Positions 1-64,000 of a stretch of DNA of 64,000 nt are shown here, piece after piece. Position 1 is the stretch's first letter. Each line of letters starts with the position of its first letter. Made by a program: the position numbers and the translations under genes. The notes under the pieces are model-generated. The model searched no databases, had not been told where the DNA came from, and worked only from the letters and a program-made list of their open reading frames with translations. Source of the stretch: a virus; the IMG/VR virus record IMGVR_UViG_3300033141_001125, positions 1 through 64,000 of that record; one strand, given 5' to 3'.

Positions 1-493
1 CTACTGGATTGGGCTGCAAGATTCCTAGCCGTGCCTCATCACCAATGATGCGCTGTTCATCATAAGCACCGGACGCAACCAAAGCACAGATGGCCTGTGC
101 TTGCCGCTCAAACTCAGTCATAAAACCAGTGACCAGCGGCCCTTGATCTGGCTGTTCATAGGCCAAAGCCATAACTTGACCGGCGTCTTGATAAGCACTT
201 GCTTGTATTTGTGCGCTTTCCGATCCCTGTGTTACAGAAGCGTTAACAGCAAGTAAACCTACGCCGCGTATTTCCTGCCGCATATTTGCTAGCACGTCAT
301 TTACACATAAAGAAACTTGAAAACGGTTTGATTTGAGAGCGGAGCGCATTTCACCACGTCCACGACGATATATTGAAAGGATTGCCCCACGAGGATGATT
401 TGAGCTTCCTAGAAACTTAGCAAAGCTACTTTTGAGGAATTTGTCATTCTTTCTTGCTTCTTTATGTGCTACTATAAGCGGGTTTTGTGACAT
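1..493 (-). CDS. Putative minor head / head-morphogenesis protein, 3' end cut by window edge
   Basis: The reading frame opens with ATG (MSQNPLIVAHKEAR) and stays open for about 164 codons to the left edge, so the C-terminus is missing. The first 60 residues are basic (many K and R); the rest is helical and alanine rich. It lies a few small genes downstream of the portal, where tailed phages usually keep minor head or morphogenesis proteins. That position is the only basis for the name; no family motif is visible in the part present. Confidence 0.55.
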   Translation of the reverse strand, partial: MSQNPLIVAHKEARKNDKFLKSSFAKFLGSSNHPRGAILSIYRRGRGEMRSALKSNRFQVSLCVNDVLANMRQEIRGVGLLAVNASVTQGSESAQIQASAYQDAGQVMALAYEQPDQGPLVTGFMTEFERQAQAICALVASGAYDEQRIIGDEARLGILQPNPV

Positions 494-510
494 TTTTTAT
501 AGTTTCTTAT

Positions 511-813
511 CTAGTTCTGAGCAAGATTTACTTTTACATCTTCCGGCTTTATATGAATAAGTTTTGCTAATTCATTACAATCTAGATCAAAAATTCCAGT
601 TAGGGTTGTAGTTAAATTTCCATAAAATGCCCATCTCGCAAAGTCTTGCTCAACATCTTGCATAATCTCGATCTGAGAACAGCACTCAGTAATATCTGTT
701 TCCTTTTGCGTATCCGCGTCTATAATTACAATACTTTCTATAATTCCTGTACATACCGCCATATTTTTATACTCCTTTGGAGCTATTAAGTAATCGCTCC
801 CATTCAAAATCAT
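511..813 (-). CDS. Hypothetical acidic protein (100 aa)
   Basis: I prefer the ATG giving MILNGSDYLI because GGAGAG lies 8-9 bases upstream and the ATG overlaps the stop of the preceding small ORF (TGATG). A GTG three codons earlier is also possible. The protein is acidic with no motif I recognise. It sits between portal and the partial head gene, so a head-completion or adaptor role is possible but unproven. Confidence 0.6.
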   Translation of the reverse strand: MILNGSDYLIAPKEYKNMAVCTGIIESIVIIDADTQKETDITECCSQIEIMQDVEQDFARWAFYGNLTTTLTGIFDLDCNELAKLIHIKPEDVKVNLAQN

Positions 814-974
814 CAAGCCCACTCTCCGCCAAGATATGATTCTGCATATAAATCCTCAGCAGTCAATTCTTCGGTTGGTTTTCTTGCAAGCACAGAGCGT
901 TTCAAATACCAATAATAGAGCTTGCGACGCAATCCAAACCATTCACCATAAACCCATCTCAAAAGATACCACAA
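813..974 (-). CDS. Small hypothetical protein with TTG start (53 aa)
   Basis: This frame runs from a TTG right after the stop of the upstream gene to a TGA overlapping the next ATG. The product begins LWYLLRWVYGEWFG and ends LYAESYLGGEWA. It is aromatic and basic at the N-terminus and acidic at the C-terminus. The tight junctions at both ends are the main argument for coding; the start codon is uncertain. Confidence 0.45.
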   Translation of the reverse strand: MWYLLRWVYGEWFGLRRKLYYWYLKRSVLARKPTEELTAEDLYAESYLGGEWA

Positions 975-983
975 TGCTATTTC

Positions 984-1226
984 TCAAAATTGCTCACAAG
1001 GTATTGAAATCTTCCATTTGGAATCCTGATTATTGCCCTCAATAAAAGTTTCATCAATCCATATTTCGTGAGCGTCATTAAGAAACATCGCTGTATAACC
1101 ATGAATGTACTTAAGCTCATCCTTGATTTCATGGTAATCAGTAACCTGTACAGAATGCTGATTGTTTGGTGGCCCGCCATACATCTTTCCAACAAGCAAA
1201 TCTCTCAACACGGTTTTGAAACTCAT
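984..1226 (-). CDS. Hypothetical protein (80 aa)
   Basis: Begins seven bases after the portal stop with GAGGGG upstream. The product (MSFKTVLRDLL...) has no recognisable domain. An alternative frame covering much of the same DNA (977-1195) was rejected because it starts inside this gene, has a less natural composition and lacks its own ribosome binding site. The place directly after the portal suggests a head-related accessory role. Confidence 0.55.
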   Translation of the reverse strand: MSFKTVLRDLLVGKMYGGPPNNQHSVQVTDYHEIKDELKYIHGYTAMFLNDAHEIWIDETFIEGNNQDSKWKISIPCEQF

Positions 1227-1233
1227 ATTTTCT

Positions 1234-2811
1234 TTACCCCTCTTCTCTATCCATTATCAGTCCTGAGCGCATTGCCTGTTGACGTACCTTGAATTCACTG
1301 CTATTAGTGATCTTCGCTATGCGCTCATCGTCCCAACCAACTTCTTTCAAAAACGCTTCAACTCCAACGCCAGCACGTCCGGCAATTTCGGCAGCTTCCC
1401 ACAACATGGAAGCCCGTTCCAGATCATCCAAAAATGATGATTTGAAAACCGGACGATCACCAATAGAATGATTAAGATCACCTTTAGCAAAACTTTCTAA
1501 ATTGAATCCTTCATAGCCTTCATAGCCACGCCACCCACCAATGGCAATAGCCATTTGATGAGCACGCACAAGCGCATCATCATACCGGCTGCGTCGCTCA
1601 ATTATCTTGTCTGAAACTGGTTCGCGTGCTGTGCGCAAAGCCACGCCTGACAATTGACCACGGATTGACATTTTGATTAACTCAAGTTCTGGATAATCGT
1701 CACCAAGTCCGGCAAGCATACGCTCAATTTCGGCACCAACCGCAGCAATGGGCAACGGTGCAAGTAGCGGTGTAACTGTTGCCCCAGGAGGCGCATACAA
1801 AAAATGTTCTTCTTCACGGCCTGGCTGAGGTTTATTTGTTGTAGGAGTAGCGCCTGACATAGTCAGGCTTTGCTTACGCTTGGCCGGGTCTTCAACACCG
1901 GAAGCCAGCCATTTTGAATCTACAGTCTTACGGATTTGGTCATTTAATTTTGACGCAATGTCATCAACTTCGGCGTACTTAATGCGGCCCGTGTGAAGCT
2001 CAGAGTATCCCCAATCTAAGCCCACATCAATATGTGGTATCACGATCAATGGTATGAATCCATAGTCTACAACCCAAGTTGCGGCTTCGCCATTCCAGGC
2101 AAATAATTCGCCATCTTTGTATGTTTGATAGACTACATTTTCACCGTCGCGTGTAGCCACTTCACGATAAGTCACTTCATCATCTGGATTATCTTCATCG
2201 CCTGACAGACGTATTTCTTCAATAGTATAGCTCTTGACATTCCCGAAGAAATCACGCTCAACTTCCAGCAAATTACCTGGATTTATAATCCGCAATGACA
2301 CCTTTTCGTGTAATGGATCGTCAACAATTATAATTCCAACATCACCATAAACGCTACCCCACAAAGTCACTAAGTCTTTCTTGGCCTGCCAGTTCGAGGC
2401 TTGCCATAATTTGGCAATGGGTGCGCGCAAGTTCTCATTTGAAGTCATAATCGGCAATGCACCACCAGTAGTCGCTTGATCGTCAACTATTTCAAGGCGT
2501 CCTGCCCAAATGTGATCGCGCTCGAAGTTACAAATGCGTGTAGCTGGATTGTAAATTCCCCGGATGTATTTGTACAAGCCCTCACGGGTTTTATATGTCT
2601 TTGCCCAAATATGAATAATCTCTTTATACACCGTGTTTTCATAGAATGCCCAAAAGAATTTGTATCTGAACGCCCGTGCTGTCTGATCACTAAAATCTTC
2701 TGGATCAATAATATCAGCACTCAGATACTTGTCTTGGTATGACGTTATTGTAGTTAGCAATGTACTCATAAAATTATTCCAACCTCTACGTAGCCCATCA
2801 AAAATTGCCAC
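1234..2811 (-). CDS. Portal protein
   Basis: A 525-residue protein, the usual size for a portal. It would form the dodecameric ring at the capsid vertex through which DNA is packaged and to which the tail attaches. It contains a central region with many D/E-rich turns and a long C-terminal helical part (around residues 370-480) as in SPP1/HK97-type portals. Its place, several small genes downstream of the large terminase and upstream of head genes, fits. The assignment rests on size, composition and gene order rather than on a short diagnostic motif. Confidence 0.8.
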   Translation of the reverse strand: MAIFDGLRRGWNNFMSTLLTTITSYQDKYLSADIIDPEDFSDQTARAFRYKFFWAFYENTVYKEIIHIWAKTYKTREGLYKYIRGIYNPATRICNFERDHIWAGRLEIVDDQATTGGALPIMTSNENLRAPIAKLWQASNWQAKKDLVTLWGSVYGDVGIIIVDDPLHEKVSLRIINPGNLLEVERDFFGNVKSYTIEEIRLSGDEDNPDDEVTYREVATRDGENVVYQTYKDGELFAWNGEAATWVVDYGFIPLIVIPHIDVGLDWGYSELHTGRIKYAEVDDIASKLNDQIRKTVDSKWLASGVEDPAKRKQSLTMSGATPTTNKPQPGREEEHFLYAPPGATVTPLLAPLPIAAVGAEIERMLAGLGDDYPELELIKMSIRGQLSGVALRTAREPVSDKIIERRSRYDDALVRAHQMAIAIGGWRGYEGYEGFNLESFAKGDLNHSIGDRPVFKSSFLDDLERASMLWEAAEIAGRAGVGVEAFLKEVGWDDERIAKITNSSEFKVRQQAMRSGLIMDREEG

Positions 2812-2815
2812 ATTC

Positions 2816-2974
2816 TTAATCCTTTACAGTAAAGACTTTTCTGTCTGAGAACTCTTGCGCCTTGCCATTGTTCCAATTTTGCACGGGACGCAGATAGCCG
2901 ACAATTCGACTATAAACCTCACACTCAACTTTTTTTTGTGCCGCTTGCTTCTCAACATCTTTCTTTTGTCCCAT
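2816..2974 (-). CDS. Stand-alone anaerobic ribonucleotide reductase (NrdD) C-terminal tail, glycyl-radical-like
   Basis: A 52-residue protein (ATG at 2974; an in-frame TTG lies eight codons earlier). It contains C-E-V-Y-S-R-I-V-G-Y-L-R-P-V followed by WNNGK..EF.DRK. This matches the extreme C-terminus of class III (anaerobic) ribonucleoside-triphosphate reductases of the type with a glycyl radical in an RVxGYLRP loop. No catalytic NrdD body is present here or elsewhere in the window. Similar short ORFs annotated as anaerobic reductase occur in other phages and prophages. It may act as a replaceable radical domain, as YfiD/GrcA does for pyruvate formate-lyase, or it may be an unrelated small protein using the same fold. 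Function is inferred. Confidence 0.65.
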   Translation of the reverse strand: MGQKKDVEKQAAQKKVECEVYSRIVGYLRPVQNWNNGKAQEFSDRKVFTVKD

Positions 2975-3037
2975 ATTCTTACCCGCCTTGAATAACAATT
3001 TGTTTAGTTTGGTTTTGTGCCGTTTTCTAAAATAACG

Positions 3038-3238
3038 CTAATGCGCTTTGTATTTGCATTGACTTACATAATATTTTAATGCCTTATATCTTGGCCTAAT
3101 GCCCAGCAATTCCAAGCGCGCTGACATGCGATGCGCTTTATTATGCTTGCGCTTCCAGAACTTACCAAGATTGCTGCTTCTGCCGTGTGACCACAGCACA
3201 TAATATTCTGGAAAATTGCACGTTCGTCTATTTCCCAC
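3038..3238 (-). CDS. Small basic hypothetical protein (66 aa, GTG start)
   Basis: The product is rich in K, R, H and Y (net strongly positive), with WKRKHNKAHR near the middle, suggesting nucleic-acid contact. It starts at GTG and overlaps the end of the 48-residue gene upstream. No family is recognised. Confidence 0.45.
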   Translation of the reverse strand: MGNRRTCNFPEYYVLWSHGRSSNLGKFWKRKHNKAHRMSARLELLGIRPRYKALKYYVSQCKYKAH

Positions 3239-3374
3239 TTTTTTTATTCTGCTTGCAAGATTGCTCTTTTAGTTTTGCCTTAACTTCATCAGACAAGTTT
3301 TTATCAACTCGCAATAATAAATGAGCGAGCCATTGTGTATGAGTGCGCAAGACTTTTATTTTTTGTACTTGCAT
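3228..3374 (-). CDS. Small hypothetical protein (48 aa)
   Basis: Starts at an ATG inside the 3' end of the upstream gene with GGAG eight bases before it, and ends at 3228. The product (MQVQKIKVLRTHTQWLAHLLL...) has a helical middle and a lysine-rich tail. It is shorter than most gene callers' cut-off, but the ribosome binding site and the overlaps on both sides support it. Confidence 0.5.
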   Translation of the reverse strand: MQVQKIKVLRTHTQWLAHLLLRVDKNLSDEVKAKLKEQSCKQNKKSGK

Positions 3375-3838
3375 TTGGTGAACTCCGCCACCACATCCAT
3401 ATAACCATCCTGATTCATAACCATTTCGGGAGCTTTGTCTAACAATTCATCAGGGTCATTGCCGCCTTCGACAATATGCAAATTTGCAATCTCTATTTCA
3501 TAGATTTCATCATCAATCAGTTGCAAGAGTGATAAAAGCATACCGCGCAATGGAGCTACTGGTATGACACTCTCTAGCCTGTAGGTATAATGTGAATGAT
3601 CCTCAACAGCCGGCGTATTCTCAATAACCGCTTTGAATAATTCTCTGGATAGCTCAAAATTACTTATAAACTGGAAATACTCCCCAGGCTTATTCTCAGC
3701 ACTCTTACCAGCCTCGCCAGAATAAACCACCAAAGTAATCTTGCCAACATCAATATCACCCATGACTTCAGCTTGCAGAAAAGACTTGACTAATGATTTC
3801 GGTATTCTAATTTCTAAGATCGCACAGACCGCTTCCAT
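3356..3838 (-). CDS. Hypothetical protein (160 aa)
   Basis: Well-formed gene with AAGGAAGG seven bases upstream of ATG. The protein is mixed alpha/beta and acidic (EIEIANLHIVEGGNDPDEL). No family is recognised. It lies between the phosphoesterase and portal in a run of co-directional genes. Confidence 0.6.
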   Translation of the reverse strand: MEAVCAILEIRIPKSLVKSFLQAEVMGDIDVGKITLVVYSGEAGKSAENKPGEYFQFISNFELSRELFKAVIENTPAVEDHSHYTYRLESVIPVAPLRGMLLSLLQLIDDEIYEIEIANLHIVEGGNDPDELLDKAPEMVMNQDGYMDVVAEFTKCKYKK

Positions 3839-3918
3839 GATCGCGCCTTCCTTGTGTTAGCGCGACGGTAACGGATGCGCCAGAATAAAGCGGATATGCC
3901 AGTGAATAACCTTCTCAT
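3814..3918 (-). CDS. Possible small basic peptide (34 aa)
   Basis: The ATG overlaps the stop of the phosphoesterase gene (ATGA), and the product is very basic (MRRLFTGISALFWRIRYRR, then K/R rich). It overlaps the start of the next gene. It could be a translational-coupling peptide, or a chance ORF bridging the otherwise uncovered 76-base gap. Confidence 0.3.
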   Translation of the reverse strand: MRRLFTGISALFWRIRYRRANTRKARSWKRSVRS

Positions 3919-4676
3919 TTCACTTCATATTCCTTGCCACGAAAAATACATCTGCGTGGATTATCACCTTTGCCAGTAAAGATCAAATTTTCAACGCTGA
4001 AATGCTGGCTGTCTGCATTGCCCCATTCACTCAGAACGCCAATCCCCTGCGTCCAGTTTGGATGTTTTTTATAATGCGGTTCTAGCTTTTGCAAACAACC
4101 TATTTCCCATCCGCCAACCGCTAATCTTGGGCCTCTTGCTGTGACCGTGCCAACCTTATGATTGTGTCCTATGATCACACTTTGCTGATACATCCGATCC
4201 GCAATTTCTTTTTCAACTGCGCGACCCGCATACTTGCTGTATCTAATCCCGTGTGTAACGATCAGGCGTCCGCCCACAAGCTCAACTTCATCACGCACAA
4301 ATTCAAATTCAAGCTCTTTTAATTTGAGCAATTCTTCAAGTGTAAGTGCTTCTAGACTGTATATCACTGGATGGTTCATCAAATAGCGCAACCATCTTAC
4401 TTCGTGATTGCCGATAATAAATTTGAATTTAGCACCAGATGCAGCAGACTTTATTTCAGTATGCTTTTTATATGCCTCGTCAATACTGCGTTGCAATAAA
4501 AGCCTCACGTCCGGTGCTTCTGTAAAAGTGCTGGCTTCTCTAAAGTCCTCGGAATCGCCATTGATGATAACGTTATCAGGCTTGCAATCTTGGATAATCC
4601 TGCAAGCCAACTCTACTGCTCTATTATCCTGTTCAGGTGCGTGTAAATCTGCGACAATTGCCGTTGTTCGTGTCAT
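3915..4676 (-). CDS. Calcineurin-like metallophosphoesterase
   Basis: A 253-residue protein with the metallophosphoesterase signatures in order: D-L-H at residues 10-12, NGD-S around 40-42, GNHEVR near 108-113, and a C-terminal IIGHNHK. These residues bind two metal ions and hydrolyse phosphomono- or phosphodiesters. In phages such enzymes may act on nucleotides, nucleic-acid ends or signalling molecules; the substrate cannot be told here. It lies upstream of the portal block and downstream of small genes after terminase. Confidence 0.85.
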   Translation of the reverse strand: MTRTTAIVADLHAPEQDNRAVELACRIIQDCKPDNVIINGDSEDFREASTFTEAPDVRLLLQRSIDEAYKKHTEIKSAASGAKFKFIIGNHEVRWLRYLMNHPVIYSLEALTLEELLKLKELEFEFVRDEVELVGGRLIVTHGIRYSKYAGRAVEKEIADRMYQQSVIIGHNHKVGTVTARGPRLAVGGWEIGCLQKLEPHYKKHPNWTQGIGVLSEWGNADSQHFSVENLIFTGKGDNPRRCIFRGKEYEVK

Positions 4677-4681
4677 AAAGT

Positions 4682-4882
4682 TTAATTCTTACCATTTATT
4701 TGTTCATTTATTTGCTTTGTTAATTCTTTTGCAAGATCGTCCGCTTTCACAAATTCTCCATGAATAAGAACATAACCATTTTGTGAGATTTGTACCATAC
4801 AGAGCGCAAAAAATGTAGCACCAAGAACAAAGCCAAATATCATAAAAACAATCGCAGTAATAATCAAGCTAAGTGCGTTCAT
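4682..4882 (-). CDS. Small single-pass membrane protein
   Basis: About 66 residues from the ATG reading MNALSLIIT. Residues 3-30 form one hydrophobic segment (ITAIVFMIFGFVLGATFFAL), followed by a polar tail ending KQINEQINGKN. An in-frame start nine codons earlier is possible. It could be a spanin- or superinfection-type membrane protein, but it is far from the lysis genes and no role is assigned. Confidence 0.55.
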   Translation of the reverse strand: MNALSLIITAIVFMIFGFVLGATFFALCMVQISQNGYVLIHGEFVKADDLAKELTKQINEQINGKN

Positions 4883-5051
4883 TATTATACTTTCTCGCTT
4901 TTCCTTCATTGATCAATTTCTCTGCAACTTCTGGCGCAAGTGGTACTAAATCCCCAACATCCAAAAAACGCTTAACTTCTCCGACTTCAGAAACGCCCGG
5001 ATAATCGTCCCGACGTTCTAAGATTTCAACCCATACAAACTGTGCTGACAT
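4869..5051 (-). CDS. Hypothetical acidic protein (60 aa)
   Basis: Start chosen at the ATG reading MSAQFVWVEILER because AGGCGAGG lies just upstream and it overlaps the previous gene by 26 bases. The product is acidic with a conserved-looking VGDLVPLAPEVAEKLI core, the kind of short sequence often seen in head-tail region adaptor genes. No family is recognised. Confidence 0.5.
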   Translation of the reverse strand: MSAQFVWVEILERRDDYPGVSEVGEVKRFLDVGDLVPLAPEVAEKLINEGKARKYNNERT

Positions 5052-5265
5052 ATTGCCTCGCCTGATCATAGTCAAACCCAGATAAGTTAATAACCGATTG
5101 CTGCCATCCATGAATTGAATGAGCGCGATACAGGTCAATCAATTCAAATGCTTCTTTTTCTGTAACCTGCCATCTTGCAGAGAGTTTTAGTAACTCAATA
5201 TTTGCTTCGTTAGCACATTGCGCCATTGCCAATTGTGCATTTATGCCACGTAATAACAAGGCCAT
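5026..5265 (-). CDS. Hypothetical helical protein (79 aa)
   Basis: Start placed at the ATG reading MALLLRGINAQLAMA, two bases after the upstream stop. The longer in-frame version to 5415 would overlap the upstream gene by almost 150 bases and is unlikely. The product is almost all helix (A, L, E, K rich). No family is recognised. Confidence 0.5.
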   Translation of the reverse strand: MALLLRGINAQLAMAQCANEANIELLKLSARWQVTEKEAFELIDLYRAHSIHGWQQSVINLSGFDYDQARQYVSTVCMG

Positions 5266-5266
5266 G

Positions 5267-5464
5267 CTAAATCTCAATTGGTGTTCTGTCAATGAAACTT
5301 TGATACTCTCTTTCCAAGCTAGCAATATCCCATTGAGATTCAAGAATTGACTCAACACCATCTCTAACAAGCCGCCATTCCGCATTGTCGTATCTATGAT
5401 ATACAATTTTATCACTTGTTACAATAACAATAAAATATACAGGATTTATTTTGTCTATTCTCAT
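5267..5464 (-). CDS. Hypothetical protein (65 aa)
   Basis: Short protein (MRIDKINPVYFIVIVT...) with a beta-rich N-terminus and a helical acidic C-terminus. It begins just after the large terminase stop and ends two bases before the next ATG. No family is recognised. Confidence 0.5.
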   Translation of the reverse strand: MRIDKINPVYFIVIVTSDKIVYHRYDNAEWRLVRDGVESILESQWDIASLEREYQSFIDRTPIEI

Positions 5465-5467
5465 TTC

Positions 5468-6877
5468 TTAGCCCCTCCAATCAGAAATACCAGGATCGCC
5501 CCAATGAGCATTGTTCCCGTGCTGTACCATCAGGCCATAACGTGCCGAGTCATAGAAGTCATCACCGCCATTGCCATCCTCATCACAGTCAACTTTTCTA
5601 ACATCTTCTGGCCGTCTTGGATCGTGTTCCATTGAAACTATAGATTCGCGCAATCTATAACAGCGTTCGTGAACAAACCAAGTGGGCTGTATACCAGACT
5701 CAATATCGCCAAGTCGGTTAAGAATTTCTGCCGCGCCTGAAATTCTATCCATATTAGCGCGCTTGAGTGATCTTCCAAGTAATTCCTCATAATCGTCAGC
5801 CGGGCATTTTCCGTCACGATCTTTTGAGAAAACATCACCGCCAGCATAAATATCTTCTATACGCCAAAGCTCTATGCCATGGCGCTTGAGCATTTCGGTG
5901 TAAGCCCAAACATGCCTTTTTGGTATCCACTTTTGCCTAGCGTGTTCGTCAAAAGTATAAATGATTCCTTCGTGAGTCATACAATGTAAATGGATGACCG
6001 TATAGTGAGTGAACCCATAATCCATTGAGGCCCAAAAAGTCCAGGATGGATCAAGAACTAGATCGCCGCGCCATGTATGAACATCATCTTTCCAAGTTGT
6101 GAAGAATTGACCAGCCGCAATATCCCAATCGCCATAGCGATAAGCACGTAACCGCCACCCAGTGTTTTCCTCAAGTTTTTTTGTATAGCCATCATCAACA
6201 TATGGGTTATCATCCACTGTCATAGGAATAAAACGAGTATCATCCTGAGTGTCGTTTTTATAGGGATCAATAAATGACTTTTTATACCAGGCATGACCTA
6301 TGCCACCAGGATTTGTAGTGCTATAAATTCTTGGTCGCCAGCCAGGTTTTGCACTTCGATTTGAATCACGTAGTGCCCTATGCTTGACCAACGATAGGCT
6401 TGTGTGTTCCTCGATGATGATAATGTCATACTCAAGTCCCAAATAATCATCAACATCGCCTTCGTTAATAAAACCACCAACAAGGCACTTGCTGCCATTT
6501 GGAAGGTACACACAGCCCTCAGAACGGTTATATCTGTGTGGCGTATGCTTCAAAACTGACTTGCGCAAATTCTCAAATTGTTCACGCGCCTTTTTACCGA
6601 CACGTCGTAGATACAAAATTGTTAGACCAGGAAAACGCCAGGCATCATCTAATAATGCTTGAGCAAAAACCAGATGGGATTTGCCGCCACCACGCGCACC
6701 GCCAGCACCTATCTGTGTTGGCCCATCTTCATTATCAGCCCAACGACAAGCCGCATGAAATTCCCACGCCTTTGATGATGCAATGTATCTTTGTTTTATG
6801 AAGTTCTCAAATTGGCCCTTCGGAGAGCCACTTTTGATAGCTGCATCAAGAACATTACTTATTGTTGCCATCGCCAT
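5468..6877 (-). CDS. terL: Terminase large subunit
   Basis: The 469-residue packaging motor with an N-terminal ATPase and a C-terminal nuclease. Walker A is GGARGGGKS at residues 59-67, Walker B with catalytic glutamates is DIIIIEEHT, and the coupling motif is STTNPGG. The RNase H-like nuclease shows acidic residues at MDYGF, AGGDVF and DDFYDSARYG. It would dock on the portal, pump DNA into the prohead and cut it. It overlaps the small subunit gene by 23 bases and is followed by small genes, then the portal. Confidence 0.93.
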   Translation of the reverse strand: MAMATISNVLDAAIKSGSPKGQFENFIKQRYIASSKAWEFHAACRWADNEDGPTQIGAGGARGGGKSHLVFAQALLDDAWRFPGLTILYLRRVGKKAREQFENLRKSVLKHTPHRYNRSEGCVYLPNGSKCLVGGFINEGDVDDYLGLEYDIIIIEEHTSLSLVKHRALRDSNRSAKPGWRPRIYSTTNPGGIGHAWYKKSFIDPYKNDTQDDTRFIPMTVDDNPYVDDGYTKKLEENTGWRLRAYRYGDWDIAAGQFFTTWKDDVHTWRGDLVLDPSWTFWASMDYGFTHYTVIHLHCMTHEGIIYTFDEHARQKWIPKRHVWAYTEMLKRHGIELWRIEDIYAGGDVFSKDRDGKCPADDYEELLGRSLKRANMDRISGAAEILNRLGDIESGIQPTWFVHERCYRLRESIVSMEHDPRRPEDVRKVDCDEDGNGGDDFYDSARYGLMVQHGNNAHWGDPGISDWRG

Positions 6878-7460
6878 ACGCCTTATCTATGAGTGATTGT
6901 AAATTACTATCAATCTCTATTGCCCCGCCGCCCGAACCCGTGATCTCGTTTCTAATTGGAGCATCAAGGCCCATTAGTTTGCGCCTTGCGCCGCTGCAAT
7001 CCATCAGGCATTGCTTTAACCACTCAGCATCACCTTGCAAAAACTCAAGCTGAGTTGTTTGTCCAGTTGGCGCTGGCACCACTTCATCGGTTTGCGAATC
7101 AAGAATATATGAGAATACAGTTGTTATGCTTCTACGTTGCTTCTTTGGAATAGTTCTACCCAAGAATTTAGCTTTTTCTTCTGTCGCGCTTCCAAAGAAC
7201 ACCTCATAACAAAATGCTTGAATTGTATTTATTTCCCTTAACTCTTGAGTGCGCATCAAGTCAAAGTCAACAAGGGAGGATCGTTTCCAATCCTCCCTTA
7301 GACTCTTAATGTCATTCTCGATGGTTGAGACTGACAGATCGTAAACGCGATTAGCACAAAGCTTTTTGCGTATTTCTTTTGCAGTCCATTCTGGATGTAA
7401 TGACATGAGATTTGCAACAAAAGCCCTGTCCTGCTCGCGCTGATCGTTGGTTCTACGCAT
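6855..7460 (-). CDS. terS: Putative terminase small subunit (HTH protein)
   Basis: A 201-residue protein overlapping the large terminase start. Residues 10-60 resemble a helix-turn-helix (NLMSLHPEWTAKEIRKKL, then SVSTIENDIKSL), followed by a helical middle and a C-terminal tail ending NLQSLIDKAYGDGNNK. Small terminases recognise the packaging site through an N-terminal HTH and form rings with the middle helices. Position and layout support the call, but sequence signatures of this family are weak. Confidence 0.7.
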   Translation of the reverse strand: MRRTNDQREQDRAFVANLMSLHPEWTAKEIRKKLCANRVYDLSVSTIENDIKSLREDWKRSSLVDFDLMRTQELREINTIQAFCYEVFFGSATEEKAKFLGRTIPKKQRRSITTVFSYILDSQTDEVVPAPTGQTTQLEFLQGDAEWLKQCLMDCSGARRKLMGLDAPIRNEITGSGGGAIEIDSNLQSLIDKAYGDGNNK

Positions 7461-7464
7461 TTAG

Positions 7465-7584
7465 TTAACTCCGTTTAAACAAGCCGCCGATCCATTTACC
7501 AACAGCTTTAACAGTTCTCTTTACGCGTCCGCCAGCGCCACTTGCAGCACCCCCACTTCTACCCCTACTTCCAAATCCAGCCAT
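7465..7584 (-). CDS. 39-residue cationic glycine-rich peptide
   Basis: A short ORF with one of the strongest ribosome binding sites in the window (AAGGAGGTGA six bases before ATG). The N-terminal half is small and flexible (MAGFGSRGRSGGAASGAGG); the C-terminal half is a cationic amphipathic-looking segment (RVKRTVKAVGKWIGGLFKRS) with no acidic residue anywhere. It lies between the radical SAM gene and the small terminase. The composition recalls membrane-active or nucleic-acid-binding peptides. No homologue is recognised and it is too short for usual gene callers. Confidence 0.6.
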   Translation of the reverse strand: MAGFGSRGRSGGAASGAGGRVKRTVKAVGKWIGGLFKRS

Positions 7585-7613
7585 GTTTCTCACCTCCTTT
7601 TTATTATCAAAAC

Positions 7614-8849
7614 TTACTCAAAAACCTCATCGTTCATTGCATCAAAATAATGTTCATCGCTTCCCCACGGAATAAATACCATATATGGCAATTCATATGT
7701 TGGATCAAGTGTAACACCAAGCTCGCCGTCATCATCTGTATAACCCGTCCAAGAAAAAACCCGCATGCTTGTAAGTCCCCATTTAATCAAGCCGCTGTCA
7801 TATCCAACTGCAAGAATCTGTTTATAATTCAATTTACCAGCAGGGAGCTTGTACTTTTTGCGCAATGCAAAACTGCCTGTAAAAACATAATCTCTCATTC
7901 CTGTATAATTGCCATCAGGCAAGCGATACATCATAAAATCTAAGTAGTCTTGTACAGTAAACGGTGAATCAGGATTGTATTTTTCATCACGGCAGAAATT
8001 CACTAATCCTTGATTTGTTGGAAAACACTTATCATAGGTATCATAATACGGCTTGAAAAAATCACTATGTCCCTCAAATCCTGGCTGAAAAACTTCTAAT
8101 CCATACTCTTGAGCTAAATTTATTGCACGTAGCACAGACATGCGATCTGCTCCACGTAACAAACTCTTCCCCCTTGACTTTGCGCGTGTAATAAGATCAT
8201 CACCAAGTGTCTCAACTTCACGCACGGTCATTCTTTGTACCTGCTGGCTTGACAAGTGCATTTGATCAATCCATACACCAGACACGCCAACTTGAGCAAA
8301 TAATTCAATCAATGGTTCTGGATCGGGCAACCACTCAGAAACAAGCGGATTGATTGCCGCCACAACTTTATGACCCATGTCAGTCAGTGTTTTAACTGTT
8401 GCCAATCGTTCTAACGGAGGTGGCGCGCCAGGAGAAATTTTCTTTGCTATAAATTCATCTAGCATTTCGATGGTAATATACCATACTGCCGATTTCAAAA
8501 AGTCCAGCGCATCTAACATGCCTGGCCCGGTCTTTGTCTCAAAAGACAACGGGATACCCAAATCTGTCATTGTTTTAATCAACGGCAATGTATATTGATA
8601 GGTTGACTTTGCAAATGGGTCACAGCGGTTTGATAACACAACCGGATAGCCCTCTTTTAGCAATTCAGCAGTTAAAGTTGTGCGATTCTGATAATCCGCT
8701 AATAGGTTCATGGCTTTGGAAAGTTCAATCTTTCCATTTCTTTGGTTGAGCTTTGCAAAACAATATACGCAGCCGTGCGAACAAGAACCATAAGAAAATT
8801 CAAGCGGCACTGGAAAATGCAAAAACTCTCCATAATAAGGTACAATCAT
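7614..8849 (-). CDS. Radical SAM enzyme (spore photoproduct lyase-like)
   Basis: A 411-residue protein with the 4Fe-4S cluster motif C-x3-C-x2-C at C23, C27 and C30 (GSCSHGCVYC), the signature of radical SAM enzymes that cleave S-adenosylmethionine to a 5'-deoxyadenosyl radical. The following barrel part has SNRCDPF, FETKTG and ITIEMLDE strands similar to the SplB group. It starts exactly where the upstream ParB-like gene ends (ATGA-type overlap), so the two are probably co-translated. Substrate unknown; DNA or nucleotide modification or repair is plausible given the neighbours. Confidence 0.85.
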   Translation of the reverse strand: MIVPYYGEFLHFPVPLEFSYGSCSHGCVYCFAKLNQRNGKIELSKAMNLLADYQNRTTLTAELLKEGYPVVLSNRCDPFAKSTYQYTLPLIKTMTDLGIPLSFETKTGPGMLDALDFLKSAVWYITIEMLDEFIAKKISPGAPPPLERLATVKTLTDMGHKVVAAINPLVSEWLPDPEPLIELFAQVGVSGVWIDQMHLSSQQVQRMTVREVETLGDDLITRAKSRGKSLLRGADRMSVLRAINLAQEYGLEVFQPGFEGHSDFFKPYYDTYDKCFPTNQGLVNFCRDEKYNPDSPFTVQDYLDFMMYRLPDGNYTGMRDYVFTGSFALRKKYKLPAGKLNYKQILAVGYDSGLIKWGLTSMRVFSWTGYTDDDGELGVTLDPTYELPYMVFIPWGSDEHYFDAMNDEVFE

Positions 8850-9571
8850 TATTTCACTCCATCAAAGGGTTCTGAATATAAATCCAACAAATACAAAAAC
8901 GCTTTCAGGTCATCTTTAATTCCATTATGATTTTTGAATTCGCGCCATTTTTCATTCTGTTCACCAGTAAGAACAATTGGAACGACGTGCCTTCTTGCAA
9001 GAGATGTTGAGGGCTGTTTATCACCACCAGAAGAAACAGGAGGATTTGCTTCTTCCCGGTCGCCCTCAACATCACTTTCTTGCTGACCCTGAGCGCTATA
9101 AATATCTTGTTCTTGACTAGCAAAAGCCGCCAGTGGTGCATCAAACGTTTCTCGATATTCAATATCAAATGAATTTGCTAATTCGCCCTCATTGAACATA
9201 TCTAGCAATGCAACGCCTTGACGCTCGACCTCTTGAACCATCTCCGCGTCCCACTCTAGGCCAACTTCACTTGAGCGATTATCAATAATTTCATAAAAAC
9301 GTGCTTTTTCTCCATCTTCGCCAGCACCGTCAATATCAAGATCGTCAAATTGCAATACTACAAGTTCATCTGGGCTGGCGGCAACAATTTTCAATGGGAT
9401 ACCAGCATCTTTTGCCGCCGCCACAGTTTTATTTCCAGCAATGATCACACCGTCTTTATCCGCCACGACAGAACGCCTTGCTCCAACTTCTGCAATGGAC
9501 TTTGTGAGCATATACTTTCCGCGATCAGTGCCTTTATTAGTATTAAAAGGATTTAAGGTTACATCGGACAT
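8849..9571 (-). CDS. ParB-like nuclease-domain protein
   Basis: Start chosen at the ATG reading MSDVTLNPFNTNKG with GGAG six bases upstream. Residues 1-110 carry a ParB/sulfiredoxin-like fold: the VADKDGVIIAGNKTVAAAKDAG segment corresponds to the G-x-x-R/K box region. The middle is acidic and low complexity, and the C-terminus is helical. Related phage proteins often accompany DNA modification or radical SAM genes, and here the gene overlaps the radical SAM gene. Catalytic activity is not demonstrated. Confidence 0.75.
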   Translation of the reverse strand: MSDVTLNPFNTNKGTDRGKYMLTKSIAEVGARRSVVADKDGVIIAGNKTVAAAKDAGIPLKIVAASPDELVVLQFDDLDIDGAGEDGEKARFYEIIDNRSSEVGLEWDAEMVQEVERQGVALLDMFNEGELANSFDIEYRETFDAPLAAFASQEQDIYSAQGQQESDVEGDREEANPPVSSGGDKQPSTSLARRHVVPIVLTGEQNEKWREFKNHNGIKDDLKAFLYLLDLYSEPFDGVK

Positions 9572-9696
9572 CCACAACTCCAATAGTAAATCGCAGGAAC
9601 AAACCACACTATCAAATAGAGTGTTGTTCCTGCGACTACTAAAATTTTTCTGATCATATAAACATTATATGGTCTTTTTGTTGTTATGTCAAGAGG

Positions 9697-10032
9697 CTAC
9701 TTTCTCTCCGTTCCTCTAAGAACAATTCTCTTAAAATATACACCCGTTCCCCAGCGGCATCGTTTCGCACCCAGCCGTTGCATCTCAGTTGAAAAGCTCC
9801 TCTTGGTAACTGGATAATAACCCTTTTGATCACACCATTGAACATAGGCATTATATAACATCGCAAATGGAATCTTATAATTATCGTAAGTTATGCGACA
9901 TCGCTCAACAAAAAATTCTCCGGCCTGAGTAAACGAAAAGCCAGAAATTAAGATATCGAAAATTCTTTGCTGATCAACTTCTGGATATTCAAACTTGATC
10001 ATCTGAGCGATTATGTCCGCCATTCTGTGCAT
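9697..10032 (-). CDS. Stand-alone winged-helix protein resembling the C-terminus of D5/P4-type primases
   Basis: A 111-residue protein with GAGGAGTG upstream. The block LYNAYVQWCDQKGYYPVT followed by KRSFSTEMQRLGAKR resembles the C-terminal winged-helix domain of D5/P4-family primase-helicases. The window's own helicase (22.05-23.74 kb) carries the same kind of block (YAHYKDWCSERNYRP). As a free domain it may be a DNA-binding accessory to the replication complex or a regulator. It is transcribed from the repeat-rich region on its upstream side. Confidence 0.6.
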   Translation of the reverse strand: MHRMADIIAQMIKFEYPEVDQQRIFDILISGFSFTQAGEFFVERCRITYDNYKIPFAMLYNAYVQWCDQKGYYPVTKRSFSTEMQRLGAKRCRWGTGVYFKRIVLRGTERK

Positions 10033-10051
10033 TTTTTCACTCCTCTTATTT

Positions 10052-10164
10052 TAGTGTATGATTGGTGTATTACTATCTCTCTTTTATTTATACATGAAAA
10101 ATAAAATAAAATAAATAATATAGAGAAGGTAAAGTGGAGCGCATCATACACCAATAGTACACTA
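10052..10164. repeat. Repeat region copy 1: 19-bp inverted motif pair flanking an AT-rich tract
   Basis: Positions 10146-10164 read ATACACCAATAGTACACTA, and 10052-10070 on the opposite strand read ATACACCAATCATACACTA (17 of 19 identical, inverted). Between them lies an AAATA-rich tract (10083-10115). The tract and the right-hand motif recur on the same strand at 33.74-33.83 kb. Likely protein-binding sites for replication, partition or regulation. Confidence 0.7.
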
Positions 10165-10185
10165 TGAAAACACCGAAAAATCACT

Positions 10186-10312
10186 TTTTTGCAATATTTT
10201 ATTCAAGATACACTGTAAAAGTAATTAAAATATTGCAAAAAGTATACAATATTTGAGAATAGTTCGCGTCTCTGCAATATCATATTCTTATGCAATAATA
10301 TTGTATTTCATC
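10186..10312. other. AT-rich non-coding region with TGCAATAT inverted repeats
   Basis: Positions 10186-10201 (TTTTTGCAATATTTTA) and 10226-10241 form a perfect 16-bp inverted repeat with a 24-base spacer. Further GCAATAT or ACAATATT copies, some inverted, follow to about 10312. With 10052-10164 this fills the 362-base gap between two minus-strand genes, and no ORF is seen. It could be a replication origin, a centromere-like site or an operator cluster. Confidence 0.55.
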
Positions 10313-10394
10313 AAGAAATGTTTATTTGAGCAGGTCAAGATTTAATGTATGACTTTTGATGCTCTGCAATTTGAATGTAATGATAAACTTAACA

Positions 10395-11039
10395 TTATTT
10401 TGCGGTTGGTTCATAGTCAGATATAGCAAATAATAAGCCGCGCCAGTTAGAAAAAGTCGTTTGAAAATTCATTACAAGCACAGCGTCTTTATTATCTAAT
10501 GTCCATCGATTATACATACTGCTAACTGGCTCATCGCCACTAAAGGCATAAAATTTTCCATCGTATTCTCCAACAGCAAAGCGGGCATCTGGCATTTCAT
10601 TCAATACATCGCGCCAGGTTAGTTCAAGTATACCGTAACTAAAAAACGGCACATCAAGCCAATCTTTTTCTATGTAACTAATTTTACTTACACGTTTTGA
10701 CATCCAGTGAGTAGGATTATAATCAGTATAAATCCCAGAGATACACCCAATACGCCAGTCTTTTTTTGTATGCTTGACCTGTGATTCTAGCCAACGGACA
10801 TACTCTAAAATCTCATTTTGAATAAAGGCAAATTCTTCACGTAGTCCGCATGCGTATTCGCTATAATATCCATTGTTAGCACTATAATTTGCTGCGTCAC
10901 CAGCAATCATAACAAGTACATCAAGCTTTGTCTCAATATCAAATTTGCCCTTATTGTCTGTCGGCTCCTCATCAATTTCTTGCAACTGCGTTATAGTATG
11001 TTGCAATAGCTTTATAACTTCGCTGGTTTTATTATCCAC
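10395..11039 (-). CDS. Hypothetical protein (214 aa, GTG start)
   Basis: Start placed at GTG because GGAGG lies seven bases upstream. The longer in-frame ORF reaching 11234 would overlap the preceding basic-protein gene almost entirely. The N-terminal 120 residues are helical and acidic (TQLQEIDEEPTDN, EEFAFIQNEILEYVRWLE). The C-terminal part is beta-rich and aromatic (WRIGCISGIYTDYNP). No family is recognised. Confidence 0.6.
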   Translation of the reverse strand: MDNKTSEVIKLLQHTITQLQEIDEEPTDNKGKFDIETKLDVLVMIAGDAANYSANNGYYSEYACGLREEFAFIQNEILEYVRWLESQVKHTKKDWRIGCISGIYTDYNPTHWMSKRVSKISYIEKDWLDVPFFSYGILELTWRDVLNEMPDARFAVGEYDGKFYAFSGDEPVSSMYNRWTLDNKDAVLVMNFQTTFSNWRGLLFAISDYEPTAK

Positions 11040-11277
11040 GTGTAATCCTCCGTGCTTTCTTGGCCTGTTTGCGTTTGGCCTGCCGCTTCTTTTTAGCATC
11101 AATTTCAGGCTTTTTAGCTGAATTATGATCAACCCCACGTGCATCTCTAGCGGTTTTGCGCCGTCTCTGGCGGTTAATCTTGCCAGTAACTTGAAGAATT
11201 TTGTAAGCCGTTTTTGGCTCTTCGTCATTCGCATTTGCTTCTTTGAATAGATTTTGTAATAGTTTTTGTAAAAGCAT
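11032..11277 (-). CDS. Small highly basic hypothetical protein (81 aa)
   Basis: ATG with AAAAGGAATA upstream. After a short helical N-terminus the protein becomes extremely K/R rich (RQRRRKTARDARG and KKKRQAKRKQAKKARR), as expected for a nucleic-acid-binding or nucleoid-type protein. It overlaps the next gene's GTG by eight bases. Confidence 0.55.
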   Translation of the reverse strand: MLLQKLLQNLFKEANANDEEPKTAYKILQVTGKINRQRRRKTARDARGVDHNSAKKPEIDAKKKRQAKRKQAKKARRITRG

Positions 11278-11360
11278 TATTTATTCCTTTTGCAATTTCA
11301 TAATCCGCTTGCATGGCTGGTAAGGCAACAAGCAGATAAGTTCTTATTTATGCGGTTCTA

Positions 11361-11465
11361 TTATTCAACTTTAATGTTGACCGGCATCTCCTCAAATATA
11401 TATTCGAACTGCCAAGGAATTCTTGACAGTTCATGCCAATGAATATGTGCTGTTATAACAAACAT
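11361..11465 (-). CDS. Possible small protein (34 aa) in an otherwise empty 260-base gap
   Basis: ATG with AAGGAAT just upstream. The product (MFVITAHIHWHELSR...) ends after an acidic stretch. Nothing else is seen between 11278 and 11538. It may be a short real gene or chance. Confidence 0.35.
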   Translation of the reverse strand: MFVITAHIHWHELSRIPWQFEYIFEEMPVNIKVE

Positions 11466-11538
11466 TATTCCTTAATACACTCTCAGACGCTAAGCGAAAG
11501 AAACGCATTAGCTATTTGTGTGTTGGTTATTGTGCGCA

Positions 11539-11931
11539 TTACTTCGATAGCTCTGCGCGCAATGTTGTAATTGATGCAAAAAATAAATCAAGAACTTGTT
11601 TTTTAGCATCTAATAATTGCTCTTTTAATTCTTGTGGGGTCATCGCATGAATAACATTGCCATAGTTTCGCTCATCCATAAGGTCTACTAGCGCGCCACA
11701 TTCACACATATATACGTCGCCCAGTGGCATAAAATCAACACACATAATTGACTTATCCGCACCGTGATCACATCGTGCTTGGAGAATGGTTTCCCACTCC
11801 ATAACCGCATTTTCCTCTTTATCGTGCTGTTGTCCTGTTGCTCCGCAGCTTCCGCAATGCACACAGAACATCTTGCCCTGATAAGTTTTCTTGATTTCAG
11901 CCTTGTTTTTGCCACAAAACATACATTTCAT
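11539..11931 (-). CDS. Lar-like zinc-binding protein
   Basis: Start chosen at the ATG reading MKCMFCGKNKAEI with GGGAGGTGA eight bases upstream. Residues 3-45 have CxxC ... CxxCxxC spacing followed by NAVMEWE, the pattern of Lar-type restriction-alleviation zinc fingers (which often read CPFCG ... A...WN). A second pair (MCECGAL) follows near residue 83, then a helical tail. Lar of Rac prophage relieves type I restriction; whether this one does is unknown, as most phage members are of unproven role. Confidence 0.6.
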   Translation of the reverse strand: MKCMFCGKNKAEIKKTYQGKMFCVHCGSCGATGQQHDKEENAVMEWETILQARCDHGADKSIMCVDFMPLGDVYMCECGALVDLMDERNYGNVIHAMTPQELKEQLLDAKKQVLDLFFASITTLRAELSK

Positions 11932-11932
11932 A

Positions 11933-12133
11933 TTAACATTCACCTCCCAGCATTTTAACCACGTCATTTCCAATGGCATCACTAATCACGGACGCGCTAA
12001 AATGTTTATTTCGGTTCTCTTTCTTGTCGGCAGTTACATAAAGCTCGCCGCGATAAATCTCATCAATGGTATATGTTCCATCTGCGCATTGCGTTCCATA
12101 AACCTTGAATCTTTGTCCAACTTTGAAATCCAT
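11933..12133 (-). CDS. Hypothetical protein (66 aa)
   Basis: Small beta-rich protein (MDFKVGQRFKVYG, then GTYTIDEIYRGELYVT), with the look of a small OB- or SH3-like barrel. GAGG lies upstream of ATG. It is one base from the Lar-like gene, so probably in the same transcript. Confidence 0.55.
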   Translation of the reverse strand: MDFKVGQRFKVYGTQCADGTYTIDEIYRGELYVTADKKENRNKHFSASVISDAIGNDVVKMLGGEC

Positions 12134-12283
12134 TGCAGCCTCACTTTATATTATTTTGCAGCATTTCCAGTTACTTCACTGCCCGTAGCTGCTCGCGGTC
12201 ATTTCCGCACGTCCGAGGGTTTTATGTGGGTCGGGGTCACAGCGATTGTTTTTTTATAGAGAAACATCTGCTTAAAACTCTTG

Positions 12284-12408
12284 TTCGGTGGCCGGGATTC
12301 GAACCCGGTATTGATGATTCTTTTATCTCAAATTGGAGACCGCCTATCATCAGGGATACGTTGCCTTGCGTGTCCATTAAGCCACCACTGGCTCCACGCC
12401 GCCACCGA
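12284..12408 (-). tRNA. tRNA-like element A (atypical, 125 nt)
   Basis: A 7-bp acceptor stem (TCGGTGG with CCACCGA) is followed exactly as in a tRNA by a perfect T arm (CCGGG-TTCGAAT-CCCGG, 12292-12308) and discriminator A. The core is far from normal: a GCGTG/CACGC stem with an inner AGCCA/TGGCT hairpin where a D arm should be, then a long arm (TGATGAT...ATCATCA with an inner TCTC/GAGA). I could not fit a canonical 5-bp, 7-base-loop anticodon arm. It could be a decayed tRNA, a tRNA with an unusual insertion, or a tRNA mimic. Confidence 0.45.
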
Positions 12409-12554
12409 ATTAAACTTAATATTAACAATATTCCAACATATATTATTTTTTTAGCGGGCACAAACCAGATCAAAGAATTATGCCTTAAATCCAGTCTGTG
12501 TGTTGTGATAATTTGACGTTTAGCATCCAGTGAATGAAATACCTGGTAATCGTA

Positions 12555-12571
12555 GCGGGTAACAAGCCCGC
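12555..12571 (-). other. Hairpin resembling an anticodon arm, plus empty flanks
   Basis: Minus-strand GCGGG-CTTGTTA-CCCGC is a 5-bp stem with a 7-base loop, with T at loop position 2 and TGT at the anticodon place. No matching acceptor or T arm was found around it, so it is not called a tRNA. The remainder of 12134-13017 outside the two tRNA-like elements holds no convincing gene. Confidence 0.3.
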
Positions 12572-12751
12572 ATTTCTACCACAACTCCCAAGCTGTTTCT
12601 TAGTCCTCCAAAGTAATCAGGTGTATATTAGTTTTAGATTATCCAAGCTCTTGTTCCTGATCATTATGTATGGAATCAAAAGCACAATTTATTCTGGACT
12701 TATCGCCATTATGGGCTTATTGCCATATATTTCAAGTAAAATTTGATGCTA

Positions 12752-12855
12752 TTCAACGGATAGGAGTTGAACCTATATACAACACCGTCTTCTAAACAAG
12801 ACGCTTGCAAGTAACGTGGTGCTTTGCCGCAATTTAGTTTTTAAGCTACCGTTGA
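12752..12855 (-). tRNA. tRNA-like element B (atypical, 104 nt)
   Basis: A perfect 7-bp acceptor (TCAACGG with CCGTTGA) is followed by TA and a GCTT/AAGC D-like stem. The T arm is ATAGG-TTCAACT-CCTAT (12760-12776), directly against the acceptor, with discriminator A. Between D arm and T arm are 44 bases, too many for a class I tRNA. They hold a CGTCTT/AAGACG hairpin with a 6-base loop and a weaker ACGTT/AGCGT stem whose loop lacks T33. No confident anticodon can be given. Confidence 0.45.
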
Positions 12856-13017
12856 TCCTGTCAGCCATGCTGTCGCCCATTATCCATCTTGCCGTCTAGT
12901 TTCACGGTCTCAATTTCTCGTTACCGTATACCTGTTTTATAAGGGGTGGTATTCCGCCTTAATGCGGTCATTTTATCGAGTCAGCCGTAGCCAAGTCACG
13001 TACAAAATAGATATAAA

Positions 13018-13179
13018 TCACGCATCCTGAATTGGATGAGGGCCGTTTTCATATAGCCAATTGATTACCGCTTCAATGCCTTGCTCATACGACGCCTCGG
13101 GATACTGCGTTCCTTCTAATTCTGCAAGTTGCGCTTCGAACAAACAATCCTCAATTTCTTGCTGCGTTTTGTCAGTCAT
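13018..13179 (-). CDS. Small acidic hypothetical protein (53 aa)
   Basis: A strong ribosome binding site (AAGGAGGTTAAA) directly precedes ATG. The product starts MTDKTQQEIEDCLFEAQLAEL and is acidic and helical. It is below usual length cut-offs but convincing by its translation signal. About 130 bases upstream of it (13180-13308) are non-coding leader. Confidence 0.65.
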   Translation of the reverse strand: MTDKTQQEIEDCLFEAQLAELEGTQYPEASYEQGIEAVINWLYENGPHPIQDA

Positions 13180-13308
13180 TTTAACCTCCTTGTAGTTTGT
13201 GTGCTAGTTACGGAGTCTAGCATTGCCTGTTAACAATCGGTTTCGGTTTCAAGCCAACTATTTATATAGTACTCCAAACGCCCATAAACTCAACTAACAA
13301 ATGTCATT

Positions 13309-13791
13309 TTATTTACGGTTAACGTTCATGGGCATAATCACAGCGATGTAGTTATCGCCGTCCGTGCCATTATCAAGATTGAAGTCTTTAATCACAACTG
13401 GCTTATGATCACCCCTTAGCTCGATCAAAATATGCTCACAAGGCATACTGGCAGCGTCAAGCAAAAATTGACGATTAAGCACAACGTATTCCACAATTTC
13501 ACTTGTGGGAATACACTTTTCTATGTCAGGAAAGTTGCCATGAATCTCTTCTTCACTATAGTCCTTCGGAGTTTCATTGAGTGGTTTGCCCTCATTGAGT
13601 TTAACCACTCTCTCAACGCCATGCCATTTTTTATTGACAAGATGTGCCCGCCATCCATCAGCACCTTGTAATTGCCCTGCTGTGAAATTTATGCCCGTCA
13701 ATATTTTATGACTATATTTATCATCGTCTCCATACAATGCTTTTTGAAGCCATTGCCATTCCAAAGATTGTTGTTTGTCTACGGGTTTCAT
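13309..13791 (-). CDS. Possible sliding-clamp-like (DnaN-type) single-domain protein
   Basis: A 160-residue protein with AAGGAG upstream. Its C-terminus (PVVIKDF ... NYIAVIMPMNVNRK) resembles the final strand of bacterial beta clamps, which end Y-x-x-x-x-M-P-M-R. The N-terminal part (GINFTAGQLQGADGWRAHLV) resembles the segment where clamps read A-S/T-D-x-H-R-L. Full clamps have three such domains in about 370 residues, so this would be a reduced form or a decoy. The call is tentative. Confidence 0.4.
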   Translation of the reverse strand: MKPVDKQQSLEWQWLQKALYGDDDKYSHKILTGINFTAGQLQGADGWRAHLVNKKWHGVERVVKLNEGKPLNETPKDYSEEEIHGNFPDIEKCIPTSEIVEYVVLNRQFLLDAASMPCEHILIELRGDHKPVVIKDFNLDNGTDGDNYIAVIMPMNVNRK

Positions 13792-13817
13792 AGCACTCCT
13801 TTTTGCTTAGAATCAAT

Positions 13818-13854
13818 TTTAAGCTATTTCTAGCTCAAATGCCTATCACGGCAT
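13818..13854 (-). promoter_or_regulatory. Two leader hairpins before the clamp-like gene
   Basis: A 9-bp stem with a GAAA tetraloop (13818-13839) abuts a 5-bp stem ATGCC/GGCAT (13839-13854). Both lie in the leader of the clamp-like gene, 27-63 bases before its ATG. Confidence 0.45.
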
Positions 13855-13863
13855 CTTTTGATA

Positions 13864-13897
13864 TTAAAAATCACTTCCAGAGTGATCTGGGAGTGAT
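13864..13897 (-). terminator. Rho-independent terminator
   Basis: On the minus strand ATCACTCCCAGA-TCAC-TCTGGAAGTGAT forms an 11-bp stem with one mismatch, followed by TTTTTAAT, eleven bases past the stop of the ParB-HTH gene. Confidence 0.75.
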
Positions 13898-13907
13898 AGA
13901 AACGACA

Positions 13908-14609
13908 CTAGAAGATCATGGCCCCACCTGTATAGGCTTGCGGCGCTGCCATAAGCACCTTGTTGCTCCCATCGTAATTTTGGCCGATGGTGCAATACGG
14001 AGAATTTTCACTTGTCGGCATAGCATGCCTCAATACTTCTTGTGCTGTTTTATAATCAAACACATAAAGATGATGACGTTTTGACAGCTTTTTGATTTCT
14101 GGCTGTGATAGCTCTACAATCTCAAGATGGCTATATACAGCGTCAGATTCTTCTAGGGCTGTGTCATCGTCATAATACTCAAGAATCTCAGGATTAAGGC
14201 CGGATGCTTTATACATCACCTGGACAGCGAATGCTTTTCCAAGCTCAACACACTCTAAAACCTTTGCTATTTCATCATTTGACTTTGCAAAAGCCCTGGA
14301 AAACTCTCTGAAAAGTTTCTTGCCAGGAAGATCGTCCAAGTCAAAAAATCCAATGATTTGGCTTTGTTTCTCTGTATCTAAACCGATCATCCCCTTTGCA
14401 ATGTACAATGGCAAAACACCATCAGCAATCAAATGTTGCACGTCATCAGTGAGTTGCAACAATTTAACTCTGCTGCTTACCAATTTTGCCGTCATATTTA
14501 ATTGCCGTGCAAGTTCTGCATAGCTAATTCCTTGATCATCAATGCACTTTTTGAGTGCATTTGCCTGCTCAATCTGATTCATATTTTTCATATCTAATTG
14601 TGACATCAT
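13908..14609 (-). CDS. ParB-type helix-turn-helix protein
   Basis: Start chosen at the ATG after AAAGGAGTTATT. Residues about 10-70 match the ParB/KorB central HTH: NQIEQANALKKCID, ISYAELARQLNMTAKLVSSRVKLL, and DDVQHLIADGVLPLYIAKGM. The usual N-terminal ParB CTPase/nuclease part is absent. The C-terminal half is acidic and unrelated to known dimer domains. It could bind a partition or regulatory site, or control the early genes. It has its own leader hairpins and terminator. Confidence 0.7.
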   Translation of the reverse strand: MMSQLDMKNMNQIEQANALKKCIDDQGISYAELARQLNMTAKLVSSRVKLLQLTDDVQHLIADGVLPLYIAKGMIGLDTEKQSQIIGFFDLDDLPGKKLFREFSRAFAKSNDEIAKVLECVELGKAFAVQVMYKASGLNPEILEYYDDDTALEESDAVYSHLEIVELSQPEIKKLSKRHHLYVFDYKTAQEVLRHAMPTSENSPYCTIGQNYDGSNKVLMAAPQAYTGGAMIF

Positions 14610-14651
14610 AATAACTCCTTTGATTAGGGTTTTAAGGCTTTTGGCCTTTCG

Positions 14652-14679
14652 AGAACACATAAACCATGTTATGTGTTCT
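14652..14679 (-). promoter_or_regulatory. Leader hairpin (11-bp perfect stem)
   Basis: AGAACACATAA pairs with TTATGTGTTCT around a 6-base loop, and is followed by a smaller AGGC-CAAAA-GCCT hairpin. Both precede the ParB-HTH gene and follow the stop at 14686. No T-run, so attenuation or RNA stability is more likely than termination. Confidence 0.5.
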
Positions 14680-14685
14680 GAAATG

Positions 14686-14883
14686 TCAAAAGTTAACTTT
14701 GCCTTGTGCATCCACATACACATCAATTATTTCATCGTCTTCATAATATTTCAATGCTTCTAAAACTGATCTCTTATCAAGTTTAACGTGCATTACAAAA
14801 TTGCCTTTTACATGCACATCCCCCCATACACTACATCGACCCTTTAGAACGTTCACCAAAACAGATTTGACCATGCCCTGCAT
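14686..14883 (-). CDS. Hypothetical protein (65 aa)
   Basis: ATG with GGGGGGAT upstream. The product is beta-rich at first (KSVLVNVLKGRCSVWG) and ends with an acidic helix (LDKRSVLEALKYYEDDEIID). No family is recognised. Part of the 13.9-15.6 kb early-type operon. Confidence 0.55.
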   Translation of the reverse strand: MQGMVKSVLVNVLKGRCSVWGDVHVKGNFVMHVKLDKRSVLEALKYYEDDEIIDVYVDAQGKVNF

Positions 14884-14888
14884 AATTT

Positions 14889-15116
14889 CTATCCCCCCTG
14901 ATTCAATGTTGTGTGTACATACTTGCCGTCAACATACCTAAACAATTCAACAATAATTCTTTCCTTGCCATCCTCACAGCTCAACTGATAGACGTTGAGC
15001 GTTTTCATACATTCAACAATTTTCTTTTCCCGATCATCTAATTGTGAAAATGACTTCAATTCAGTTTTATTATTATGACTTGTCCGATTAACTCTATAAA
15101 TTATGCCATTCATCAC
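14889..15116 (-). CDS. Hypothetical protein (75 aa)
   Basis: Starts one base inside the stop of the J-domain gene (ATG overlapping the stop), so translation is likely coupled. The protein is polar, with KELSCEDGKERIIVEL-type strands at the C-terminal half. No family is recognised. Confidence 0.55.
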   Translation of the reverse strand: MMNGIIYRVNRTSHNNKTELKSFSQLDDREKKIVECMKTLNVYQLSCEDGKERIIVELFRYVDGKYVHTTLNQGG

Positions 15117-15643
15117 TATCCCCCTAGTGTATTTTCATCATCGTTCTGAAACTTCTTATAGCCATATTTGTTAGCCAGATCACCAAAAGATGCCTTGTTG
15201 TCGTGACGTGATCGGCCTTTGTATGGCTTCCAGTACCACATACAGCGTTTTTTGTGCCACGTAAGACCTATCCCCAAAGGATTACCTTGCTTATCCTTTT
15301 TACGTCCTAGCCGTGTGGCATGTGGCTTTGTGTTACCTGATACCCATATCCATGTACCCACAAGAGCAACGTCCACATTTTGCATACGTAAAGCTAAAAT
15401 GTCTTGAATTTTCTTTGCAATTCCTTCCTCATTTGCCCAATTGTATTTGTATGTGTGTTCCTTACCATCACTTCCATAAGATGTTTGACCGTGAACACCT
15501 CTCAGAGCGTCGTGGTACTGCTCTAGAATGGCCCTCATTGTGTCGTTATCCCCACCTTTATCAGGATGGTGCATCATTGCCAATTCCCTGAATTTGGCCT
15601 TGATTTCGAAGACTGTATAGCAGTTAAGAAAGTAGTGTTTCAT
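15116..15643 (-). CDS. DnaJ-like J-domain protein
   Basis: Residues 8-50 hold a J domain: FEIKAKFRELAMMHHPDKGG with the HPD tripeptide that stimulates DnaK ATPase. The C-terminal 100 residues are basic and aromatic (WHKKRCMWYWKPYKGRS). This is the first gene of the minus-strand early operon behind the divergent promoter at 15.7 kb. It may recruit the host DnaK for replication complex remodelling, as other viral J proteins do, but its target is unknown. Confidence 0.8.
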   Translation of the reverse strand: MKHYFLNCYTVFEIKAKFRELAMMHHPDKGGDNDTMRAILEQYHDALRGVHGQTSYGSDGKEHTYKYNWANEEGIAKKIQDILALRMQNVDVALVGTWIWVSGNTKPHATRLGRKKDKQGNPLGIGLTWHKKRCMWYWKPYKGRSRHDNKASFGDLANKYGYKKFQNDDENTLGG

Positions 15644-15675
15644 CTCGTTTTCTCCCGTTCCTCGAATCTACATAT

Positions 15676-15801
15676 ATCTTACCATGATATACGTTCTTGT
15701 CAATAGGCAAACACCGAGAAACGTCAAAATAGTGACAAATGTCATATCTTTTATAAATTCATCAATTTGCCTATTGACAAAAGCAAAAGACATGGTAGTA
15801 T
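15676..15801. promoter_or_regulatory. Divergent promoter pair with operators, copy 1
   Basis: Minus promoter: TTGACA (15698-15703), 16-base spacer, TAAGAT (15676-15681). Plus promoter: TTGACA (15774-15779), 16-base spacer, TAGTAT (15796-15801). Both -35 elements sit in TTGCCTATTGACA, and both -10 regions follow CATGG. A central palindrome TGACAAATGTCA lies at 15733-15744. Nearly the same layout recurs at 32.7-32.8 kb. Confidence 0.85.
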
Positions 15802-15844
15802 ATAGCTAGATTTTAGGAACAGAGAAACACACGGAGGCAATGAA

Positions 15845-16201
15845 ATGGAAAACGAAAAACGGATACGAGTAGCAAGCACAATCATCCAGCAAATGGGTGG
15901 TCATCTCAAGTCAATGATTAAAGCTAACACATTCCAATCAGGTGAAGATGACAAAGGACAAACTTTTTTGTCTTTCCGTTTCAAGGCAAGCCGTCGGCAC
16001 AACTACTGCAAAATTACCTTGACATGGGATGATCTTTATACAATGTCAATTGGTCAAATCAGAAACAAAACTGAGGAAGTCGTACCAGGAATTACAATAA
16101 AAATTCCCACATATAAGGAGCGATACAATCAAGATCGGCTGTTTTGTGACCAACTTGTAGAAACTTTTGAACGTGAAACCGGCTTATACTTAAGCTTGTA
16201 A
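15845..16201 (+). CDS. Hypothetical early protein (118 aa)
   Basis: First gene of the rightward early operon. ACGGAGGCAATGAA precedes the ATG. The protein is polar and basic in the middle (FRFKASRRHNYCKITLTWDD), with a DNA- or RNA-binding look. No family is recognised. Confidence 0.6.
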   Translation: MENEKRIRVASTIIQQMGGHLKSMIKANTFQSGEDDKGQTFLSFRFKASRRHNYCKITLTWDDLYTMSIGQIRNKTEEVVPGITIKIPTYKERYNQDRLFCDQLVETFERETGLYLSL

Positions 16202-16212
16202 GAAGGTATAAT

Positions 16213-16410
16213 ATGTACGAAGTCATAAAATCAGTAACAGATAATGAAAATGGAATTGAGGCCCGGCTTGCAAAAATTGAGGATGGCTATACTGTTGGCG
16301 TGTGGGATTTGGATTGTGAGCAATACTATCCACCACTCACGCTTTTCAAGTACTCGTTAGAAAATGCACTTGAAAAAGCAGCAGCCCGTTTTGATAAAAT
16401 TGCAAAATGA
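16213..16410 (+). CDS. Hypothetical early protein (65 aa)
   Basis: AGAAGG precedes ATG. The sequence (MYEVIKSVTDNENG, ARLAKIEDGYTVGVWDLD, LENALEKAAARFDKIAK) is typical of small phage early proteins. No family is recognised. Confidence 0.55.
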   Translation: MYEVIKSVTDNENGIEARLAKIEDGYTVGVWDLDCEQYYPPLTLFKYSLENALEKAAARFDKIAK

Positions 16411-16442
16411 GCAATTTAACTACACTCACAAAGGAGATTGAG

Positions 16443-16646
16443 ATGTACATCGGACAACATCTGACCATTAAAACAGAGGTAAAAATTTACGGAAAAGGCT
16501 ATAGTTTTCTTGAAACACGAACTAAGCCAGGTCTTTGTTGTGTGCAGTATTCGCACACGGATGAAGATGGAACGCACATTGGGCATGATTGCACGTCCGG
16601 TAAACCGATCGGCTTTTCTAATTCGCAAATAGTAGCACGTTTATAA
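16443..16646 (+). CDS. Hypothetical early protein (67 aa)
   Basis: The ATG reading MYIGQHLTIKTEV is preferred because AAAGGAG lies just before it. An upstream in-frame ATG at 16407 overlaps the previous stop but has no ribosome binding site. Beta-rich, with two cysteines (PGLCCVQYSH). No family is recognised. Confidence 0.5.
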   Translation: MYIGQHLTIKTEVKIYGKGYSFLETRTKPGLCCVQYSHTDEDGTHIGHDCTSGKPIGFSNSQIVARL

Positions 16647-16668
16647 TACTTTCTAAGGAGAATTTGAA

Positions 16669-16956
16669 ATGTTAAAAATTAAAGAAGTGGAACTGGTTGT
16701 AATGACGCCAGATGAAGTTGTTAAATACAATGAAACACATGTAGATCATCTGTTTGATGACAATGGTGCAGAGGCAGACGGCGATCTCTACTTGTTGCCG
16801 AAAGATGAAGTGGAAGGAGAATTTGAAACGATAAAAGGCTACGAAATTGCAGGCTACACAGAAAATGCAAATTACACAAACTTCACGGGGTTCTCAAGCC
16901 GCGATGTGATCTACACATTCGACTACAAAACTGCTACGGCTGCTAGAAACGGATAA
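16669..16956 (+). CDS. Hypothetical acidic early protein (95 aa)
   Basis: TAAGGAGAATTTGAA precedes ATG. The protein is acidic (HLFDDNGAEADGDLYLLPKDE), small and soluble. Such strongly acidic early proteins can act as DNA mimics, but composition alone does not show this. Confidence 0.55.
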   Translation: MLKIKEVELVVMTPDEVVKYNETHVDHLFDDNGAEADGDLYLLPKDEVEGEFETIKGYEIAGYTENANYTNFTGFSSRDVIYTFDYKTATAARNG

Positions 16957-17102
16957 TGAATACCCCAACAGCAGAAGATTATTTGATTGCCAGTGCTTAT
17001 AAAAGCACTGGCAATACTAATTTAGCATACAGGATGTTACAATTACATTCTGTATGCTGGTGGTTGACATACACAAATACATACATAAGGATAAATGAAT
17101 GA
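16956..17102 (+). CDS. Possible small protein (48 aa) over two perfect hairpins
   Basis: The ATG overlaps the upstream stop (TAATG) and the stop overlaps the next gene's start (ATGAATGA), which favours a real coupled gene (MNTPTAEDYLIASAYK...). The same DNA forms a 13-bp hairpin with ATAA loop (16986-17015) and an 8-bp hairpin (17025-17057), so it may instead be a structured intergenic region. Confidence 0.4.
   Translation: MNTPTAEDYLIASAYKSTGNTNLAYRMLQLHSVCWWLTYTNTYIRINE
16986..17057 (+). other. Two perfect inverted repeats
   Basis: ATTGCCAGTGCTT/AAGCACTGGCAAT (13 bp, loop ATAA) at 16986-17015, then GCATACAG/CTGTATGC at 17025-17057. No T-run follows, so transcription termination is doubtful. 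RNA processing or translational control is more likely. Confidence 0.55.
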
Positions 17103-17479
17103 ATGAAGAATGGCGAAAAATAAACGAGCGTTACGAGGTAAGCGACGGCGGACATGCACAGCATGTCCTTAATCGCAAGGCTGTCAAAGGCCCATTGCTA
17201 TACACACGCAATGGAGAAAAGATACAAGGCCATCCGATTATGCAGCTTGTGTATAAGGCATTTGTTGGCGATGTTCCAGAAGGTGCAAGACTCAGGCGCA
17301 AAGATGCAACCTTGCCGCCATCTGTTGAGAATATTATGTTGACTTCTCCACAAATAACGCAGGCGGAAAAGATGCAACAGAGAATCAATAAATACGAGCT
17401 AGAGATTGCAGAAATACAAAAGCAATTACTCGAACTGCAAGAAAACTATCCACTATTATTCCAAAACAACATCAAATAA
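17099..17479 (+). CDS. HNH/NUMOD4-like protein with degenerate catalytic site
   Basis: The N-terminus EEWRKINERYEVSDGG is a NUMOD4-type start. QLVYKAFVGDVPEG followed by RLRRKD and SVENIML corresponds to the HNH fold where active enzymes read VDHIDG and NRLENL. The catalytic histidine pair is replaced by R-K, so nuclease activity is unlikely. A coiled-coil tail (YELEIAEIQKQLLELQEN) ends the protein. Its 3' end overlaps the convergent amidase gene by 24 bases. Confidence 0.6.
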   Translation: MNEEWRKINERYEVSDGGHAQHVLNRKAVKGPLLYTRNGEKIQGHPIMQLVYKAFVGDVPEGARLRRKDATLPPSVENIMLTSPQITQAEKMQQRINKYELEIAEIQKQLLELQENYPLLFQNNIK

Positions 17480-18142
17480 GCGTTCTATTCGTTGTGGGTG
17501 TGGCTGGCGGATTGTTGATCTAAGTGAATACTCTTGCTGAGAACCATCTAGAAGCTTGAACAAATCGCCTTTCCAGCCCGATTTATTCCAACCCGGACAA
17601 GCCGTATGAATACCCGCCATTATCTGCGCCCACTCGTTATGGCCCTTGACATTAACGAGTGGGATTTTATACATTTCTTGCAAGTGTTTAATCAATCCAG
17701 CCGCCGCAAGCAATTGAACTTGTGGCGGTTTTTCATAGTCCCACCTACCAGCAAGCCCCACAGAGATATGAGTATTTCTATGCCCGCAATGATCATGCCA
17801 ACAGCCCCACAATAAATCATTGCATAGTTTCACCTCACCGTCAATCGTAACCCAAAAGGTGTATTCTGTAGTAGGCCTGCCCTTACCTCCGTGCCTCACT
17901 GAGCGAGTAACATAATTTGCCACAGCCATCATATTATGAGTTAAGGTATGATGGATAGTAATGCCGTCTATTTGCTCAGGCTTGCGCTCCCACCAAAACG
18001 ATAAACGCCTACTCACGAAGTAGGCGTCATCAGGCGTGTCATTACGCGGCATTTGATCAATGACACTAATCCAGGGTTCACTATTTGGAATCCTGAACTT
18101 TAGATGGTATTCCCGCGTTGGATCAAGGCAAAGATTCTTCAT
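17456..18142 (-). CDS. Endolysin: N-acetylmuramoyl-L-alanine amidase (Amidase_2)
   Basis: Amidase_2/PGRP-like enzyme. Zinc ligands are visible in ITIHHTLT, WHDHCGHRNTHISVGLAG, and the late GHNEW ... HTACPGWN motif. It would cleave the amide between muramic acid and L-alanine in peptidoglycan at lysis. Start preferred at MKNLCLDPTREY, which overlaps the holin-like gene by 20 bases. There is no signal peptide, so export would depend on the holin. Confidence 0.85.
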   Translation of the reverse strand: MKNLCLDPTREYHLKFRIPNSEPWISVIDQMPRNDTPDDAYFVSRRLSFWWERKPEQIDGITIHHTLTHNMMAVANYVTRSVRHGGKGRPTTEYTFWVTIDGEVKLCNDLLWGCWHDHCGHRNTHISVGLAGRWDYEKPPQVQLLAAAGLIKHLQEMYKIPLVNVKGHNEWAQIMAGIHTACPGWNKSGWKGDLFKLLDGSQQEYSLRSTIRQPHPQRIERLFDVVLE

Positions 18143-18434
18143 AAAATTCTGGAAGCTGGTATGCCTTTTCGCCACTGAATAAATCGTTGAGCAGATTCGC
18201 GCCGCCGCCAATAACTACAGAGGTCATCAGCCGTGCCACAAGCTCATTAGGCATATAATCAACAAACAGATTCACGCCAGACAACCAGCCAACTAGCCCG
18301 CCGATGATCCAGGACACATACAACAGCCACCACATATCCAACGTCGGATATTTAGCTTTGATCGGCTGTGCAATCGCCTCAATAACACGATTGGTGAACA
18401 TCGAAAGAAAACTTGCAATTGCAATAGAATCCAT
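18123..18434 (-). CDS. Putative holin
   Basis: A 103-residue protein with two hydrophobic segments: MWWLLYVSWIIGGLVGWLSG (about 34-53) and a weaker ARLMTSVVIGGGANLL (about 67-82). The N-terminus is helical. Small size, membrane segments and the overlap with the endolysin gene point to a holin that permeabilises the membrane to release the amidase. Confidence 0.7.
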   Translation of the reverse strand: MDSIAIASFLSMFTNRVIEAIAQPIKAKYPTLDMWWLLYVSWIIGGLVGWLSGVNLFVDYMPNELVARLMTSVVIGGGANLLNDLFSGEKAYQLPEFYEESLP

Positions 18435-18503
18435 ATCTAAACTCCTCTATAATAATTTGTAATTCATAATCATTATAGAGGAGTTTGCACTAGAAGTCAA
18501 GTA

Positions 18504-20996
18504 TTAAAATTCGCTCATGTCAAATAGAGTCTTTTTGTTTGCTGCCACCTCAGCATAACGCATATTATTTACCAGGATGCGGAAATAAGATTTCTTCAAT
18601 TCTCCAAGTAATGCCTTGCGTCCTTCCTGCAAAGCTACGTAACCAGTCGAACCAATTCCGCCAAAGGGATCGTAAACGATCTCACCGGGATTTGAATACA
18701 GAATGATAGCACGTCGGATAACCTCAAGTTGTAATGGACAAATGTGCTTTTCATCAAGCTTCCCATTCGCTTGTCTTTTCCCAAGCGTTCCTGTGATCTT
18801 GGATGGCCCAAGAACATCAGTTTCTCGTATATCATCCCAAAATACTGATTTCTGGAAGAAATCATCAATATCTTGGCTCATCAATTCTGCTTCAATGAAA
18901 TCTGGTAATAACTCAGCGCCAGGCCGATTGTCTGTACGGCACATTTCTGCAAAACTATTCATTTGTTCTGGCGAGGCATTGGTGAAAAACTTGTCTGGCT
19001 CAATCCATTCTGAACCAGCCCATTTGATGAAATCGTCACGTGACACCTCTCCACGCACATTTGATTTTACTGGTACTTTGTTGTCATTGTGATGACCTTT
19101 TTTGAAAACGAGCAGTTGATCTGGGATAACCGTGCGGCAGCGCGCTGAGTCTTTCGGCAAGTCCGAAGTCAGACCCAAGCCAAAAATGTGAGAAGTAATA
19201 CTTTTGGCTTGCTGGTTTTTACCAATGAACACACGCCCGCCATACCAATTGAAACCACCTTTTATAAAAGCATCAATTGTTCTGCCTGAGAAATCTCGCA
19301 TACCAATGAAGCCATCCTTATTTTTCCGTGCTGGAATGTCCATAACGTGAATAACGGCATTGCGCCCTGGCATCAACACGCGATACAATTCCTTTATAAG
19401 AAAACTGAAATGCTCGAAAAATTCATCCCAATCACGGCAATTTCCAAGATCGCGTTCTGTGGGTGTGTACGTAAAAAGCTCTGCAAATGGCTCGCTCCCA
19501 TGAATTAAACCAATGCTATCAGATTTAATTCCTTTTATCGTCTCAGCTGAATCGCCAAGCATCGCTTTCCAATTCTTGCCTTCAACTATTCTTTCCTCAT
19601 ATTGATAACTGATTTGCGTCTTTTGACCATGTAACTCGTTCATTGAAAACATCCTTGAGGCTGTAATTAACTCATCAATTTGTTTATTATTTTCTCTGTC
19701 TTTGTACATAAGATTGTTCCATACATCCCGCTGCGCATCTGCTATAATTGGATAGATGAAACACTCTCTTTCTTGTCCAAAGCGGTGAACACGTGCCACA
19801 CCCTGCTTCCACTGTTCCCAGGAATCATCAATGCCCGCCCACACCTGAAATGATGCGTTCTGGAAGTTCATGCCACGCGCCCCGATTTTTGGCTTAGTGA
19901 CTAAGATGCGATATTTGCCATCCTGGAAATCCTCAAACGCTTGTACTTTTTCTTCAACAGACATTGAACCAGTTACCTCTGCTGCTTGATCGCCAAGCCG
20001 CTTTGATAATTCCTTGCTTTCATGGTTGCGCAAACACCACACAATACCTTGTTCATTAAGATGCTTTGTAGACGCAATTTCATAAGCTGCATCAATGCGC
20101 TGTTCCATTGTTCCTCTATATATAGCAGAGCGGCTTAATTCCCTTCTATCAATACCGTTTTTGTCTGACCCTGATTTGCCACCGATACCACCGGCTTTAG
20201 TCATAAACAGCATGCCTTTTGGCACATATCCAGCATCGATAAATCGTGGCGAAATATGTAACTTTGGCAAGTCAAAGCCCGTGTCATCATAGCCAAGATC
20301 GCTCGGCTTGCGCATTGACACACACCAAGAGGACATCCAGCGGTAGAAGTTCTCCCTACCAAGTTCTTTTAGTACCCACTTGTTATTTGATTTTTTACCT
20401 CTGTTGATGAAAAATTCGCTTCTCATCTCATCATGGCTTTTTATAATTCCGAGCACCGCAGCAATTGCGCCAATTTCATCTGTGCTGTTAGGCGCTTGCG
20501 TGGCTGAATATCCAGTTTTGTAAGGCGTATCTTTCCACATCTCACAAGCCAGTTTGAACGTAGCGCCCTCGCCTTTGAAAATGCTACTTTCATCAAAGCC
20601 AACACCCGAAAATTGATCGGGATTGAAATGCGGCATCATTTCATAATTAGTAATGTTGATACCGTTAATGATTCCGCTACCATCTCTGGAATGATTGATT
20701 TCAATACCCATAAGATCACGCGCCATTTTAACAGTCTGCCTTACGACTGAAAGAGGAACAATTAAGACAACTGGCGTATTAGTCATTTTATTGACCCAAT
20801 ACGCCCATTCTATCTGTGTGGGAGTCTTTCCTAGCCCAGTATCCGAAGCGTCTAATGCGCGTCCTTTGCGGAGCAGAAAAGTTACCTTATCTTTTTGATC
20901 TGGACGTAGTACAGGATTTAGTGATTCCTGTAAAACTTCAAATCCCGCATCCAGTACACGAAATTCTTTTGATTGTAAAAATTCAGTGTATTTCAT
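18504..20996 (-). CDS. SNF2-type helicase fused to a DNA methyltransferase (beta class)
   Basis: An 830-residue fusion. The N-terminal half is a superfamily 2 ATPase: Walker A DTGLGKTPTQIEW (about 52-64), a DEAH-like VGFDES, GYSATQAPN, and a C-terminal VTKPKIGARGMNFQ with VARVHRFGQ (motif VI). The C-terminal half is a methyltransferase with the catalytic region first (HGSEPFAELFTYTPTERDLGN, about 505-525) and the SAM-binding YDPFGGIGSTG near residue 785. Related phage fusions read S-P-P-F at the catalytic motif; here it is S-E-P-F, so activity may be altered. Likely protects phage DNA against restriction or modifies it during replication. Confidence 0.85.
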   Translation of the reverse strand: MKYTEFLQSKEFRVLDAGFEVLQESLNPVLRPDQKDKVTFLLRKGRALDASDTGLGKTPTQIEWAYWVNKMTNTPVVLIVPLSVVRQTVKMARDLMGIEINHSRDGSGIINGINITNYEMMPHFNPDQFSGVGFDESSIFKGEGATFKLACEMWKDTPYKTGYSATQAPNSTDEIGAIAAVLGIIKSHDEMRSEFFINRGKKSNNKWVLKELGRENFYRWMSSWCVSMRKPSDLGYDDTGFDLPKLHISPRFIDAGYVPKGMLFMTKAGGIGGKSGSDKNGIDRRELSRSAIYRGTMEQRIDAAYEIASTKHLNEQGIVWCLRNHESKELSKRLGDQAAEVTGSMSVEEKVQAFEDFQDGKYRILVTKPKIGARGMNFQNASFQVWAGIDDSWEQWKQGVARVHRFGQERECFIYPIIADAQRDVWNNLMYKDRENNKQIDELITASRMFSMNELHGQKTQISYQYEERIVEGKNWKAMLGDSAETIKGIKSDSIGLIHGSEPFAELFTYTPTERDLGNCRDWDEFFEHFSFLIKELYRVLMPGRNAVIHVMDIPARKNKDGFIGMRDFSGRTIDAFIKGGFNWYGGRVFIGKNQQAKSITSHIFGLGLTSDLPKDSARCRTVIPDQLLVFKKGHHNDNKVPVKSNVRGEVSRDDFIKWAGSEWIEPDKFFTNASPEQMNSFAEMCRTDNRPGAELLPDFIEAELMSQDIDDFFQKSVFWDDIRETDVLGPSKITGTLGKRQANGKLDEKHICPLQLEVIRRAIILYSNPGEIVYDPFGGIGSTGYVALQEGRKALLGELKKSYFRILVNNMRYAEVAANKKTLFDMSEF

Positions 20997-21001
20997 TATA
21001 A

Positions 21002-21979
21002 TTACAAACGTCCCTCAACAAATCTCATAGGAGATAATCCATTTGTGCTAATAACATCAAAATATCCCCCTGCATCAATACCGTATCCATCAACAGATGT
21101 ATTATATAGTGTTGAATAAACACTTAATATACCCTGCGGATCAACGCGCACACGTCTTATCTCGTTTCCTTTCACAAAATGCATCCATGTTCGCTCTATA
21201 ATCATTGTGAAAACATATGGAGTTAACATATTTGATGATTGCGATATCCTATAATTTTCATTTATATGTCTAATCGTGACCCTTCTTGGATCACCTATTT
21301 TCAGTCCATCATTATATGAAACTTGTTTCCAGAATTCATGCGATAACTCATTGCTATATTTGAATGTAATCATTCCCAGGGCAAACAACGATGATTTGAC
21401 TAACTTCTTTTTGTTCTCTCCGAAATTGATACATCTAAGATAATCTAGTGCGTATTTTTCCCATTCAATAACTAAATCGGCTATTATTAATGGAGTTAAC
21501 ATAACCGCATCACTTCTCGGTTTAAATCCAGTATAGATTTTTCTTATTGCCGCCTTCGTCCATCCTATTTCAGATTTTGATAATTGCGTTTTTCCTTCCA
21601 AATAACCCATAGATGCGTTTTGACCCCTTGGGCCACCAATGTCAATAGTTGCATAAGCGATTGATACATCATCCATATTATCGAATGATTTAACTGACAC
21701 ATTACTTGCAACAGCCGTGTTTGATTTAATAACAGCAAGCAATCTGTGTTGTCCGTCTATCAAATAATATTTATTGTCAACAAGAGCAAAACATATAACT
21801 GTTTGTTCATTATACTCGCCGATGGCAATTGAGTTACATAATTTTCTTACTTGATATATACTAACCTTTCTTTGTTTGCTATATTTATATCTATCAATCC
21901 AAAAAGTAGCCATTTCAGGTGTGATAACAACTCTTTTAACACAACTATTGCCATTATCAAATATCTCTTTGAGTTTCAT
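21002..21979 (-). CDS. DGQHR-type ParB-like protein
   Basis: A 325-residue protein with the IDGQHRLLAVI signature at about residues 74-84, the hallmark of a ParB-like DGQHR domain, preceded by NEQTVICFALVDNKYYL. The rest is helical. DGQHR proteins occur in phages, integrative elements and DNA-modification loci; the biochemical role is not settled. AAGGAGAAG precedes ATG. It lies between the primase-helicase and the helicase-methyltransferase fusion. Confidence 0.8.
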   Translation of the reverse strand: MKLKEIFDNGNSCVKRVVITPEMATFWIDRYKYSKQRKVSIYQVRKLCNSIAIGEYNEQTVICFALVDNKYYLIDGQHRLLAVIKSNTAVASNVSVKSFDNMDDVSIAYATIDIGGPRGQNASMGYLEGKTQLSKSEIGWTKAAIRKIYTGFKPRSDAVMLTPLIIADLVIEWEKYALDYLRCINFGENKKKLVKSSLFALGMITFKYSNELSHEFWKQVSYNDGLKIGDPRRVTIRHINENYRISQSSNMLTPYVFTMIIERTWMHFVKGNEIRRVRVDPQGILSVYSTLYNTSVDGYGIDAGGYFDVISTNGLSPMRFVEGRL

Positions 21980-22053
21980 TAACTTCTCCTTATTTGAATT
22001 TTATATCTCAATTCTACTACTTAATATACCAAAACTCTAGTGACATTCATCTA

Positions 22054-23739
22054 CTAAAACCCGTATTCTATCCTTTCGTTAATCGGTTTAAGTGACACCC
22101 CAAGCCAGAAAGCATTGCCGCTTTTTGCTCTTATGCCAATGAATCCAAGCCTGCGCCATTCATTAGCCATTCTGTGTATGCTTTCCGGTCTGTAATTGCG
22201 TTCACTGCACCAATCTTTATAATGTGCGTACATAATATCAGACTGCAATCTTTTTGTAGTGTCAACCTTAAAATCGCTGTCATCTAAATGTACGTTACAC
22301 CATTCGTTGACAAATAGCGCTGCTTTATCCGAGATAATCGACCACATTTTAGTGGAAACGCGCACCGCTGCTGGCAATTCAAAATGACCTCGGCTATCTA
22401 GTCGTTTTAATCCCTCGATAGCCCAATTGAGAATTCCAGCCCTTTCTTTTCTGATACGCCCCTTCAAAGATACATCTTCTTTAACGCGCAATGGCGGAAA
22501 TTGCACAACCTTAATACGTCTAAAGAGACCATCACCACCACCACCACCCACACGCGGAAGGCGCTCCATTGCCCATAAAATCTTGGCTACTGGTCTAAAT
22601 GTTATTTGATCTTTATGTTTCCTTTCAAAGTCAACTGGCTCACCGGATATAATCGTCTTAATTATTTCAGTGCTTTGAATGTAATCCGCTGATTCCGTTG
22701 CCAGTAATAGCGTTTTTCCTGGCACGTTGACTAAAGCGAAGCGCGGATTTGTTATTAGTCTTTCTAAAGACAACACGCCGGCCTTAACTCCTAGCATCGC
22801 TCTGATTCCCTCAATAATGGTTGACTTTCCGCTTCCGGGCTGGCCGTAAAACCATACAGCAGTCTCTAGCTCCGTGCGAGTAGTCAGACAATAACCAGCA
22901 AACTCTTGTACAAACTCTACGCTATTTTGAATAGTATCGTTCAGTGCTTGTGTAAAATTGTCACATTTTGCCGTGGGATCATAGTCATATCCGAGTCCGG
23001 TTGTGGCATAATGCTCTTTGTTGTGTGGCTCGATTTGCATTGTTTTGAGATTTAGCACACCGTTACTACAAATTAACACGCCCGCATCTTGTCTATCCCA
23101 CCAATCGGCGGGTGTAAATAGCTTGCGTCTTGCCAGTGCCGATACACTTTTAACGTGTGAATCCGTGCAAGACGGCCCATATTCCTCACATTTTTCAAGG
23201 ATATTCATTATTTCACGTTCAACAATATCATCTGTGACAATAGGCCAAAAGCCATGCTCATAACGCCGCCAATAACCAAGCCCGTAGAGTGTATCTGGAT
23301 GATTGTCTATCCACATGTCTCTTATATTTGGCTCAGTTAGTTGCTCATTACCGTTGCCCTCTTGCGTCTGCTGAGCTTCTTTAAGAATGCGATTAAATTC
23401 ACGCTTGCCAAAGTTGAACATTCTTTGACAAATGTCTTGAAGCCGTCGCGCTGCAAAAGGCTCTTTGATTTGCGTGAGTAGTTGAAATATTTCTTTTAAT
23501 CCCTCGTCTCGTTCTTGGCCTTGCAAAAGAGCAACTTCGTTTATTCTAAGCTCAATATAACTTTTTGCTCTTTTAACAACACGCTCAAATTGATCTTGCG
23601 TGCCACCTTGTATAAGCCAGTCGTTAACGTCGCTTACATGCGCAGGAAGTTTAACAATTTTTAACAATGGGCCTTGTTTACTTACTATTTGTTTTATGTT
23701 AGTTTTGCCGTCGGTATCGGGTATGAGATAGAATGTCAT
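22054..23739 (-). CDS. D5/P4-type replicative helicase, carrying the second half of a split TOPRIM domain
   Basis: Start at MTFYLIPDTDGKTN (AGAGGAATAAA upstream; ATGA overlap with the methyltransferase gene). Residues 1-50 are the second half of a TOPRIM fold: the DxD acidic pair is D8/D10, and VNDWL marks its end. Next come a helical linker, the D5 N-terminal region, a superfamily 3 helicase with Walker A GQPGSGKST near 299-307 and GGGGGDGLFRRIKVVQFP, and a C-terminal winged helix (YAHYKDWCSERNYRP). The missing first half of TOPRIM is at the end of the gene at 24.6 kb, on the other side of the methyltransferase gene. Confidence 0.88.
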   Translation of the reverse strand: MTFYLIPDTDGKTNIKQIVSKQGPLLKIVKLPAHVSDVNDWLIQGGTQDQFERVVKRAKSYIELRINEVALLQGQERDEGLKEIFQLLTQIKEPFAARRLQDICQRMFNFGKREFNRILKEAQQTQEGNGNEQLTEPNIRDMWIDNHPDTLYGLGYWRRYEHGFWPIVTDDIVEREIMNILEKCEEYGPSCTDSHVKSVSALARRKLFTPADWWDRQDAGVLICSNGVLNLKTMQIEPHNKEHYATTGLGYDYDPTAKCDNFTQALNDTIQNSVEFVQEFAGYCLTTRTELETAVWFYGQPGSGKSTIIEGIRAMLGVKAGVLSLERLITNPRFALVNVPGKTLLLATESADYIQSTEIIKTIISGEPVDFERKHKDQITFRPVAKILWAMERLPRVGGGGGDGLFRRIKVVQFPPLRVKEDVSLKGRIRKERAGILNWAIEGLKRLDSRGHFELPAAVRVSTKMWSIISDKAALFVNEWCNVHLDDSDFKVDTTKRLQSDIMYAHYKDWCSERNYRPESIHRMANEWRRLGFIGIRAKSGNAFWLGVSLKPINERIEYGF

Positions 23740-24608
23740 TTTATTCCTCTGAGAATGTGTGCAATTATATCTACTGTCCAAGCGTTTCCAAGCATCTTGT
23801 AACGCTGCGTCCTTGACATCATTCTGTTTATTCGTGTTGGATGCCGAACTAATGTATAATTATCTGGAATTGTTTGCAGCCTTTCACACTCAATTGGATG
23901 AATGTATCTTGTTTTACCATTATCGTTTATTCCAAAGCATCGCTGATTGCTATATCCTTTATAATGCGAAGCCTCTAAAGTCTGCATTTTAACATTTGTA
24001 TCTTTTGAGTACTCGAAGTATTTTGTTGCGCGCCGTGCATCATGGAATATCCAATCAAATGACTTTTTTGTATAATAGAAAACACCATCCGCATTATCAA
24101 TTTGTATATCGCTCCAAAATGCTTTTGTATCTATCGGTTGCATAATATTAAGCATATTTGTCCAGTACAGCCTTTTTCTATTTTGCGCAGATACCAATGC
24201 GCTGTTAATCACAATCGGTTGTACATCAAGTATTTTTGATATAATGTCTTGATACCTTTGAGACATACGCACGTTTTCTAATAAGAAATGCTGTGGTTGA
24301 CAGTATTTAAGTATATCCGCAAAATCGAAAAATAGCTTACTGCGTGGATCATCAAAATTAAGCCTTTTACCAGCGCAACTGAATCCCTGACACGGACTAC
24401 CGCCCATCAATAAGTCAATCGGTGGCAAGTTCCAATTTTGCCAATTGGTTATATCACCAAGCTGAATTGTATTTGGATAATGATGCTGCGTTACAGCTAA
24501 TGTGTATTTATCAATTTCACTTGCAAAATAATTATCATATTTGATACCAGCGCGTTGTAATGCTAATTGACCACAACTGATACCGTCAAACAAACTTAAC
24601 ACATTCAT
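23736..24608 (-). CDS. dcm: DNA (cytosine-5-)-methyltransferase
   Basis: About 290 residues from MNVLSLFDGISCGQ. C5-methyltransferase motifs appear in order: I (SLFDGISCG), IV with catalytic cysteine (GSPCQGFSCAG), VI (FLLENVR), VIII (SAQNRKRLYW) and X (MLGNAWTVDIIAHIL). The target-recognition part lies between VIII and IX and is short. It probably protects phage DNA from host restriction. It is inserted exactly between the two halves of the primase-helicase gene and overlaps both by ATGA-type junctions. Confidence 0.92.
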   Translation of the reverse strand: MNVLSLFDGISCGQLALQRAGIKYDNYFASEIDKYTLAVTQHHYPNTIQLGDITNWQNWNLPPIDLLMGGSPCQGFSCAGKRLNFDDPRSKLFFDFADILKYCQPQHFLLENVRMSQRYQDIISKILDVQPIVINSALVSAQNRKRLYWTNMLNIMQPIDTKAFWSDIQIDNADGVFYYTKKSFDWIFHDARRATKYFEYSKDTNVKMQTLEASHYKGYSNQRCFGINDNGKTRYIHPIECERLQTIPDNYTLVRHPTRINRMMSRTQRYKMLGNAWTVDIIAHILRGIK

Positions 24609-25408
24609 TTGATGGCTTCCTTGAGTGATGCTCCGCACTCCCCGATTGCTGCCCTATCCCATTGCCCCAAAGAAATAGCATCTGCTTGTCCTTCAACAAT
24701 ATAAAATTCTTTTGCCTTTGGGTGATACAACCAATTATAATAAAGTTGCTTTTTACCAGGTAGATTGCGATGTGTTTTTCCTTCAATACTTCTTGCTGCA
24801 AAATATTGCACGCGCACACCTTTAATGTGAGGATAAACTAAATAGCCCTGCGGAGATAGTTTGTAACCATCACGCAACGAGCAGAAGTCAAGCCCGCTTG
24901 ATGAAATAACACCTTTTGCAGAAACACCGGCTTTGAGTAAGCGCTTTCTCAACTCTTGATCTGATGCAGCAAAACCAAGCCTAGCGCGCTTGATAGTTGT
25001 GTCAAGCCAGCCTCTTGACCTGGCATATTCAAGGCATATTTTACCCTCATCACTCCATAGCCGCCTCTCATAAAAAGAGGCAACAACTTCAAGAGCATTT
25101 TCTCTTATTCGTTGTTGCTGTAATTGTTTTTTGTTCTTTCTGGATGTCTGCAAGCCAGCTCGCAAAGCAAGCTCGTCTAATGCCGTAAGAAAGTCAACTT
25201 TTTGATAGTGTTGCCACACGTCAAAAATGTCAAACTGCTTGCAGCATACAAAACAATATGCGCCGTCCGCATATATTGCCATTGAAGCATTATGATCATC
25301 GTGATCAAAGCACGTGGTTGCCTTTCCTAGCTGTAAACTTTCACCTTTTAATTCTGAAAACAGATCAATAAAAGACATTCTCGATTTTATATCATCGGTA
25401 AGTGGCAT
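24605..25408 (-). CDS. DNA primase, N-terminal part (CHC2 zinc finger, first half of TOPRIM)
   Basis: A 267-residue protein. CHC2 zinc ligands are C33, H36, C52 and C55 (TTCFDHDDHN ... YCFVCC). A helical RNA-polymerase-like middle leads to YLVYPHIKGVRVQYFAARS and the first TOPRIM motif FYIVEGQADAISL near the end (E about 237). The protein stops at ASLKEAIK. In an intact primase this would run straight into the FYLIPDTDG segment that now begins the helicase ORF. The two products probably assemble, since the junctions are clean and neither frame is decayed. Confidence 0.88.
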   Translation of the reverse strand: MPLTDDIKSRMSFIDLFSELKGESLQLGKATTCFDHDDHNASMAIYADGAYCFVCCKQFDIFDVWQHYQKVDFLTALDELALRAGLQTSRKNKKQLQQQRIRENALEVVASFYERRLWSDEGKICLEYARSRGWLDTTIKRARLGFAASDQELRKRLLKAGVSAKGVISSSGLDFCSLRDGYKLSPQGYLVYPHIKGVRVQYFAARSIEGKTHRNLPGKKQLYYNWLYHPKAKEFYIVEGQADAISLGQWDRAAIGECGASLKEAIK

Positions 25409-25484
25409 ATTTCCGCCTTTGAGGATTTCCTATAAGTGTAGCATAGATATATTAAGAAGAAAAGTCAGAACTAAATACAACTTA

Positions 25485-25955
25485 TCAGTATTCTTCCCAG
25501 CCGTGCTTTCCGCCACTCAATTTTTGGTAGTTCATCTCTGTTAGTTCGTCAAGTGAGCAATCAAACATAGCCAAAATGCTGGATGGACAAGTTAAGCAAT
25601 AATTTATGAATGAGTGATTATCAATATTAAAATATCCAACAACCGAAGAATAATAACATAATTTTATACACAGTGTTTGCAGATCGCCATTATCATAATC
25701 TTGCATTTTCCGCAGTTTAACACCACGAATATATGCAACAATCCGCAAATACCACCAGTAATCGCCTAGTTCCTCAAGCATTGAATCACGGCTTACTGGA
25801 ATCTCATATTTGTATGCAGCTTTCTTAACCAACTCCGTGATCTCGCCGGCTTCACCGACAAGGCCTAACAATGCTGGCATAGCATCATTGTGTAGTGGAT
25901 GATCTTTCGGATACCACGTTCTAAGCGCAAATTCTTGATGTTTGTCAGGCTTCAC
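25485..25955 (-). CDS. MazG-like nucleotide pyrophosphohydrolase
   Basis: A 156-residue protein with the MazG helix pattern GLVGEAGEITELVKKAAYK (E-x-x-E) followed by LEELGDYWWYLRIV (E-x-x-D), which bind Mg and a nucleotide triphosphate. MazG-type enzymes hydrolyse (d)NTPs and may lower ppGpp or remove odd nucleotides during infection. The C-terminal 60 residues are an extension (including two cysteines) of unknown role. A 76-base gap with a possible promoter separates it from the primase gene. Confidence 0.8.
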   Translation of the reverse strand: MKPDKHQEFALRTWYPKDHPLHNDAMPALLGLVGEAGEITELVKKAAYKYEIPVSRDSMLEELGDYWWYLRIVAYIRGVKLRKMQDYDNGDLQTLCIKLCYYSSVVGYFNIDNHSFINYCLTCPSSILAMFDCSLDELTEMNYQKLSGGKHGWEEY

Positions 25956-26103
25956 GGTGTGCTCCTGTTATAAGTCTAATAATCGCCTTGAAAAAACCAA
26001 TTGCCCAAATTGCATTGTAACTTCCATAATCGCAAACTGGACAATCCTGATGTCCTATATACACTTTTTCGCATCTTGAGCAAACTCTTAATGCGTCAAT
26101 CAT
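25945..26103 (-). CDS. Small zinc-ribbon protein (52 aa)
   Basis: Start preferred at MIDALRVCSRCEK. CSRC and CPVC form a clear four-cysteine zinc ribbon (VCSRCEKVYIGHQDCPVCDY), followed by a hydrophobic helix (IWAIGFFKAIIRLI). Overlaps the MazG-like gene. Role unknown. Confidence 0.55.
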   Translation of the reverse strand: MIDALRVCSRCEKVYIGHQDCPVCDYGSYNAIWAIGFFKAIIRLITGAHREA

Positions 26104-26185
26104 TGCATCACCACGGGCAGATAAATACTGTATCTGTAGCGTGATGGCAAGAACACGCCCATACACCACCAAAACGGACACCAAT

Positions 26186-26371
26186 TCATAATTTATTCTC
26201 CATTTGCTTGATGTAGCCGACTAATGTTGCGCAGTCTTTTTCAAGCCTGCGAACATCATTTTTTAATGTTTGCTTTTCCCACAAAACAGATCTTAATGCC
26301 CAAGATAGCTCAGGAAATAACAAGCGAAAAAGCATTTTATTCAACAACTTTTCTAAAATATCATCCATCAT
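26186..26371 (-). CDS. Small coiled-coil protein (61 aa)
   Basis: Helical throughout: a hydrophobic N-terminal part (LLNKMLFRLLFPELSW), then a heptad-like segment (LKNDVRRLEKDCATLVGYIKQ). It overlaps the von Willebrand A gene by four bases, so the two are probably made together. Confidence 0.5.
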   Translation of the reverse strand: MMDDILEKLLNKMLFRLLFPELSWALRSVLWEKQTLKNDVRRLEKDCATLVGYIKQMENKL

Positions 26372-26919
26372 CCCTCCAACATAAATTGTACTGTTTTACT
26401 TAGCTGCTCGCCAAATTCATTCAGGTGATACGATCCGCCTTTTGTGTTAGCAAGCCTTTTTAGAAATGCAATACCTGAACCGCCATCGCGCCCAACGTAA
26501 ACGGTATTGATGTTGGCTTTCAGTGTTCTGGCAACTGATAATGCTTGCACCTCGCTGTCTGGTTCACCGTCTGAGATAACCACGATGGTCACAAATTCAT
26601 TATCAACCTGCTTTGCAAATTGCAATGCGCCGGCTAGATTTGTGGTGCTTCCTATAAATTCTGGTACACCGCCCCAACACCAAACAGCATTATCAGAAAA
26701 TGAAATCAGAGCAATCTTTCCAGGATTCTCTTTTTGTATTTTAATTAGCTCGTTGCAAGCCCGTGTATAACGTGATAGCTCGCCGTCATCTATAGCACTC
26801 ATAGACACTGAGCTATCAAATAATACAATTAGATCAACATCGACAAACAAAGCTGCAATATTACAGCCATGCGTATCAGCTAGTGATCGTATGCTTCCCT
26901 TAACAACTTGATATGCCAT
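26368..26919 (-). CDS. von Willebrand factor A domain protein
   Basis: A 183-residue single-domain VWA protein with a complete metal site: DSSVSMS (about 32-38), a threonine in STTNLAGAL, and ISDGEPDSE. VWA domains bind partner proteins in a metal-dependent way. GTGAGG precedes ATG. In phages these are rare and their partners are unknown; the neighbouring small coiled-coil protein is one candidate. Confidence 0.8.
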   Translation of the reverse strand: MAYQVVKGSIRSLADTHGCNIAALFVDVDLIVLFDSSVSMSAIDDGELSRYTRACNELIKIQKENPGKIALISFSDNAVWCWGGVPEFIGSTTNLAGALQFAKQVDNEFVTIVVISDGEPDSEVQALSVARTLKANINTVYVGRDGGSGIAFLKRLANTKGGSYHLNEFGEQLSKTVQFMLEG

Positions 26920-26926
26920 AATATCC

Positions 26927-27070
26927 TCACATCATAAATGAAATATCTTGTGCTTTTTCAAGATATTTCATTATTGGCTTCCATTCAACAAAAATAGACT
27001 TGAATGCATCAATAACAATTTCAACTAGATACCAAATTGCATGCACGATATAATCAAGTATTTCAATCAT
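26927..27070 (-). CDS. Small amphipathic protein (47 aa) containing a 14-bp inverted repeat
   Basis: Starts with an ATGA overlap on the J-domain gene and ends just before the ribosome binding site of the VWA gene. The product is hydrophobic and acidic (MIEILDYIVHAIWYLVEIVI). Its 3' end (26937-26972) is a perfect AATGAAATATCTTG/CAAGATATTTCATT hairpin, which may shape translation or mRNA stability. Confidence 0.5.
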   Translation of the reverse strand: MIEILDYIVHAIWYLVEIVIDAFKSIFVEWKPIMKYLEKAQDISFMM

Positions 27071-27900
27071 ATCCAATTCACTGTATAGCTTTCATCCGGC
27101 TTGCCTGCATCAGAATCAAAGCCCCAATATACTACCATCCGCTTACCGTCCTTTATAATGTCTTCCCAGGCTAGAATCTTAGAAACCTTGAAGCGACCAA
27201 GCGACCGCACACCTTCACAGACAACTATACCGCAATTTAGTGGACTTTTCCAACTATCTTGAGGCAATCCGCCAGTCTTTTCAATGTATAATCCAAGGCT
27301 TGCATCATATCTTGACTTTTTCTTTACATTGCTCAAAGTATCGTAAGCACGTTTAATTACTCCAAACTGATGCGCTGCATCAGGTGCTCCGTTGTGATCT
27401 GGATGCCATGTTTTTGCGGCCCTGCGGTATGCCTTTTTAATCTCTCTATCTGTTGCATCACGCTTGATTCCAAGTGCCGCGTAATGCGTGACCGTTTCAG
27501 TAGGATCAATGGGCAAATTAAAATATTCACGAAGCACACTCTCTGGAAATATGTATTTCCATTCTGTGCCATCGTGACCGGAGGCGATTCTTGTATCAGT
27601 GCCTTTATTTTTTGCACTGCCAAGATACATCAACCTGATAGCCTCAACAACAGTTTTATTTGCTTCCGACATATCGCCATTGACAACGATCTCAAAGCCG
27701 AAAAACTGCTTGATAAGTTCTATGCACGTGTCTGCATACTCAAAGTCAACCAGCCAGTAAAACCGCTTGCCATCTTTATTTGGTTTCCTACCAGAATATG
27801 GCACTTTTGCTTTGAAAGATGCTATCAGTCCGGCGTCGTATGAGAATTCAAAGATCAAGCCGTTTTTTGTGGCTGTCAACTCAGCATGTTCATTCTGCAT
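27067..27900 (-). CDS. J-domain protein with an N-terminal accessory domain
   Basis: A 277-residue protein. Residues about 130-200 are a classical J domain (HYAALGIKRDATDREIKKAY, KTWHPDHNG with HPD, and AYDTLSNVKKKSRYDASLG). The N-terminal 60 residues (DAGLIASFKAKVPYSGR then KRFYWLVDFEYADTCIELI) resemble HARP-like or phage replication-associated domains. The C-terminal 80 residues are of unknown fold. This is the second J protein in the window. It may couple host DnaK to replication or recombination proteins nearby. Confidence 0.75.
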   Translation of the reverse strand: MQNEHAELTATKNGLIFEFSYDAGLIASFKAKVPYSGRKPNKDGKRFYWLVDFEYADTCIELIKQFFGFEIVVNGDMSEANKTVVEAIRLMYLGSAKNKGTDTRIASGHDGTEWKYIFPESVLREYFNLPIDPTETVTHYAALGIKRDATDREIKKAYRRAAKTWHPDHNGAPDAAHQFGVIKRAYDTLSNVKKKSRYDASLGLYIEKTGGLPQDSWKSPLNCGIVVCEGVRSLGRFKVSKILAWEDIIKDGKRMVVYWGFDSDAGKPDESYTVNWI

Positions 27901-28174
27901 GTCTGCGCTTCCTCATTTTATCAAATATATAATCTCCGAATACAGCGCGTAATATGGTCTCATAGATATATTCTTCATCGTCGTCATCATTATAGCCATC
28001 ACGCCATAAATCCGATATGTGCTTTTTGCACATACTGATAATATCTGTAAAATCAGGATTTTTTACAGGCTGTGGTTGAGGGAGTAAATTTGCATTTTTT
28101 CTTCGCTCAAGTTCTGCTTCTAGTTGTCCATCCGTGAATTCATTTAACATTGTTATCACATAACCTTTAATCAT
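27890..28174 (-). CDS. Hypothetical acidic protein (94 aa)
   Basis: Start by ATGA overlap at 28174; an in-frame ATG at 28150 is also possible. Contains LEAELERRKNA and a D/E-rich YNDDDDEEYIYE stretch before a basic tail. No family is recognised. Confidence 0.5.
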   Translation of the reverse strand: MIKGYVITMLNEFTDGQLEAELERRKNANLLPQPQPVKNPDFTDIISMCKKHISDLWRDGYNDDDDEEYIYETILRAVFGDYIFDKMRKRRHAE

Positions 28175-28428
28175 TCAAACATTGGGCGAAACCACGCCTG
28201 CGGAAATGTTTCATCAATATATTCTAACGCAATCTTCTTTGCAGAAATCCATAAAACTGTGATTATCATTGACGGATAGCTGTCAATTGAATCGCTCCAA
28301 CGATTTGCCATAGATTTTGTTAGATCAGATTCTTTAAGCAATTTGATAACTTCATCTGTTTGGTCATCGCTCAATCCATTTTGGATTAACATTTTACGTA
28401 TTTTTTCTTCAACTGTCATTGCCTTCAC
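28171..28428 (-). CDS. Hypothetical helical protein (85 aa)
   Basis: Helical throughout (MTVEEKIRKMLIQNGL, then TDEVIKLLKESDL), ending in an aromatic tail. No family is recognised. First gene after the terminator at 28.46 kb, so probably starts a new transcript. Confidence 0.55.
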   Translation of the reverse strand: MKAMTVEEKIRKMLIQNGLSDDQTDEVIKLLKESDLTKSMANRWSDSIDSYPSMIITVLWISAKKIALEYIDETFPQAWFRPMFE

Positions 28429-28452
28429 CTCGTATAAAAATATACTTATATC

Positions 28453-28493
28453 TTAACAAAAAGCAGGTAATTTATCCAGTGACAAATTACCTG
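28453..28493 (-). terminator. Rho-independent terminator
   Basis: Minus strand CAGGTAATTT/AAATTACCTG (10-bp perfect stem, 10-base loop) followed by CTTTTTGTT, after the gene ending at 28512. It closes the recombination operon. Confidence 0.8.
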
Positions 28494-28511
28494 TTTATGT
28501 ATGACAAATCA

Positions 28512-28877
28512 TTATGTTATTCTCAAACTTCCTTCTGGCATAACTTTGAATGGGTCTTGAGCTACATTCAGCGTATTTTGAGCATCGTCAAATGTGTGTT
28601 GCGCTTGACGTAACACGGGATCACGTGACATTGCTTCTCTCCAAAGTTTCTTATCAAGTTTTGGTGTTTTCGGTACAGTATAAGCAGCCTTGCCAGCATT
28701 TGTTTTCACCTCGCGCTCTCCAAGCTCAGTAAGATGAAGGCCAATCGTAGCACGCGCCGCTTTCTGTACCTCTTTATAAGACACTACATAACCAGCAATC
28801 TCTTTATAAAGCGCAATTGCTGATTCAACATCTTTGTATTTCAGCAAAATCTGCATCAATTCATTCGGGGATTGCAT
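28512..28877 (-). CDS. Hypothetical protein (121 aa)
   Basis: Start at MQSPNELMQILLK with GAGGAGGAT upstream, overlapping the RecT-like gene by 17 bases. Helical; the middle (VVSYKEVQKAARATIGLHLTE) may be a small DNA-binding fold. Last gene of the recombination operon. No family is recognised. Confidence 0.55.
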   Translation of the reverse strand: MQSPNELMQILLKYKDVESAIALYKEIAGYVVSYKEVQKAARATIGLHLTELGEREVKTNAGKAAYTVPKTPKLDKKLWREAMSRDPVLRQAQHTFDDAQNTLNVAQDPFKVMPEGSLRIT

Positions 28878-29691
28878 TTTTATCCTCCTCATTCAAAATA
28901 CCATCTACATAATCAAGCTGCTCTTTGTCCTGTGGAATCTTTCCATTATTTGCCTCGATCACAGCTTCTTCGCCGTGGTCTTCAATCAGAGATCGCGCCA
29001 ATTCAAGCTCCTTGACAACCTCTTGCCAGGGCCGTCCAGAGTCATTACATTGTTTGATAATCTTGCCGCCAGTCTCCGCGCCATACTTATCAATTAGCAT
29101 AAGTATATCATCTGGCTCAAGTTTCTGCGGAATGATCTTAACGCTTTCCGCTTCAACAAAGGCTTTCTCAGCATTAAGCATCTGTGGCGGCAATTCCTGA
29201 ACAGCATATACAGGCGTTTCAAATACATCGCCCGCCAAAACCTTATGCGCCAGACTGATTGCCATATAGAATAAGTGATTGCGCGGATATTGCCGCCAAT
29301 TAGGACGATTCCATAAATCAGCCTGTATAGCATCGTCTTTTGTGAAGGTTACGGGTATCTCAGATACCCATTCACCCAACCTCTTGCTATATCTATATAT
29401 GACAACTGTGCATAGCTCATTAGTCCACTCTGTAACATCATAATCATATTTGTCAGCGCGCCGCCTGATCTGAGCGGCAATCAATTTACCATCCAGTGCC
29501 ACCCCGCCACTACTGACAATGTATAGGCTCTTTGACCACACGAGACTAAACGGCATGCCATTTTCTAAACACCATAAAAACTTTTTCTGTTGCTTCGTTG
29601 CCCTTTCAAGCTGTTTTGTAATATCCAGCGCTCTTTCATTAACAATATTAGTTGCAAGATAATCAGGTTTTACTGGTACAATATCACTCAT
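28861..29691 (-). CDS. RecT-like single-strand annealing protein
   Basis: Start at MSDIVPVKPDYLAT with GGAGTAAAG upstream. The core (KLIAAQIRRRADKYDYDVTE, ELCTVVIYRYSKRLGEWV, PNWRQYPRNHLFYMAISLAHK) fits the phage RecT/Erf-like annealase pattern in which substrates are checked by W-x-x-Y-P-x-x-x-L-F-x-x-A-x-S. Such proteins anneal complementary single strands during recombination. It lies beside an ERCC4-type nuclease and a possible SSB, a typical recombination cassette. Confidence 0.72.
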   Translation of the reverse strand: MSDIVPVKPDYLATNIVNERALDITKQLERATKQQKKFLWCLENGMPFSLVWSKSLYIVSSGGVALDGKLIAAQIRRRADKYDYDVTEWTNELCTVVIYRYSKRLGEWVSEIPVTFTKDDAIQADLWNRPNWRQYPRNHLFYMAISLAHKVLAGDVFETPVYAVQELPPQMLNAEKAFVEAESVKIIPQKLEPDDILMLIDKYGAETGGKIIKQCNDSGRPWQEVVKELELARSLIEDHGEEAVIEANNGKIPQDKEQLDYVDGILNEEDKNAIPE

Positions 29692-30406
29692 TTTCTTTAC
29701 TCCTATCGTTGATTGCAAAATACATATCACACCATAGCCCGAAAATTGAACGCCATTCTCCGATCATGCGTTCAGATATACCTTTAACTTCTGTGGTTTC
29801 GTCCTCGAACATTGCTAACCACATCATAAAAGGCTCGCCGCCACAGTACATACCCAATCTCTGAAATGTCTCGTGGCCCATCCCAGGGAAAGCCAGAAAG
29901 ATTCTTTCGAGATCGCCAACCCGAATCATATCACGTTTAGGCATTAAAACCTTTGGCTTGCTTCTGTCGGTTTTGCATATTCCTATGACGTGCTCTTCAA
30001 AATATGAATCATGCTCACAGAATGAAACAATTATACCGTCACGCTGTATTGATCTGAGCTTCGCCATTACTTTGTAATACTCCCATTTAGTAACGCCACG
30101 CCCATCTGTGATCACCTTTCTATTTTTGTTGAATCTTAAAACTCCGGTGATCACTAAATATGATTCCTGCGTTAGCTTGATTAAACGCTGCAATTCATCA
30201 TCAAGCCTACCCTCGGCAAGCGTGCCCAATAGATCATCAGGTGTTTTGCGCTCAATTGCGATAATAGCGCCGTCGTCACAAATCAACGTGTAGTCAATCG
30301 ACTTTTTATCTTTATTTATGTTTGGTGGGGCATCAAGCCCGAATTGCAAAGCACGACCCCATGATGGCTCATTGCACGCGGTTGAAACCGCTATAATATT
30401 TGGCAT
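29684..30406 (-). CDS. ERCC4-type nuclease
   Basis: A 240-residue protein with the XPF/ERCC4 catalytic signature AIERKTPDDLLGTLAEGRL (ERK-x-x-x-D) at about residues 50-70, plus upstream D residues (DYTLICDDG). The C-terminal part has helix-hairpin-helix-like DLERIFLAFPGMGHETFQ. It would cut branched or flapped DNA. It overlaps the RecT-like gene by eight bases. There is no ribosome binding site between the terminator and ATG, so translation may start on a near-leaderless RNA. Confidence 0.82.
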   Translation of the reverse strand: MPNIIAVSTACNEPSWGRALQFGLDAPPNINKDKKSIDYTLICDDGAIIAIERKTPDDLLGTLAEGRLDDELQRLIKLTQESYLVITGVLRFNKNRKVITDGRGVTKWEYYKVMAKLRSIQRDGIIVSFCEHDSYFEEHVIGICKTDRSKPKVLMPKRDMIRVGDLERIFLAFPGMGHETFQRLGMYCGGEPFMMWLAMFEDETTEVKGISERMIGEWRSIFGLWCDMYFAINDRSKENE

Positions 30407-30410
30407 ATTA

Positions 30411-30441
30411 CAAAAAGGGGAGAGTTATTAGCCCTCCCCTT
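30411..30441 (-). terminator. Rho-independent terminator
   Basis: Minus strand AAGGGGAG/CTCCCCTT 8-bp stem followed by TTTTTG, between the possible SSB gene and the nuclease gene. It probably sets a lower expression level downstream. Confidence 0.8.
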
Positions 30442-30456
30442 CGATCACCTCCCTTT

Positions 30457-31122
30457 TTAGGATTCCAGAATCGCCTTGATGTCCACATCCTCAACTGACG
30501 CGCCGAAGGCATTAATGGCGGCTTGAATTGCCTCAACTGCTTGCCCTGCGCCGTGAAGTGCCCTTACAATATTGAGCACTGGCTCGCGGTCATCTGCGGC
30601 GTTGCTTTCATCCGTATCCATATCATCATCTGTTTGACGATAGAGCTTGCAAGCCTCTCCGCATTTCTCTTGGCGATCATCCCCATTAAAAACAGTGAGG
30701 AAGTTTGCCGCCGTGCGGTTTTTGTAAATCGGCTTATCGTTCTCGTCAAGCTCATTTGATTTGTACCTAACTCCGGTTGGTTTATCTTCCAGTGCAACAA
30801 ATCCGCCATTCATAGCGTCAAAAGCTGCGTCATCCTTGAGGCCAGTAGCCTTAAAGATAGACGGACGCACAAATCGCACCCAATCGCCAGAATCAATAGA
30901 ATATGCACGCTCATACACACCATCCCAGTTCATTTCCATAACCGGAAACACGCGCACAATCATACAATTGCTTCCGCGTTTGTGAACACTTGGATCGTAA
31001 GGCACTGCCCCTTGACCCTTCACAAATGCCATTTTACCAAATTCAAGCTGGCACTCACCAAATACACGGAACGGTTTCTGCTCGCGCTCATCGCTATTTC
31101 CTGCATTTCCCCACTTACTCAT
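30457..31122 (-). CDS. Possible single-stranded DNA-binding protein
   Basis: A 221-residue protein: a beta-rich middle (ECQLEFGKMAFVKGQGAVPY, NCMIVRVFPVMEMNWDG, GDWVRFVRPSIFKATGL) that could form an OB fold, followed by an acidic linker and a short helical tail (DIKAILES). Its place beside RecT-like and ERCC4 genes, and an acidic C-terminal third, fit an SSB or annealase partner. No diagnostic motif, so this is inference. Confidence 0.45.
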   Translation of the reverse strand: MSKWGNAGNSDEREQKPFRVFGECQLEFGKMAFVKGQGAVPYDPSVHKRGSNCMIVRVFPVMEMNWDGVYERAYSIDSGDWVRFVRPSIFKATGLKDDAAFDAMNGGFVALEDKPTGVRYKSNELDENDKPIYKNRTAANFLTVFNGDDRQEKCGEACKLYRQTDDDMDTDESNAADDREPVLNIVRALHGAGQAVEAIQAAINAFGASVEDVDIKAILES

Positions 31123-31435
31123 AATTTTTCTCCATCAGTTTGATAATCAAAATATAATTGACGCCAATTTCCTCAACTTCCTCAACTGTATATTCACGGC
31201 TAAACTCAAGCCGTTTTGCTGGTTGAAGAACCAACGCTGTCTCATAGCCCATACAACTCCCGCGATCTTTTGCGGGTTCAAGGCCAAGAATTTTCACAGT
31301 TTGATGATTTGTGAAAACTTCTACCGTGGAATTTTTGACCATCTCCATTGCCTCTTGGTGGGTCAAGGTTGCCCGCTCAAAAACGCCATCCTCTAGCAAA
31401 AGAGGACTTGATAAAATCGCCAATTTACCCTTCAT
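31115..31435 (-). CDS. DUF1874 / AcrIII-1-like viral ring nuclease
   Basis: A 106-residue protein matching the STIV B116/DUF1874 pattern: a start strand KLAILSSPLLLEDGVF, helix THQEAMEMVKN, the VFTNHQTVKIL segment with His44 where family members have the catalytic histidine (typically xGHxST), then RGSCMGYETALVLQPAKRLEF and a last EIGVNYILIIKL strand. AcrIII-1 degrades cyclic tetra-adenylate and so blocks type III CRISPR defence. GGAGG precedes ATG. It is embedded in the recombination operon. Confidence 0.65.
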   Translation of the reverse strand: MKGKLAILSSPLLLEDGVFERATLTHQEAMEMVKNSTVEVFTNHQTVKILGLEPAKDRGSCMGYETALVLQPAKRLEFSREYTVEEVEEIGVNYILIIKLMEKNYE

Positions 31436-31516
31436 TTGATACCTCCATATTTTTTTTGATGCTTACATTTTACCACTTATCGCCATATAATAAAACTAGC
31501 AATCATCACGTGATTG

Positions 31517-31933
31517 TTAGTCATTTGTCACATACCATTTTTCAGGGAATCCCGCCGCAATCCAATCTTCAAGAATTGCATCGGTATCAACCACATATTC
31601 CCAATCAACTTGAATGATCTCGCCTGTCTCTTGATTGCGTTCAATAACTGGTTCAACACCAACGTAATCATTCAATCTATATAATGTGGTAATTACTGCG
31701 CGATGGTCAAGCTCAAATAGCTTTGACTTGCGTGCAATTTTTTCTGAAATAACAATTTCAATACAAGTCAAATAGAAATGATCGGCAATGCCATCAACGA
31801 CGCGCCCAGTTTCCAACGCTGGTATATCTGTTTCAACCCGTGCGCGATCTAGCATTGCCAGACCAAAACGCGCTTTTTGTTTATGTACCACAAAATTATT
31901 ATTATCCGCTGTAAACTTAACTGTAAACTCCAT
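31517..31933 (-). CDS. Hypothetical protein (138 aa)
   Basis: Start at MEFTVKFTADNNN with GGAGGTAA upstream. Beta-rich and acidic, ending WIAAGFPEKWYVTND. No family is recognised. A long imperfect hairpin (TTTTCTTGAT/ATCAAGAAAA with an inner TTGCA/TGCAA) lies in its leader at 31957-32005. Confidence 0.55.
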   Translation of the reverse strand: MEFTVKFTADNNNFVVHKQKARFGLAMLDRARVETDIPALETGRVVDGIADHFYLTCIEIVISEKIARKSKLFELDHRAVITTLYRLNDYVGVEPVIERNQETGEIIQVDWEYVVDTDAILEDWIAAGFPEKWYVTND

Positions 31934-32000
31934 TTTATTTACCTCCATAGATTAAAGTAATCCTTTTCTTGATCTTGCAATTATTCAGTGCAAAATCAAG

Positions 32001-32025
32001 AAAAAGAGAGGGGTTTTAACCCCTC
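32001..32025 (-). terminator. Rho-independent terminator
   Basis: Minus strand GAGGGG-TTAAAA-CCCCTC followed by TCTTTTTCTT, overlapping the stop of the gene at 32024-32407. Confidence 0.75.
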
Positions 32026-32407
32026 ATACAATTTCCCAGGCGGCCTCTTCATATCCTGGCAATTGACGAATAACATCACTATGAAACCAATCAATTATAG
32101 ATTTTGCTTCCGAGTTTTCCCAATTGGGCGATTCAGACGTTTGATACTCATAGCAGTTAAACGCTTTGAGTATCTGAATTGGTGAATAAAATGCAGACTC
32201 ATCAAATACAAAAGTGTGAATCCCATCATTCCTACCATATCTATGATTGTATGCTTTCATATTTTCATTCAGTAAAATGTGACCAGTCTCTTGTGATGTC
32301 TGATCACGACATTCTCCATTATGATAATAATGAACAAAACCATCATTACTGAGTGCCTCAAGAACTAAAGCAGAAATATGTTTGTCCGATACTACGAAAA
32401 CTGACAT
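32024..32407 (-). CDS. Hypothetical protein (127 aa)
   Basis: Start at MSVFVVSDKHISALV with TTAGGAGGATTGAA upstream. Mixed alpha/beta, histidine rich (HYYHNGECRDQ, AYNHRYGRNDGIHTF). No family is recognised. It has its own leader hairpin and terminator. Confidence 0.55.
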   Translation of the reverse strand: MSVFVVSDKHISALVLEALSNDGFVHYYHNGECRDQTSQETGHILLNENMKAYNHRYGRNDGIHTFVFDESAFYSPIQILKAFNCYEYQTSESPNWENSEAKSIIDWFHSDVIRQLPGYEEAAWEIV

Positions 32408-32437
32408 TTCAATCCTCCTAAGATAATTTTTCACTCT

Positions 32438-32469
32438 CACAATTCTACAATCTACATTATAGAATTGTG
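32438..32469 (-). promoter_or_regulatory. Leader hairpin
   Basis: CACAATTCTA pairs perfectly with TAGAATTGTG around a 12-base loop, 31 bases before the ATG at 32407. A weaker GGGGA/TCCCC hairpin (32473-32487), probably a partial terminator, lies just upstream. Confidence 0.55.
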
Positions 32470-32486
32470 AAAGGGGAAAATATCCC

Positions 32487-32678
32487 CTAAACTTTCAGTT
32501 TTTCAACAACGTCTAATGTTTTGATTACCTCAAAAAGCATGCCCTGTGCTTGTTCAAGATTCTCAATCTTGATGCACGTTACCGATCCTTTTTGTGTGCT
32601 ATCATCTTCCTTAAACAGATTGTCAATCTCCACACCTATACCTTTAGTTAACTCTCTGATTGCCTTGTTTCTATTCAT
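32487..32678 (-). CDS. Hypothetical protein (63 aa)
   Basis: Start at MNRNKAIRELTKGIG with CAGGAGGATTGAA upstream. First gene of the minus-strand transcript behind the second divergent promoter. Helical and acidic. No family is recognised. Confidence 0.55.
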   Translation of the reverse strand: MNRNKAIRELTKGIGVEIDNLFKEDDSTQKGSVTCIKIENLEQAQGMLFEVIKTLDVVEKLKV

Positions 32679-32715
32679 TTCAATCCTCCTGTGTGTGTTT
32701 CTCAAATCTAGCTAT

Positions 32716-32841
32716 ATCTTACCATGCTTTATACACTTGTCAATAGGCAAAACGTAAAACTATAGAAAATAGTGACATTTGTCATATCTCATAAGCAAAA
32801 TGTCATAAAATGCTTGACAAAGACGTAAATCATGGTAAGAT
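32716..32841. promoter_or_regulatory. Divergent promoter pair with operators, copy 2
   Basis: Minus promoter: TTGACA (32738-32743), 16-base spacer, TAAGAT (32716-32721). Plus promoter: TTGACA (32814-32819), 16-base spacer, TAAGAT (32836-32841). A central palindrome TGACATTTGTCA lies at 32773-32784. The spacing is identical to the pair at 15.7 kb, and CATGGTA directly surrounds each -10 start. Confidence 0.85.
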
Positions 32842-33067
32842 ATGTATAGATTTGAGATACAGGAGAAAACGAGATAACAACACACAAAAGATTTATAAAA
32901 GACATAAATTAAAGAGCATCGAGATCAATTATGAGAGTCGTTTAATTGCTCTCGTAGGAATGCCAGGCCAAGTAAAACAGGCAGTTAAAAAACCGCTTGA
33001 TGCTGAAATCGGATTAACATATTCACCTATCAGCATTTCAGAATGTGCATATCTGGAAATGGAGTAA
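32810..33067 (+). CDS. Hypothetical basic early protein, start unresolved
   Basis: The frame is open from an ATG at 32810, but that ATG lies inside the promoter, upstream of the likely transcript start near 32848. Real translation must begin later, either at a non-ATG codon after the AGGAG at 32862 or at the ATG at 32960 (MPGQVKQAVKKPLD). The open part is basic (KIYKRHKLKSIEINYESR). No family is recognised. Confidence 0.4.
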   Translation: MLDKDVNHGKICIDLRYRRKRDNNTQKIYKRHKLKSIEINYESRLIALVGMPGQVKQAVKKPLDAEIGLTYSPISISECAYLEME

Positions 33068-33073
33068 ATAACA

Positions 33074-33265
33074 ATGAATAACACAGTATCAATCAAACAG
33101 CTACGGCAAATTTTATTTATAGTCGACGATCAAGGCATGAGCATAAGGAAATTACGAAAAGCCCTGTTTGACATTGGAAAAACTCAGAAAACTAAAAACA
33201 TCTCAACTGATAAACCACTCAATTATAATGAATGGTCAACTCTGATGATGGAGATAGCCGTATAG
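33074..33265 (+). CDS. Hypothetical protein (63 aa)
   Basis: Short helical basic protein (SIKQLRQILFIVDDQG, then SIRKLRKALFDIG) with two similar R/K-L-R-K/Q helices, possibly an HTH-like pair. Followed at once by a long hairpin. Confidence 0.5.
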   Translation: MNNTVSIKQLRQILFIVDDQGMSIRKLRKALFDIGKTQKTKNISTDKPLNYNEWSTLMMEIAV

Positions 33266-33317
33266 CCGTTTCTGAGTGTGTATATAATGGAAGCACATTA
33301 TACACCCAGAAACGGCT
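33264..33317 (+). terminator. Long hairpin, possible terminator or processing site
   Basis: AGCCGTTTCTG pairs with CAGAAACGGCT, and the stem continues with GTGTAT and AATG on both sides around a small loop. TTAAAATTGATTTTTG follows, only a loose T-run. Confidence 0.5.
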
Positions 33318-33347
33318 TAAAATTGATTTTTGAGGGATACAGAGACA

Positions 33348-33704
33348 ATGAGCAGACATCCAGACAGGTTAGAGATAAAAGCAAAACAGTGCATTGTCAC
33401 AATGACAAAATACGGATTTCTGGTTGAATCACCAAGCAAAAAAAGCTATCTGGTTCACATGGTAAACCAGCTTCCTATTTGTTGTTGCCAGTGGAAACAG
33501 TATCATCAAGGCAAATCCTGCTCACATGAGATAGCTGTCGAGCTATGGATGATGCAAGCCGGTGGATACAAGGCATATTTGGTTGAATCAAAAGAACATG
33601 CACAGAAGCAGCATAAAAAGTATTGGAAATGTGAAGATGGCATTTGGTTTGTTCTGAGAAAAGACGCTCCAACAAAAATGCCAAAAGTGATTAGTTCTTT
33701 CTAA
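33348..33704 (+). CDS. SWIM zinc-finger protein
   Basis: Start at MSRHPDRLEIKAKQ; the TTG six codons earlier is less likely. The SWIM pattern CxC...CxH is visible in ICCCQWKQYHQGKSCSHEIAV (about residues 45-65). SWIM fingers bind DNA or protein and are common as short stand-alone phage proteins. The rest is basic. GAGGGATAC precedes the start. Confidence 0.65.
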   Translation: MSRHPDRLEIKAKQCIVTMTKYGFLVESPSKKSYLVHMVNQLPICCCQWKQYHQGKSCSHEIAVELWMMQAGGYKAYLVESKEHAQKQHKKYWKCEDGIWFVLRKDAPTKMPKVISSF

Positions 33705-33742
33705 CTTTCAATCTAATCCTTTTTTATCCTTCTAGCTTCTCC

Positions 33743-33827
33743 TTTATTTATACATGAAAAATAAAATAAAATAAAATAAAATATATATATAATAATATGA
33801 ACGCAATCATACACCAATAGTACACTA
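33743..33827. repeat. Repeat region copy 2 (matches 10.08-10.16 kb)
   Basis: 33743-33775 is identical to 10083-10115 (33 bases, TTTATTTATACATG then AAATA repeats), and 33807-33827 is identical to 10144-10164 (TCATACACCAATAGTACACTA). Same strand and similar spacing. The inverted partner of the motif seen at 10052 is not present here. It is part of the 359-base gap 33705-34063. Confidence 0.7.
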
Positions 33828-33906
33828 AATGCTGCATTAGAAAAAGCTGAACGTCATATCGGTTTATGACATACGTCATTTGAGTTTTAAGCAGTTTCAG
33901 GTTATC

Positions 33907-34025
33907 ATAATTATGGAGCTTGGTTCTGTGGGAGATGGGAACTGAACGCGCCGGGACAAACGGATAATTCAGAGTTGGGCTGGTATAAAGGGGATTCCAG
34001 CAACACAACCAAGCTCCATAATTAT
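33907..34025 (+). ncRNA. Structured leader element with a 19-bp perfect outer stem
   Basis: 33907-33925 (ATAATTATGGAGCTTGGTT) is perfectly complementary to 34007-34025. The 81-base interior holds CTGAA/TTCAG and GCTGG/CCAGC hairpins, giving a multi-branched fold. It lies 38 bases before the gene at 34064, so it may be a cis-acting leader or a separate small RNA. No ORF covers it convincingly. Confidence 0.55.
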
Positions 34026-34063
34026 TTGAATTTTAGTTTATATTTAGCAAGGGAGTATTTGAA

Positions 34064-34360
34064 ATGAACAAAAAGGGAATCATCCGCAAGGTACGAAAAA
34101 ACGCGCGAGGTCAAACGGTGTATTTCTCGCAGTCCGAGGGATACATCATCAAAGCCGGTGAACTCCGCCCGCTTCCCGGCGAGGCCACCCGCCGCACGCT
34201 GGGCGGATACAATGGAGCTGGGTTCAGTGTTTCTATCGAAACGTACCTCGACAAAATTGCTAACCGGGAACTCGTCGACTTTTCCCCAGCGGCGAACGCG
34301 CTAGGGATCGACCACAAGGCGCTCCCCGCGTTTTTGCAGGCGGCGGGCTTTGGATACTAA
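34064..34360 (+). CDS. Hypothetical protein in GC-rich DNA (98 aa)
   Basis: GGGAG precedes ATG. The middle of the gene is much richer in G and C than its neighbours. The product is basic at the N-terminus (MNKKGIIRKVRKNARGQ) and ends with a small HTH-like stretch (FSPAANALGIDHKALPAFLQ). The composition suggests recent acquisition. No family is recognised. Confidence 0.55.
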   Translation: MNKKGIIRKVRKNARGQTVYFSQSEGYIIKAGELRPLPGEATRRTLGGYNGAGFSVSIETYLDKIANRELVDFSPAANALGIDHKALPAFLQAAGFGY

Positions 34361-34694
34361 CCACCAAAAGTTCCGCAACTTCGCCGCCAGAATCGCCGCC
34401 AATAGAGGAGAGGCTTTAGCTTCTTCTCTGTTGGCATTTCGTAAAATTTTCATCCAAGAAAAACGGGACTGGTCAAAGTCAAATGCTCCGCGTATCGGTT
34501 GGAAACGTGGGGAATTGTTTGAATTTATACAGGCCATTCTCGCAAATGGAGATTGGCGTTCGGAATGGGGCGATGTCGGTTATTACGTCGCTCAGGCCTG
34601 GGGCTGGTTGTGGTGGGTTTATGCTACGATCACGCCTGAATCAATCATAAAAAGCGCGTGTCTGAAATTTGAAAAACGCGCAAGAGAAGAATAA
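34350..34694 (+). CDS. Hypothetical protein (114 aa, TTG start)
   Basis: The frame opens at TTG (GDTNHQ...) inside the previous gene's end. The product is tryptophan rich (GDWRSEWGDVGYYVAQAWGW). The EWGDVGYYVA part faintly recalls MazG helices, but key residues are not convincing. No firm family. Confidence 0.5.
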   Translation: MDTNHQKFRNFAARIAANRGEALASSLLAFRKIFIQEKRDWSKSNAPRIGWKRGELFEFIQAILANGDWRSEWGDVGYYVAQAWGWLWWVYATITPESIIKSACLKFEKRAREE

Positions 34695-34706
34695 AGGAGA
34701 AGAAAA

Positions 34707-34859
34707 ATGTTGATCTGTGAAAATTGCGGATGGCACGGAGATGATACTCAACTAGTAGCGTTAACAGATAAACCAGACGATCTTGATTTTTGGTATTGCC
34801 CAGATTGCGGCTGTACTGAATTTGAAGAGGAAGAGGAGGAAAGCAATGTGGGGAATTGA
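34707..34859 (+). CDS. Small zinc-ribbon protein (50 aa)
   Basis: AAAGGAGAAG precedes ATG. CENCGWHG and CPDCGCTE form a two-CxxC zinc ribbon, followed by a run of glutamates. It overlaps the next gene by 14 bases. Below usual gene-caller length but well supported. Confidence 0.6.
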   Translation: MLICENCGWHGDDTQLVALTDKPDDLDFWYCPDCGCTEFEEEEEESNVGN

Positions 34860-35205
34860 ATTTAGGAAAGACACAAGCAATAGTTTAATTTGCGCATCAG
34901 CGGTTTTTGAGTTACGTACTTATGGCAGCATGGGCATAGAATACAAAGAAATGCGTGTGCGCTGGCATCCAGATATTGGAATTGCTATTGATGAAAGAGA
35001 CGATGACAATTTTAAGTGCATCAAGAATCATGCGGAGCCAAAAGATGTTGAAGATATACTCCCAAAGAAAAATGATTTCGGATATGACTGGACATACGCA
35101 AACTTTGTATTAGCAATGACATTTTTTGGAGAAGGCTATAAATTGGGCAATGAAATCGGTTATCGCCGCGGATTAAAACAAGGGAGATTGCAATGCAACA
35201 GGTAA
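34846..35205 (+). CDS. Hypothetical protein (119 aa)
   Basis: Start at MWGIEFRKDTSN with GAGGAGG upstream. Mixed alpha/beta, with MRVRWHPDIGIAIDERDD and a glycine-rich GEGYKLGNEIGYRRG end. Ends inside the start of the actin-like gene. No family is recognised. Confidence 0.55.
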   Translation: MWGIEFRKDTSNSLICASAVFELRTYGSMGIEYKEMRVRWHPDIGIAIDERDDDNFKCIKNHAEPKDVEDILPKKNDFGYDWTYANFVLAMTFFGEGYKLGNEIGYRRGLKQGRLQCNR

Positions 35206-36221
35206 CATTTAACAGTGTATGCGCACAAGGAACGATTAAGAACGGCCTCAGTCTAGGCCAATACTCAAGAGGCCGTCACACACAACATCCGCACCAAATA
35301 AATTGGGGAATTGGTAATTGGATGGTTGGAAACGGCGTAGAGCATTACGCCAATGTTATCCAGCGGCAGGACTTCAATCGCCTGTCAGAAGGCAATGAGG
35401 CAATTGCCTTGTATTATACCGCGCTTGGTCTTTTGCTTGGGCCTGGCTATCACGATATTCGAGGATTGACTCTCGGCTTGCCAGTTGACATATATACAGA
35501 TGACGAAAAAGCAAAACGCACAATGCGCAATGTTGGAAAATTCCTGAGAGGCGAACATTCATTTATGCTTGACGGTGAAGAAATTACCATAAATGTTCAG
35601 AGTATCGCCAAGTGCCCTCAGCCAGTCGGAGCTTACACCACATTTCTATACCAGCAACGACAATTTCCAGACGGCCAAATGTGGGCCGTCGCTGATGGTG
35701 GATTCAACACGCTGGATGTGTTTGCAGTTGCGTATATCGCAGGTCATCCACGAGTGTATCATAAATACACCGCTGGAACTAACCTGGGTATGGCTGAGGC
35801 TTGCCGTCATTTTATGCAATCGTTCAAACAATTAACAAGCAGGGACATTACTTTACAGCAAGCTGATATGTACCTGCGTGAAAAGAAGCCAGAAGTAACA
35901 TATATTGATCACGGCACATTTGATCTTACATCAATAAAAAATGTTGCATTAGAATCACTTTCCAGTCGTGTGATTACTTTTTTGCGTAATCAGTGGGGCG
36001 AACCATTGCCTTTTGCAGGACTGATTTTTGCTGGTGGAGAATTTGAGGCACTGGGTCAGCACGTTGTGACCAAATATCCAGGTGCATTTGTGTTGGATGA
36101 TCCAGTTATGGCAATTGCTACAGGGCTGTATTATCAATCTACGATGGTTAAATCATGGAAGGGTGGCTTGGTTGTTGGCCTTGATCCTGGGTTTGGAGCA
36201 ATCAAGGCCGTCACAGAATGA
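35193..36221 (+). CDS. Actin-like ATPase (ParM/Alp type), circularly permuted
   Basis: A 342-residue actin-fold ATPase. In order it shows GLPVDIYTDDEKAKRT (92-110, typical of ParM/Alp N-domains), phosphate-2 ADGGFNTLDVF (167-177), adenosine motif FAGGEFEALG (279-288), then DDPVMAIATGLYYQ (the usual C-terminal end). The phosphate-1 motif, which starts every normal actin (G-D-x-G-x-x-x-T/K), is instead at the very C-terminus: GLVVGLDPGFGAIKAVTE (325-342). The N-terminus begins where a normal protein would be just after phosphate-1. It may build filaments for plasmid-like segregation or DNA positioning. GGGAG precedes ATG. Confidence 0.82.
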   Translation: MQQVTFNSVCAQGTIKNGLSLGQYSRGRHTQHPHQINWGIGNWMVGNGVEHYANVIQRQDFNRLSEGNEAIALYYTALGLLLGPGYHDIRGLTLGLPVDIYTDDEKAKRTMRNVGKFLRGEHSFMLDGEEITINVQSIAKCPQPVGAYTTFLYQQRQFPDGQMWAVADGGFNTLDVFAVAYIAGHPRVYHKYTAGTNLGMAEACRHFMQSFKQLTSRDITLQQADMYLREKKPEVTYIDHGTFDLTSIKNVALESLSSRVITFLRNQWGEPLPFAGLIFAGGEFEALGQHVVTKYPGAFVLDDPVMAIATGLYYQSTMVKSWKGGLVVGLDPGFGAIKAVTE

Positions 36222-36490
36222 AAATAAACAGCCGTGTTTTGTTTGACGTTGATCACGTGCTAGATGATCAGGTATTCAATACGTATGAACTGTTATGCCT
36301 CATCCACGACGGGCATATAAAACCAGGCTCAATCATACGTAGAAACGAGATTGAATACACTGTTATACGTTGCAATTATCAAAAATACCGTGGTGAATTC
36401 TATGCAATTTTCAGTGATACTACAAAAGAAGTTTACAGAGCACAGGAATTTCAGTTTGAGAAATTGAAATACAGACCTATAGTACTTTAG
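36218..36490 (+). CDS. Hypothetical protein downstream of the actin-like gene (90 aa)
   Basis: ATGA overlap with the actin-like gene, so likely co-translated and a candidate adaptor or partner. Mixed alpha/beta (MKINSRVLFDVDHVLDD, then GEFYAIFSDTTKEVYRAQEF). No ParR-like motif is visible. Confidence 0.55.
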   Translation: MKINSRVLFDVDHVLDDQVFNTYELLCLIHDGHIKPGSIIRRNEIEYTVIRCNYQKYRGEFYAIFSDTTKEVYRAQEFQFEKLKYRPIVL

Positions 36491-36514
36491 TCCTATATAA
36501 CATAACGTTACAGT

Positions 36515-36565
36515 TTTGTAAATACTGCAAACTCGTTGTAAATATTACAAAAACCGTGGTATAAT
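36515..36565 (+). promoter_or_regulatory. Promoter with palindromic operators
   Basis: TTGTAA (36536-36541) and TATAAT (36560-36565) with an 18-base spacer. The perfect palindrome TTGTAAATATTACAA (36536-36550) covers the -35, and a related TTTGTAAATACTGCAAA lies just upstream. Likely repressor sites. Confidence 0.7.
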
Positions 36566-36607
36566 GTTTATAGATGAGGGCAAGAGAGTGACCAGAAAAA
36601 AACAGAC

Positions 36608-36723
36608 GGGGATTCGTTAGCAGCTAATCCCCCCTCTTCAAGAGTCACACAAACCAGAACAGTGGGTAAACCATAGAGTGATAAGAAAATGCTTGTAAGT
36701 TCTAGCTTGTGTGATTCTTGAAG
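36608..36723 (+). ncRNA. Structured leader RNA of the 36.77 kb gene
   Basis: A 7-bp GGGGATT/AATCCCC hairpin (36608-36632) is followed by a long stem CTTCAAGAGTCACACAA (36636-36652) pairing 16 of 17 with 36707-36723. An inner AGAAC/GTTCT adds to the second stem. It lies between the promoter and the first small gene. Confidence 0.6.
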
Positions 36724-36765
36724 GGGTTTAACAGCCCGTAATTAGCTCAGCAGGGAGAGATTGAA

Positions 36766-36921
36766 ATGTTAAAATCACTTTGGAAGGAAATCTTTGGAAA
36801 TCTGGGGGCATTTTTTTGCTCTCGGTATTATCGACGTGAAAGCAGATTGAAACCCATCTGCAAAAAACTTGGTTGGGGTTTTTACTTTCTTCAGATGGGT
36901 TTTAAGAGGCCCACTGATTAG
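36766..36921 (+). CDS. Small basic protein (51 aa) ending in a hairpin
   Basis: GGGAGAGATTGAA precedes ATG. The product is aromatic and basic (MLKSLWKEIFGNLGAFF, then CSRYYRRESRLK). The 3' third of the gene is an 11-bp perfect hairpin AAACCCATCTG/CAGATGGGTTT (36850-36902), so the region may act as RNA as well as, or instead of, coding. Confidence 0.45.
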   Translation: MLKSLWKEIFGNLGAFFCSRYYRRESRLKPICKKLGWGFYFLQMGFKRPTD

Positions 36922-36925
36922 ATCA

Positions 36926-37032
36926 TAGTTCTCTCCTGCGCACACACTGATCGAGTGCGCGCAGGGCAGAGCGATGAACGCTCATCCGGGAATCATTCAG
37001 CCTGACCCGGCAGGTAAAAGGGAGAAATTGAG
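36926..37032 (+). ncRNA. 107-nt structured leader, copy 1
   Basis: Three hairpins in order: CCTGCGC..CA/TG..GCGCAGG, GAGCG/CGCTC, and CCGGG/CCCGG, then GGGAGAAATTGAG before ATG. Identical in 102 of 107 positions to the copy at 37271-37377. Confidence 0.75.
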
Positions 37033-37266
37033 ATGGATGAAATACGAGAATGCGCAGATGGACTTTTCACACTCAGGACAAACAGAAATTACAAGTGCAT
37101 AGCGCAGAGCGGGGAAAAATGGGTCGCGGGAACGTTCGACGAAAAACGAGGGCAATTCTGCGACGGAAGAAACTTCGCCCGCGGAATGTCAAAACGATCC
37201 CTCTTGTCCGCACACACGCGAAGATTCAGCTCGAAAACAGCAGCAATAAAATGGATGCTTGACTGA
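37033..37266 (+). CDS. Small basic hypothetical protein (77 aa), GC-rich
   Basis: First gene behind leader copy 1. The product is polar and basic (MDEIRECADGLFTLRTNRN, then a K/R-rich tail). G+C is higher than in flanking early genes. No family is recognised. Confidence 0.5.
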   Translation: MDEIRECADGLFTLRTNRNYKCIAQSGEKWVAGTFDEKRGQFCDGRNFARGMSKRSLLSAHTRRFSSKTAAIKWMLD

Positions 37267-37270
37267 TTCT

Positions 37271-37377
37271 TAGTTCTCTCCTGCGCGCACACAGTGCGAG
37301 TGCGCGCAGGGTAGAGCGATGAACGCTCATCCGGGAATCATTCAGCCTGACCCGGCAGGTAAAAGGGAGAAATTGAG
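37271..37377 (+). ncRNA. 107-nt structured leader, copy 2
   Basis: Same three-hairpin layout as copy 1. Four of the five differences lie in or at the edge of the first loop; stem 1 here is a perfect 10 bp (CCTGCGCGCA/TGCGCGCAGG). Hairpins 2 and 3 and the ribosome binding site are identical. Confidence 0.75.
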
Positions 37378-37764
37378 ATGTTAAACATCTTTTGTGCTGA
37401 CTGCGCAAGCCATATCTTTATCTCATCCGTTCCCATTGAGTGCTGCCCCGTTTGCGGTGCAGAATTCGATATCAGAGATGAAGAAAGTATACCCAGTTTT
37501 GTAGGTAGTGTCAGCGTAATCGCCACCATTAACATAAACCTCTTCACCGTCACCTGCCGCCTGCAAACGGCAGGGGGGATGATGGGGAGGCTAAGCATAG
37601 CCTCCTACGAAGACAGCTTCAGGGAATTGGCCCCTAACCGAAACGCGCTCGGCTATGCAGCCGATCGCGCACATGAGCTCTGGCATATTTTGCTCAAGCT
37701 CCAGGAGTGGACACCTGGAATAGTAATTCCAGGAGTAACATTCTCACTCCCATCAAACGAGTAA
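37378..37764 (+). CDS. Zinc-ribbon hypothetical protein (128 aa)
   Basis: Two CxxC pairs near the N-terminus (FCADCASHIF and CCPVCGAEF) form a zinc ribbon. The rest is mixed, ending FRELAPNRNALGYAADRAHEL. It is controlled by leader copy 2. No family is recognised. Confidence 0.55.
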   Translation: MLNIFCADCASHIFISSVPIECCPVCGAEFDIRDEESIPSFVGSVSVIATININLFTVTCRLQTAGGMMGRLSIASYEDSFRELAPNRNALGYAADRAHELWHILLKLQEWTPGIVIPGVTFSLPSNE

Positions 37765-37788
37765 CCCGCCCCAGTGGTGCAAGGCGGG
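37765..37788 (+). promoter_or_regulatory. Short leader hairpin
   Basis: CCCGCC/GGCGGG 6-bp stem, 12-base loop, followed by GAGGAGAAA and the ATG at 37802. A fourth structured leader in the same operon. Confidence 0.5.
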
Positions 37789-37801
37789 GAATGAGGAGAA
37801 A

Positions 37802-37996
37802 ATGAAACATTATCAAATTAAAGTCACTCCAACAATAAATGCACTGCTACGGATAACTGGCAATCGTATCATTGCCACAACGAATGAGATGTTTAGTCAG
37901 AATGAGTGCATTGTGGATTGCGAAACATTTGAACGCATTGTTGAGAATGTTTCAGTAACAGTAACAAAAGTTTTCAAAAAGGAAAGCAATATATGA
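37802..37996 (+). CDS. Hypothetical protein (64 aa)
   Basis: GAGGAG precedes ATG. Beta-rich (MKHYQIKVTPTINALLR, then a VIVTKVFKK-type end). It overlaps the HTH gene by ATGA, so the two may be partners. No family is recognised. Confidence 0.5.
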   Translation: MKHYQIKVTPTINALLRITGNRIIATTNEMFSQNECIVDCETFERIVENVSVTVTKVFKKESNI

Positions 37997-38196
37997 AAAG
38001 AACAATAAATAAATCAGTTAGACTGTCAATCCTACGCAAATTAAAACGCAAAGGACTGCTAGAAGGAAAAAGCCTACGCGATCTAGGAAAGCTATTCGGA
38101 GTACATTTCTCTCAAATTTCACGTGATATGAAAGACCTGCCAGCACTTGAAGCCGAATACAAGCGCGTGAAAAAGATGTTAAAAGAGGATGCTTAA
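37993..38196 (+). CDS. Small HTH DNA-binding protein (67 aa)
   Basis: The sequence KGLLEGKSLRDLGKLFGVHF followed by SQISRDMKDLPAL is a classical helix-turn-helix, with a basic N-terminus and a helical tail for dimerisation. It is directly followed by a terminator and a palindrome-flanked promoter, so autoregulation or control of the FtsK operon is likely. It could also be a ParR-like centromere binder for the actin-like ATPase, though that is inference. Confidence 0.7.
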   Translation: MKRTINKSVRLSILRKLKRKGLLEGKSLRDLGKLFGVHFSQISRDMKDLPALEAEYKRVKKMLKEDA

Positions 38197-38213
38197 TCGC
38201 ATTCTCTTTTTTT
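38185..38213 (+). terminator. Strong rho-independent terminator
   Basis: GAGGATGC/GCATTCTC (8 bp) followed by seven T, overlapping the stop of the HTH gene. Confidence 0.85.
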
Positions 38214-38215
38214 GC

Positions 38216-38270
38216 TTGACAAATATATCAAATTATATATACTTACAACATAACATATATCAGGATATAT
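38216..38270 (+). promoter_or_regulatory. Promoter and operator of the FtsK operon
   Basis: TTGACA (38216-38221), 16-base spacer, TATACT (38238-38243), then the palindrome ATATATC-AG-GATATAT (38255-38270) just before the gene at 38275. Probably bound by the HTH protein upstream. Confidence 0.75.
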
Positions 38271-38274
38271 AAAC

Positions 38275-38523
38275 ATGAGAGTTTATTTTGACTTAGCTAA
38301 CGATCTTGTCGATTGGTACAAATCGCAAGAGAATAAAAGAACGGCCTTGAATAATGCAATCAGAGCAGGAAAACAAGGCCAGAAAGACGAAATTATGCTT
38401 GAGCTTGCAGAAATAAAGTGCATCCTGCAAAACAAGATGATCATTTCGGCTGATGAAGAACCGCCACAAAGCGACTTCTCACTTGACGGTTTTGAGTCAA
38501 TGGCCGTCATAGACAATGACTGA
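38275..38523 (+). CDS. Hypothetical acidic protein (82 aa)
   Basis: Helical with an acidic tail (MRVYFDLANDLVDWYK, then DEEPPQSDFSLDGFES). First gene of the FtsK operon. The acidic C-terminal tail could contact a partner such as the translocase. No family is recognised. Confidence 0.55.
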   Translation: MRVYFDLANDLVDWYKSQENKRTALNNAIRAGKQGQKDEIMLELAEIKCILQNKMIISADEEPPQSDFSLDGFESMAVIDND

Positions 38524-38618
38524 CTAAAAGTATATATGTGCCCCTTGCAAAAAAGAATGCCATTTTTAACACTTTAGACATAGGCGCACTTTCAGACATA
38601 CAACACAGGAACGTGAAA

Positions 38619-39983
38619 ATGGATACAAAAGAAACCTATTTAATAGAGTTCGCTCACAATATTATTGCCAGCCTGACTGATCCTGAGATTTGCGGCAGGA
38701 AGAATATTGTTGCGCGCCCGATCAATGGCCGGCTTGCAGAAGTCACGCCGGGGCCACGCGCTGGCGCTGTCACATTACTGGATACAAATTACAGCAATCA
38801 TCTAATAGAAACTTTCAGAAAACACGATGGCTTGTTAGCTCATAAGCTTTTGCCAAACAACTGGAAGAGAAAAGTAGATCATGTTTCTGTTTATGGCTTC
38901 CGTGGCTGTGTAAGGGTCGAAGCGGCTTGGCCTAAGGCTATGCAAAAAATGGATGTTACCGTTTCGCTGAGTCGCATTGACAAAAATCCTTACAAGAATG
39001 GTAGATTTCTAATTGGTAAAAATGAGCGTGGTGCGGACATCACGCTTGGCCTAGATGACGTGACACCAAACTTTCTTTTTGCCGGTCTGACTGGAAGCGG
39101 CAAAACCTGGGCTATGCGCTCGGTGATTGGTCAATTGTCACGTTACATAGACACGCAAACAATATTGATTGACGGAAAATATGGCGATGGGCTTGGTTGT
39201 TTGAATGGTATCCGGGGACAAATAGGGCCTCTTGCTGTGGACATCGAAAACGCAAAAAACGCACTGGCTTGGGTGATCAATGAGATGCACACCAGATATA
39301 CAAAAGTAGCACATCTGACACCACAGGCCAGAAAAGCAACTTTTGATGAAATGTCACGCATTGTAGTAGTTATTGATGAAGTGCAAGAGTTCACAAACGA
39401 TCTTGCTGCCGCAGCAATGATTAGTAAGTTGGTTTCTCAGTGCCGTGGTGCAAAAATTTATTGCTTGATTGGCACACAGCATCCACGTCAAGATGCTTTT
39501 GGTGATACGAGCGCCAAGCGTAATTTAGTAGGCAGGATCGTGCTACTTGTTGAAGACGAAATCGCATCTCACGTTGCGCTTGGCTCCTGGACTCCGAAGG
39601 CACATGAGGTACTACTCGGAAAAGGGGATGCTTATGCAAAAGTGCCTGGCGCAATTCAGCGCGTCCAGACCGCTTACATTCCAGAAGATGACCTGCTTTC
39701 TTTGGTTGGTGGTCAACCGCTACTAAAAGAATGGCCGTTGTTCAATCCAGACATTCTGGGATTCTATCCTGAGAGGATGGGCCGTCCGCCAGTGCTTTTT
39801 ACTATGCAAGAATTGGCAATTTCCGCAAGGTGCGCATCATTAAATGAACGCCGCATTATACTTGATAGACACCTACAGAAACATACCGGAAAAAGTATGG
39901 GCGTTCCAAGATTGCGCAAACTCTTAGAGAAAGGTAAAGAACTTGATGCAGAGTTAGGAGTATTAAACTATGGAGGCGAATAA
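38619..39983 (+). CDS. FtsK/SpoIIIE-type DNA translocase
   Basis: Start at MDTKETYLIEFAHN with CAGGAACGTG upstream; the GTG at 38538 lacks a ribosome binding site. About 454 residues with a RecA/FtsK-like motor: Walker A AGLTGSGKTWAMRS (about 150-163), Walker B RIVVVIDEVQEF, then GTQHPRQDAFG. The protein pumps double-stranded DNA, as in plasmid transfer or chromosome segregation. No N-terminal membrane part, so it is a soluble translocase. Its neighbour is a nuclease and, upstream, a permuted actin. Confidence 0.85.
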   Translation: MDTKETYLIEFAHNIIASLTDPEICGRKNIVARPINGRLAEVTPGPRAGAVTLLDTNYSNHLIETFRKHDGLLAHKLLPNNWKRKVDHVSVYGFRGCVRVEAAWPKAMQKMDVTVSLSRIDKNPYKNGRFLIGKNERGADITLGLDDVTPNFLFAGLTGSGKTWAMRSVIGQLSRYIDTQTILIDGKYGDGLGCLNGIRGQIGPLAVDIENAKNALAWVINEMHTRYTKVAHLTPQARKATFDEMSRIVVVIDEVQEFTNDLAAAAMISKLVSQCRGAKIYCLIGTQHPRQDAFGDTSAKRNLVGRIVLLVEDEIASHVALGSWTPKAHEVLLGKGDAYAKVPGAIQRVQTAYIPEDDLLSLVGGQPLLKEWPLFNPDILGFYPERMGRPPVLFTMQELAISARCASLNERRIILDRHLQKHTGKSMGVPRLRKLLEKGKELDAELGVLNYGGE

Positions 39984-40435
39984 TGATTAAAGCAATTGAG
40001 ACGGTTTATAATGGTTATCTGTTTCGCTCACGGCTTGAGGCACGATGGGCCGTGTTTTTTGATTCGCTTGGGATTAAATATGATTACGAGCCAGAAGGGT
40101 TTGATCTTGGCAACGCCGGCTATTATTTGCCTGATTTTTTAATAGACAATGGAGAATGTGAATGTTATATAGAAATCAAACCAAAAAAATTGTCTAAGAT
40201 CGAAATTGCAAAATTACAAGCATTAGATAACTCGCTAATCAATCCTGGCGATCCATTATACGCAACATCTTTAGTTGGCACGCCAAATTACGATATAATT
40301 AATAATGAATTCATATATATTTGTATATTAAATTGTAAATCAGAGAAACTTTTTCGCTTCGCAGTTAGCTGCGCACGACAAGCCCGATTTGAACACGGGC
40401 AAGTAGGCGCGCCATCTCAGTGGAGAAAGAAATAA
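39983..40435 (+). CDS. PD-(D/E)XK-type nuclease
   Basis: A 150-residue protein with FRSRLEARWAVFFDSLGIKY, YYLPDFLI (catalytic D) and YIEIKPKK (E-x-K). This pattern is typical of the small phage endonuclease family. It overlaps the FtsK stop by one base, so translocase and nuclease are probably made together and may act together, for example on DNA entering or leaving the cell. Confidence 0.75.
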   Translation: MIKAIETVYNGYLFRSRLEARWAVFFDSLGIKYDYEPEGFDLGNAGYYLPDFLIDNGECECYIEIKPKKLSKIEIAKLQALDNSLINPGDPLYATSLVGTPNYDIINNEFIYICILNCKSEKLFRFAVSCARQARFEHGQVGAPSQWRKK

Positions 40436-41091
40436 TGGCAAGAATATTTGATCGACCGTCAGAAAGGCAAACTAAAGAAAGTGAGCTAAAGCGTCCGCTT
40501 TCTCAAGCATTTGCTTTAATAATGATTCGCATAACAATAATTGCTATATTTATTTTAGAAATAGCCTTAATTGGCAAGGCCAGCGGATTTATTATTATTG
40601 TGGTTGTATTTGTCGCACTTTATCTTGATCGTGAATTTAGGCTTGGTATCAAGAAAGCATTAGGTAAAATGTGGTATGCAAAATGTGTTTTTGCAATAGC
40701 AATAGGTGTAATTTTAGTAGTGCTGGCTGTCACTGGACACTGGTTTAATTTAGCGTATCATATTACCAGCCAACATTATATTGATCTGCCACGTCGGAGA
40801 TTGATAGGCAACTGGACTTTGTGGACACGCATAATTTTAATTATTGGCTTGCCGCTTTGTGCGTCATTACCACTTAGAGTATTAGATTGGGTAATGCAAA
40901 TAGAATTGCAACGCCCCAATCTACGCAATGCACCCGCGCAGCGGCAATCGGTTGAAGGTATTAAGACTCCAACAATGGGAATAATGCACGCTCCAAAACC
41001 ATCACAAACAACTATTATTCAGCAAGCTGGGCAACCACAAAAAAACAATGTTGCGGTTACACCTCAAGACTCAACTCAAATTGATCTATAA
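40435..41091 (+). CDS. Membrane protein with several transmembrane segments
   Basis: Start at MARIFDRPSERQTK with GGAGAAAG upstream. Hydrophobic segments at about 23-60 (two helices, IRITIIAIFILEIALI and GFIIIVVVFVALYL), 78-98 and 122-142. The C-terminal 60 residues are soluble and glutamine/proline rich. It may anchor the FtsK-type translocase at the membrane, which lacks its own segments. This is inference from position. Confidence 0.6.
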   Translation: MARIFDRPSERQTKESELKRPLSQAFALIMIRITIIAIFILEIALIGKASGFIIIVVVFVALYLDREFRLGIKKALGKMWYAKCVFAIAIGVILVVLAVTGHWFNLAYHITSQHYIDLPRRRLIGNWTLWTRIILIIGLPLCASLPLRVLDWVMQIELQRPNLRNAPAQRQSVEGIKTPTMGIMHAPKPSQTTIIQQAGQPQKNNVAVTPQDSTQIDL

Positions 41092-41099
41092 GTGCTATA

Positions 41100-41444
41100 T
41101 TATTCTTCTTTGTCTTCCAATTGCGCTGGGTCAATAATCTCCACAATCCTGCCATAAGTTATTACTGGAAACACAGACACCGCACTTTCTGCAAGTAGCA
41201 CGATTTCTTTAGATGTCAAGGTTAATTGACCATCACCATCAATCGCGGCTTGGATACGCATTGACAATCTAAACCGTGTCAATTTTTTATTTCCACTTTC
41301 GTCTTGCTCACCACCAAGATTGATGCAGCGCATCAACGCCTCGCCAAGTGTAAAATCCTCTGTTTGTTTTGATTCTGTGGATACTGAAATTTGCAAAGGC
41401 GATCCATCATAATCCAATAAAGCTATTTTTAAGTTAATTATCAT
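41100..41444 (-). CDS. Hypothetical protein at end of tail operon (114 aa)
   Basis: Beta-rich acidic protein ending DPAQLEDKEE. Last gene of the structural operon, converging on the membrane protein gene. It contains an EIVLLAESAVSVFP strand. No family is recognised, but such late small genes often encode tail accessory proteins or chaperones. Confidence 0.55.
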   Translation of the reverse strand: MIINLKIALLDYDGSPLQISVSTESKQTEDFTLGEALMRCINLGGEQDESGNKKLTRFRLSMRIQAAIDGDGQLTLTSKEIVLLAESAVSVFPVITYGRIVEIIDPAQLEDKEE

Positions 41445-41453
41445 TCTTTTCTC

Positions 41454-41954
41454 CTAAATTGTAATGTAGCCGCTTGGTAAACTGATACCGCCGCCATCGT
41501 CCGTACAAGTTGCCAGAACATAAACGCCTGTACCCGGATCATTATGTTCTGCTAGTGTTCCAAGTTCAGAGAACGTCACATAATCCCATTGATATATATA
41601 TAATGTATATCCATCTGGCGGAGTGTCTGCTGAGATTATACCAGATGTTACGCTAATCCCTGTTGGCTTTGGCGGAATATCAGTTCTTATGTGTGGATCA
41701 TAGTAACGTTCCGCCATATAGTTCCAACACGTGTTGATTGTGTTCTGATCAACCACATAACCAAATGCAGCATTAAAAAATGACGCACACCAAAATTTTC
41801 CATTTATTGAGCCATTATCAATTAACAAACGCCGTGCATCTCTGTCAGTCACAGACAATAATAATTCTAACAGACTACCAGAACTTGTGCCGCCATCGAC
41901 TAACCCCGTAGCAGCAATTTTAGCAAATTCATCTGACATAACTCCAACTGGCAT
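41454..41954 (-). CDS. Tail-associated hypothetical protein (166 aa)
   Basis: The N-terminal half is helical (MPVGVMSDEFAKIAATGLV), the C-terminal half has a fibronectin-like beta pattern (PKPTGISVTSGIISADTPPD). It directly follows the fibre gene, so a fibre chaperone or tip protein is likely. No family is recognised. Confidence 0.55.
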   Translation of the reverse strand: MPVGVMSDEFAKIAATGLVDGGTSSGSLLELLLSVTDRDARRLLIDNGSINGKFWCASFFNAAFGYVVDQNTINTCWNYMAERYYDPHIRTDIPPKPTGISVTSGIISADTPPDGYTLYIYQWDYVTFSELGTLAEHNDPGTGVYVLATCTDDGGGISLPSGYITI

Positions 41955-41955
41955 T

Positions 41956-44859
41956 TTATACCTCCATTCCTAACATTCTCAATTTAGATTCTAATGTATT
42001 TATACGCTCATACAGTTGCCGTACCGCGTCAATAGTCAGCATTTGCAACTGTTTCGTAGCTACAAAATGATGACCATCATCATTATAATGCACAATCCCA
42101 GCGCGTTCGAGAACTGGACGCGCATAGTCAATCCATTGCCCGAACCTTTTTCGAATCGCGTGTCCATCTGGAACCAATGACGCTCGCAGGCCGTGCAATA
42201 GCAGCCCGTCGTCATACTCATCCCAGGCGTTTTCATTGACGACTGTATCCAGATATAGGTCCCCATCTTGAGCAAAAACAGCGATGGCACGGTCTGCCCC
42301 TGAAACACGACCTTTTAATACCCATAAATTTTCGCCAGTTCCAACATTTCCATATGATGTGCCTGATTTTTTTCTGACAAAATGAGTAATAGCCCCAATC
42401 GCATTCGTACTTTTTGCAGTTGAATCAGTTGTATAATATGCCAAAAATGATAAAGCTATTATGCTTTCGGTATAGCCCTGCGTTTGAATTCCGCCCACGC
42501 CAGATGAAACTTTTTTCATGACGCCGTAGGTGTCTGTTTCTGTGAGCGCAGTCATCCCATGCGCTACATCCGACGACTTCAATGCTAGTATCTCATTATC
42601 ATTTGCGCCCTGATTGAGCGTTAGCCCCCGTGTCATAAATGAATTTGTGGTGTCATTCACGAATATCAAGTTATTTGTTGTTACATAATCGGTGTCAATT
42701 TCACAGTAGCTATTTCCACCCCCATCGCTGCTAATAACTTTCAGGGTTGCCGCATTACTTGCATCATTTGCTTGCAATGAGGTTGTGGCAACATGTCCGC
42801 TAACTGCGTTTGACTCTATTTCAATCCAAGTATTTTTTGCTGTAAGAGCAGCCGCAGTTAATTGAACATAATTTGTAAACAGAGGAGTTCCAACCACGCG
42901 CGCATACAAGCTACCCAGAACCGTTGTGCCATCCAGAATTGTATAAGCGCGTGTTCTGGCATACGCAGCACCAGAAATAACACTAAATCCATTTGTATCA
43001 ATTAGTGAATTGCCACCGCCAGCCGTTACCGTCCCCACAATATCAATATTGCCAGCCGGTGAAGCCTGGAACGTTGCCACATTAGCTGAGTCGTAAATGG
43101 TCAAGCCGTCCACGCTATTCCATTCCATTCTTTCTGTAGATGAGCTATCACCGACCCACAACACACCAGCCCCATCCACTCTAAACCGCGTACTGCTATT
43201 ACCATTGATTGTAATGCCAGACGATCCGCTAACAATAACTACATTAGTTAGCCCTGATGTATCGCCAATGTACACTACGCCAGGCTGAATTAACACTCTG
43301 CGTGTAGGCGTACTATCATACATCTCAATACCAGTAGCCAGAATTTTTGTGTGATAGCTGGTTGTTATTCCTAGTGTCCAGGATGACGATGTTAGTTGAC
43401 CAAGCAAAGTCGCCGCGCTATAAAACCGCATCCCGTTTGTAGCATCAATTGTCAGATGGTTATAATCATTACTCCCAAGCCCTACGCCGTAGGTAGTAAC
43501 TCCATATCCGTACACACCATCAAGATTTCCAATAGCCCAGTGTTCAGTCCAGTCGTTATAAGTACTTGAGTTTCGCACGTTTCCAACAATCGTAGGCCCC
43601 ACAGTTCCACTTGTCACACCAGAATACGAATATAGATCAATGAACCCGTCTCCGGTTGTGCCAGTATTAAATATTGCATCGCCAGCATACCAGGTATTTG
43701 CCCCCGATCCATCAAGATTACGTGTGACCTGATAGAGATATGGCCCAACGCCAACTGGCCCGCTAGTAATCGCCATAAACTCGACTTTGCCAGCAGCCTC
43801 CATATACACTCTGTCGCCGGACGCCATCTGATTGTGTTCAACATAGATTTGTGTCGCAACAGCAGTCAGGTCAATTGCTAGCATAGTTGTCGGGCCCACA
43901 AGTATGCGCCCGCCGATAGTCGCGATTGTGTTTTGTGCGACTAGTGTTTCAACCCACAACTCAGCGGCATGAAGCGTTAGGTATTTCTTGCTTAAGCTAC
44001 CGAGATTTATGTCATAGTTATAGCTGGGACTCATGTCGTTTCCGAGAGGGTTAATGATTATGTCCCCAGACGGCTGAATTGTTAAATTGCCAGATGTTGT
44101 AGTTATAGATTGCGCACCCACAAAGTCTAAATCTGCATCAAGTTGAATGTCAGCTTGAAATGTATGTGAAGCCGTCCAAGTAAATCCGTATGCTTGATTC
44201 ACCGCCACGCTATTGGCGGCAACACTAATGCCATTGCCAGCACCCACATTAAATGTACGGCTTCCCGCAATTGTGCCACCGCCAGTTAAACCACTTCCGG
44301 CTGTGAGCATAACACTTGTATGATTGATGTGTTCGTTGGCTACAAAGCCTGTTAGCGAATCGTGATTCACCAAATCAGCCCCGCCCACCTCGTGACTTGC
44401 CGCGTGTGCCAGTGGTGTTTGACCGTCGGCAAGCAAACCCGACAAACCAACAACATCTATTTCATCTGCGCCGCCATTTTCATGAGTGCTTGCATGTAAT
44501 GGTAGGATACCTGTTATATCAGCAGAAACCAAAGCTCTGAATGTGGGCGTTCCAGCACCACCAGCCGCAGGCCCGGCAAATACAGAATTTTGTGCTTGAC
44601 TGTCTAGCCCCAACTCTTGAATATTGAGTGATAAAACCGTATCTGCATTGACATCAAGTGTTACCGCAGTGTGATGTGGAGATGAATCGCCAATTGCAGT
44701 ATGCCGCGTGACGTTCAAATATTGTGTGTGGTCATCATCAGCAAGGCCAAGTAATGAGCCATGATCAGTCGTTCCGCCAGGCGTTGGAGCGGAATACAGA
44801 ATTGGGCGCAGCCAACGCGCCAATTGATGAATGGTCATTCCCTCAGTGATTACTTTCAA
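41956..44859 (-). CDS. Tail fibre / receptor-binding protein
   Basis: A 967-residue protein rich in G, T, S, N and D. The N-terminus holds repeated DHGSLLGLADDDHTQYL-type, H-x-x-x-H-rich elements, and HASTHENGGADEIDV recurs as AASHEVGGADLVNH. A long beta-strand-rich middle follows. The C-terminus is a trimeric coiled coil (YERINTLESKLRMLG). This layout is typical of trimeric fibres that carry receptor-binding specificity. It overlaps the tail-tip gene by four bases. Confidence 0.8.
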   Translation of the reverse strand: MKVITEGMTIHQLARWLRPILYSAPTPGGTTDHGSLLGLADDDHTQYLNVTRHTAIGDSSPHHTAVTLDVNADTVLSLNIQELGLDSQAQNSVFAGPAAGGAGTPTFRALVSADITGILPLHASTHENGGADEIDVVGLSGLLADGQTPLAHAASHEVGGADLVNHDSLTGFVANEHINHTSVMLTAGSGLTGGGTIAGSRTFNVGAGNGISVAANSVAVNQAYGFTWTASHTFQADIQLDADLDFVGAQSITTTSGNLTIQPSGDIIINPLGNDMSPSYNYDINLGSLSKKYLTLHAAELWVETLVAQNTIATIGGRILVGPTTMLAIDLTAVATQIYVEHNQMASGDRVYMEAAGKVEFMAITSGPVGVGPYLYQVTRNLDGSGANTWYAGDAIFNTGTTGDGFIDLYSYSGVTSGTVGPTIVGNVRNSSTYNDWTEHWAIGNLDGVYGYGVTTYGVGLGSNDYNHLTIDATNGMRFYSAATLLGQLTSSSWTLGITTSYHTKILATGIEMYDSTPTRRVLIQPGVVYIGDTSGLTNVVIVSGSSGITINGNSSTRFRVDGAGVLWVGDSSSTERMEWNSVDGLTIYDSANVATFQASPAGNIDIVGTVTAGGGNSLIDTNGFSVISGAAYARTRAYTILDGTTVLGSLYARVVGTPLFTNYVQLTAAALTAKNTWIEIESNAVSGHVATTSLQANDASNAATLKVISSDGGGNSYCEIDTDYVTTNNLIFVNDTTNSFMTRGLTLNQGANDNEILALKSSDVAHGMTALTETDTYGVMKKVSSGVGGIQTQGYTESIIALSFLAYYTTDSTAKSTNAIGAITHFVRKKSGTSYGNVGTGENLWVLKGRVSGADRAIAVFAQDGDLYLDTVVNENAWDEYDDGLLLHGLRASLVPDGHAIRKRFGQWIDYARPVLERAGIVHYNDDGHHFVATKQLQMLTIDAVRQLYERINTLESKLRMLGMEV

Positions 44860-45869
44860 AGTTTAGGCCTCACTGTACCATTTTGATCTACTTCAATTCC
44901 AGTTACTAATACATCGCGTGGGTCTGCAAGCCATGCCGTTGGCTGTACAGGCGCAAAAGTATTTGAAATATCTCTGTAAATTCCAGGTTGTAATAACCAC
45001 GGATTTATAGCCTTGCGTGCCCTTTGATCTGAATAGAATTCACCGTTGTAAATAAATCCGCTAATCTCAGTGTCTATTTGCTCGTATATGAGATTGCGTT
45101 CAAGATCAATGTACACACGCCACGGAGCACTATTGCTATCCCCAACCTCAGCCATATCCTGTAAGATGTTCCAACAGCGCGCCGCCGTTGGAGTTGTGCG
45201 TTTAACCTGCGTTGTATTTGTATTGATTGTGCCAGATGAAATAAACTCTAAATCTGTGCCTATTATGTTGCTTACCCACGCACTTGCATTTCCTGTTGCA
45301 TCGTCTGCTGCGGTTACATACCGCCAATTTGCGGTGAACGCATATCCGAATATCTTAAAATCTAATTTTGCAGCATTTGATTGTTTTGCAATTCGTGTTG
45401 GAAGTGGAGTAGCCCAAGCCATTCTTTGCAAGAATGTATCAGCTTTGTATCCAGCTGTAGTGGATGAAATTTGTTCTCCGGTGATGATTTCTTCTTTTCT
45501 GCCGAATTGCTTTATGCTTTCATCATCAATTGTAAATGTGGTTTCTGCTTGTGTGTCGGATGTATTTATGTAGGTTACTTTGACTGCATTAGCCAGATCA
45601 TCTAAACTTCTGCGTCTAGTAATGCCGCCCGTGGTAAGCTCCATTTCGTACATCAGCCCTTCCCACGTCTTTTGCCCTACTGCCTCCTCGATGTGATAGG
45701 CCAGATATGTATTAAATATATTTGACAAATAATCTAGCGAGCCGTACAAAGTACCATTACCCTGCCACGATCCAGCAGAAAGGTCAATCGACCGCCGCCA
45801 GGATGTGGGAGCAATTGTACCAACGAAGGCTTGGCCTAATGCAATTGATTGAAAAACACGCAAATTCAC
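44856..45869 (-). CDS. Tail tip / baseplate hub-like protein
   Basis: A 337-residue beta-rich protein. The N-terminus (SWRRSIDLSAGSWQGNG) is distinct, the middle alternates strands (TTFTIDDESIKQFGRKEEI, with YVTAADDATGNASAWV), and the C-terminus has DPRDVLVTGIEVDQNG. By order (after tape measure and a distal-tail-like gene, before the fibre) it is a tail-tip component. No catalytic motif is visible. Confidence 0.6.
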   Translation of the reverse strand: MNLRVFQSIALGQAFVGTIAPTSWRRSIDLSAGSWQGNGTLYGSLDYLSNIFNTYLAYHIEEAVGQKTWEGLMYEMELTTGGITRRRSLDDLANAVKVTYINTSDTQAETTFTIDDESIKQFGRKEEIITGEQISSTTAGYKADTFLQRMAWATPLPTRIAKQSNAAKLDFKIFGYAFTANWRYVTAADDATGNASAWVSNIIGTDLEFISSGTINTNTTQVKRTTPTAARCWNILQDMAEVGDSNSAPWRVYIDLERNLIYEQIDTEISGFIYNGEFYSDQRARKAINPWLLQPGIYRDISNTFAPVQPTAWLADPRDVLVTGIEVDQNGTVRPKL

Positions 45870-47282
45870 TTATGCGCTCCTGTATGATTTCCAGCGCGGA
45901 TAATATTCTATTGTCAAGTCATAAGTATTAAAAACACTACCCGCCGCGTCTTGCAAAATTAAATAACTCGTTCCCGTTGGTAGATACCATTCATTTTGAG
46001 CAAATATGTATCCGCTATCGTCTGGTGCGGGAGAAGCCACGCTTGTATCAAAATATACCATCTGCATATCATCATTTTCGAGTGTATAAACGTCAATTTG
46101 ACTTGTAGGCGCGGATATATTTTGCACAGGAGCAACGACATGAGAATATGGCACAAGTGCCAGAGTATCAATACTTAAGACATCTGTGCCGGACGTACCG
46201 CTGATGTGTTCAGCCCATACCTCAAGCGCATATCGTCTTAATCCGACTGTAACCGATTCGCCTCGCAGTGTTTTTGGTGGCATTTGAATAGTGCCCATAT
46301 TAACAGTTGTCCAACTGGATGAAGTTACATATCTGCCCTGCGATCTCATCTTTGAGCTATTATCTTCGTACCCACTGCGTAATTCAACATATACAGTTGC
46401 ACCAGCGGTTACTTTATACCTCAAAATGACTAGGTATCTTCCAATATAATCATCAGGATTAAATGGGTCAACATCTTCTTGTTTGATCCACCAGCGACGC
46501 GCTAAAGAGGCCGTGCCAAATGTAACATCACGCCGCCGGCCTGTACCAGCCCCGAATTGCTCAGGTGAGGCCGTTGCGTCAACAGTCGATGCGCCACAGC
46601 CAGTACCAGCCGTTCCGCCATCACAATCCCACAAATTGATAAAAGCATTTGCACTGTTTGATCTTTGTGGTCTGATGCCCACCCACCATCCGATATTTGA
46701 TCCCGTGAATGTGTCTGGAACTATGCTAAGTTTTTTGATACGCGCCGGAGCAGTTCCAACAATTCCTGTAATGGCATACGCGCCGCCAGTGCCCTCAACT
46801 GCCGCAGGAGAAATTGTAACTGCTGTAGGGGTTTCCCATAACGGATGCCTTACTATGTCTAATTGTCTGCGCATTCCGCCACAATCAAGGAAAGCGTTTA
46901 TTCCTGGTAAGCGTTTATCACGCATTGTCATTTCATAAATCAATGCGCGTTTTGCACTTTCATTTGCAGTGTTAAATTCTAGCCACCACGATTCATCTTG
47001 CAATTCATCATCGTGCCACAGTCTGACTTCTTCCGCCACATCTTCTATTAAATCCTCTGCGGCTATCAGTGCGGTATCCGTTCCAAATCCACTCAGGCCG
47101 AAAGACTCTTTTACTCGTGCCAGCTTTACAAAATCAGCAATTGAGCCATACCGCGAATCATTATACTTTTGAATGATCTTAGGCGTTTTTCCCTCATACC
47201 GATTATCAATTTTAAGTGTACCACTTAACAGATCAACAGTTGAGGATTGTGACCTGTTTGCCAGCCTTAACCGCTTTGCCAT
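45870..47282 (-). CDS. Distal-tail-like protein
   Basis: A 470-residue protein immediately after the tape measure, the position of the Dit or tail-needle base. The central region contains WWVGIRPQRSNSANAFINLW, consistent with a carbohydrate-binding jelly-roll insertion, and a GTIQMPPKTLRGESVTV strand. The start overlaps the tape measure stop. Family assignment is by position and beta-rich content. Confidence 0.6.
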   Translation of the reverse strand: MAKRLRLANRSQSSTVDLLSGTLKIDNRYEGKTPKIIQKYNDSRYGSIADFVKLARVKESFGLSGFGTDTALIAAEDLIEDVAEEVRLWHDDELQDESWWLEFNTANESAKRALIYEMTMRDKRLPGINAFLDCGGMRRQLDIVRHPLWETPTAVTISPAAVEGTGGAYAITGIVGTAPARIKKLSIVPDTFTGSNIGWWVGIRPQRSNSANAFINLWDCDGGTAGTGCGASTVDATASPEQFGAGTGRRRDVTFGTASLARRWWIKQEDVDPFNPDDYIGRYLVILRYKVTAGATVYVELRSGYEDNSSKMRSQGRYVTSSSWTTVNMGTIQMPPKTLRGESVTVGLRRYALEVWAEHISGTSGTDVLSIDTLALVPYSHVVAPVQNISAPTSQIDVYTLENDDMQMVYFDTSVASPAPDDSGYIFAQNEWYLPTGTSYLILQDAAGSVFNTYDLTIEYYPRWKSYRSA

Positions 47283-50200
47283 TACGCTGCCCCCATTGCC
47301 GCGCCAAGTCTCTGTGACCGTCGGTCTTCTATAAAGCCCATAAACTGTTCTGCGGCACTAGAATCATTGATTTGTACGTCAAATGTATCACCGCCAATTG
47401 TGCGATTATCCTGTGCGCCCTGTGCAATATTTTGTGTTGTGCTTCTTAGTGAATCTCCAATTGTTCCTTGCAGGGCTGACATTTCACCAATCCAACCAAT
47501 ACCAACGCCTTGAGCCATTGGAGCACCAATGATATTCGCCATTACAGATGACGGTGATTGTATGCCCAATTTAGCCTTTGCTGCTGCTATTGCGCCTTCT
47601 AGTGCAGATGTAATAGATTCAAGAACCGCACCCGCGCCCGCTGTTATTCCTCTTGCCACACCCGCTATTAAATCTTTGCCAGCTTGTACCATTGCAGCAA
47701 CTTTTGTACCTATTGCGGTAACTATGCCATCAATTTTTGTTAGGATTGTTGTTTTTATTTCATCCCATTTTACGCCTATTGACGTTTTTGTTTCTTCCAT
47801 TTTGGTATCTATTCCAGTTTTAGCGGTATCAAACTTTTCTTGGATCGGTGTAAATATGGCCTCTAGTTTTTCTTGAATCGCTATTGAAATTGCGTCCCAA
47901 ACTTCAATTAAAGTTGTTTTGATCTCCTCGAATTTCTCACTTGCAGTTGTGGAAATAGAAGTCCATGCTTCCGAAAGAATGGTTTTTATTTCTTCCCACT
48001 TTTCACTAACGGTTGTAGAAACAGAAGTCCATGCTTCTGCAAGAGTTGTTTTTATTTCATTAAATTTCTCGCTTGCCATTGTAGAGATTGATGTCCATGT
48101 CTCTGAGAGAGTTGTTGAAATTGAAGTCCACACTTCCGCAAGTGATGTTTTAATCAATTCCCATTTCTCTGAAAGTGTTGCCACAATGCCATCCCATGCC
48201 TCAACAATAGTATTCCTTATTTGGATCCATGTTTCAAAGAGAGCCAGAGAAATTCCTGCAACAATCATAATTACACCAGCTACCGCTTCTGCAACTCTTT
48301 CTTTAATTGCATCCCATGCCGCGCCAGCAATCAATTGCAAGTCTAACCATATTTGCGTCCAACGCGCTATCATTTCATCAAAATCCAGGCCCATCGCCTC
48401 AAATAAACCATGCACCTTTTCCATAATAGCGTCTTGAATTGATTGCCAAGTATTAGATGCTGTCTGTTTAATTGACTCCCACTTTTCTTGAATCCCAGTA
48501 GCAATGGCGTCAATTTTATTTTGAATAGTTACTCTTATCATCTCCCATTTATTCTGAATCCCAGTAGTAATAGCATTAAGTTTATTTTGAATTGCAACGT
48601 TAATTGACTCCCACTTTTCTTGAATCCCAGTAGCAATGGCGTCAATTTTCTCCTGAACTGAAATCTTGATCGCCTCCCATTTTTCTTGAAGGCTGTTTTT
48701 TATTTCGTCTACTTTTAACTTCACGCCCTCAACAAGCTCTGAGAATTTTTGCTTTACTCTTTCCCATATAATGCCTACAACTATTGGGAAATTGTCAAGA
48801 TTTTGTTTCCACAAAGCAAGTGTTTCTGGAAGTCTTTTTATCGCGTCCATAAACCACAGGATCACTGGTTCTATTGCTGTGCGGATACCAAGCCAGTCCT
48901 TTGTCCAGGCAACTGCAACTAATGTTACAAATCCAAGTAATAAAGCCAATGGCGATAGCAATGTAGTAACCGCCGAAATTAAAAGCGGTATCGCCGCAGT
49001 TGCAAGGGCTGTAATAGCTGTTCCAAGTGCTGTTACCCCTGCTATAACCGCACCTGATGCAAGTACCGCGCCGATAGCAAGCCCAATATTGATGATTAGA
49101 TCGGAGTTATCAATTAAAAAACCAAATATCTCTTCAAATATACCTGCGGCTGTATCTCTAAGCTCCATCATTGAATCAACAATTGCCATTAGTTTTCCTG
49201 CAAATTCTTCTGGCGCAAATTGCTCAATTGTTAAACTTAGTGCTTCAAGAAAGCCAATATCACCACGTGACAGTAAAGTTGAAAATTCCTGAAATGCAGA
49301 AATAAGATTTGAAAATGTGTTTGCTATGTCAAAAATCTTCTGTGCAGTTTCTGGTGGAACAAGTCCGCTGATTGCAATTTTAATAGCGGTAATAGGATCA
49401 GCACCAGCTTTAAGCAGGTCTGTAAACCGTGTAAAAATTTCGATGCCTACTCCAACCGCATCGCCTATTTTTTGCCCAATTGCCTCTATTTCAGGACTGG
49501 TAACGAAATCGGATACTTTTTCAAGCACACCAGCAATAGGAGGGCCAACAGCCTCAAGAATCGGCCTGAATAATTTTCTGCTTCCTATTTCAATAATATC
49601 AGCCGTCGTGCTCATCATACCAGAAACAGTGGTTGCCATATCAGCCGCAGCGCCAGCTGTGGTTTGCTCCGAAAGCAAGATAAACTTCTGGAAAATTGCA
49701 TCTAGGACTTCCGGGGAATCTTTAGCAGTCGCATTAAAGGATTTAATGTCTAAATCCATGCCCTTGAAAACTTTTAATGCCTCTGGTGTAAGCTCGCCAA
49801 ATCGCTCTGTAGCCTCTTCTACAGAACCAGATAAATCAGTTCCTATAATTCTTGATACGTCAATACCCATACGCCGAAGTTGGCGTAGGTCAATTGTTGT
49901 TAATGCGCCAGCCTGTTTTAGTTGTAGGAATTGCTCTGCGGCAAATTTAATATCAGTTATGCCCATTACAGCAGAAAAGTCAAGAAATGCTGCTGTAAAG
50001 TCTTTAACTTCACCTACTGATAAACGTGCCGCCAATCCTATTTTTGTTACTTGTTCTACATCTGCGGTTTCAAATGGAGATATAATTGATAGTTTCTCAA
50101 CAAACCTAAGTAAATCTTGTACTTGTGCTTTTGCAAGTCCAGATGCCTCCTCAAATGAGCGCGTTTGTTGAATTGATGTTTGTGTAATTGTGGCAAATCC

Positions 50201-50674
50201 ACCTTCAACGCCAGATAAACGGCTTATTGTGTCAGCCGTAGATGACGTTTGACCCTCAAGTAATTTCATTTGCATCACTTGCAATTCTGTTAAATCAGAA
50301 CCAGCCTCTCTGAATTTATTCAATCTAGCAGTTTGTTGTGCAAATTTTATTTGTGCTTTCAGCAAACTTTCTTGCTGTTTTTCAGATAGACTAGTGGCAA
50401 CAGTTACGCTATTTGTAACATTTTCATACATCAAATTTTGAGCAAGCATCCCCTGCATAGACTTCTCAAGATTTTGAATATTGCCAACTGATGTTACTGC
50501 ATTTTTTGCCAGTCCGCCGATAGCCCGCCCAACTCGCTGGATTCCACCAACCAGCAAGCCGCCCACCACAAACTCACCAACGCGTTTGAGTGAGCCGCCA
50601 AGACCATCCAAAACACCAGATGCACCTTTGTCTTGTCCTTCAACTTGTATTGAAATTACATAATTTTCGCTCAT
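47282..50674 (-). CDS. Tape measure protein
   Basis: An 1130-residue, mostly helical protein, the longest in the window, which fixes tail length and is ejected ahead of DNA. Residues about 520-610 are hydrophobic (SAVTTLLSPLALLLGFVTLVA). From about 640 onward there are tandem 16- and 22-residue coiled repeats (IQEKWESI and IQNKLNAITTG; later TLAEAWTSISTT, SEKWEEIKT). By the usual rule of about 1.5 angstrom per residue the tail would be near 170 nm. Preceded by the frameshifted tail-chaperone pair, as expected. Confidence 0.9.
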   Translation of the reverse strand: MSENYVISIQVEGQDKGASGVLDGLGGSLKRVGEFVVGGLLVGGIQRVGRAIGGLAKNAVTSVGNIQNLEKSMQGMLAQNLMYENVTNSVTVATSLSEKQQESLLKAQIKFAQQTARLNKFREAGSDLTELQVMQMKLLEGQTSSTADTISRLSGVEGGFATITQTSIQQTRSFEEASGLAKAQVQDLLRFVEKLSIISPFETADVEQVTKIGLAARLSVGEVKDFTAAFLDFSAVMGITDIKFAAEQFLQLKQAGALTTIDLRQLRRMGIDVSRIIGTDLSGSVEEATERFGELTPEALKVFKGMDLDIKSFNATAKDSPEVLDAIFQKFILLSEQTTAGAAADMATTVSGMMSTTADIIEIGSRKLFRPILEAVGPPIAGVLEKVSDFVTSPEIEAIGQKIGDAVGVGIEIFTRFTDLLKAGADPITAIKIAISGLVPPETAQKIFDIANTFSNLISAFQEFSTLLSRGDIGFLEALSLTIEQFAPEEFAGKLMAIVDSMMELRDTAAGIFEEIFGFLIDNSDLIINIGLAIGAVLASGAVIAGVTALGTAITALATAAIPLLISAVTTLLSPLALLLGFVTLVAVAWTKDWLGIRTAIEPVILWFMDAIKRLPETLALWKQNLDNFPIVVGIIWERVKQKFSELVEGVKLKVDEIKNSLQEKWEAIKISVQEKIDAIATGIQEKWESINVAIQNKLNAITTGIQNKWEMIRVTIQNKIDAIATGIQEKWESIKQTASNTWQSIQDAIMEKVHGLFEAMGLDFDEMIARWTQIWLDLQLIAGAAWDAIKERVAEAVAGVIMIVAGISLALFETWIQIRNTIVEAWDGIVATLSEKWELIKTSLAEVWTSISTTLSETWTSISTMASEKFNEIKTTLAEAWTSVSTTVSEKWEEIKTILSEAWTSISTTASEKFEEIKTTLIEVWDAISIAIQEKLEAIFTPIQEKFDTAKTGIDTKMEETKTSIGVKWDEIKTTILTKIDGIVTAIGTKVAAMVQAGKDLIAGVARGITAGAGAVLESITSALEGAIAAAKAKLGIQSPSSVMANIIGAPMAQGVGIGWIGEMSALQGTIGDSLRSTTQNIAQGAQDNRTIGGDTFDVQINDSSAAEQFMGFIEDRRSQRLGAAMGAA

Positions 50675-50873
50675 AGTTTACTTTTCCGTTTAGCAAGACG
50701 CGCCTCAATGCCAGCTACATATAAATCCCGTAACATAGGCATTACAGCAGGTTCATTTTCTAGCTGTGACGGTGTACAATGGTACATCATCCGCAAGCGA
50801 TATTTGATTAGTTCTATCGGAGGCCCACCCTTCTCAGACCACAGGTATTTTACCAGCCTCCGCCCTAACTGTT
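50671..50873 (-). CDS. Tail assembly chaperone, -1 frameshift extension (GT-type)
   Basis: The -1 frame stays open from the slippery site to a TGA overlapping the tape measure ATG and has no start codon of its own. The extension reads KQLGRRLVKYLW, then GGPPIELIKYRLRMMYH, to AGIEARLAKRKSKL. Fused to the upstream frame it gives a protein of about 206 residues. The basic helical extension is the part that usually contacts the tape measure. Confidence 0.75.
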
Positions 50874-51290
50874 TGGGTTTGTTGCCAGACTTATAGCATC
50901 TTGAAGTTTCTCGCGAATAAGCACAATTGCTTTGAATGGTACATCGTCGATGCTTTCATAGCTATTGACTTTTATGTATTTCCTGAAGGTCTCAAGGCTT
51001 CCGTTTTCGATGCTTGCCATGTCTCCAAAATTCATGGCCTCAATACCCAACACCTCAATATCATCCAACGGCACAGGGCTGATCATCTCGTCTATTTTTA
51101 TCGCATTGATCGTTTCTAGCAATTTATCAGTGACCGTTTTAAGATGAATAATTGGTATATCTTGTGTATCTTTCCAGCCTTGTACTGAGACGCATTTATT
51201 AAGAAGTGACATCAAGCGACCGCGCTGTATATTCTCGAAGTCTCCAAGCGTCAATTTGTCCAGGTTTATACTAACTCTGATCTCTGGCAT
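50865..51290 (-). CDS. Tail assembly chaperone (G-type, 141 aa)
   Basis: Zero-frame product just upstream of the tape measure. Helical and acidic (NLDKLTLGDFENIQRGRL, then LREKLQDAISLATNPNS). It holds the tape measure soluble during tail assembly. A fraction of ribosomes should slip at 50871-50880 to make the extended form. It overlaps the tail tube gene by one base. Confidence 0.8.
   Translation of the reverse strand: MPEIRVSINLDKLTLGDFENIQRGRLMSLLNKCVSVQGWKDTQDIPIIHLKTVTDKLLETINAIKIDEMISPVPLDDIEVLGIEAMNFGDMASIENGSLETFRKYIKVNSYESIDDVPFKAIVLIREKLQDAISLATNPNS
50871..50880 (-). promoter_or_regulatory. Programmed -1 ribosomal frameshift site
   Basis: Minus strand A-AAC-CCA-AAC contains two overlapping heptamers of the X-XXY-YYZ type (AAACCCA and CCCAAAC) in the zero frame, followed by AGT-TAG stop. 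The -1 frame continues as the chaperone extension. Confidence 0.75.
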
Positions 51291-51736
51291 TATGCACGCG
51301 AGCCTTTAGTGATCGAAGGAACCTTGATTTTGAAGCCCCAAGCCATTGCGACCGGGTCTTCCGCGTCAAGCCCTGGTTCTTGGAAGCCAGAAAATACACC
51401 TGATCCTGTGGTAAACTCCGGATCGCCGGTTGTGTCATTTGGCCCATAACGCACATAAATCGCTGCACCGCAAGAGATCAACGCTTTTACCACTGTGTAA
51501 CCTTCTGTAGCCAAGTCTGAATATACACCGGCCAATGCAAGTTCAAGTGGTTCATTCTTGCCGCTAGTCAAAATCGGATTGTCTCCATCTTGTGTGTATA
51601 CCTCACCGGTTTTAATGGTGCTTTCTGAAGGTTCAACTTTGTCAATAACATTTGAAATGTCTGTCCAGTCGCTATTATTTGAAGATACCTCCACAAATCC
51701 ACAACTTTTTCCGAAAAAATCTACCGTTTGTGTCAT
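51290..51736 (-). CDS. Major tail tube protein
   Basis: A 148-residue beta-rich protein with the Ig-like tube fold look (MTQTVDFFGKSCGFVEVSSN, then GEVYTQDGDNPILTSGKNEP and the late FSGFQEPGLDAED). It would stack as rings around the tape measure. Order after tail completion genes and before chaperones fits. Confidence 0.8.
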   Translation of the reverse strand: MTQTVDFFGKSCGFVEVSSNNSDWTDISNVIDKVEPSESTIKTGEVYTQDGDNPILTSGKNEPLELALAGVYSDLATEGYTVVKALISCGAAIYVRYGPNDTTGDPEFTTGSGVFSGFQEPGLDAEDPVAMAWGFKIKVPSITKGSRA

Positions 51737-51746
51737 TTCTTACTCC

Positions 51747-52187
51747 TTATAATTCTGTTTGTATCGTGATTGTTTCACGCTTATACTCAAGCCCACCAAT
51801 AGAAACCCAGTCAATTGCACTAAATCCGTTAGGGTTGTTTGCCTCAAGACTCTTCCAATAGTCGCCATTGCACGTTTTTGCATCTAGTGCTGTATAGATC
51901 ATTTGTTCTATATCATCAAGCCGATCTTCTGCTTGTGCCTCAGTCCAACTTCCACTTACTCCATACAGAACATAAACCACAATTTGATAACGTGCTTGCA
52001 GCTTGCGCCCCTGCATTGTAAATTTTGGCCGTTGGCTTCCCAGACTAGTAACGATTACCACAACTGCCTTGCCTTCAAAATCGCCTTTGTAGTAATTGTA
52101 AACTTCTTCAACTTCACTAGCTAAAGCCGTGGTAAGAATGCTGGCTATTTCGTCGCGTTGTACTTCACGGTTTCTGTCAATTGCCAT
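51747..52187 (-). CDS. Tail terminator / completion protein
   Basis: A 146-residue alpha/beta protein (FEGKAVVVIVTSLGSQRP, then ARYQIVVYVLYGVSG). By its place between the HK97 gp10-like gene and the tail tube, it is the tail terminator that caps the tube. It overlaps the preceding gene by one base. Confidence 0.7.
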   Translation of the reverse strand: MAIDRNREVQRDEIASILTTALASEVEEVYNYYKGDFEGKAVVVIVTSLGSQRPKFTMQGRKLQARYQIVVYVLYGVSGSWTEAQAEDRLDDIEQMIYTALDAKTCNGDYWKSLEANNPNGFSAIDWVSIGGLEYKRETITIQTEL

Positions 52188-52597
52188 TATTTTCTAAACC
52201 TTTTAATGAATAGTCGCGCCATTCCCACAGCGATGCGCTTACCATGAGTCTTAACCGTGTACTCATAAAATGCACGTATGCCGCCCTTGCGTCCGGGAAT
52301 AAGTCCCTGTCTATGCAAAAATGGCCCATATTTTGCCGGTCTTTGTCCGCGCGGATTGACCGCTCCCTTATCAATATGTACAAATGCCCTGTGTTTACTC
52401 GTTTGCATTTTAATTCTATGTGAGTTTCTTAGTGCTGATGTATCCCAGGGCGTCGCAGGTATTGCCGCTCTGTGTGCCGCCGACGCACCCCATCTGACGG
52501 CTTTGTTTATTGAACTTCCCATTTTTAGATCGCGGATATGCGCAAGGTTTTCCTGTTGTGCTTTTTGTAAACCCTTGATGCTAAACCGGATGCCCAT
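52187..52597 (-). CDS. HK97 gp10-like head-tail connector
   Basis: A 136-residue basic protein with the gp10-like pattern: KAVRWGASAAHRAAIPATPWDTSALRNS, then HIDKGAVNPRGQRPAKYG, and FYEYTVKTHGKRIAVGM. These proteins join head and tail. Starts 11 bases inside the glycosyltransferase end. Confidence 0.8.
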   Translation of the reverse strand: MGIRFSIKGLQKAQQENLAHIRDLKMGSSINKAVRWGASAAHRAAIPATPWDTSALRNSHRIKMQTSKHRAFVHIDKGAVNPRGQRPAKYGPFLHRQGLIPGRKGGIRAFYEYTVKTHGKRIAVGMARLFIKRFRK

Positions 52598-53309
52598 TTT
52601 TCATATACTCTTCACGCTGTGACATCCACAATACCCACGCCTGAAAATCAAGCCCGGCAAACTCGTGTAATGCTTGATGGCCTGAGATGACACTCATATC
52701 AACATAAGATGTAAAACCAAGTTCTGCTGCTTTGTCACAGAAGAACACGTCTTCACCCGCGCCCTTTTTGCTTTCTGGGTCACTAACAAAATACGGTTCA
52801 ATCATTGTCTCTAGTACTTCACGCCGAATCAAAGTTGTGTGCATTCCTACAAATGTTGATTCTAATAATGAATCTGGTGGTGCTTCTGGTAAGATCGTTG
52901 CGCCACGAGTTAATAATTCGGGATGATCAGCCATCCATTCAATTGTTTCTTGAATCTTTGTGCGTACCAATCCATTTTCTATGCGCTCGCCGTATATACT
53001 TGGTATGATCGGCGTTGTGCGGATAAAACACAATGCGGAAACAATTGGCGCTTTCCAAGATAACAATCTATTCAATGTTAACGGATGTAATACTGCATCG
53101 CTATCAACAAATAATAGCCACTCCATAGACTTATCGGACAAAAATTCTTTTACGATTTTGTTGCGTGCCGTGTCAATTGGAAATGAGCGTCTATATTCGC
53201 CTACAGTGAAGTATCTAAAGCCCCTGGGCGATTTTAGCCCCACCAGAGAGCGTGTTAGCTCCCAACTTGGTAAACCGGAAATAGGGATTGCTACCATTCC
53301 CAAGCTCAT
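52581..53309 (-). CDS. Glycosyltransferase (GT-A fold)
   Basis: Start at MSLGMVAIPISGLPSW with GAGGAG upstream. About 242 residues with DxD motif at VDSDAVLHP (about 67-75), RRFPIDTARN-type donor region, and a GAGEDVFFCDKA segment. It transfers a sugar from an activated nucleotide onto a protein, lipid or DNA. Sitting inside the head-tail connector block, it may glycosylate a virion protein, or be a moron gene altering the host surface. Confidence 0.75.
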   Translation of the reverse strand: MSLGMVAIPISGLPSWELTRSLVGLKSPRGFRYFTVGEYRRSFPIDTARNKIVKEFLSDKSMEWLLFVDSDAVLHPLTLNRLLSWKAPIVSALCFIRTTPIIPSIYGERIENGLVRTKIQETIEWMADHPELLTRGATILPEAPPDSLLESTFVGMHTTLIRREVLETMIEPYFVSDPESKKGAGEDVFFCDKAAELGFTSYVDMSVISGHQALHEFAGLDFQAWVLWMSQREEYMKNGHPV

Positions 53310-54058
53310 ATTCCGCACTCCTCACACTCTATAATTTGATAGTTCTCAAAGCCCTCAAATGCTTCAATCCATCCCACTGTATCTGTCGGCGCTATGTAAT
53401 TGTGCATAAGTATAAAATTATTCAACATTTCAAGATTTGCGTCACAGCGCGCCCCGGTAAACGGATTGAAAATCCTGAAAGTAAACAAGCCCTGTATGTT
53501 CCGTGTTGCTCGTCCATATGTCCTGTCTTCCAGATCGTGAAAGACTAAAATACAGTTTTGTAAGTTAGATACCAGCTTGATACTTGATAATCGCCTCGCT
53601 ACTGAATCATCCACGAATACAAGATCAATGTCTGAAAAGTCAAGGTCATCCACGCTCAACGAAAATTGTACGCGCTCATCAGTTATGCCTAATTTGTCAA
53701 TCCATTTTTGGTTATCATCAATTGATAGCAGCGAATATAATTCAGGAAATGCGCCGCAATTCAAAAATGTTGGCGTGCTATACAAACCGCAACCAAACTC
53801 AATGACTTTTTCAATCTCAAATATTTTTGCTAGGCCGATGAGAATTGGAATATGTGAACCGTAAGCATCTCCAACACGCCTATCCACAGATAGCGGTCTT
53901 TGCACAAGCGATTTGTAAGTTACCTTACCATATTGCTTTGTTTTATCAGTAAGCAGTACCCACCCTGCAACATCATCAAATCTAATACAAGTTTCTGAAA
54001 CATCCTCGCCGTCAAGCCATACTAAAACTTGACTATTCTCTGGATCGTCACGTGACAT
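53306..54058 (-). CDS. SAM-dependent methyltransferase-like protein
   Basis: Start at MSRDDPENSQVLVW. Residues about 83-100 read KVIEFGCGLYSTPTFL (motif I, glycine-rich SAM loop), with SIDDNQ and DLVFVDDS as later strands. The first 70 residues are an extra beta domain. It overlaps the glycosyltransferase gene by four bases, so the two probably act in sequence, for example methylating a sugar. Substrate unknown. Confidence 0.65.
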   Translation of the reverse strand: MSRDDPENSQVLVWLDGEDVSETCIRFDDVAGWVLLTDKTKQYGKVTYKSLVQRPLSVDRRVGDAYGSHIPILIGLAKIFEIEKVIEFGCGLYSTPTFLNCGAFPELYSLLSIDDNQKWIDKLGITDERVQFSLSVDDLDFSDIDLVFVDDSVARRLSSIKLVSNLQNCILVFHDLEDRTYGRATRNIQGLFTFRIFNPFTGARCDANLEMLNNFILMHNYIAPTDTVGWIEAFEGFENYQIIECEECGI

Positions 54059-54059
54059 T

Positions 54060-54401
54060 TTAACCAAGTTTCAAGTCCTCCAAAGTTAATTGCACAAAAT
54101 TGACGCTATCGCTAATAATGCAGCGCATAGTTTCCATTGGTGCATTTGTGCCAGATCTTTGTGTAATCTCGGCACTTCCCGGATCAAGCGGCGTGCATTT
54201 CAAACCAGTCAAATTTGCAACTGGATCGCTTCGATTACCATCACTATCAATTGCTGGATTGCGTTTGGTTGAACAAGCCACCGTTGCTTGTCGGGCATAG
54301 CTGGCAGAACTGCCGAATCTATGCCTATCCCATTCCTCAACCGCACGGATGGGATATTCATTACCCCCTACTACAAGCCTATCACCAGGGAGAATGTCCA
54401 T
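54060..54401 (-). CDS. Head completion / connector protein
   Basis: A 113-residue beta-rich protein (DRLVVGGNEYPIRAVEEW, then FVQLTLEDLKLG). It lies between the decoration protein and the connector block, typical for a head-closure protein. No motif beyond size and order. Confidence 0.5.
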   Translation of the reverse strand: MDILPGDRLVVGGNEYPIRAVEEWDRHRFGSSASYARQATVACSTKRNPAIDSDGNRSDPVANLTGLKCTPLDPGSAEITQRSGTNAPMETMRCIISDSVNFVQLTLEDLKLG

Positions 54402-56309
54402 TTATACTGCCCCTACAAATCCGGCCTCGGTTAGCCGTTTCCACTGACAATGGAAATGTAATGCTCCGCTTGTGCCGGTATCAGAATACACCAGGCGCAA
54501 ATAGGTAGCCGCGCCGTTTTTTGCCGTGACTTGAAAATTTGGGTCACGCCCGTCTTTTGTCGCGTCCTCGTATAACCGCACCTGAGATGAATTTTCTATG
54601 TTAATCTGTACGCCCGCGTCGTCAATTTTATGCAGGTATGTCGCCACGGGCAACGAGTTAAACGACGGCCCTGGCGAATCAGTGAGGTCTAGGGTATTTG
54701 TTTGATCGTATAATTCCAAATACCCATTGCCAATATCAGCGGCTAACACAGTTTCAACATCGGCGCTTATTTCGGTGATAAGCACCGTTCCATAGATTCG
54801 GAACAGGTTCTCTGATGTCGGCCCGCTGGCGTCAAATGTTAACGTGTGGAATACTAGATTGTCAAAAGTGAACCCGCTCCACACGCTGGCATTATCAACA
54901 TCCACTGGTGGCCCATCGCCAGCACCGCTTGAGCAATTCAGGATGGTCCAATCCTGAGACCCGGCGGCAATGTGAAAACTGGATATTCCATGCCCGGCAG
55001 AGGTGCACCATTTAATAACGCCAGTATCCGCGCCCGCGCTTATGGATACCCCATACGTCGCCCCGGCACCTACCATGCTACTGTCTGACATTCTAACCTG
55101 CGGGGCTTGAAAATCGTAGGACTTGACGGTTTGAAAACCGCAAGCAAAATTGTTAATCATTGCGCCGGAGCCAGTCACGCGCACGCCGTATGCTCCACCG
55201 ATAATTTTGCCGTGCTCAACATGACACTCAGCCCCGCTAATCAGCAAGCCAATTTCGCCCGCCGCTGGGGTAAATTTGTGCATACCAACGATAGAACACG
55301 ACGCCCCGGACAGCGTGAAAACTGTTCCGCTTGCAGGGGCAACCAATGCGCCAATCTCAAATTCAATTTGCACATTATTATTACTAATATCTATCCCGAC
55401 CTCAGTGTATGTGCCGGCCTTAATTTTAATTTTATCACCGTCTGATGTTAAAGCTTCTGCTGCTCCAATGGTCTTTTTTGCTGTTGTAGGAGATTTACCA
55501 TCTCCGGTATCATCTGCTTGCGCAATATCTGCATACCAGATTAGTCCAGGGAAAAGCGAAGCGTGCGACTCACTACTACCACCAGCTCCTTTAATTAAAG
55601 ATACTAATGAATCACCTCCAATAGTATCGCTTTTATTTCCTAGCACATCACGCATTAAAATGTTTGACGCCGAATCTACAGAAGGTGTACCATGAATAAA
55701 ACCAGGAAATGGCATCATTATATAAACTGATGTATTGTCAGGGTTAACAATCCAGTTTGAATCAGTTGTGGCAACTTTTGTTGCGCCGTTGTAACCGACA
55801 ACCATCCGCGCTTGATCCGCGCCTGTGCCAGCCACGATAAAAATCATCTGTCCTAAATAAAGGTTATTTTGCGCACTTGCTAAGGTGTTAAGTGTGATCG
55901 TGTCATTACTGCCGCCTTGCGCGACGCCCTCATTAACATGTGTATTTCCGGCGTCCATTACAACACAATATTCAGAAGTGTTGTCTGGCGTAACTTTCCA
56001 ATCACGATTTATATAAGCGTACTTATTTGTACCATCATACTCTGTAATACGTCTGGATTGACCTATGCCAATGCCAGCTATAATATAAACAATTGCAGGA
56101 TCATACGCGCCGTCTACAGACGACGCATTAGAATCAAGTTCAATGCGCGTGCTAGTATTTGCAGTACCCGCAGTATTAGGTGAAGTGCCATTTACAATAT
56201 GATTTGTGGCATTAAGTTTTGCATAAGATATTAGTGTATCGCCATCTATTGTGTCTGACTTGCTTCCAATTACTGCGGCCCCGCCGTCAAAAATACCATC
56301 GATGGTCAT
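54402..56309 (-). CDS. Large beta-helix virion protein
   Basis: A 635-residue protein with a right-handed beta-helix in the middle: regular S/N/G/A-rich strands such as GIDISNNNVQIEFEIGA and TVFTLSGASCSIVGMH. The first 200 residues contain a duplicated unit (IIAGIGIGQSRRITEYDG against IVAGTGADQARMVVGYNG, each ending DNTSxY). It is likely a capsid- or tail-decorating protein, possibly sugar-binding. Its place among head genes favours the capsid. Confidence 0.65.
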   Translation of the reverse strand: MTIDGIFDGGAAVIGSKSDTIDGDTLISYAKLNATNHIVNGTSPNTAGTANTSTRIELDSNASSVDGAYDPAIVYIIAGIGIGQSRRITEYDGTNKYAYINRDWKVTPDNTSEYCVVMDAGNTHVNEGVAQGGSNDTITLNTLASAQNNLYLGQMIFIVAGTGADQARMVVGYNGATKVATTDSNWIVNPDNTSVYIMMPFPGFIHGTPSVDSASNILMRDVLGNKSDTIGGDSLVSLIKGAGGSSESHASLFPGLIWYADIAQADDTGDGKSPTTAKKTIGAAEALTSDGDKIKIKAGTYTEVGIDISNNNVQIEFEIGALVAPASGTVFTLSGASCSIVGMHKFTPAAGEIGLLISGAECHVEHGKIIGGAYGVRVTGSGAMINNFACGFQTVKSYDFQAPQVRMSDSSMVGAGATYGVSISAGADTGVIKWCTSAGHGISSFHIAAGSQDWTILNCSSGAGDGPPVDVDNASVWSGFTFDNLVFHTLTFDASGPTSENLFRIYGTVLITEISADVETVLAADIGNGYLELYDQTNTLDLTDSPGPSFNSLPVATYLHKIDDAGVQINIENSSQVRLYEDATKDGRDPNFQVTAKNGAATYLRLVYSDTGTSGALHFHCQWKRLTEAGFVGAV

Positions 56310-56312
56310 AAG

Positions 56313-56630
56313 TCACTTCCAAAGAATAATAGTTACAGTTGCGTCGTCAGCGGTATCGCGAATCAATTTTAAGTTCTGTATGTTTAGATTTCCGTCAACA
56401 GATAAACTTGCGCCTTCTGCAATCGGTAATCCTAAAGTTGTAGTTGGATTTGTGCCGTCAAAACTAACCACAACGCTTTTTGCATTAGCGGATATAGTCA
56501 TCTTTACAGCCGTGCTTAAGTCGGTGCTCACCCAACTCCAAGAGGCATTACTAATAGCCAGAGCCGCATTGCTGACCGTATTACCTTTCATTGCATAAGC
56601 GTTTATAATTGCTTGTTTAGTTGCTGCCAT
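56313..56630 (-). CDS. Small head decoration-like protein (105 aa)
   Basis: A small beta-sandwich-like protein (AVKMTISANAKSVVVSFDG, then GASLSVDGNLNIQNLKLI). Likely a decoration or neck protein between the beta-helix protein and the connector. No clear family. Confidence 0.5.
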   Translation of the reverse strand: MAATKQAIINAYAMKGNTVSNAALAISNASWSWVSTDLSTAVKMTISANAKSVVVSFDGTNPTTTLGLPIAEGASLSVDGNLNIQNLKLIRDTADDATVTIILWK

Positions 56631-56638
56631 AGTTCACC

Positions 56639-57097
56639 TCAATAAACTGTGTCATCACCGTGTCGTGCAAAATCTAATGTAACAACACTGGTGCTAAATG
56701 TGCCTAGCCCAATACCATAATCATCTTTGATTGCATCGCGTTTATCACCAATCATTGCCCGTAGAGCATCAGAAATGTGATTAAGCTGCTCGCTGCGTGG
56801 GCCAACTGTGATCGACACAAGATAAACAGCACGATTCAAGGCCGTTTCAAGACAACGCAATTCAGCCAGATCGAAAAAGGCATTATAGTTATCTGTTTCC
56901 AATGCCGCCATGTCTGTATCGTCAACATTGGTTATATCAACAACCCCATAGCCTAGAGTTTGCAAAGCCCAGGCTATGGGATCGTTTAAGTCCGCATTTG
57001 TGCCATCTACAGTTGTACCATCAAGCCCTAAGTCTGCGAACAATCCGCCTACACGCTTGATTAGAATTACTTCCGCATCAGCACGAGTGATCGCCAT
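56639..57097 (-). CDS. Head-tail adaptor (gp6-like)
   Basis: A 152-residue helical protein. MAITRADAEVILIKRVGGLF is typical of adaptor proteins that bind the portal; helices DLAELRCLETALNRAVYLV and HISDALRAMIGDKRDAI follow. Position downstream of the capsid gene agrees. Confidence 0.65.
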   Translation of the reverse strand: MAITRADAEVILIKRVGGLFADLGLDGTTVDGTNADLNDPIAWALQTLGYGVVDITNVDDTDMAALETDNYNAFFDLAELRCLETALNRAVYLVSITVGPRSEQLNHISDALRAMIGDKRDAIKDDYGIGLGTFSTSVVTLDFARHGDDTVY

Positions 57098-58195
57098 CTA
57101 GTTAATGTCGCTCCAAGTCCCAATTTCTTGCATTGGGAACCAGTCAATGCCATCCAGAGCATACAGACAAACACTATCACCAACTGATGCGGCATTTTGC
57201 AACCTATCGCCAGCAGCATTAGTTAGATGGTAGATTAGGTCACTGCCATCAGGGGCAATCGTCACGGTGTAAGCCGCGTATACCCCGAAGCAATACCCAA
57301 GTCCAGCAGTAGCAGATGGTAGAGTGAAGGTAATTTCAGCAGTTGCGCCCTTGTTGCTTGCCAGTGCGCCACTATTACCAGTAGTTAGAGTGTAGCTGGC
57401 TGTCTTTTCAAGTGTTGGATAGCGCAGGTATACATCCATTAAAAAGTGACTTGCTGATTGTGTAAAACTGATTGAATCCTGACCAGCTATCTCGAAGTCA
57501 ATTTGATCATCCGTATCAGCCGTGATACTGGTATCATTATCAGCGTCCAAGTCAATCTTATATCCACTCACATCAAGTTCATTTGCAAGCGTGGTTACGC
57601 CAGTAATATAAACTGCGTCTGTGATCGTGACCGCGCCAGTACCACTTTTGATATTCCCGGAACCATCAACTTCAAGTAGATTTGTGCCGGTATAATTCTC
57701 AAGCACAAGCAGGTCGCTTGTTTGTGTGGTATACCCTTGCACAGTAAGCTGTATTGCATCAGATCCGCCATCAACAAACATTCTTGTTGCAGTCAATGCA
57801 CCGAACACACTGAAATCTTCTCCGATTCCACCATCTTTGATTGTCAGGCCATCAATGGTTACACCACTGCCGCTGGTATATTCTGCAATCGTGTCGGTGC
57901 TGAAAGTTCCCCACACCTCAGAGTCTTGCTTGACGGTAGATCGGCCCGTAATTATCCATGAGAATGTTTGCTTGCCGCCACCCATTCCAAATGACATATC
58001 CGCAAAGTCACCAAGCTCATCATCTGTGATTGGAGTGACTTCAACTTCAACAATCTTTTCAACCTCAACGATCTTCTCAACTTCAATGGTCTGCGGAGTA
58101 GGACACGGGCTTAAAGCTGGCCCAACTTCACACCCAACCATAAAAGCAATCACCAAGATAAAAAGCGCAATTCGTTTAAGATTCTTCACTATCAT
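57098..58195 (-). CDS. Lipoprotein with E-V-E-K-I-V repeat and fibre-like domain
   Basis: A 365-residue protein. The first 22 residues form a lipoprotein signal (KRIALFILVIAFMVGC, lipidated C22), followed by PCPTPQTIEVEKIVEVEKI, a charged V/E/K repeat very like those of Chloroflexota surface lipoproteins. The remainder resembles phage head-fibre or decoration domains with regular TITDAVYITG-type strands. In a structural operon this may be surface-anchored, or an inherited moron placed among virion genes. Start at 58195 or the GTG at 58189. Confidence 0.7.
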   Translation of the reverse strand: MIVKNLKRIALFILVIAFMVGCEVGPALSPCPTPQTIEVEKIVEVEKIVEVEVTPITDDELGDFADMSFGMGGGKQTFSWIITGRSTVKQDSEVWGTFSTDTIAEYTSGSGVTIDGLTIKDGGIGEDFSVFGALTATRMFVDGGSDAIQLTVQGYTTQTSDLLVLENYTGTNLLEVDGSGNIKSGTGAVTITDAVYITGVTTLANELDVSGYKIDLDADNDTSITADTDDQIDFEIAGQDSISFTQSASHFLMDVYLRYPTLEKTASYTLTTGNSGALASNKGATAEITFTLPSATAGLGYCFGVYAAYTVTIAPDGSDLIYHLTNAAGDRLQNAASVGDSVCLYALDGIDWFPMQEIGTWSDIN

Positions 58196-58352
58196 CCCCC
58201 TTTAGCTTGCGTTCTACACGCAAAACCGCAAGTTTTGTTTCGTGAAGCTCCTCTTGAAGTTCGGAAAGTAAAGATGCCATTTCTAGCATCTTTACTTTCA
58301 TTTCTTCTTGGAATGCGCGCTGCCTTTTCATTACACTACGCTGAGTTGCCAT
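58176..58352 (-). CDS. Small coiled-coil protein (58 aa)
   Basis: Starts just after the capsid stop and overlaps the lipoprotein start by 20 bases. Nearly all helix with heptads (EEMKVKMLEMASLLSELQEEL). It may be a capsid accessory or a partner for the lipoprotein. Below normal gene-call length. Confidence 0.55.
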   Translation of the reverse strand: MATQRSVMKRQRAFQEEMKVKMLEMASLLSELQEELHETKLAVLRVERKLKGDDSEES

Positions 58353-58363
58353 TATTCACCATC

Positions 58364-59443
58364 CTATTGATAGGCAGTCGGGATTGTGTACGATCCGCCA
58401 GTACCCAATTCCATTACTGCGCCATTAAGACGATTGCCAACACCAAAACCCTGACGATTGCGCCAATAACTCTTGAGCATTGGGTATTCGTCATCCTGAC
58501 GTACCAGATTCAAACCACGCGGCAAGCCAGTCGATCCGGGATCAACGCGCTGCTTCAATGGTGCGGGAACCTCAAAGTGAGTAGCTAGAATGTAGCCGGA
58601 AGGAATCCAAGCCCATTGTGCTACCCATACACCATCAGTGCGCCCAAGAATCCGCGCGGTATTTGGAGCAGGAGGAAGACGGCGCAAAGTTGCGGTTTGA
58701 TCACCGGGTAAAACGGCAATGTCAGTTACCTCAACAAAGTTTGTCAAATCCTGAGTTTCTGCAGTTTCATCAGTGTTGATCAAGGCAATAATATTCTCGC
58801 CACCAGTCTGTGTCCCAAAGTGCTCTTCAAGCTCGTCGCGCAGAGTCACATAAGGATTGTTAGTATCTGAGATTGCCGAAGCTGCATAGCCGCTTTCAAG
58901 ATAGTGATCATCAGTTGCAAAGTCCTCACTGCCAAGCACTGGCGGATAAGTAACAGTATCGCCATTTGCTAAAGGCTGAATGGTCAAAGTGCCCCAGTCT
59001 GGATCAATGAACGTCTTTGCGGTATTGTCAAACAGGTGAAACAGAATTTCAAAACGCTCGGTATTGATGTTCTGGATGATAACGGTATCAATATGCCGCT
59101 GCAATTCCTCAGCAGTCATATAGGACATCGACACATCATCCATTGCCATACCTGCGGCAAAGTCTTCTAGCTTATAGCCAACGTCCCAACTCCCACGCCG
59201 CTTAACTACACCAGGAACCTCACCGCGCCCCACCTTCTGCAATCGCCCACTACCAGGAAGCTTGTAACGTTCCTTGTAGTTTTCGGTAACTTCTGAAACA
59301 AAAAGCCGCATCTGGCCTGCCATATCAGATTGAACACGTGCCACGTATTCAACAATAGAGGTATAAATGGCTTCCTGTCCAACAGTTGCATTAAACACAT
59401 AATCGTGATCATTTACACCTAAATGCCCAAAAATTGTAGTCAT
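58364..59443 (-). CDS. Major capsid protein
   Basis: A 359-residue protein with the HK97 fold look: E-loop region (GRLQKVGRGEVPGVVKRR), spine helix (AEELQRHIDTVIIQNINTER), A-domain (VLPGDQTATLRRLPPAPN) and a C-terminal strand (YRNRQGFGVGNRLNGAV). It follows the decoration and scaffold genes in order. It builds the icosahedral head. Confidence 0.85.
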   Translation of the reverse strand: MTTIFGHLGVNDHDYVFNATVGQEAIYTSIVEYVARVQSDMAGQMRLFVSEVTENYKERYKLPGSGRLQKVGRGEVPGVVKRRGSWDVGYKLEDFAAGMAMDDVSMSYMTAEELQRHIDTVIIQNINTERFEILFHLFDNTAKTFIDPDWGTLTIQPLANGDTVTYPPVLGSEDFATDDHYLESGYAASAISDTNNPYVTLRDELEEHFGTQTGGENIIALINTDETAETQDLTNFVEVTDIAVLPGDQTATLRRLPPAPNTARILGRTDGVWVAQWAWIPSGYILATHFEVPAPLKQRVDPGSTGLPRGLNLVRQDDEYPMLKSYWRNRQGFGVGNRLNGAVMELGTGGSYTIPTAYQ

Positions 59444-59456
59444 CGCTTATTCTCCT

Positions 59457-59879
59457 TTAGGTATATTGATCTTCCATCTGAGCGCCAATGAAGTATAAAA
59501 CTTTTGTCTTATCCGCATCGGTCATTGCCCATACCCTTCCCATCGTAACGGGAACAGTACCAGCAGCATCGGCTAACGCGCCGGCTGTGTTGCTTAGATA
59601 CAAACGCGCATCATAAGCCAACCCGCTCAACGTAAAGCCATGCACCAAACCCTGCTTCATAATAGTAACGGCCTGTCCTGCGCCGCCACCTTCCAGAGCT
59701 AATCCCCTTGCTTGCGCCGTGCCAGTTGCACTACCATCCCCCAAGTCCCAAGTCCCTGCGGTGGTAAGGTATACAACTTGTCCAGCAGTTACAGTAGCCG
59801 CCAGCAAAGCGTGATAAACCTCATCTTTAGTAGGGTCTACACGCCCAATCGCTGCGGCAGTTAATGCAATATCTGACAT
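59457..59879 (-). CDS. Capsid decoration / head-stabilisation protein
   Basis: A 140-residue protein of small residues and glycine (TGTWDLGDGSATGTAQARG, then GLVHGFTLSGLAYDARLYL). It resembles the DUF2190-type head proteins found between scaffold and capsid. Likely cements the capsid. Confidence 0.7.
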   Translation of the reverse strand: MSDIALTAAAIGRVDPTKDEVYHALLAATVTAGQVVYLTTAGTWDLGDGSATGTAQARGLALEGGGAGQAVTIMKQGLVHGFTLSGLAYDARLYLSNTAGALADAAGTVPVTMGRVWAMTDADKTKVLYFIGAQMEDQYT

Positions 59880-59891
59880 TGTTTGTTCTCC

Positions 59892-60560
59892 TTAGAAGTG
59901 AAACTTCCTTAATTGATCTTGATAAACTTTCTCTTGATCTTGTCGCTTTGCGCTCCCGCCTGTTTGAGTACCGTCTGCCCGTTTGGGCGTCCCCAAATTT
60001 GTTTGGGTATTGCGCATTGCTAACCGCCCACTTTTAGCAAGTTCTTGTAACTGCTCATCAAAGCCCGTTACCTTGCCGTCATCATCAATTGCTAATGCTG
60101 ATAAATTCACAAGTGCCATTGCATCTTGTGGGTGCTCAAATCCAAGTTCGCCAGCAGCCCTCTCGACCACAAGCCCAATCTTGAATTCTTGAAACTGAGT
60201 CTCTAACTCAGCATATTTTGCTTCCCATTCCGCAACGGTCTCGCCGTGTTGAGTTTGCCATTTTTCAGCATCGGCCTGAGCTTTTTCTAACTCGCTCATT
60301 GCTTCACGCTTGCGTGTTTCCTCTGCCTCTTCAAATTCCTTTAACTTTACACGCCTTTCCGCGCTCTCCGCATTCAACGCCTTGATTTGTTTCTGTGATT
60401 CTACAAGTTGTTTTTGCAAATCCGTAAGATTAACTTGCTCATCATCGCCCTTCAGTGTCTCACTTTCAGGCTTGGGTGCTTCTGGCTTCTCGCCAGTCTC
60501 TTTTGATTCTTCATTCTGTTCGCCCGTCTCAGGCTGTAAATCCTTATTTTCTTCTGGCAT
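59892..60560 (-). CDS. Capsid scaffolding protein
   Basis: A 222-residue protein with an acidic, proline-rich N-terminus (PETGEQNEESKETG), a long coiled coil (AESAERRVKLKEFEEAEETRK to EKAQADAEKWQTQHGE), and a C-terminal capsid-binding region (SAKRQDQEKVYQDQLRKFHF). Typical scaffold located directly upstream of decoration and capsid genes. It guides prohead assembly and then leaves. Confidence 0.85.
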   Translation of the reverse strand: MPEENKDLQPETGEQNEESKETGEKPEAPKPESETLKGDDEQVNLTDLQKQLVESQKQIKALNAESAERRVKLKEFEEAEETRKREAMSELEKAQADAEKWQTQHGETVAEWEAKYAELETQFQEFKIGLVVERAAGELGFEHPQDAMALVNLSALAIDDDGKVTGFDEQLQELAKSGRLAMRNTQTNLGTPKRADGTQTGGSAKRQDQEKVYQDQLRKFHF

Positions 60561-60605
60561 CTCGCCTCATACTCCCTTTTTTTGTCTTAGTCCATAAAAC
60601 ACGAA

Positions 60606-60640
60606 AACGCCAAGAAACCTATTTCTAGGTTCTTGGCGTT
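60606..60640. terminator. Strong hairpin between small gene and scaffold gene
   Basis: AACGCCAAGAAACCTA pairs with TAGG-TTCTTGGCGTT (15 bp, one bulge, TTTC loop). T-rich tails follow in both directions (TCTTTGG on plus, TTTTCGTGTTTT on minus). Could be a partial terminator or an RNA-processing site setting scaffold levels. Confidence 0.6.
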
Positions 60641-60671
60641 TCTTTGGAACTGCCTGTAAACTGCCTAAATA

Positions 60672-60797
60672 TTATTTGCGGAGTGCTCTAAGTTCTTTTC
60701 TTAATGTGGATGTACGTTCAATCCCCAATTCAGTCTCGATTGCATCCACGATCATTAACAGAGCTTGCCTTATTGCCATCCACAATTTTTCATCCAT
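60672..60797 (-). CDS. Small helical protein (41 aa), probably leaderless
   Basis: ATG GAT GAA at 60797, only 7 bases after the -10 hexamer, so the transcript likely begins at the start codon and lacks a ribosome binding site. The product (MDEKLWMAIRQALLMIVDAI then ETELGIERTSTLRK) matches a short protein pattern (VDAIExELGI.RTS.LRK) seen near phage structural operons. Role unknown. Confidence 0.6.
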   Translation of the reverse strand: MDEKLWMAIRQALLMIVDAIETELGIERTSTLRKELRALRK

Positions 60798-60803
60798 ACA
60801 AAT

Positions 60804-60832
60804 AGTATAGACGATAATTAAACAGATGTCAA
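60804..60832 (-). promoter_or_regulatory. Consensus promoter of the structural operon
   Basis: Minus strand TTGACA (60827-60832), 17-base spacer, TATACT (60804-60809). The best promoter by consensus in the window. It drives the 41-residue gene, scaffold, capsid and tail genes. Confidence 0.85.
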
Positions 60833-61026
60833 GTAGTAAATATTTTCAATAGCTCTTTTTCCTCAGCCTCCTCGTATATTTTATAAAGTTTGTTGTACGT
60901 ATCAACTCCTGCATCATCTAATTTAATGCCTCTTAAAACTAAATAATTACCAAAGCCTTCGCTAACATGGCGTTGCAGTCTATATTGTTTGTAGTAATGT
61001 AAAGCCAAACTTAATGAAATGCTCAT
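60829..61026 (-). CDS. Hypothetical protein (65 aa)
   Basis: Helical, aromatic and acidic (LHYYKQYRLQRHVSEG, then YKIYEEAEEKELLKIF). Its stop overlaps the -35 region of the structural promoter. ATGA overlap with the preceding gene. No family is recognised. Confidence 0.5.
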   Translation of the reverse strand: MSISLSLALHYYKQYRLQRHVSEGFGNYLVLRGIKLDDAGVDTYNKLYKIYEEAEEKELLKIFTT

Positions 61027-61601
61027 GTTAAATAGTCTGGCTCTGCAAGCTGGATAAGCAATTCAGATAAAAACACGTGCCACTCTTGCAACTTGTGATC
61101 TCTCCGTTGTTGATAAATATTCCGTAATGTCTTGTAATTTGTGCAAACAACACGCCTTTGCAAAAAAGATTCTGGTAACAAGCCTTTCGCAAGCGGAAGA
61201 TCACCTTTTGCTATCTGCTCATTGAGTACATTCATAATTGCATCTGGAATAATCACACTAAAATTTTCTTGCGTAAGCGGTTTGTTCATAAGTGTATGCA
61301 TCGTGCTTCCGCTTTGCTTGGTTACACCTACTCGATAAGTGTCGAATTGCTGCCACCAATAACGCGGAGCGGTAATGTCAAGCCATACTGAAATGCTCTC
61401 AAGAAACTTGTTTTCACCAATACCTTTTTTGCAAAGTTTAGACGCAACACCATCCATTTGTTGCATCTCTTTGCAATATGGGCTACACACACAATTGAGA
61501 TCAAACTCATAAAAATTTATATCACTTGTTATGCCGTGACTCAGACCAAGCCCAAATAATGCAATATTATGACCATGTTCATCTAATACTTTAACTTTCA
61601 T
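61023..61601 (-). CDS. Hypothetical protein, distantly ThyX-like in places
   Basis: Start at MKVKVLDEHGHNIAL. The run FLESISVWLDITAPRYWWQQ, then QSGSTMHTL, and FLQRRVVCTNYKTLRNIYQQR resembles flavin-dependent thymidylate synthase-like phage proteins, including the R/Y-rich helices around the active site. The RHRxxSxNExSxR motif of true ThyX is not seen. It might be a divergent or non-catalytic relative. Tentative. Confidence 0.4.
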   Translation of the reverse strand: MKVKVLDEHGHNIALFGLGLSHGITSDINFYEFDLNCVCSPYCKEMQQMDGVASKLCKKGIGENKFLESISVWLDITAPRYWWQQFDTYRVGVTKQSGSTMHTLMNKPLTQENFSVIIPDAIMNVLNEQIAKGDLPLAKGLLPESFLQRRVVCTNYKTLRNIYQQRRDHKLQEWHVFLSELLIQLAEPDYLT

Positions 61602-62152
61602 CGCATCCTCCACACAACTCTATAAAAATTGCCATCAACAGCCGACTTGAAATCTGGATAAACAACGTCAAAACTAAATTTTTCTGTGTGGCAAATAACT
61701 GGATGTTTATCAAGTAACCATTCTGGAAACCATCGTTCTTTGAATGATTGCCACCAATCAAGAGGATATTTCACTGTTACAGTATCAACCTTCTCTCTAA
61801 AAACTTCACGTGTAAAATGAGCAGCAACATGACCGCCCATCATCATTTTTAGATCACGCAATTTTATATTCTCAAACATATCAAAATGATATATAAGATA
61901 TTCTTGTATCTTCTCAAGGCTTACACAAGATATTTCTTCGTTGTCTAATGAACTTGGGTCTCCAAAGTTAACAGGAAAACTTACTTCATATCGTTCGCGA
62001 ACCTCTTTATCTAACTCTTGAACCACGTGCCATAAATAGTTTATGTCATCCACAAGCTCAAGCCTTTCTATAATTTCTTTTAACGCTTGTGTTGGAACTA
62101 AACTTATATTTTTCATTTTTCCAATTTGATCAAAAAAAATATCAGGACTCAT
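61598..62152 (-). CDS. Hypothetical phage protein (184 aa)
   Basis: The C-terminal half (EKVDTVTVKYPLDWWQSFKE, RWFPEWLLDKHPVICHTEKF, then YPDFK) has the pattern of a phage family of unknown function found near head genes. The N-terminus has DPSSLDNEEISCVS. ATGA-type overlap with the next gene. Role unknown. Confidence 0.55.
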   Translation of the reverse strand: MSPDIFFDQIGKMKNISLVPTQALKEIIERLELVDDINYLWHVVQELDKEVRERYEVSFPVNFGDPSSLDNEEISCVSLEKIQEYLIYHFDMFENIKLRDLKMMMGGHVAAHFTREVFREKVDTVTVKYPLDWWQSFKERWFPEWLLDKHPVICHTEKFSFDVVYPDFKSAVDGNFYRVVWRMR

Positions 62153-62312
62153 TTTTCATATCCTCCAATGCTTTACTTGCAATGTCTGCATGCCATTCAC
62201 CACACAAAGGATCAGATAGCTTTTTAAGTGCCTCATAAGCAATCAGTACCTTTTTCTGCAACCTGCGCATGCGCAATCTATTAGTTATGATTGCGCGGAT
62301 TATTTCAAGCAT
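62142..62312 (-). CDS. Small hypothetical protein (56 aa)
   Basis: The product is basic at first (MLEIIRAIITNRLRMRRLQKK) and helical throughout. It overlaps the gene downstream by 11 bases and the gene upstream by eight. Below common length cut-offs. Confidence 0.5.
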   Translation of the reverse strand: MLEIIRAIITNRLRMRRLQKKVLIAYEALKKLSDPLCGEWHADIASKALEDMKNES

Positions 62313-62556
62313 CATTATCACTTCTTAAAAATACTTCAATAAATTTATCAGCCTCTTCGCGATCACCATCCCGTTCTAATTCACTTAGATTATGATAAGC
62401 TGTACATGCCTGGCGCGCCCATCTGCGCGTTTTATTTGGCGGAATTGTAATTGACCCATCATCATTTAATTCTGATTTAGAGTATAAATAATCCATCCAT
62501 TTCGACCATTGTTCATGACACAATGCAGCAATTTCTTCTCTAATTTCATTATTCAT
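62305..62556 (-). CDS. RyR-domain-like phage protein (83 aa)
   Basis: The sequence HEQWSKWMDYLYSKSE, GSITIPPNKTRRWARQA, then TAYHNLSELERDGDREEADK is the pattern of a widespread short phage protein often described as RyR-like. The role is unknown; it may bind a nucleotide or partner protein. Overlaps neighbours on both sides. Confidence 0.6.
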   Translation of the reverse strand: MNNEIREEIAALCHEQWSKWMDYLYSKSELNDDGSITIPPNKTRRWARQACTAYHNLSELERDGDREEADKFIEVFLRSDNDA

Positions 62557-62761
62557 ATTTTAATTCTCCTGTAAGAACAAAATGATACTTTGTTACAACG
62601 CCTGACAATACTTTCAATCCGTGCATATCCACACCGGGATACACTGAGCTAAGAAAGATCGTTTTAGGCTCTGCTCCCATACGTTCTTTGTATCGCCTGA
62701 TTGCTGATGGCAAATCCTTCTCAATATTCTTTGAGTGAAATAATAGGCCAATTTCGATCAT
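62549..62761 (-). CDS. Hypothetical protein (70 aa)
   Basis: Small alpha/beta protein (MIEIGLLFHSKNIEKDLPS, AIRRYKERMGAEPKTIFLS, then VDMHGLKVLSG). It overlaps the RyR-like gene by eight bases. No family is recognised. Confidence 0.5.
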   Translation of the reverse strand: MIEIGLLFHSKNIEKDLPSAIRRYKERMGAEPKTIFLSSVYPGVDMHGLKVLSGVVTKYHFVLTGELKYE

Positions 62762-62901
62762 ATTTCTTCAACCTCAATGGCTTCAACACATATATCACCA
62801 TCAACAAATCGCAAGGCTACAAGTTCTACTTTTTCTTTTGCGTCATCCTTGCAACTTGCCTCAACGTCAAATTGTTCTATATGTGAGATTTTTACTTGCA
62901 C
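62758..62901 (-). CDS. Small hypothetical protein (47 aa, GTG start)
   Basis: GTG start, no ribosome binding site. VQVKISHIEQFDVEASCKD, then LVALRFVDGDICVEAIEVEE, resembles the short beta-alpha-beta proteins that carry EASSEEEAKE-type cores near phage tail or head genes. It overlaps the next gene by four bases. Confidence 0.45.
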   Translation of the reverse strand: MQVKISHIEQFDVEASCKDDAKEKVELVALRFVDGDICVEAIEVEEI

Positions 62902-62932
62902 TCTATATTTTTCGTTCTAGCAGTAGCGGTAT

Positions 62933-63226
62933 TCATTTATTTGTTTCCTCAGTGAATTTAAGTATCGTTAGTGCATCTATGCCAGTAAAACAAAAATTAT
63001 CGAAGTCAAAACTAATAAGATATGGTTCGCCGTCAATGATCATTAGTGTTTTGTCATCTATCTCAAGATTTCCTAGCTGTTCATCGGGTATACTCAATAA
63101 CCATCCATTTATTTCTCGCATAGCGCCGCGCTGTTCATCTTTTGCTTCTTCTGCCACAATCAGCGCCGAAATAACATTACCACTTGCTATAATATGCTCT
63201 TTCATCAATCGTTCTAATTCGTTCAT
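62933..63226 (-). CDS. Hypothetical protein (97 aa)
   Basis: Start at MNELERLMKEHIIASGN with GGAGGTAGACAA upstream. Acidic, mixed alpha/beta (GEPYLISFDFDNFCFTGIDA). No family is recognised. ATGA overlap with the preceding gene. Confidence 0.5.
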   Translation of the reverse strand: MNELERLMKEHIIASGNVISALIVAEEAKDEQRGAMREINGWLLSIPDEQLGNLEIDDKTLMIIDGEPYLISFDFDNFCFTGIDALTILKFTEETNK

Positions 63227-63426
63227 TTGTCTACCTCCACAAAGGCAACACAGCACTTAAAATCAGGCACACATTCATCAAAAATCAAATCATGACAGTT
63301 AACACCGATCCGCCACAAAAACCGTTGCGCTACTTTGGTGATCTTGTATAACCACCGTTGCCACCAGGGACGGATGTGGTAATACAACACGCCGTCTTTC
63401 ATAAGCGGCTTGCCGTATGTTTTCAT
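63223..63426 (-). CDS. Small basic hypothetical protein (67 aa)
   Basis: Aromatic and basic (YYHIRPWWQRWLYKITKVAQRF), then DFKCCVAFVEVDK. Its ATG overlaps the stop of the membrane-protein gene. The N-terminal segment may lie on a membrane. No family is recognised. Confidence 0.5.
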   Translation of the reverse strand: MKTYGKPLMKDGVLYYHIRPWWQRWLYKITKVAQRFLWRIGVNCHDLIFDECVPDFKCCVAFVEVDK

Positions 63427-63629
63427 TTATCCACCTCAATTCGCAATATGCGTGGTTTGTTGCCATAACTTACACAGTATTTATTGTGCAACGCTTCTGC
63501 GTATCCAAGTTCTAGGCATGTGTTGGTCGCACGCTCATCGCGGATGACGAGCACCGCAAACACAACGAGCAGACACGTCAATAGCACCGAAAGTATAGCA
63601 ATTTGAAAAGTCGATCTATCAATTTTCAT
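63423..63629 (-). CDS. Small membrane protein (68 aa)
   Basis: A hydrophobic segment at residues 10-30 (IAILSVLLTCLLVVFAVLVI) near the N-terminus, then a polar domain with two cysteines. It could be an inner-membrane anchored factor. No family is recognised. Confidence 0.5.
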   Translation of the reverse strand: MKIDRSTFQIAILSVLLTCLLVVFAVLVIRDERATNTCLELGYAEALHNKYCVSYGNKPRILRIEVDK

Positions 63630-64000
63630 GAATCAATCTCCGATTGCAAGTGTTTAGCATCTTCCCATCGTTCGTAGGCTACTGCAAGGACTAGAGGGAG
63701 ATCATTTAACAAATGTGCAGAGCTTTCATTCCGCACAACTTGTTTTTTACTATCGCCATCCACAACCATTGGCTTGCCTAGCAACTCAACTGGCATGCGG
63801 CTTAGCCAAACGCCATTTTCGCCATTCACATAACAAAAGCTAAGCAACAAAGAACCCTCCAACATAATACGAGCAAAGTATTCGTATTCTGGAAAGCAAA
63901 GATCGCCATCTCGCAAATCTGGCATATCCCACATTTCCAACAACGCTTCTGGTAACGTAACGTAAACATAATGAATCAGCTTGCCCCACGATGCCAGCTT
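63626..64000 (-). CDS. Partial hypothetical protein, 5' end beyond the window
   Basis: The frame is open to the right edge (upstream part reads KLASWGKLIHYVYVTLPEA), so the gene starts outside the window. The visible protein is mixed (DLCFPEYEYFARIMLEGSLL, then NDLPLVLAVAYERWEDAK). It opens the run of small genes preceding the structural promoter. No family is recognised. Confidence 0.5.
   Translation of the reverse strand, partial: KLASWGKLIHYVYVTLPEALLEMWDMPDLRDGDLCFPEYEYFARIMLEGSLLLSFCYVNGENGVWLSRMPVELLGKPMVVDGDSKKQVVRNESSAHLLNDLPLVLAVAYERWEDAKHLQSEIDS

Follow-up and report, generated by a model that had tools for sequence, protein, structure and literature searches.

An uncultured phage carries a primase-helicase gene in pieces. 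The break lies inside the catalytic TOPRIM domain of the primase, and an orphan C5-cytosine DNA methyltransferase gene sits between the two parts. The halves probably work together as a two-chain TOPRIM primase-helicase produced by coupled translation. The locus lies in the window, by which is meant the whole stretch of DNA analysed, the first 64,000 nucleotides of a 64,670-base virus record. The minus strand encodes the three genes in the order primase half, methyltransferase and helicase half, with the limits given in the original prediction (Table 1). As also described there, neighboring genes are joined by an ATGA overlap at each end of the methyltransferase. Each overlap has a good Shine-Dalgarno match upstream, 9 nt from the methyltransferase ATG (AAGGA) and 5 nt from the helicase-half ATG (AGAGGA). 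The primase half ends with GECGASLKEAIK before its stop codon, and the helicase half starts with MTFYLIPDTDGKTN.

Table 1. Features of the divided primase-helicase locus (window positions)
Feature	Position	Strand	Description or basis
Primase half (P0001)	24605..25408	-	267 aa; CHC2-type Zn finger, DNAG_N domain, and TOPRIM as far as helix 2
C5-cytosine DNA methyltransferase (P0002), orphan, intact	23736..24608	-	290 aa; ATG at 24608, stop at 23736
Helicase half (P0003)	22054..23739	-	561 aa; ATG at 23739, stop at 22054; remaining TOPRIM, helical bundle, D5/SF3 helicase
Primase/methyltransferase junction	24605..24622	-	AAGGA Shine-Dalgarno, ATGA stop/start overlap (sequence)
Methyltransferase/helicase junction	23736..23750	-	AGAGGA Shine-Dalgarno, ATGA stop/start overlap (sequence)
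TOPRIM part 1: strand 1 with catalytic Glu (IVEGQADA), helix 1, strand 2, start of helix 2	24608..24706	-	Glu column 69/69 uninterrupted relatives
TOPRIM part 2: strand 3 with DxD (IPDTD), strand 4, DVNDWL motif	23605..23739	-	D columns 63/69 and 60/69, DxN (its Asp) 68/69 uninterrupted relatives; alignment A8
Helical bundle between TOPRIM and helicase, common to uninterrupted relatives	23365..23604	-	Alignments
Walker A motif GQPGSGKS, SF3/D5 helicase	22822..22845	-	Sequence, alignment

The primase half has the Zn finger and DNAG_N domain of a DnaG-type TOPRIM primase. Pfam places Zn_ribbon_DnaG (PF01807) above the cutoff and DNAG_N (PF08275) below it (E = 0.0009); conservation of the Zn ligands in the window is judged by Pfam only, the window sequence being misaligned at the Zn finger in the conservation alignment. 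TOPRIM strands 1 and 2 are visible in the AlphaFold prediction of this chain on its own (pLDDT 83), which Foldseek matches to the DnaG structures 2au3, 3b39, and 1dd9. The helicase half contains D5_N (PF08706) and DUF5906 (PF19263), the latter accompanied by the Walker A motif of an SF3 ATPase, and is thus a D5/SF3 helicase. Its single-chain prediction (pLDDT 91) includes a short strand at residues 4-5, immediately before the DxD, and Foldseek matches it to the SaPI5 primase-helicase and vaccinia D5 (7ola, 8apl). The original comparison of the pair with the P4/D5 type therefore holds for the helicase and fails for the primase half. P4/D5 primase-helicases such as those of 9NA, Sasha, SaPI5, and vaccinia (D5) share the D5_N and SF3 helicase core with the window; however, the primase portion at their N-terminus, in those where it is seen, is AEP-like rather than DnaG-type. 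The order of Zn finger, N-terminal RNA-polymerase subdomain, and TOPRIM is that of bacterial DnaG (2au3, 3b39, 4e2k), whereas in the window the TOPRIM is spread over two chains and the second chain runs on into an SF3 helicase.

The TOPRIM piece at the N-terminus of the helicase half was at first unexplained because the closest phage helicases have an AEP primase or none attached. Helicase-based scans returned helicases with AEP primases, with other TOPRIM primases, or with none, and no relatives emerged when viral contigs were scanned with single proteins (P0001, P0003, and the terminase). The family came to light instead when the primase half was used as the query against whole records and genomes, which led to Anaerolineae loci (L169 and L179-L190, among others) with identity of up to 51% over part of the sequence; most have open frames of 743-1091 residues. 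A search with the family alignment (A4) then gave 68 phage relatives. In these Anaerolineae and phage-contig genes, a DnaG-type Zn/TOPRIM primase is joined to one of various helicases, and the family profile aligns through the TOPRIM with DnaG structures (E = 3e-30 to 2au3). The reading frame passes uninterrupted over the window's break point in 67 of the 68 phage genes and in about 15 Anaerolineae genes; the remaining phage gene runs off its contig. Relatives L179-L190 and L208-L275 have the same primase module as the window and, when uninterrupted, no methyltransferase inside it. In two of them (L264, L272), the same kind of primase and a D5 helicase form one ORF, a TOPRIM-D5 fusion that we infer to be the architecture of the window's ancestor.

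Comparison with these genes places the break between TOPRIM strands 2 and 3. A family HMM built from 69 uninterrupted relatives was searched against the 1,095 ORFs of the window and matched only the primase half (E = 1.7e-65, model positions 20-306) and the helicase half (E = 9.3e-26, model positions from 312/316 to 457, residues 2-139 of P0003). Because only these two ORFs match, and on adjacent, nonoverlapping segments, their complementarity is not due to chance, and the original placement of the break within the TOPRIM is borne out. Joined in silico, the two chains score as one domain (305.6 bits). Pfam Toprim models give the joined chain no score; they miss the uninterrupted relative L208 as well. 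No single polypeptide carries the whole TOPRIM in the window; its catalytic Glu is on the primase half, and both aspartates of the DxD together with the DxN are on the helicase half. All are present, and the corresponding columns are conserved among the uninterrupted relatives (Table 1), a point on which the original prediction might have fallen. Furthermore, fused relatives without the methyltransferase, which it had proposed to look for, align across the exact break, so the observation stands.

The two pieces do not, however, add up to a complete domain. The spacing from VEG to DxD is 36 residues in the joined chain vs a mode of 42 in the relatives and 46 in the nearest (values of 28, 34, and 94-110 were left out as pattern-matching errors), and the helix-2/strand-3 loop has therefore lost approximately 6-10 residues. 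Likewise, the junction is 2-10 or more residues longer in the uninterrupted relatives than in the window. The original description of one continuous TOPRIM is thus right about complementary halves and overstated as to full continuity.

Fission has occurred repeatedly in this family. Nine further members are split later in the TOPRIM, either between strand 4 and the DxN motif or immediately beyond that motif (L229, L253, L267 and its near-copy L268, L270, L271, L273, L274, and L275). The tree implies at least five fission changes, four of them after DxD and around DxN; with at least five independent fissions, the family evidently tolerates a two-chain state. Only in the window is the Glu parted from the DxD. 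Six of the split genes have nothing inserted (L229, L267, L270, L271, L273, L275), and in L253 a 146-residue ORF (3364-3804) with no Pfam match lies between the primase and helicase halves. A parallel is seen in L274 (IMGVR_UViG_3300034257_000035, 6600-8800), in which a C5-methyltransferase (PF00145, E = 1e-25) also lies between the halves, with tightly packed starts. Unlike the window, L274 is broken after strand 4, has a methyltransferase of another subfamily (BLASTP finds no similarity between the two enzymes) and another helicase, and belongs to a clade already split without an insert. An apparent frameshift in the helicase part of one further primase-helicase ORF (L236, 7695-7797) could be a sequencing error.

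The intervening gene of the window encodes an intact enzyme, as originally claimed. It matches DNA_methylase (PF00145, E = 6.4e-42) and has C5-methyltransferase motifs I, IV, VI, VIII, and IX-X (FDGISCG, GGSPCQGFS, LLENV, QNRKRLYW, LGNAWTVD). It is 48-58% identical to free-standing phage enzymes and similar to them in length; no endonuclease domain is present. None of its best 80 relatives has primase pieces beside it. Conversely, 11 of the 68 phage loci, L274 among them, have a C5-methyltransferase in the flanking sequence that was fetched, so a methyltransferase beside the primase gene is fairly common; in three loci, one lies close to an uninterrupted primase (L218, 8722-9876; L234, 8881-9861; L224, 3981-5849). 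Two cases were found with a methyltransferase between primase pieces, the window and L274. The 1,064-residue D5 primase profile PHROG 864 also matches the window methyltransferase (23736-24608), hinting at helicase-methyltransferase fusions elsewhere.

In the reading that we favor, the ancestor would have been a DnaG-type primase, with Zn finger and TOPRIM, fused to a D5/SF3 helicase. A break in the helix-2/strand-3 loop would have cost some 6-10 codons, and the orphan methyltransferase gene now occupies the gap. To judge from the overlaps and Shine-Dalgarno sites, the three ORFs are probably translated by coupled reinitiation. Most likely, the two chains then pair and rebuild one TOPRIM site, with the Glu supplied by one chain and both Asp by the other, and the methyltransferase would act separately, probably shielding phage DNA from host restriction. 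That both chains are active together is probable, as the original prediction also thought, given the conserved residues in each, the absence of decay, the repeated fission in the family, and the activity of a split NrdA in phage Aeh1. Four points weigh against this reading: no relative has the same break, the separation of Glu from DxD is unique, 6-10 residues are missing, and the window's branch on the tree is long (1.39).

Within the two-chain reading, the order of events may be the reverse. Fission by a stop/start overlap could have come first, with the methyltransferase slipping into the junction later and not causing the break, a real possibility that we stop short of favoring. Family members split without an insert show such a state, and L274 is nested among them on the tree, so in L274 fission may have preceded the methyltransferase. 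However, no insert-free split is known at the window's own site, and the lost junction codons fit a single insertion-deletion event.

The main rival to the two-chain reading is that the insertion inactivated the primase, which is dead or dying, so that the phage relies on host DnaG or another primase and only the D5 helicase half is active. The missing loop residues and the long branch are in keeping with such a loss, and the nearest helicase relatives (L117, L119, L120) have no TOPRIM. We nevertheless consider it unlikely. The original claim that neither half is decayed is supported, with both frames free of stops and frameshifts and E, D, D, and DxN conserved; moreover, the helicase half retains a 125-residue TOPRIM/bundle extension, and good ribosome sites remain at both junctions.

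Three other explanations are less probable still. An improbable one is a functional link between C5-methyltransferases and this primase family, by which the enzyme would recur next to or within the primase gene because methylation and priming are coupled at the phage fork, with the split TOPRIM kept in a complex with the methyltransferase. An assembly chimera, with the methyltransferase placed inside the primase only in silico, is very improbable: the locus is on a single metagenome contig, no second copy was found in the scans, and the methyltransferase is more AT-rich (36% GC vs 42-43%), but both joins are precise ATGA overlaps with Shine-Dalgarno sites and a similar arrangement recurs in L274. 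Least credible of all is a rejoining of the halves by splicing or by long translational bypass over the methyltransferase; inteins, introns, and bypass do exist in phage replication genes, but here stop and start codons come with ribosome sites, neither half bears extra protein sequence, there is no Rfam match (in line with the original view that neither intein nor intron is visible, and an interruption by either was rejected), and we know of no precedent for a bypass of approximately 870 nt.

In phage T4, too, the large subunit of the topoisomerase is divided within its TOPRIM region. The original prediction knew of no standard explanation for the locus; in fact, T4-like phages offer precedents in which an inserted free-standing gene, there for a homing endonuclease, leaves another gene in pieces, including mobE in nrdA of phage Aeh1, where the split NrdA was shown to be functional, and mobA in topoisomerase gene 60-39 of T4 (PMC2988022). 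A related insertional fission has been reported for mitochondrial cox2 (PMC5374615). As in the two phage cases, a free-standing gene parts an essential replication gene in a critical region, leaving complementary ORFs that have uninterrupted relatives. Unlike those cases, what intervenes here is the gene of an orphan C5-methyltransferase that has no endonuclease domain, and the gene divided is a primase-helicase. A methyltransferase splitting a primase within its catalytic domain was not found in the open-licence literature searched. Other copies broken at the window's site, between strands 2 and 3, were likewise seen in no relative, and added order- and phylum-wide searches found no other split copy.

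If the two chains cooperate, a TOPRIM site can form between separate primase proteins, with Glu on one and DxD on the other, and fission of a phage replication-enzyme gene needs no homing endonuclease. The family also offers a natural series of uninterrupted genes, genes split without an insert, and genes split with a methyltransferase, at several positions in one domain, and thereby allows direct tests of how split enzymes evolve.

Other genes of the window were noted in passing. At 18504-20996, a single ORF encodes a fusion of a helicase (Helicase_C) with an N6/N4 DNA methylase and has relatives on four phage contigs; the SNF2-methylase relatives L010-L013 lack the primase. One contig (L022, 2482-7091) shares the window's gene order for related VWA, DnaJ-like, and helicase genes, and its downstream primase is AEP-type, not DnaG-type. 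An actin-like protein and an FtsK-like ATPase are encoded on the opposite strand (35193-39983), and these, together with a ParB-like gene (13908-14726), possibly serve plasmid-like partition functions.
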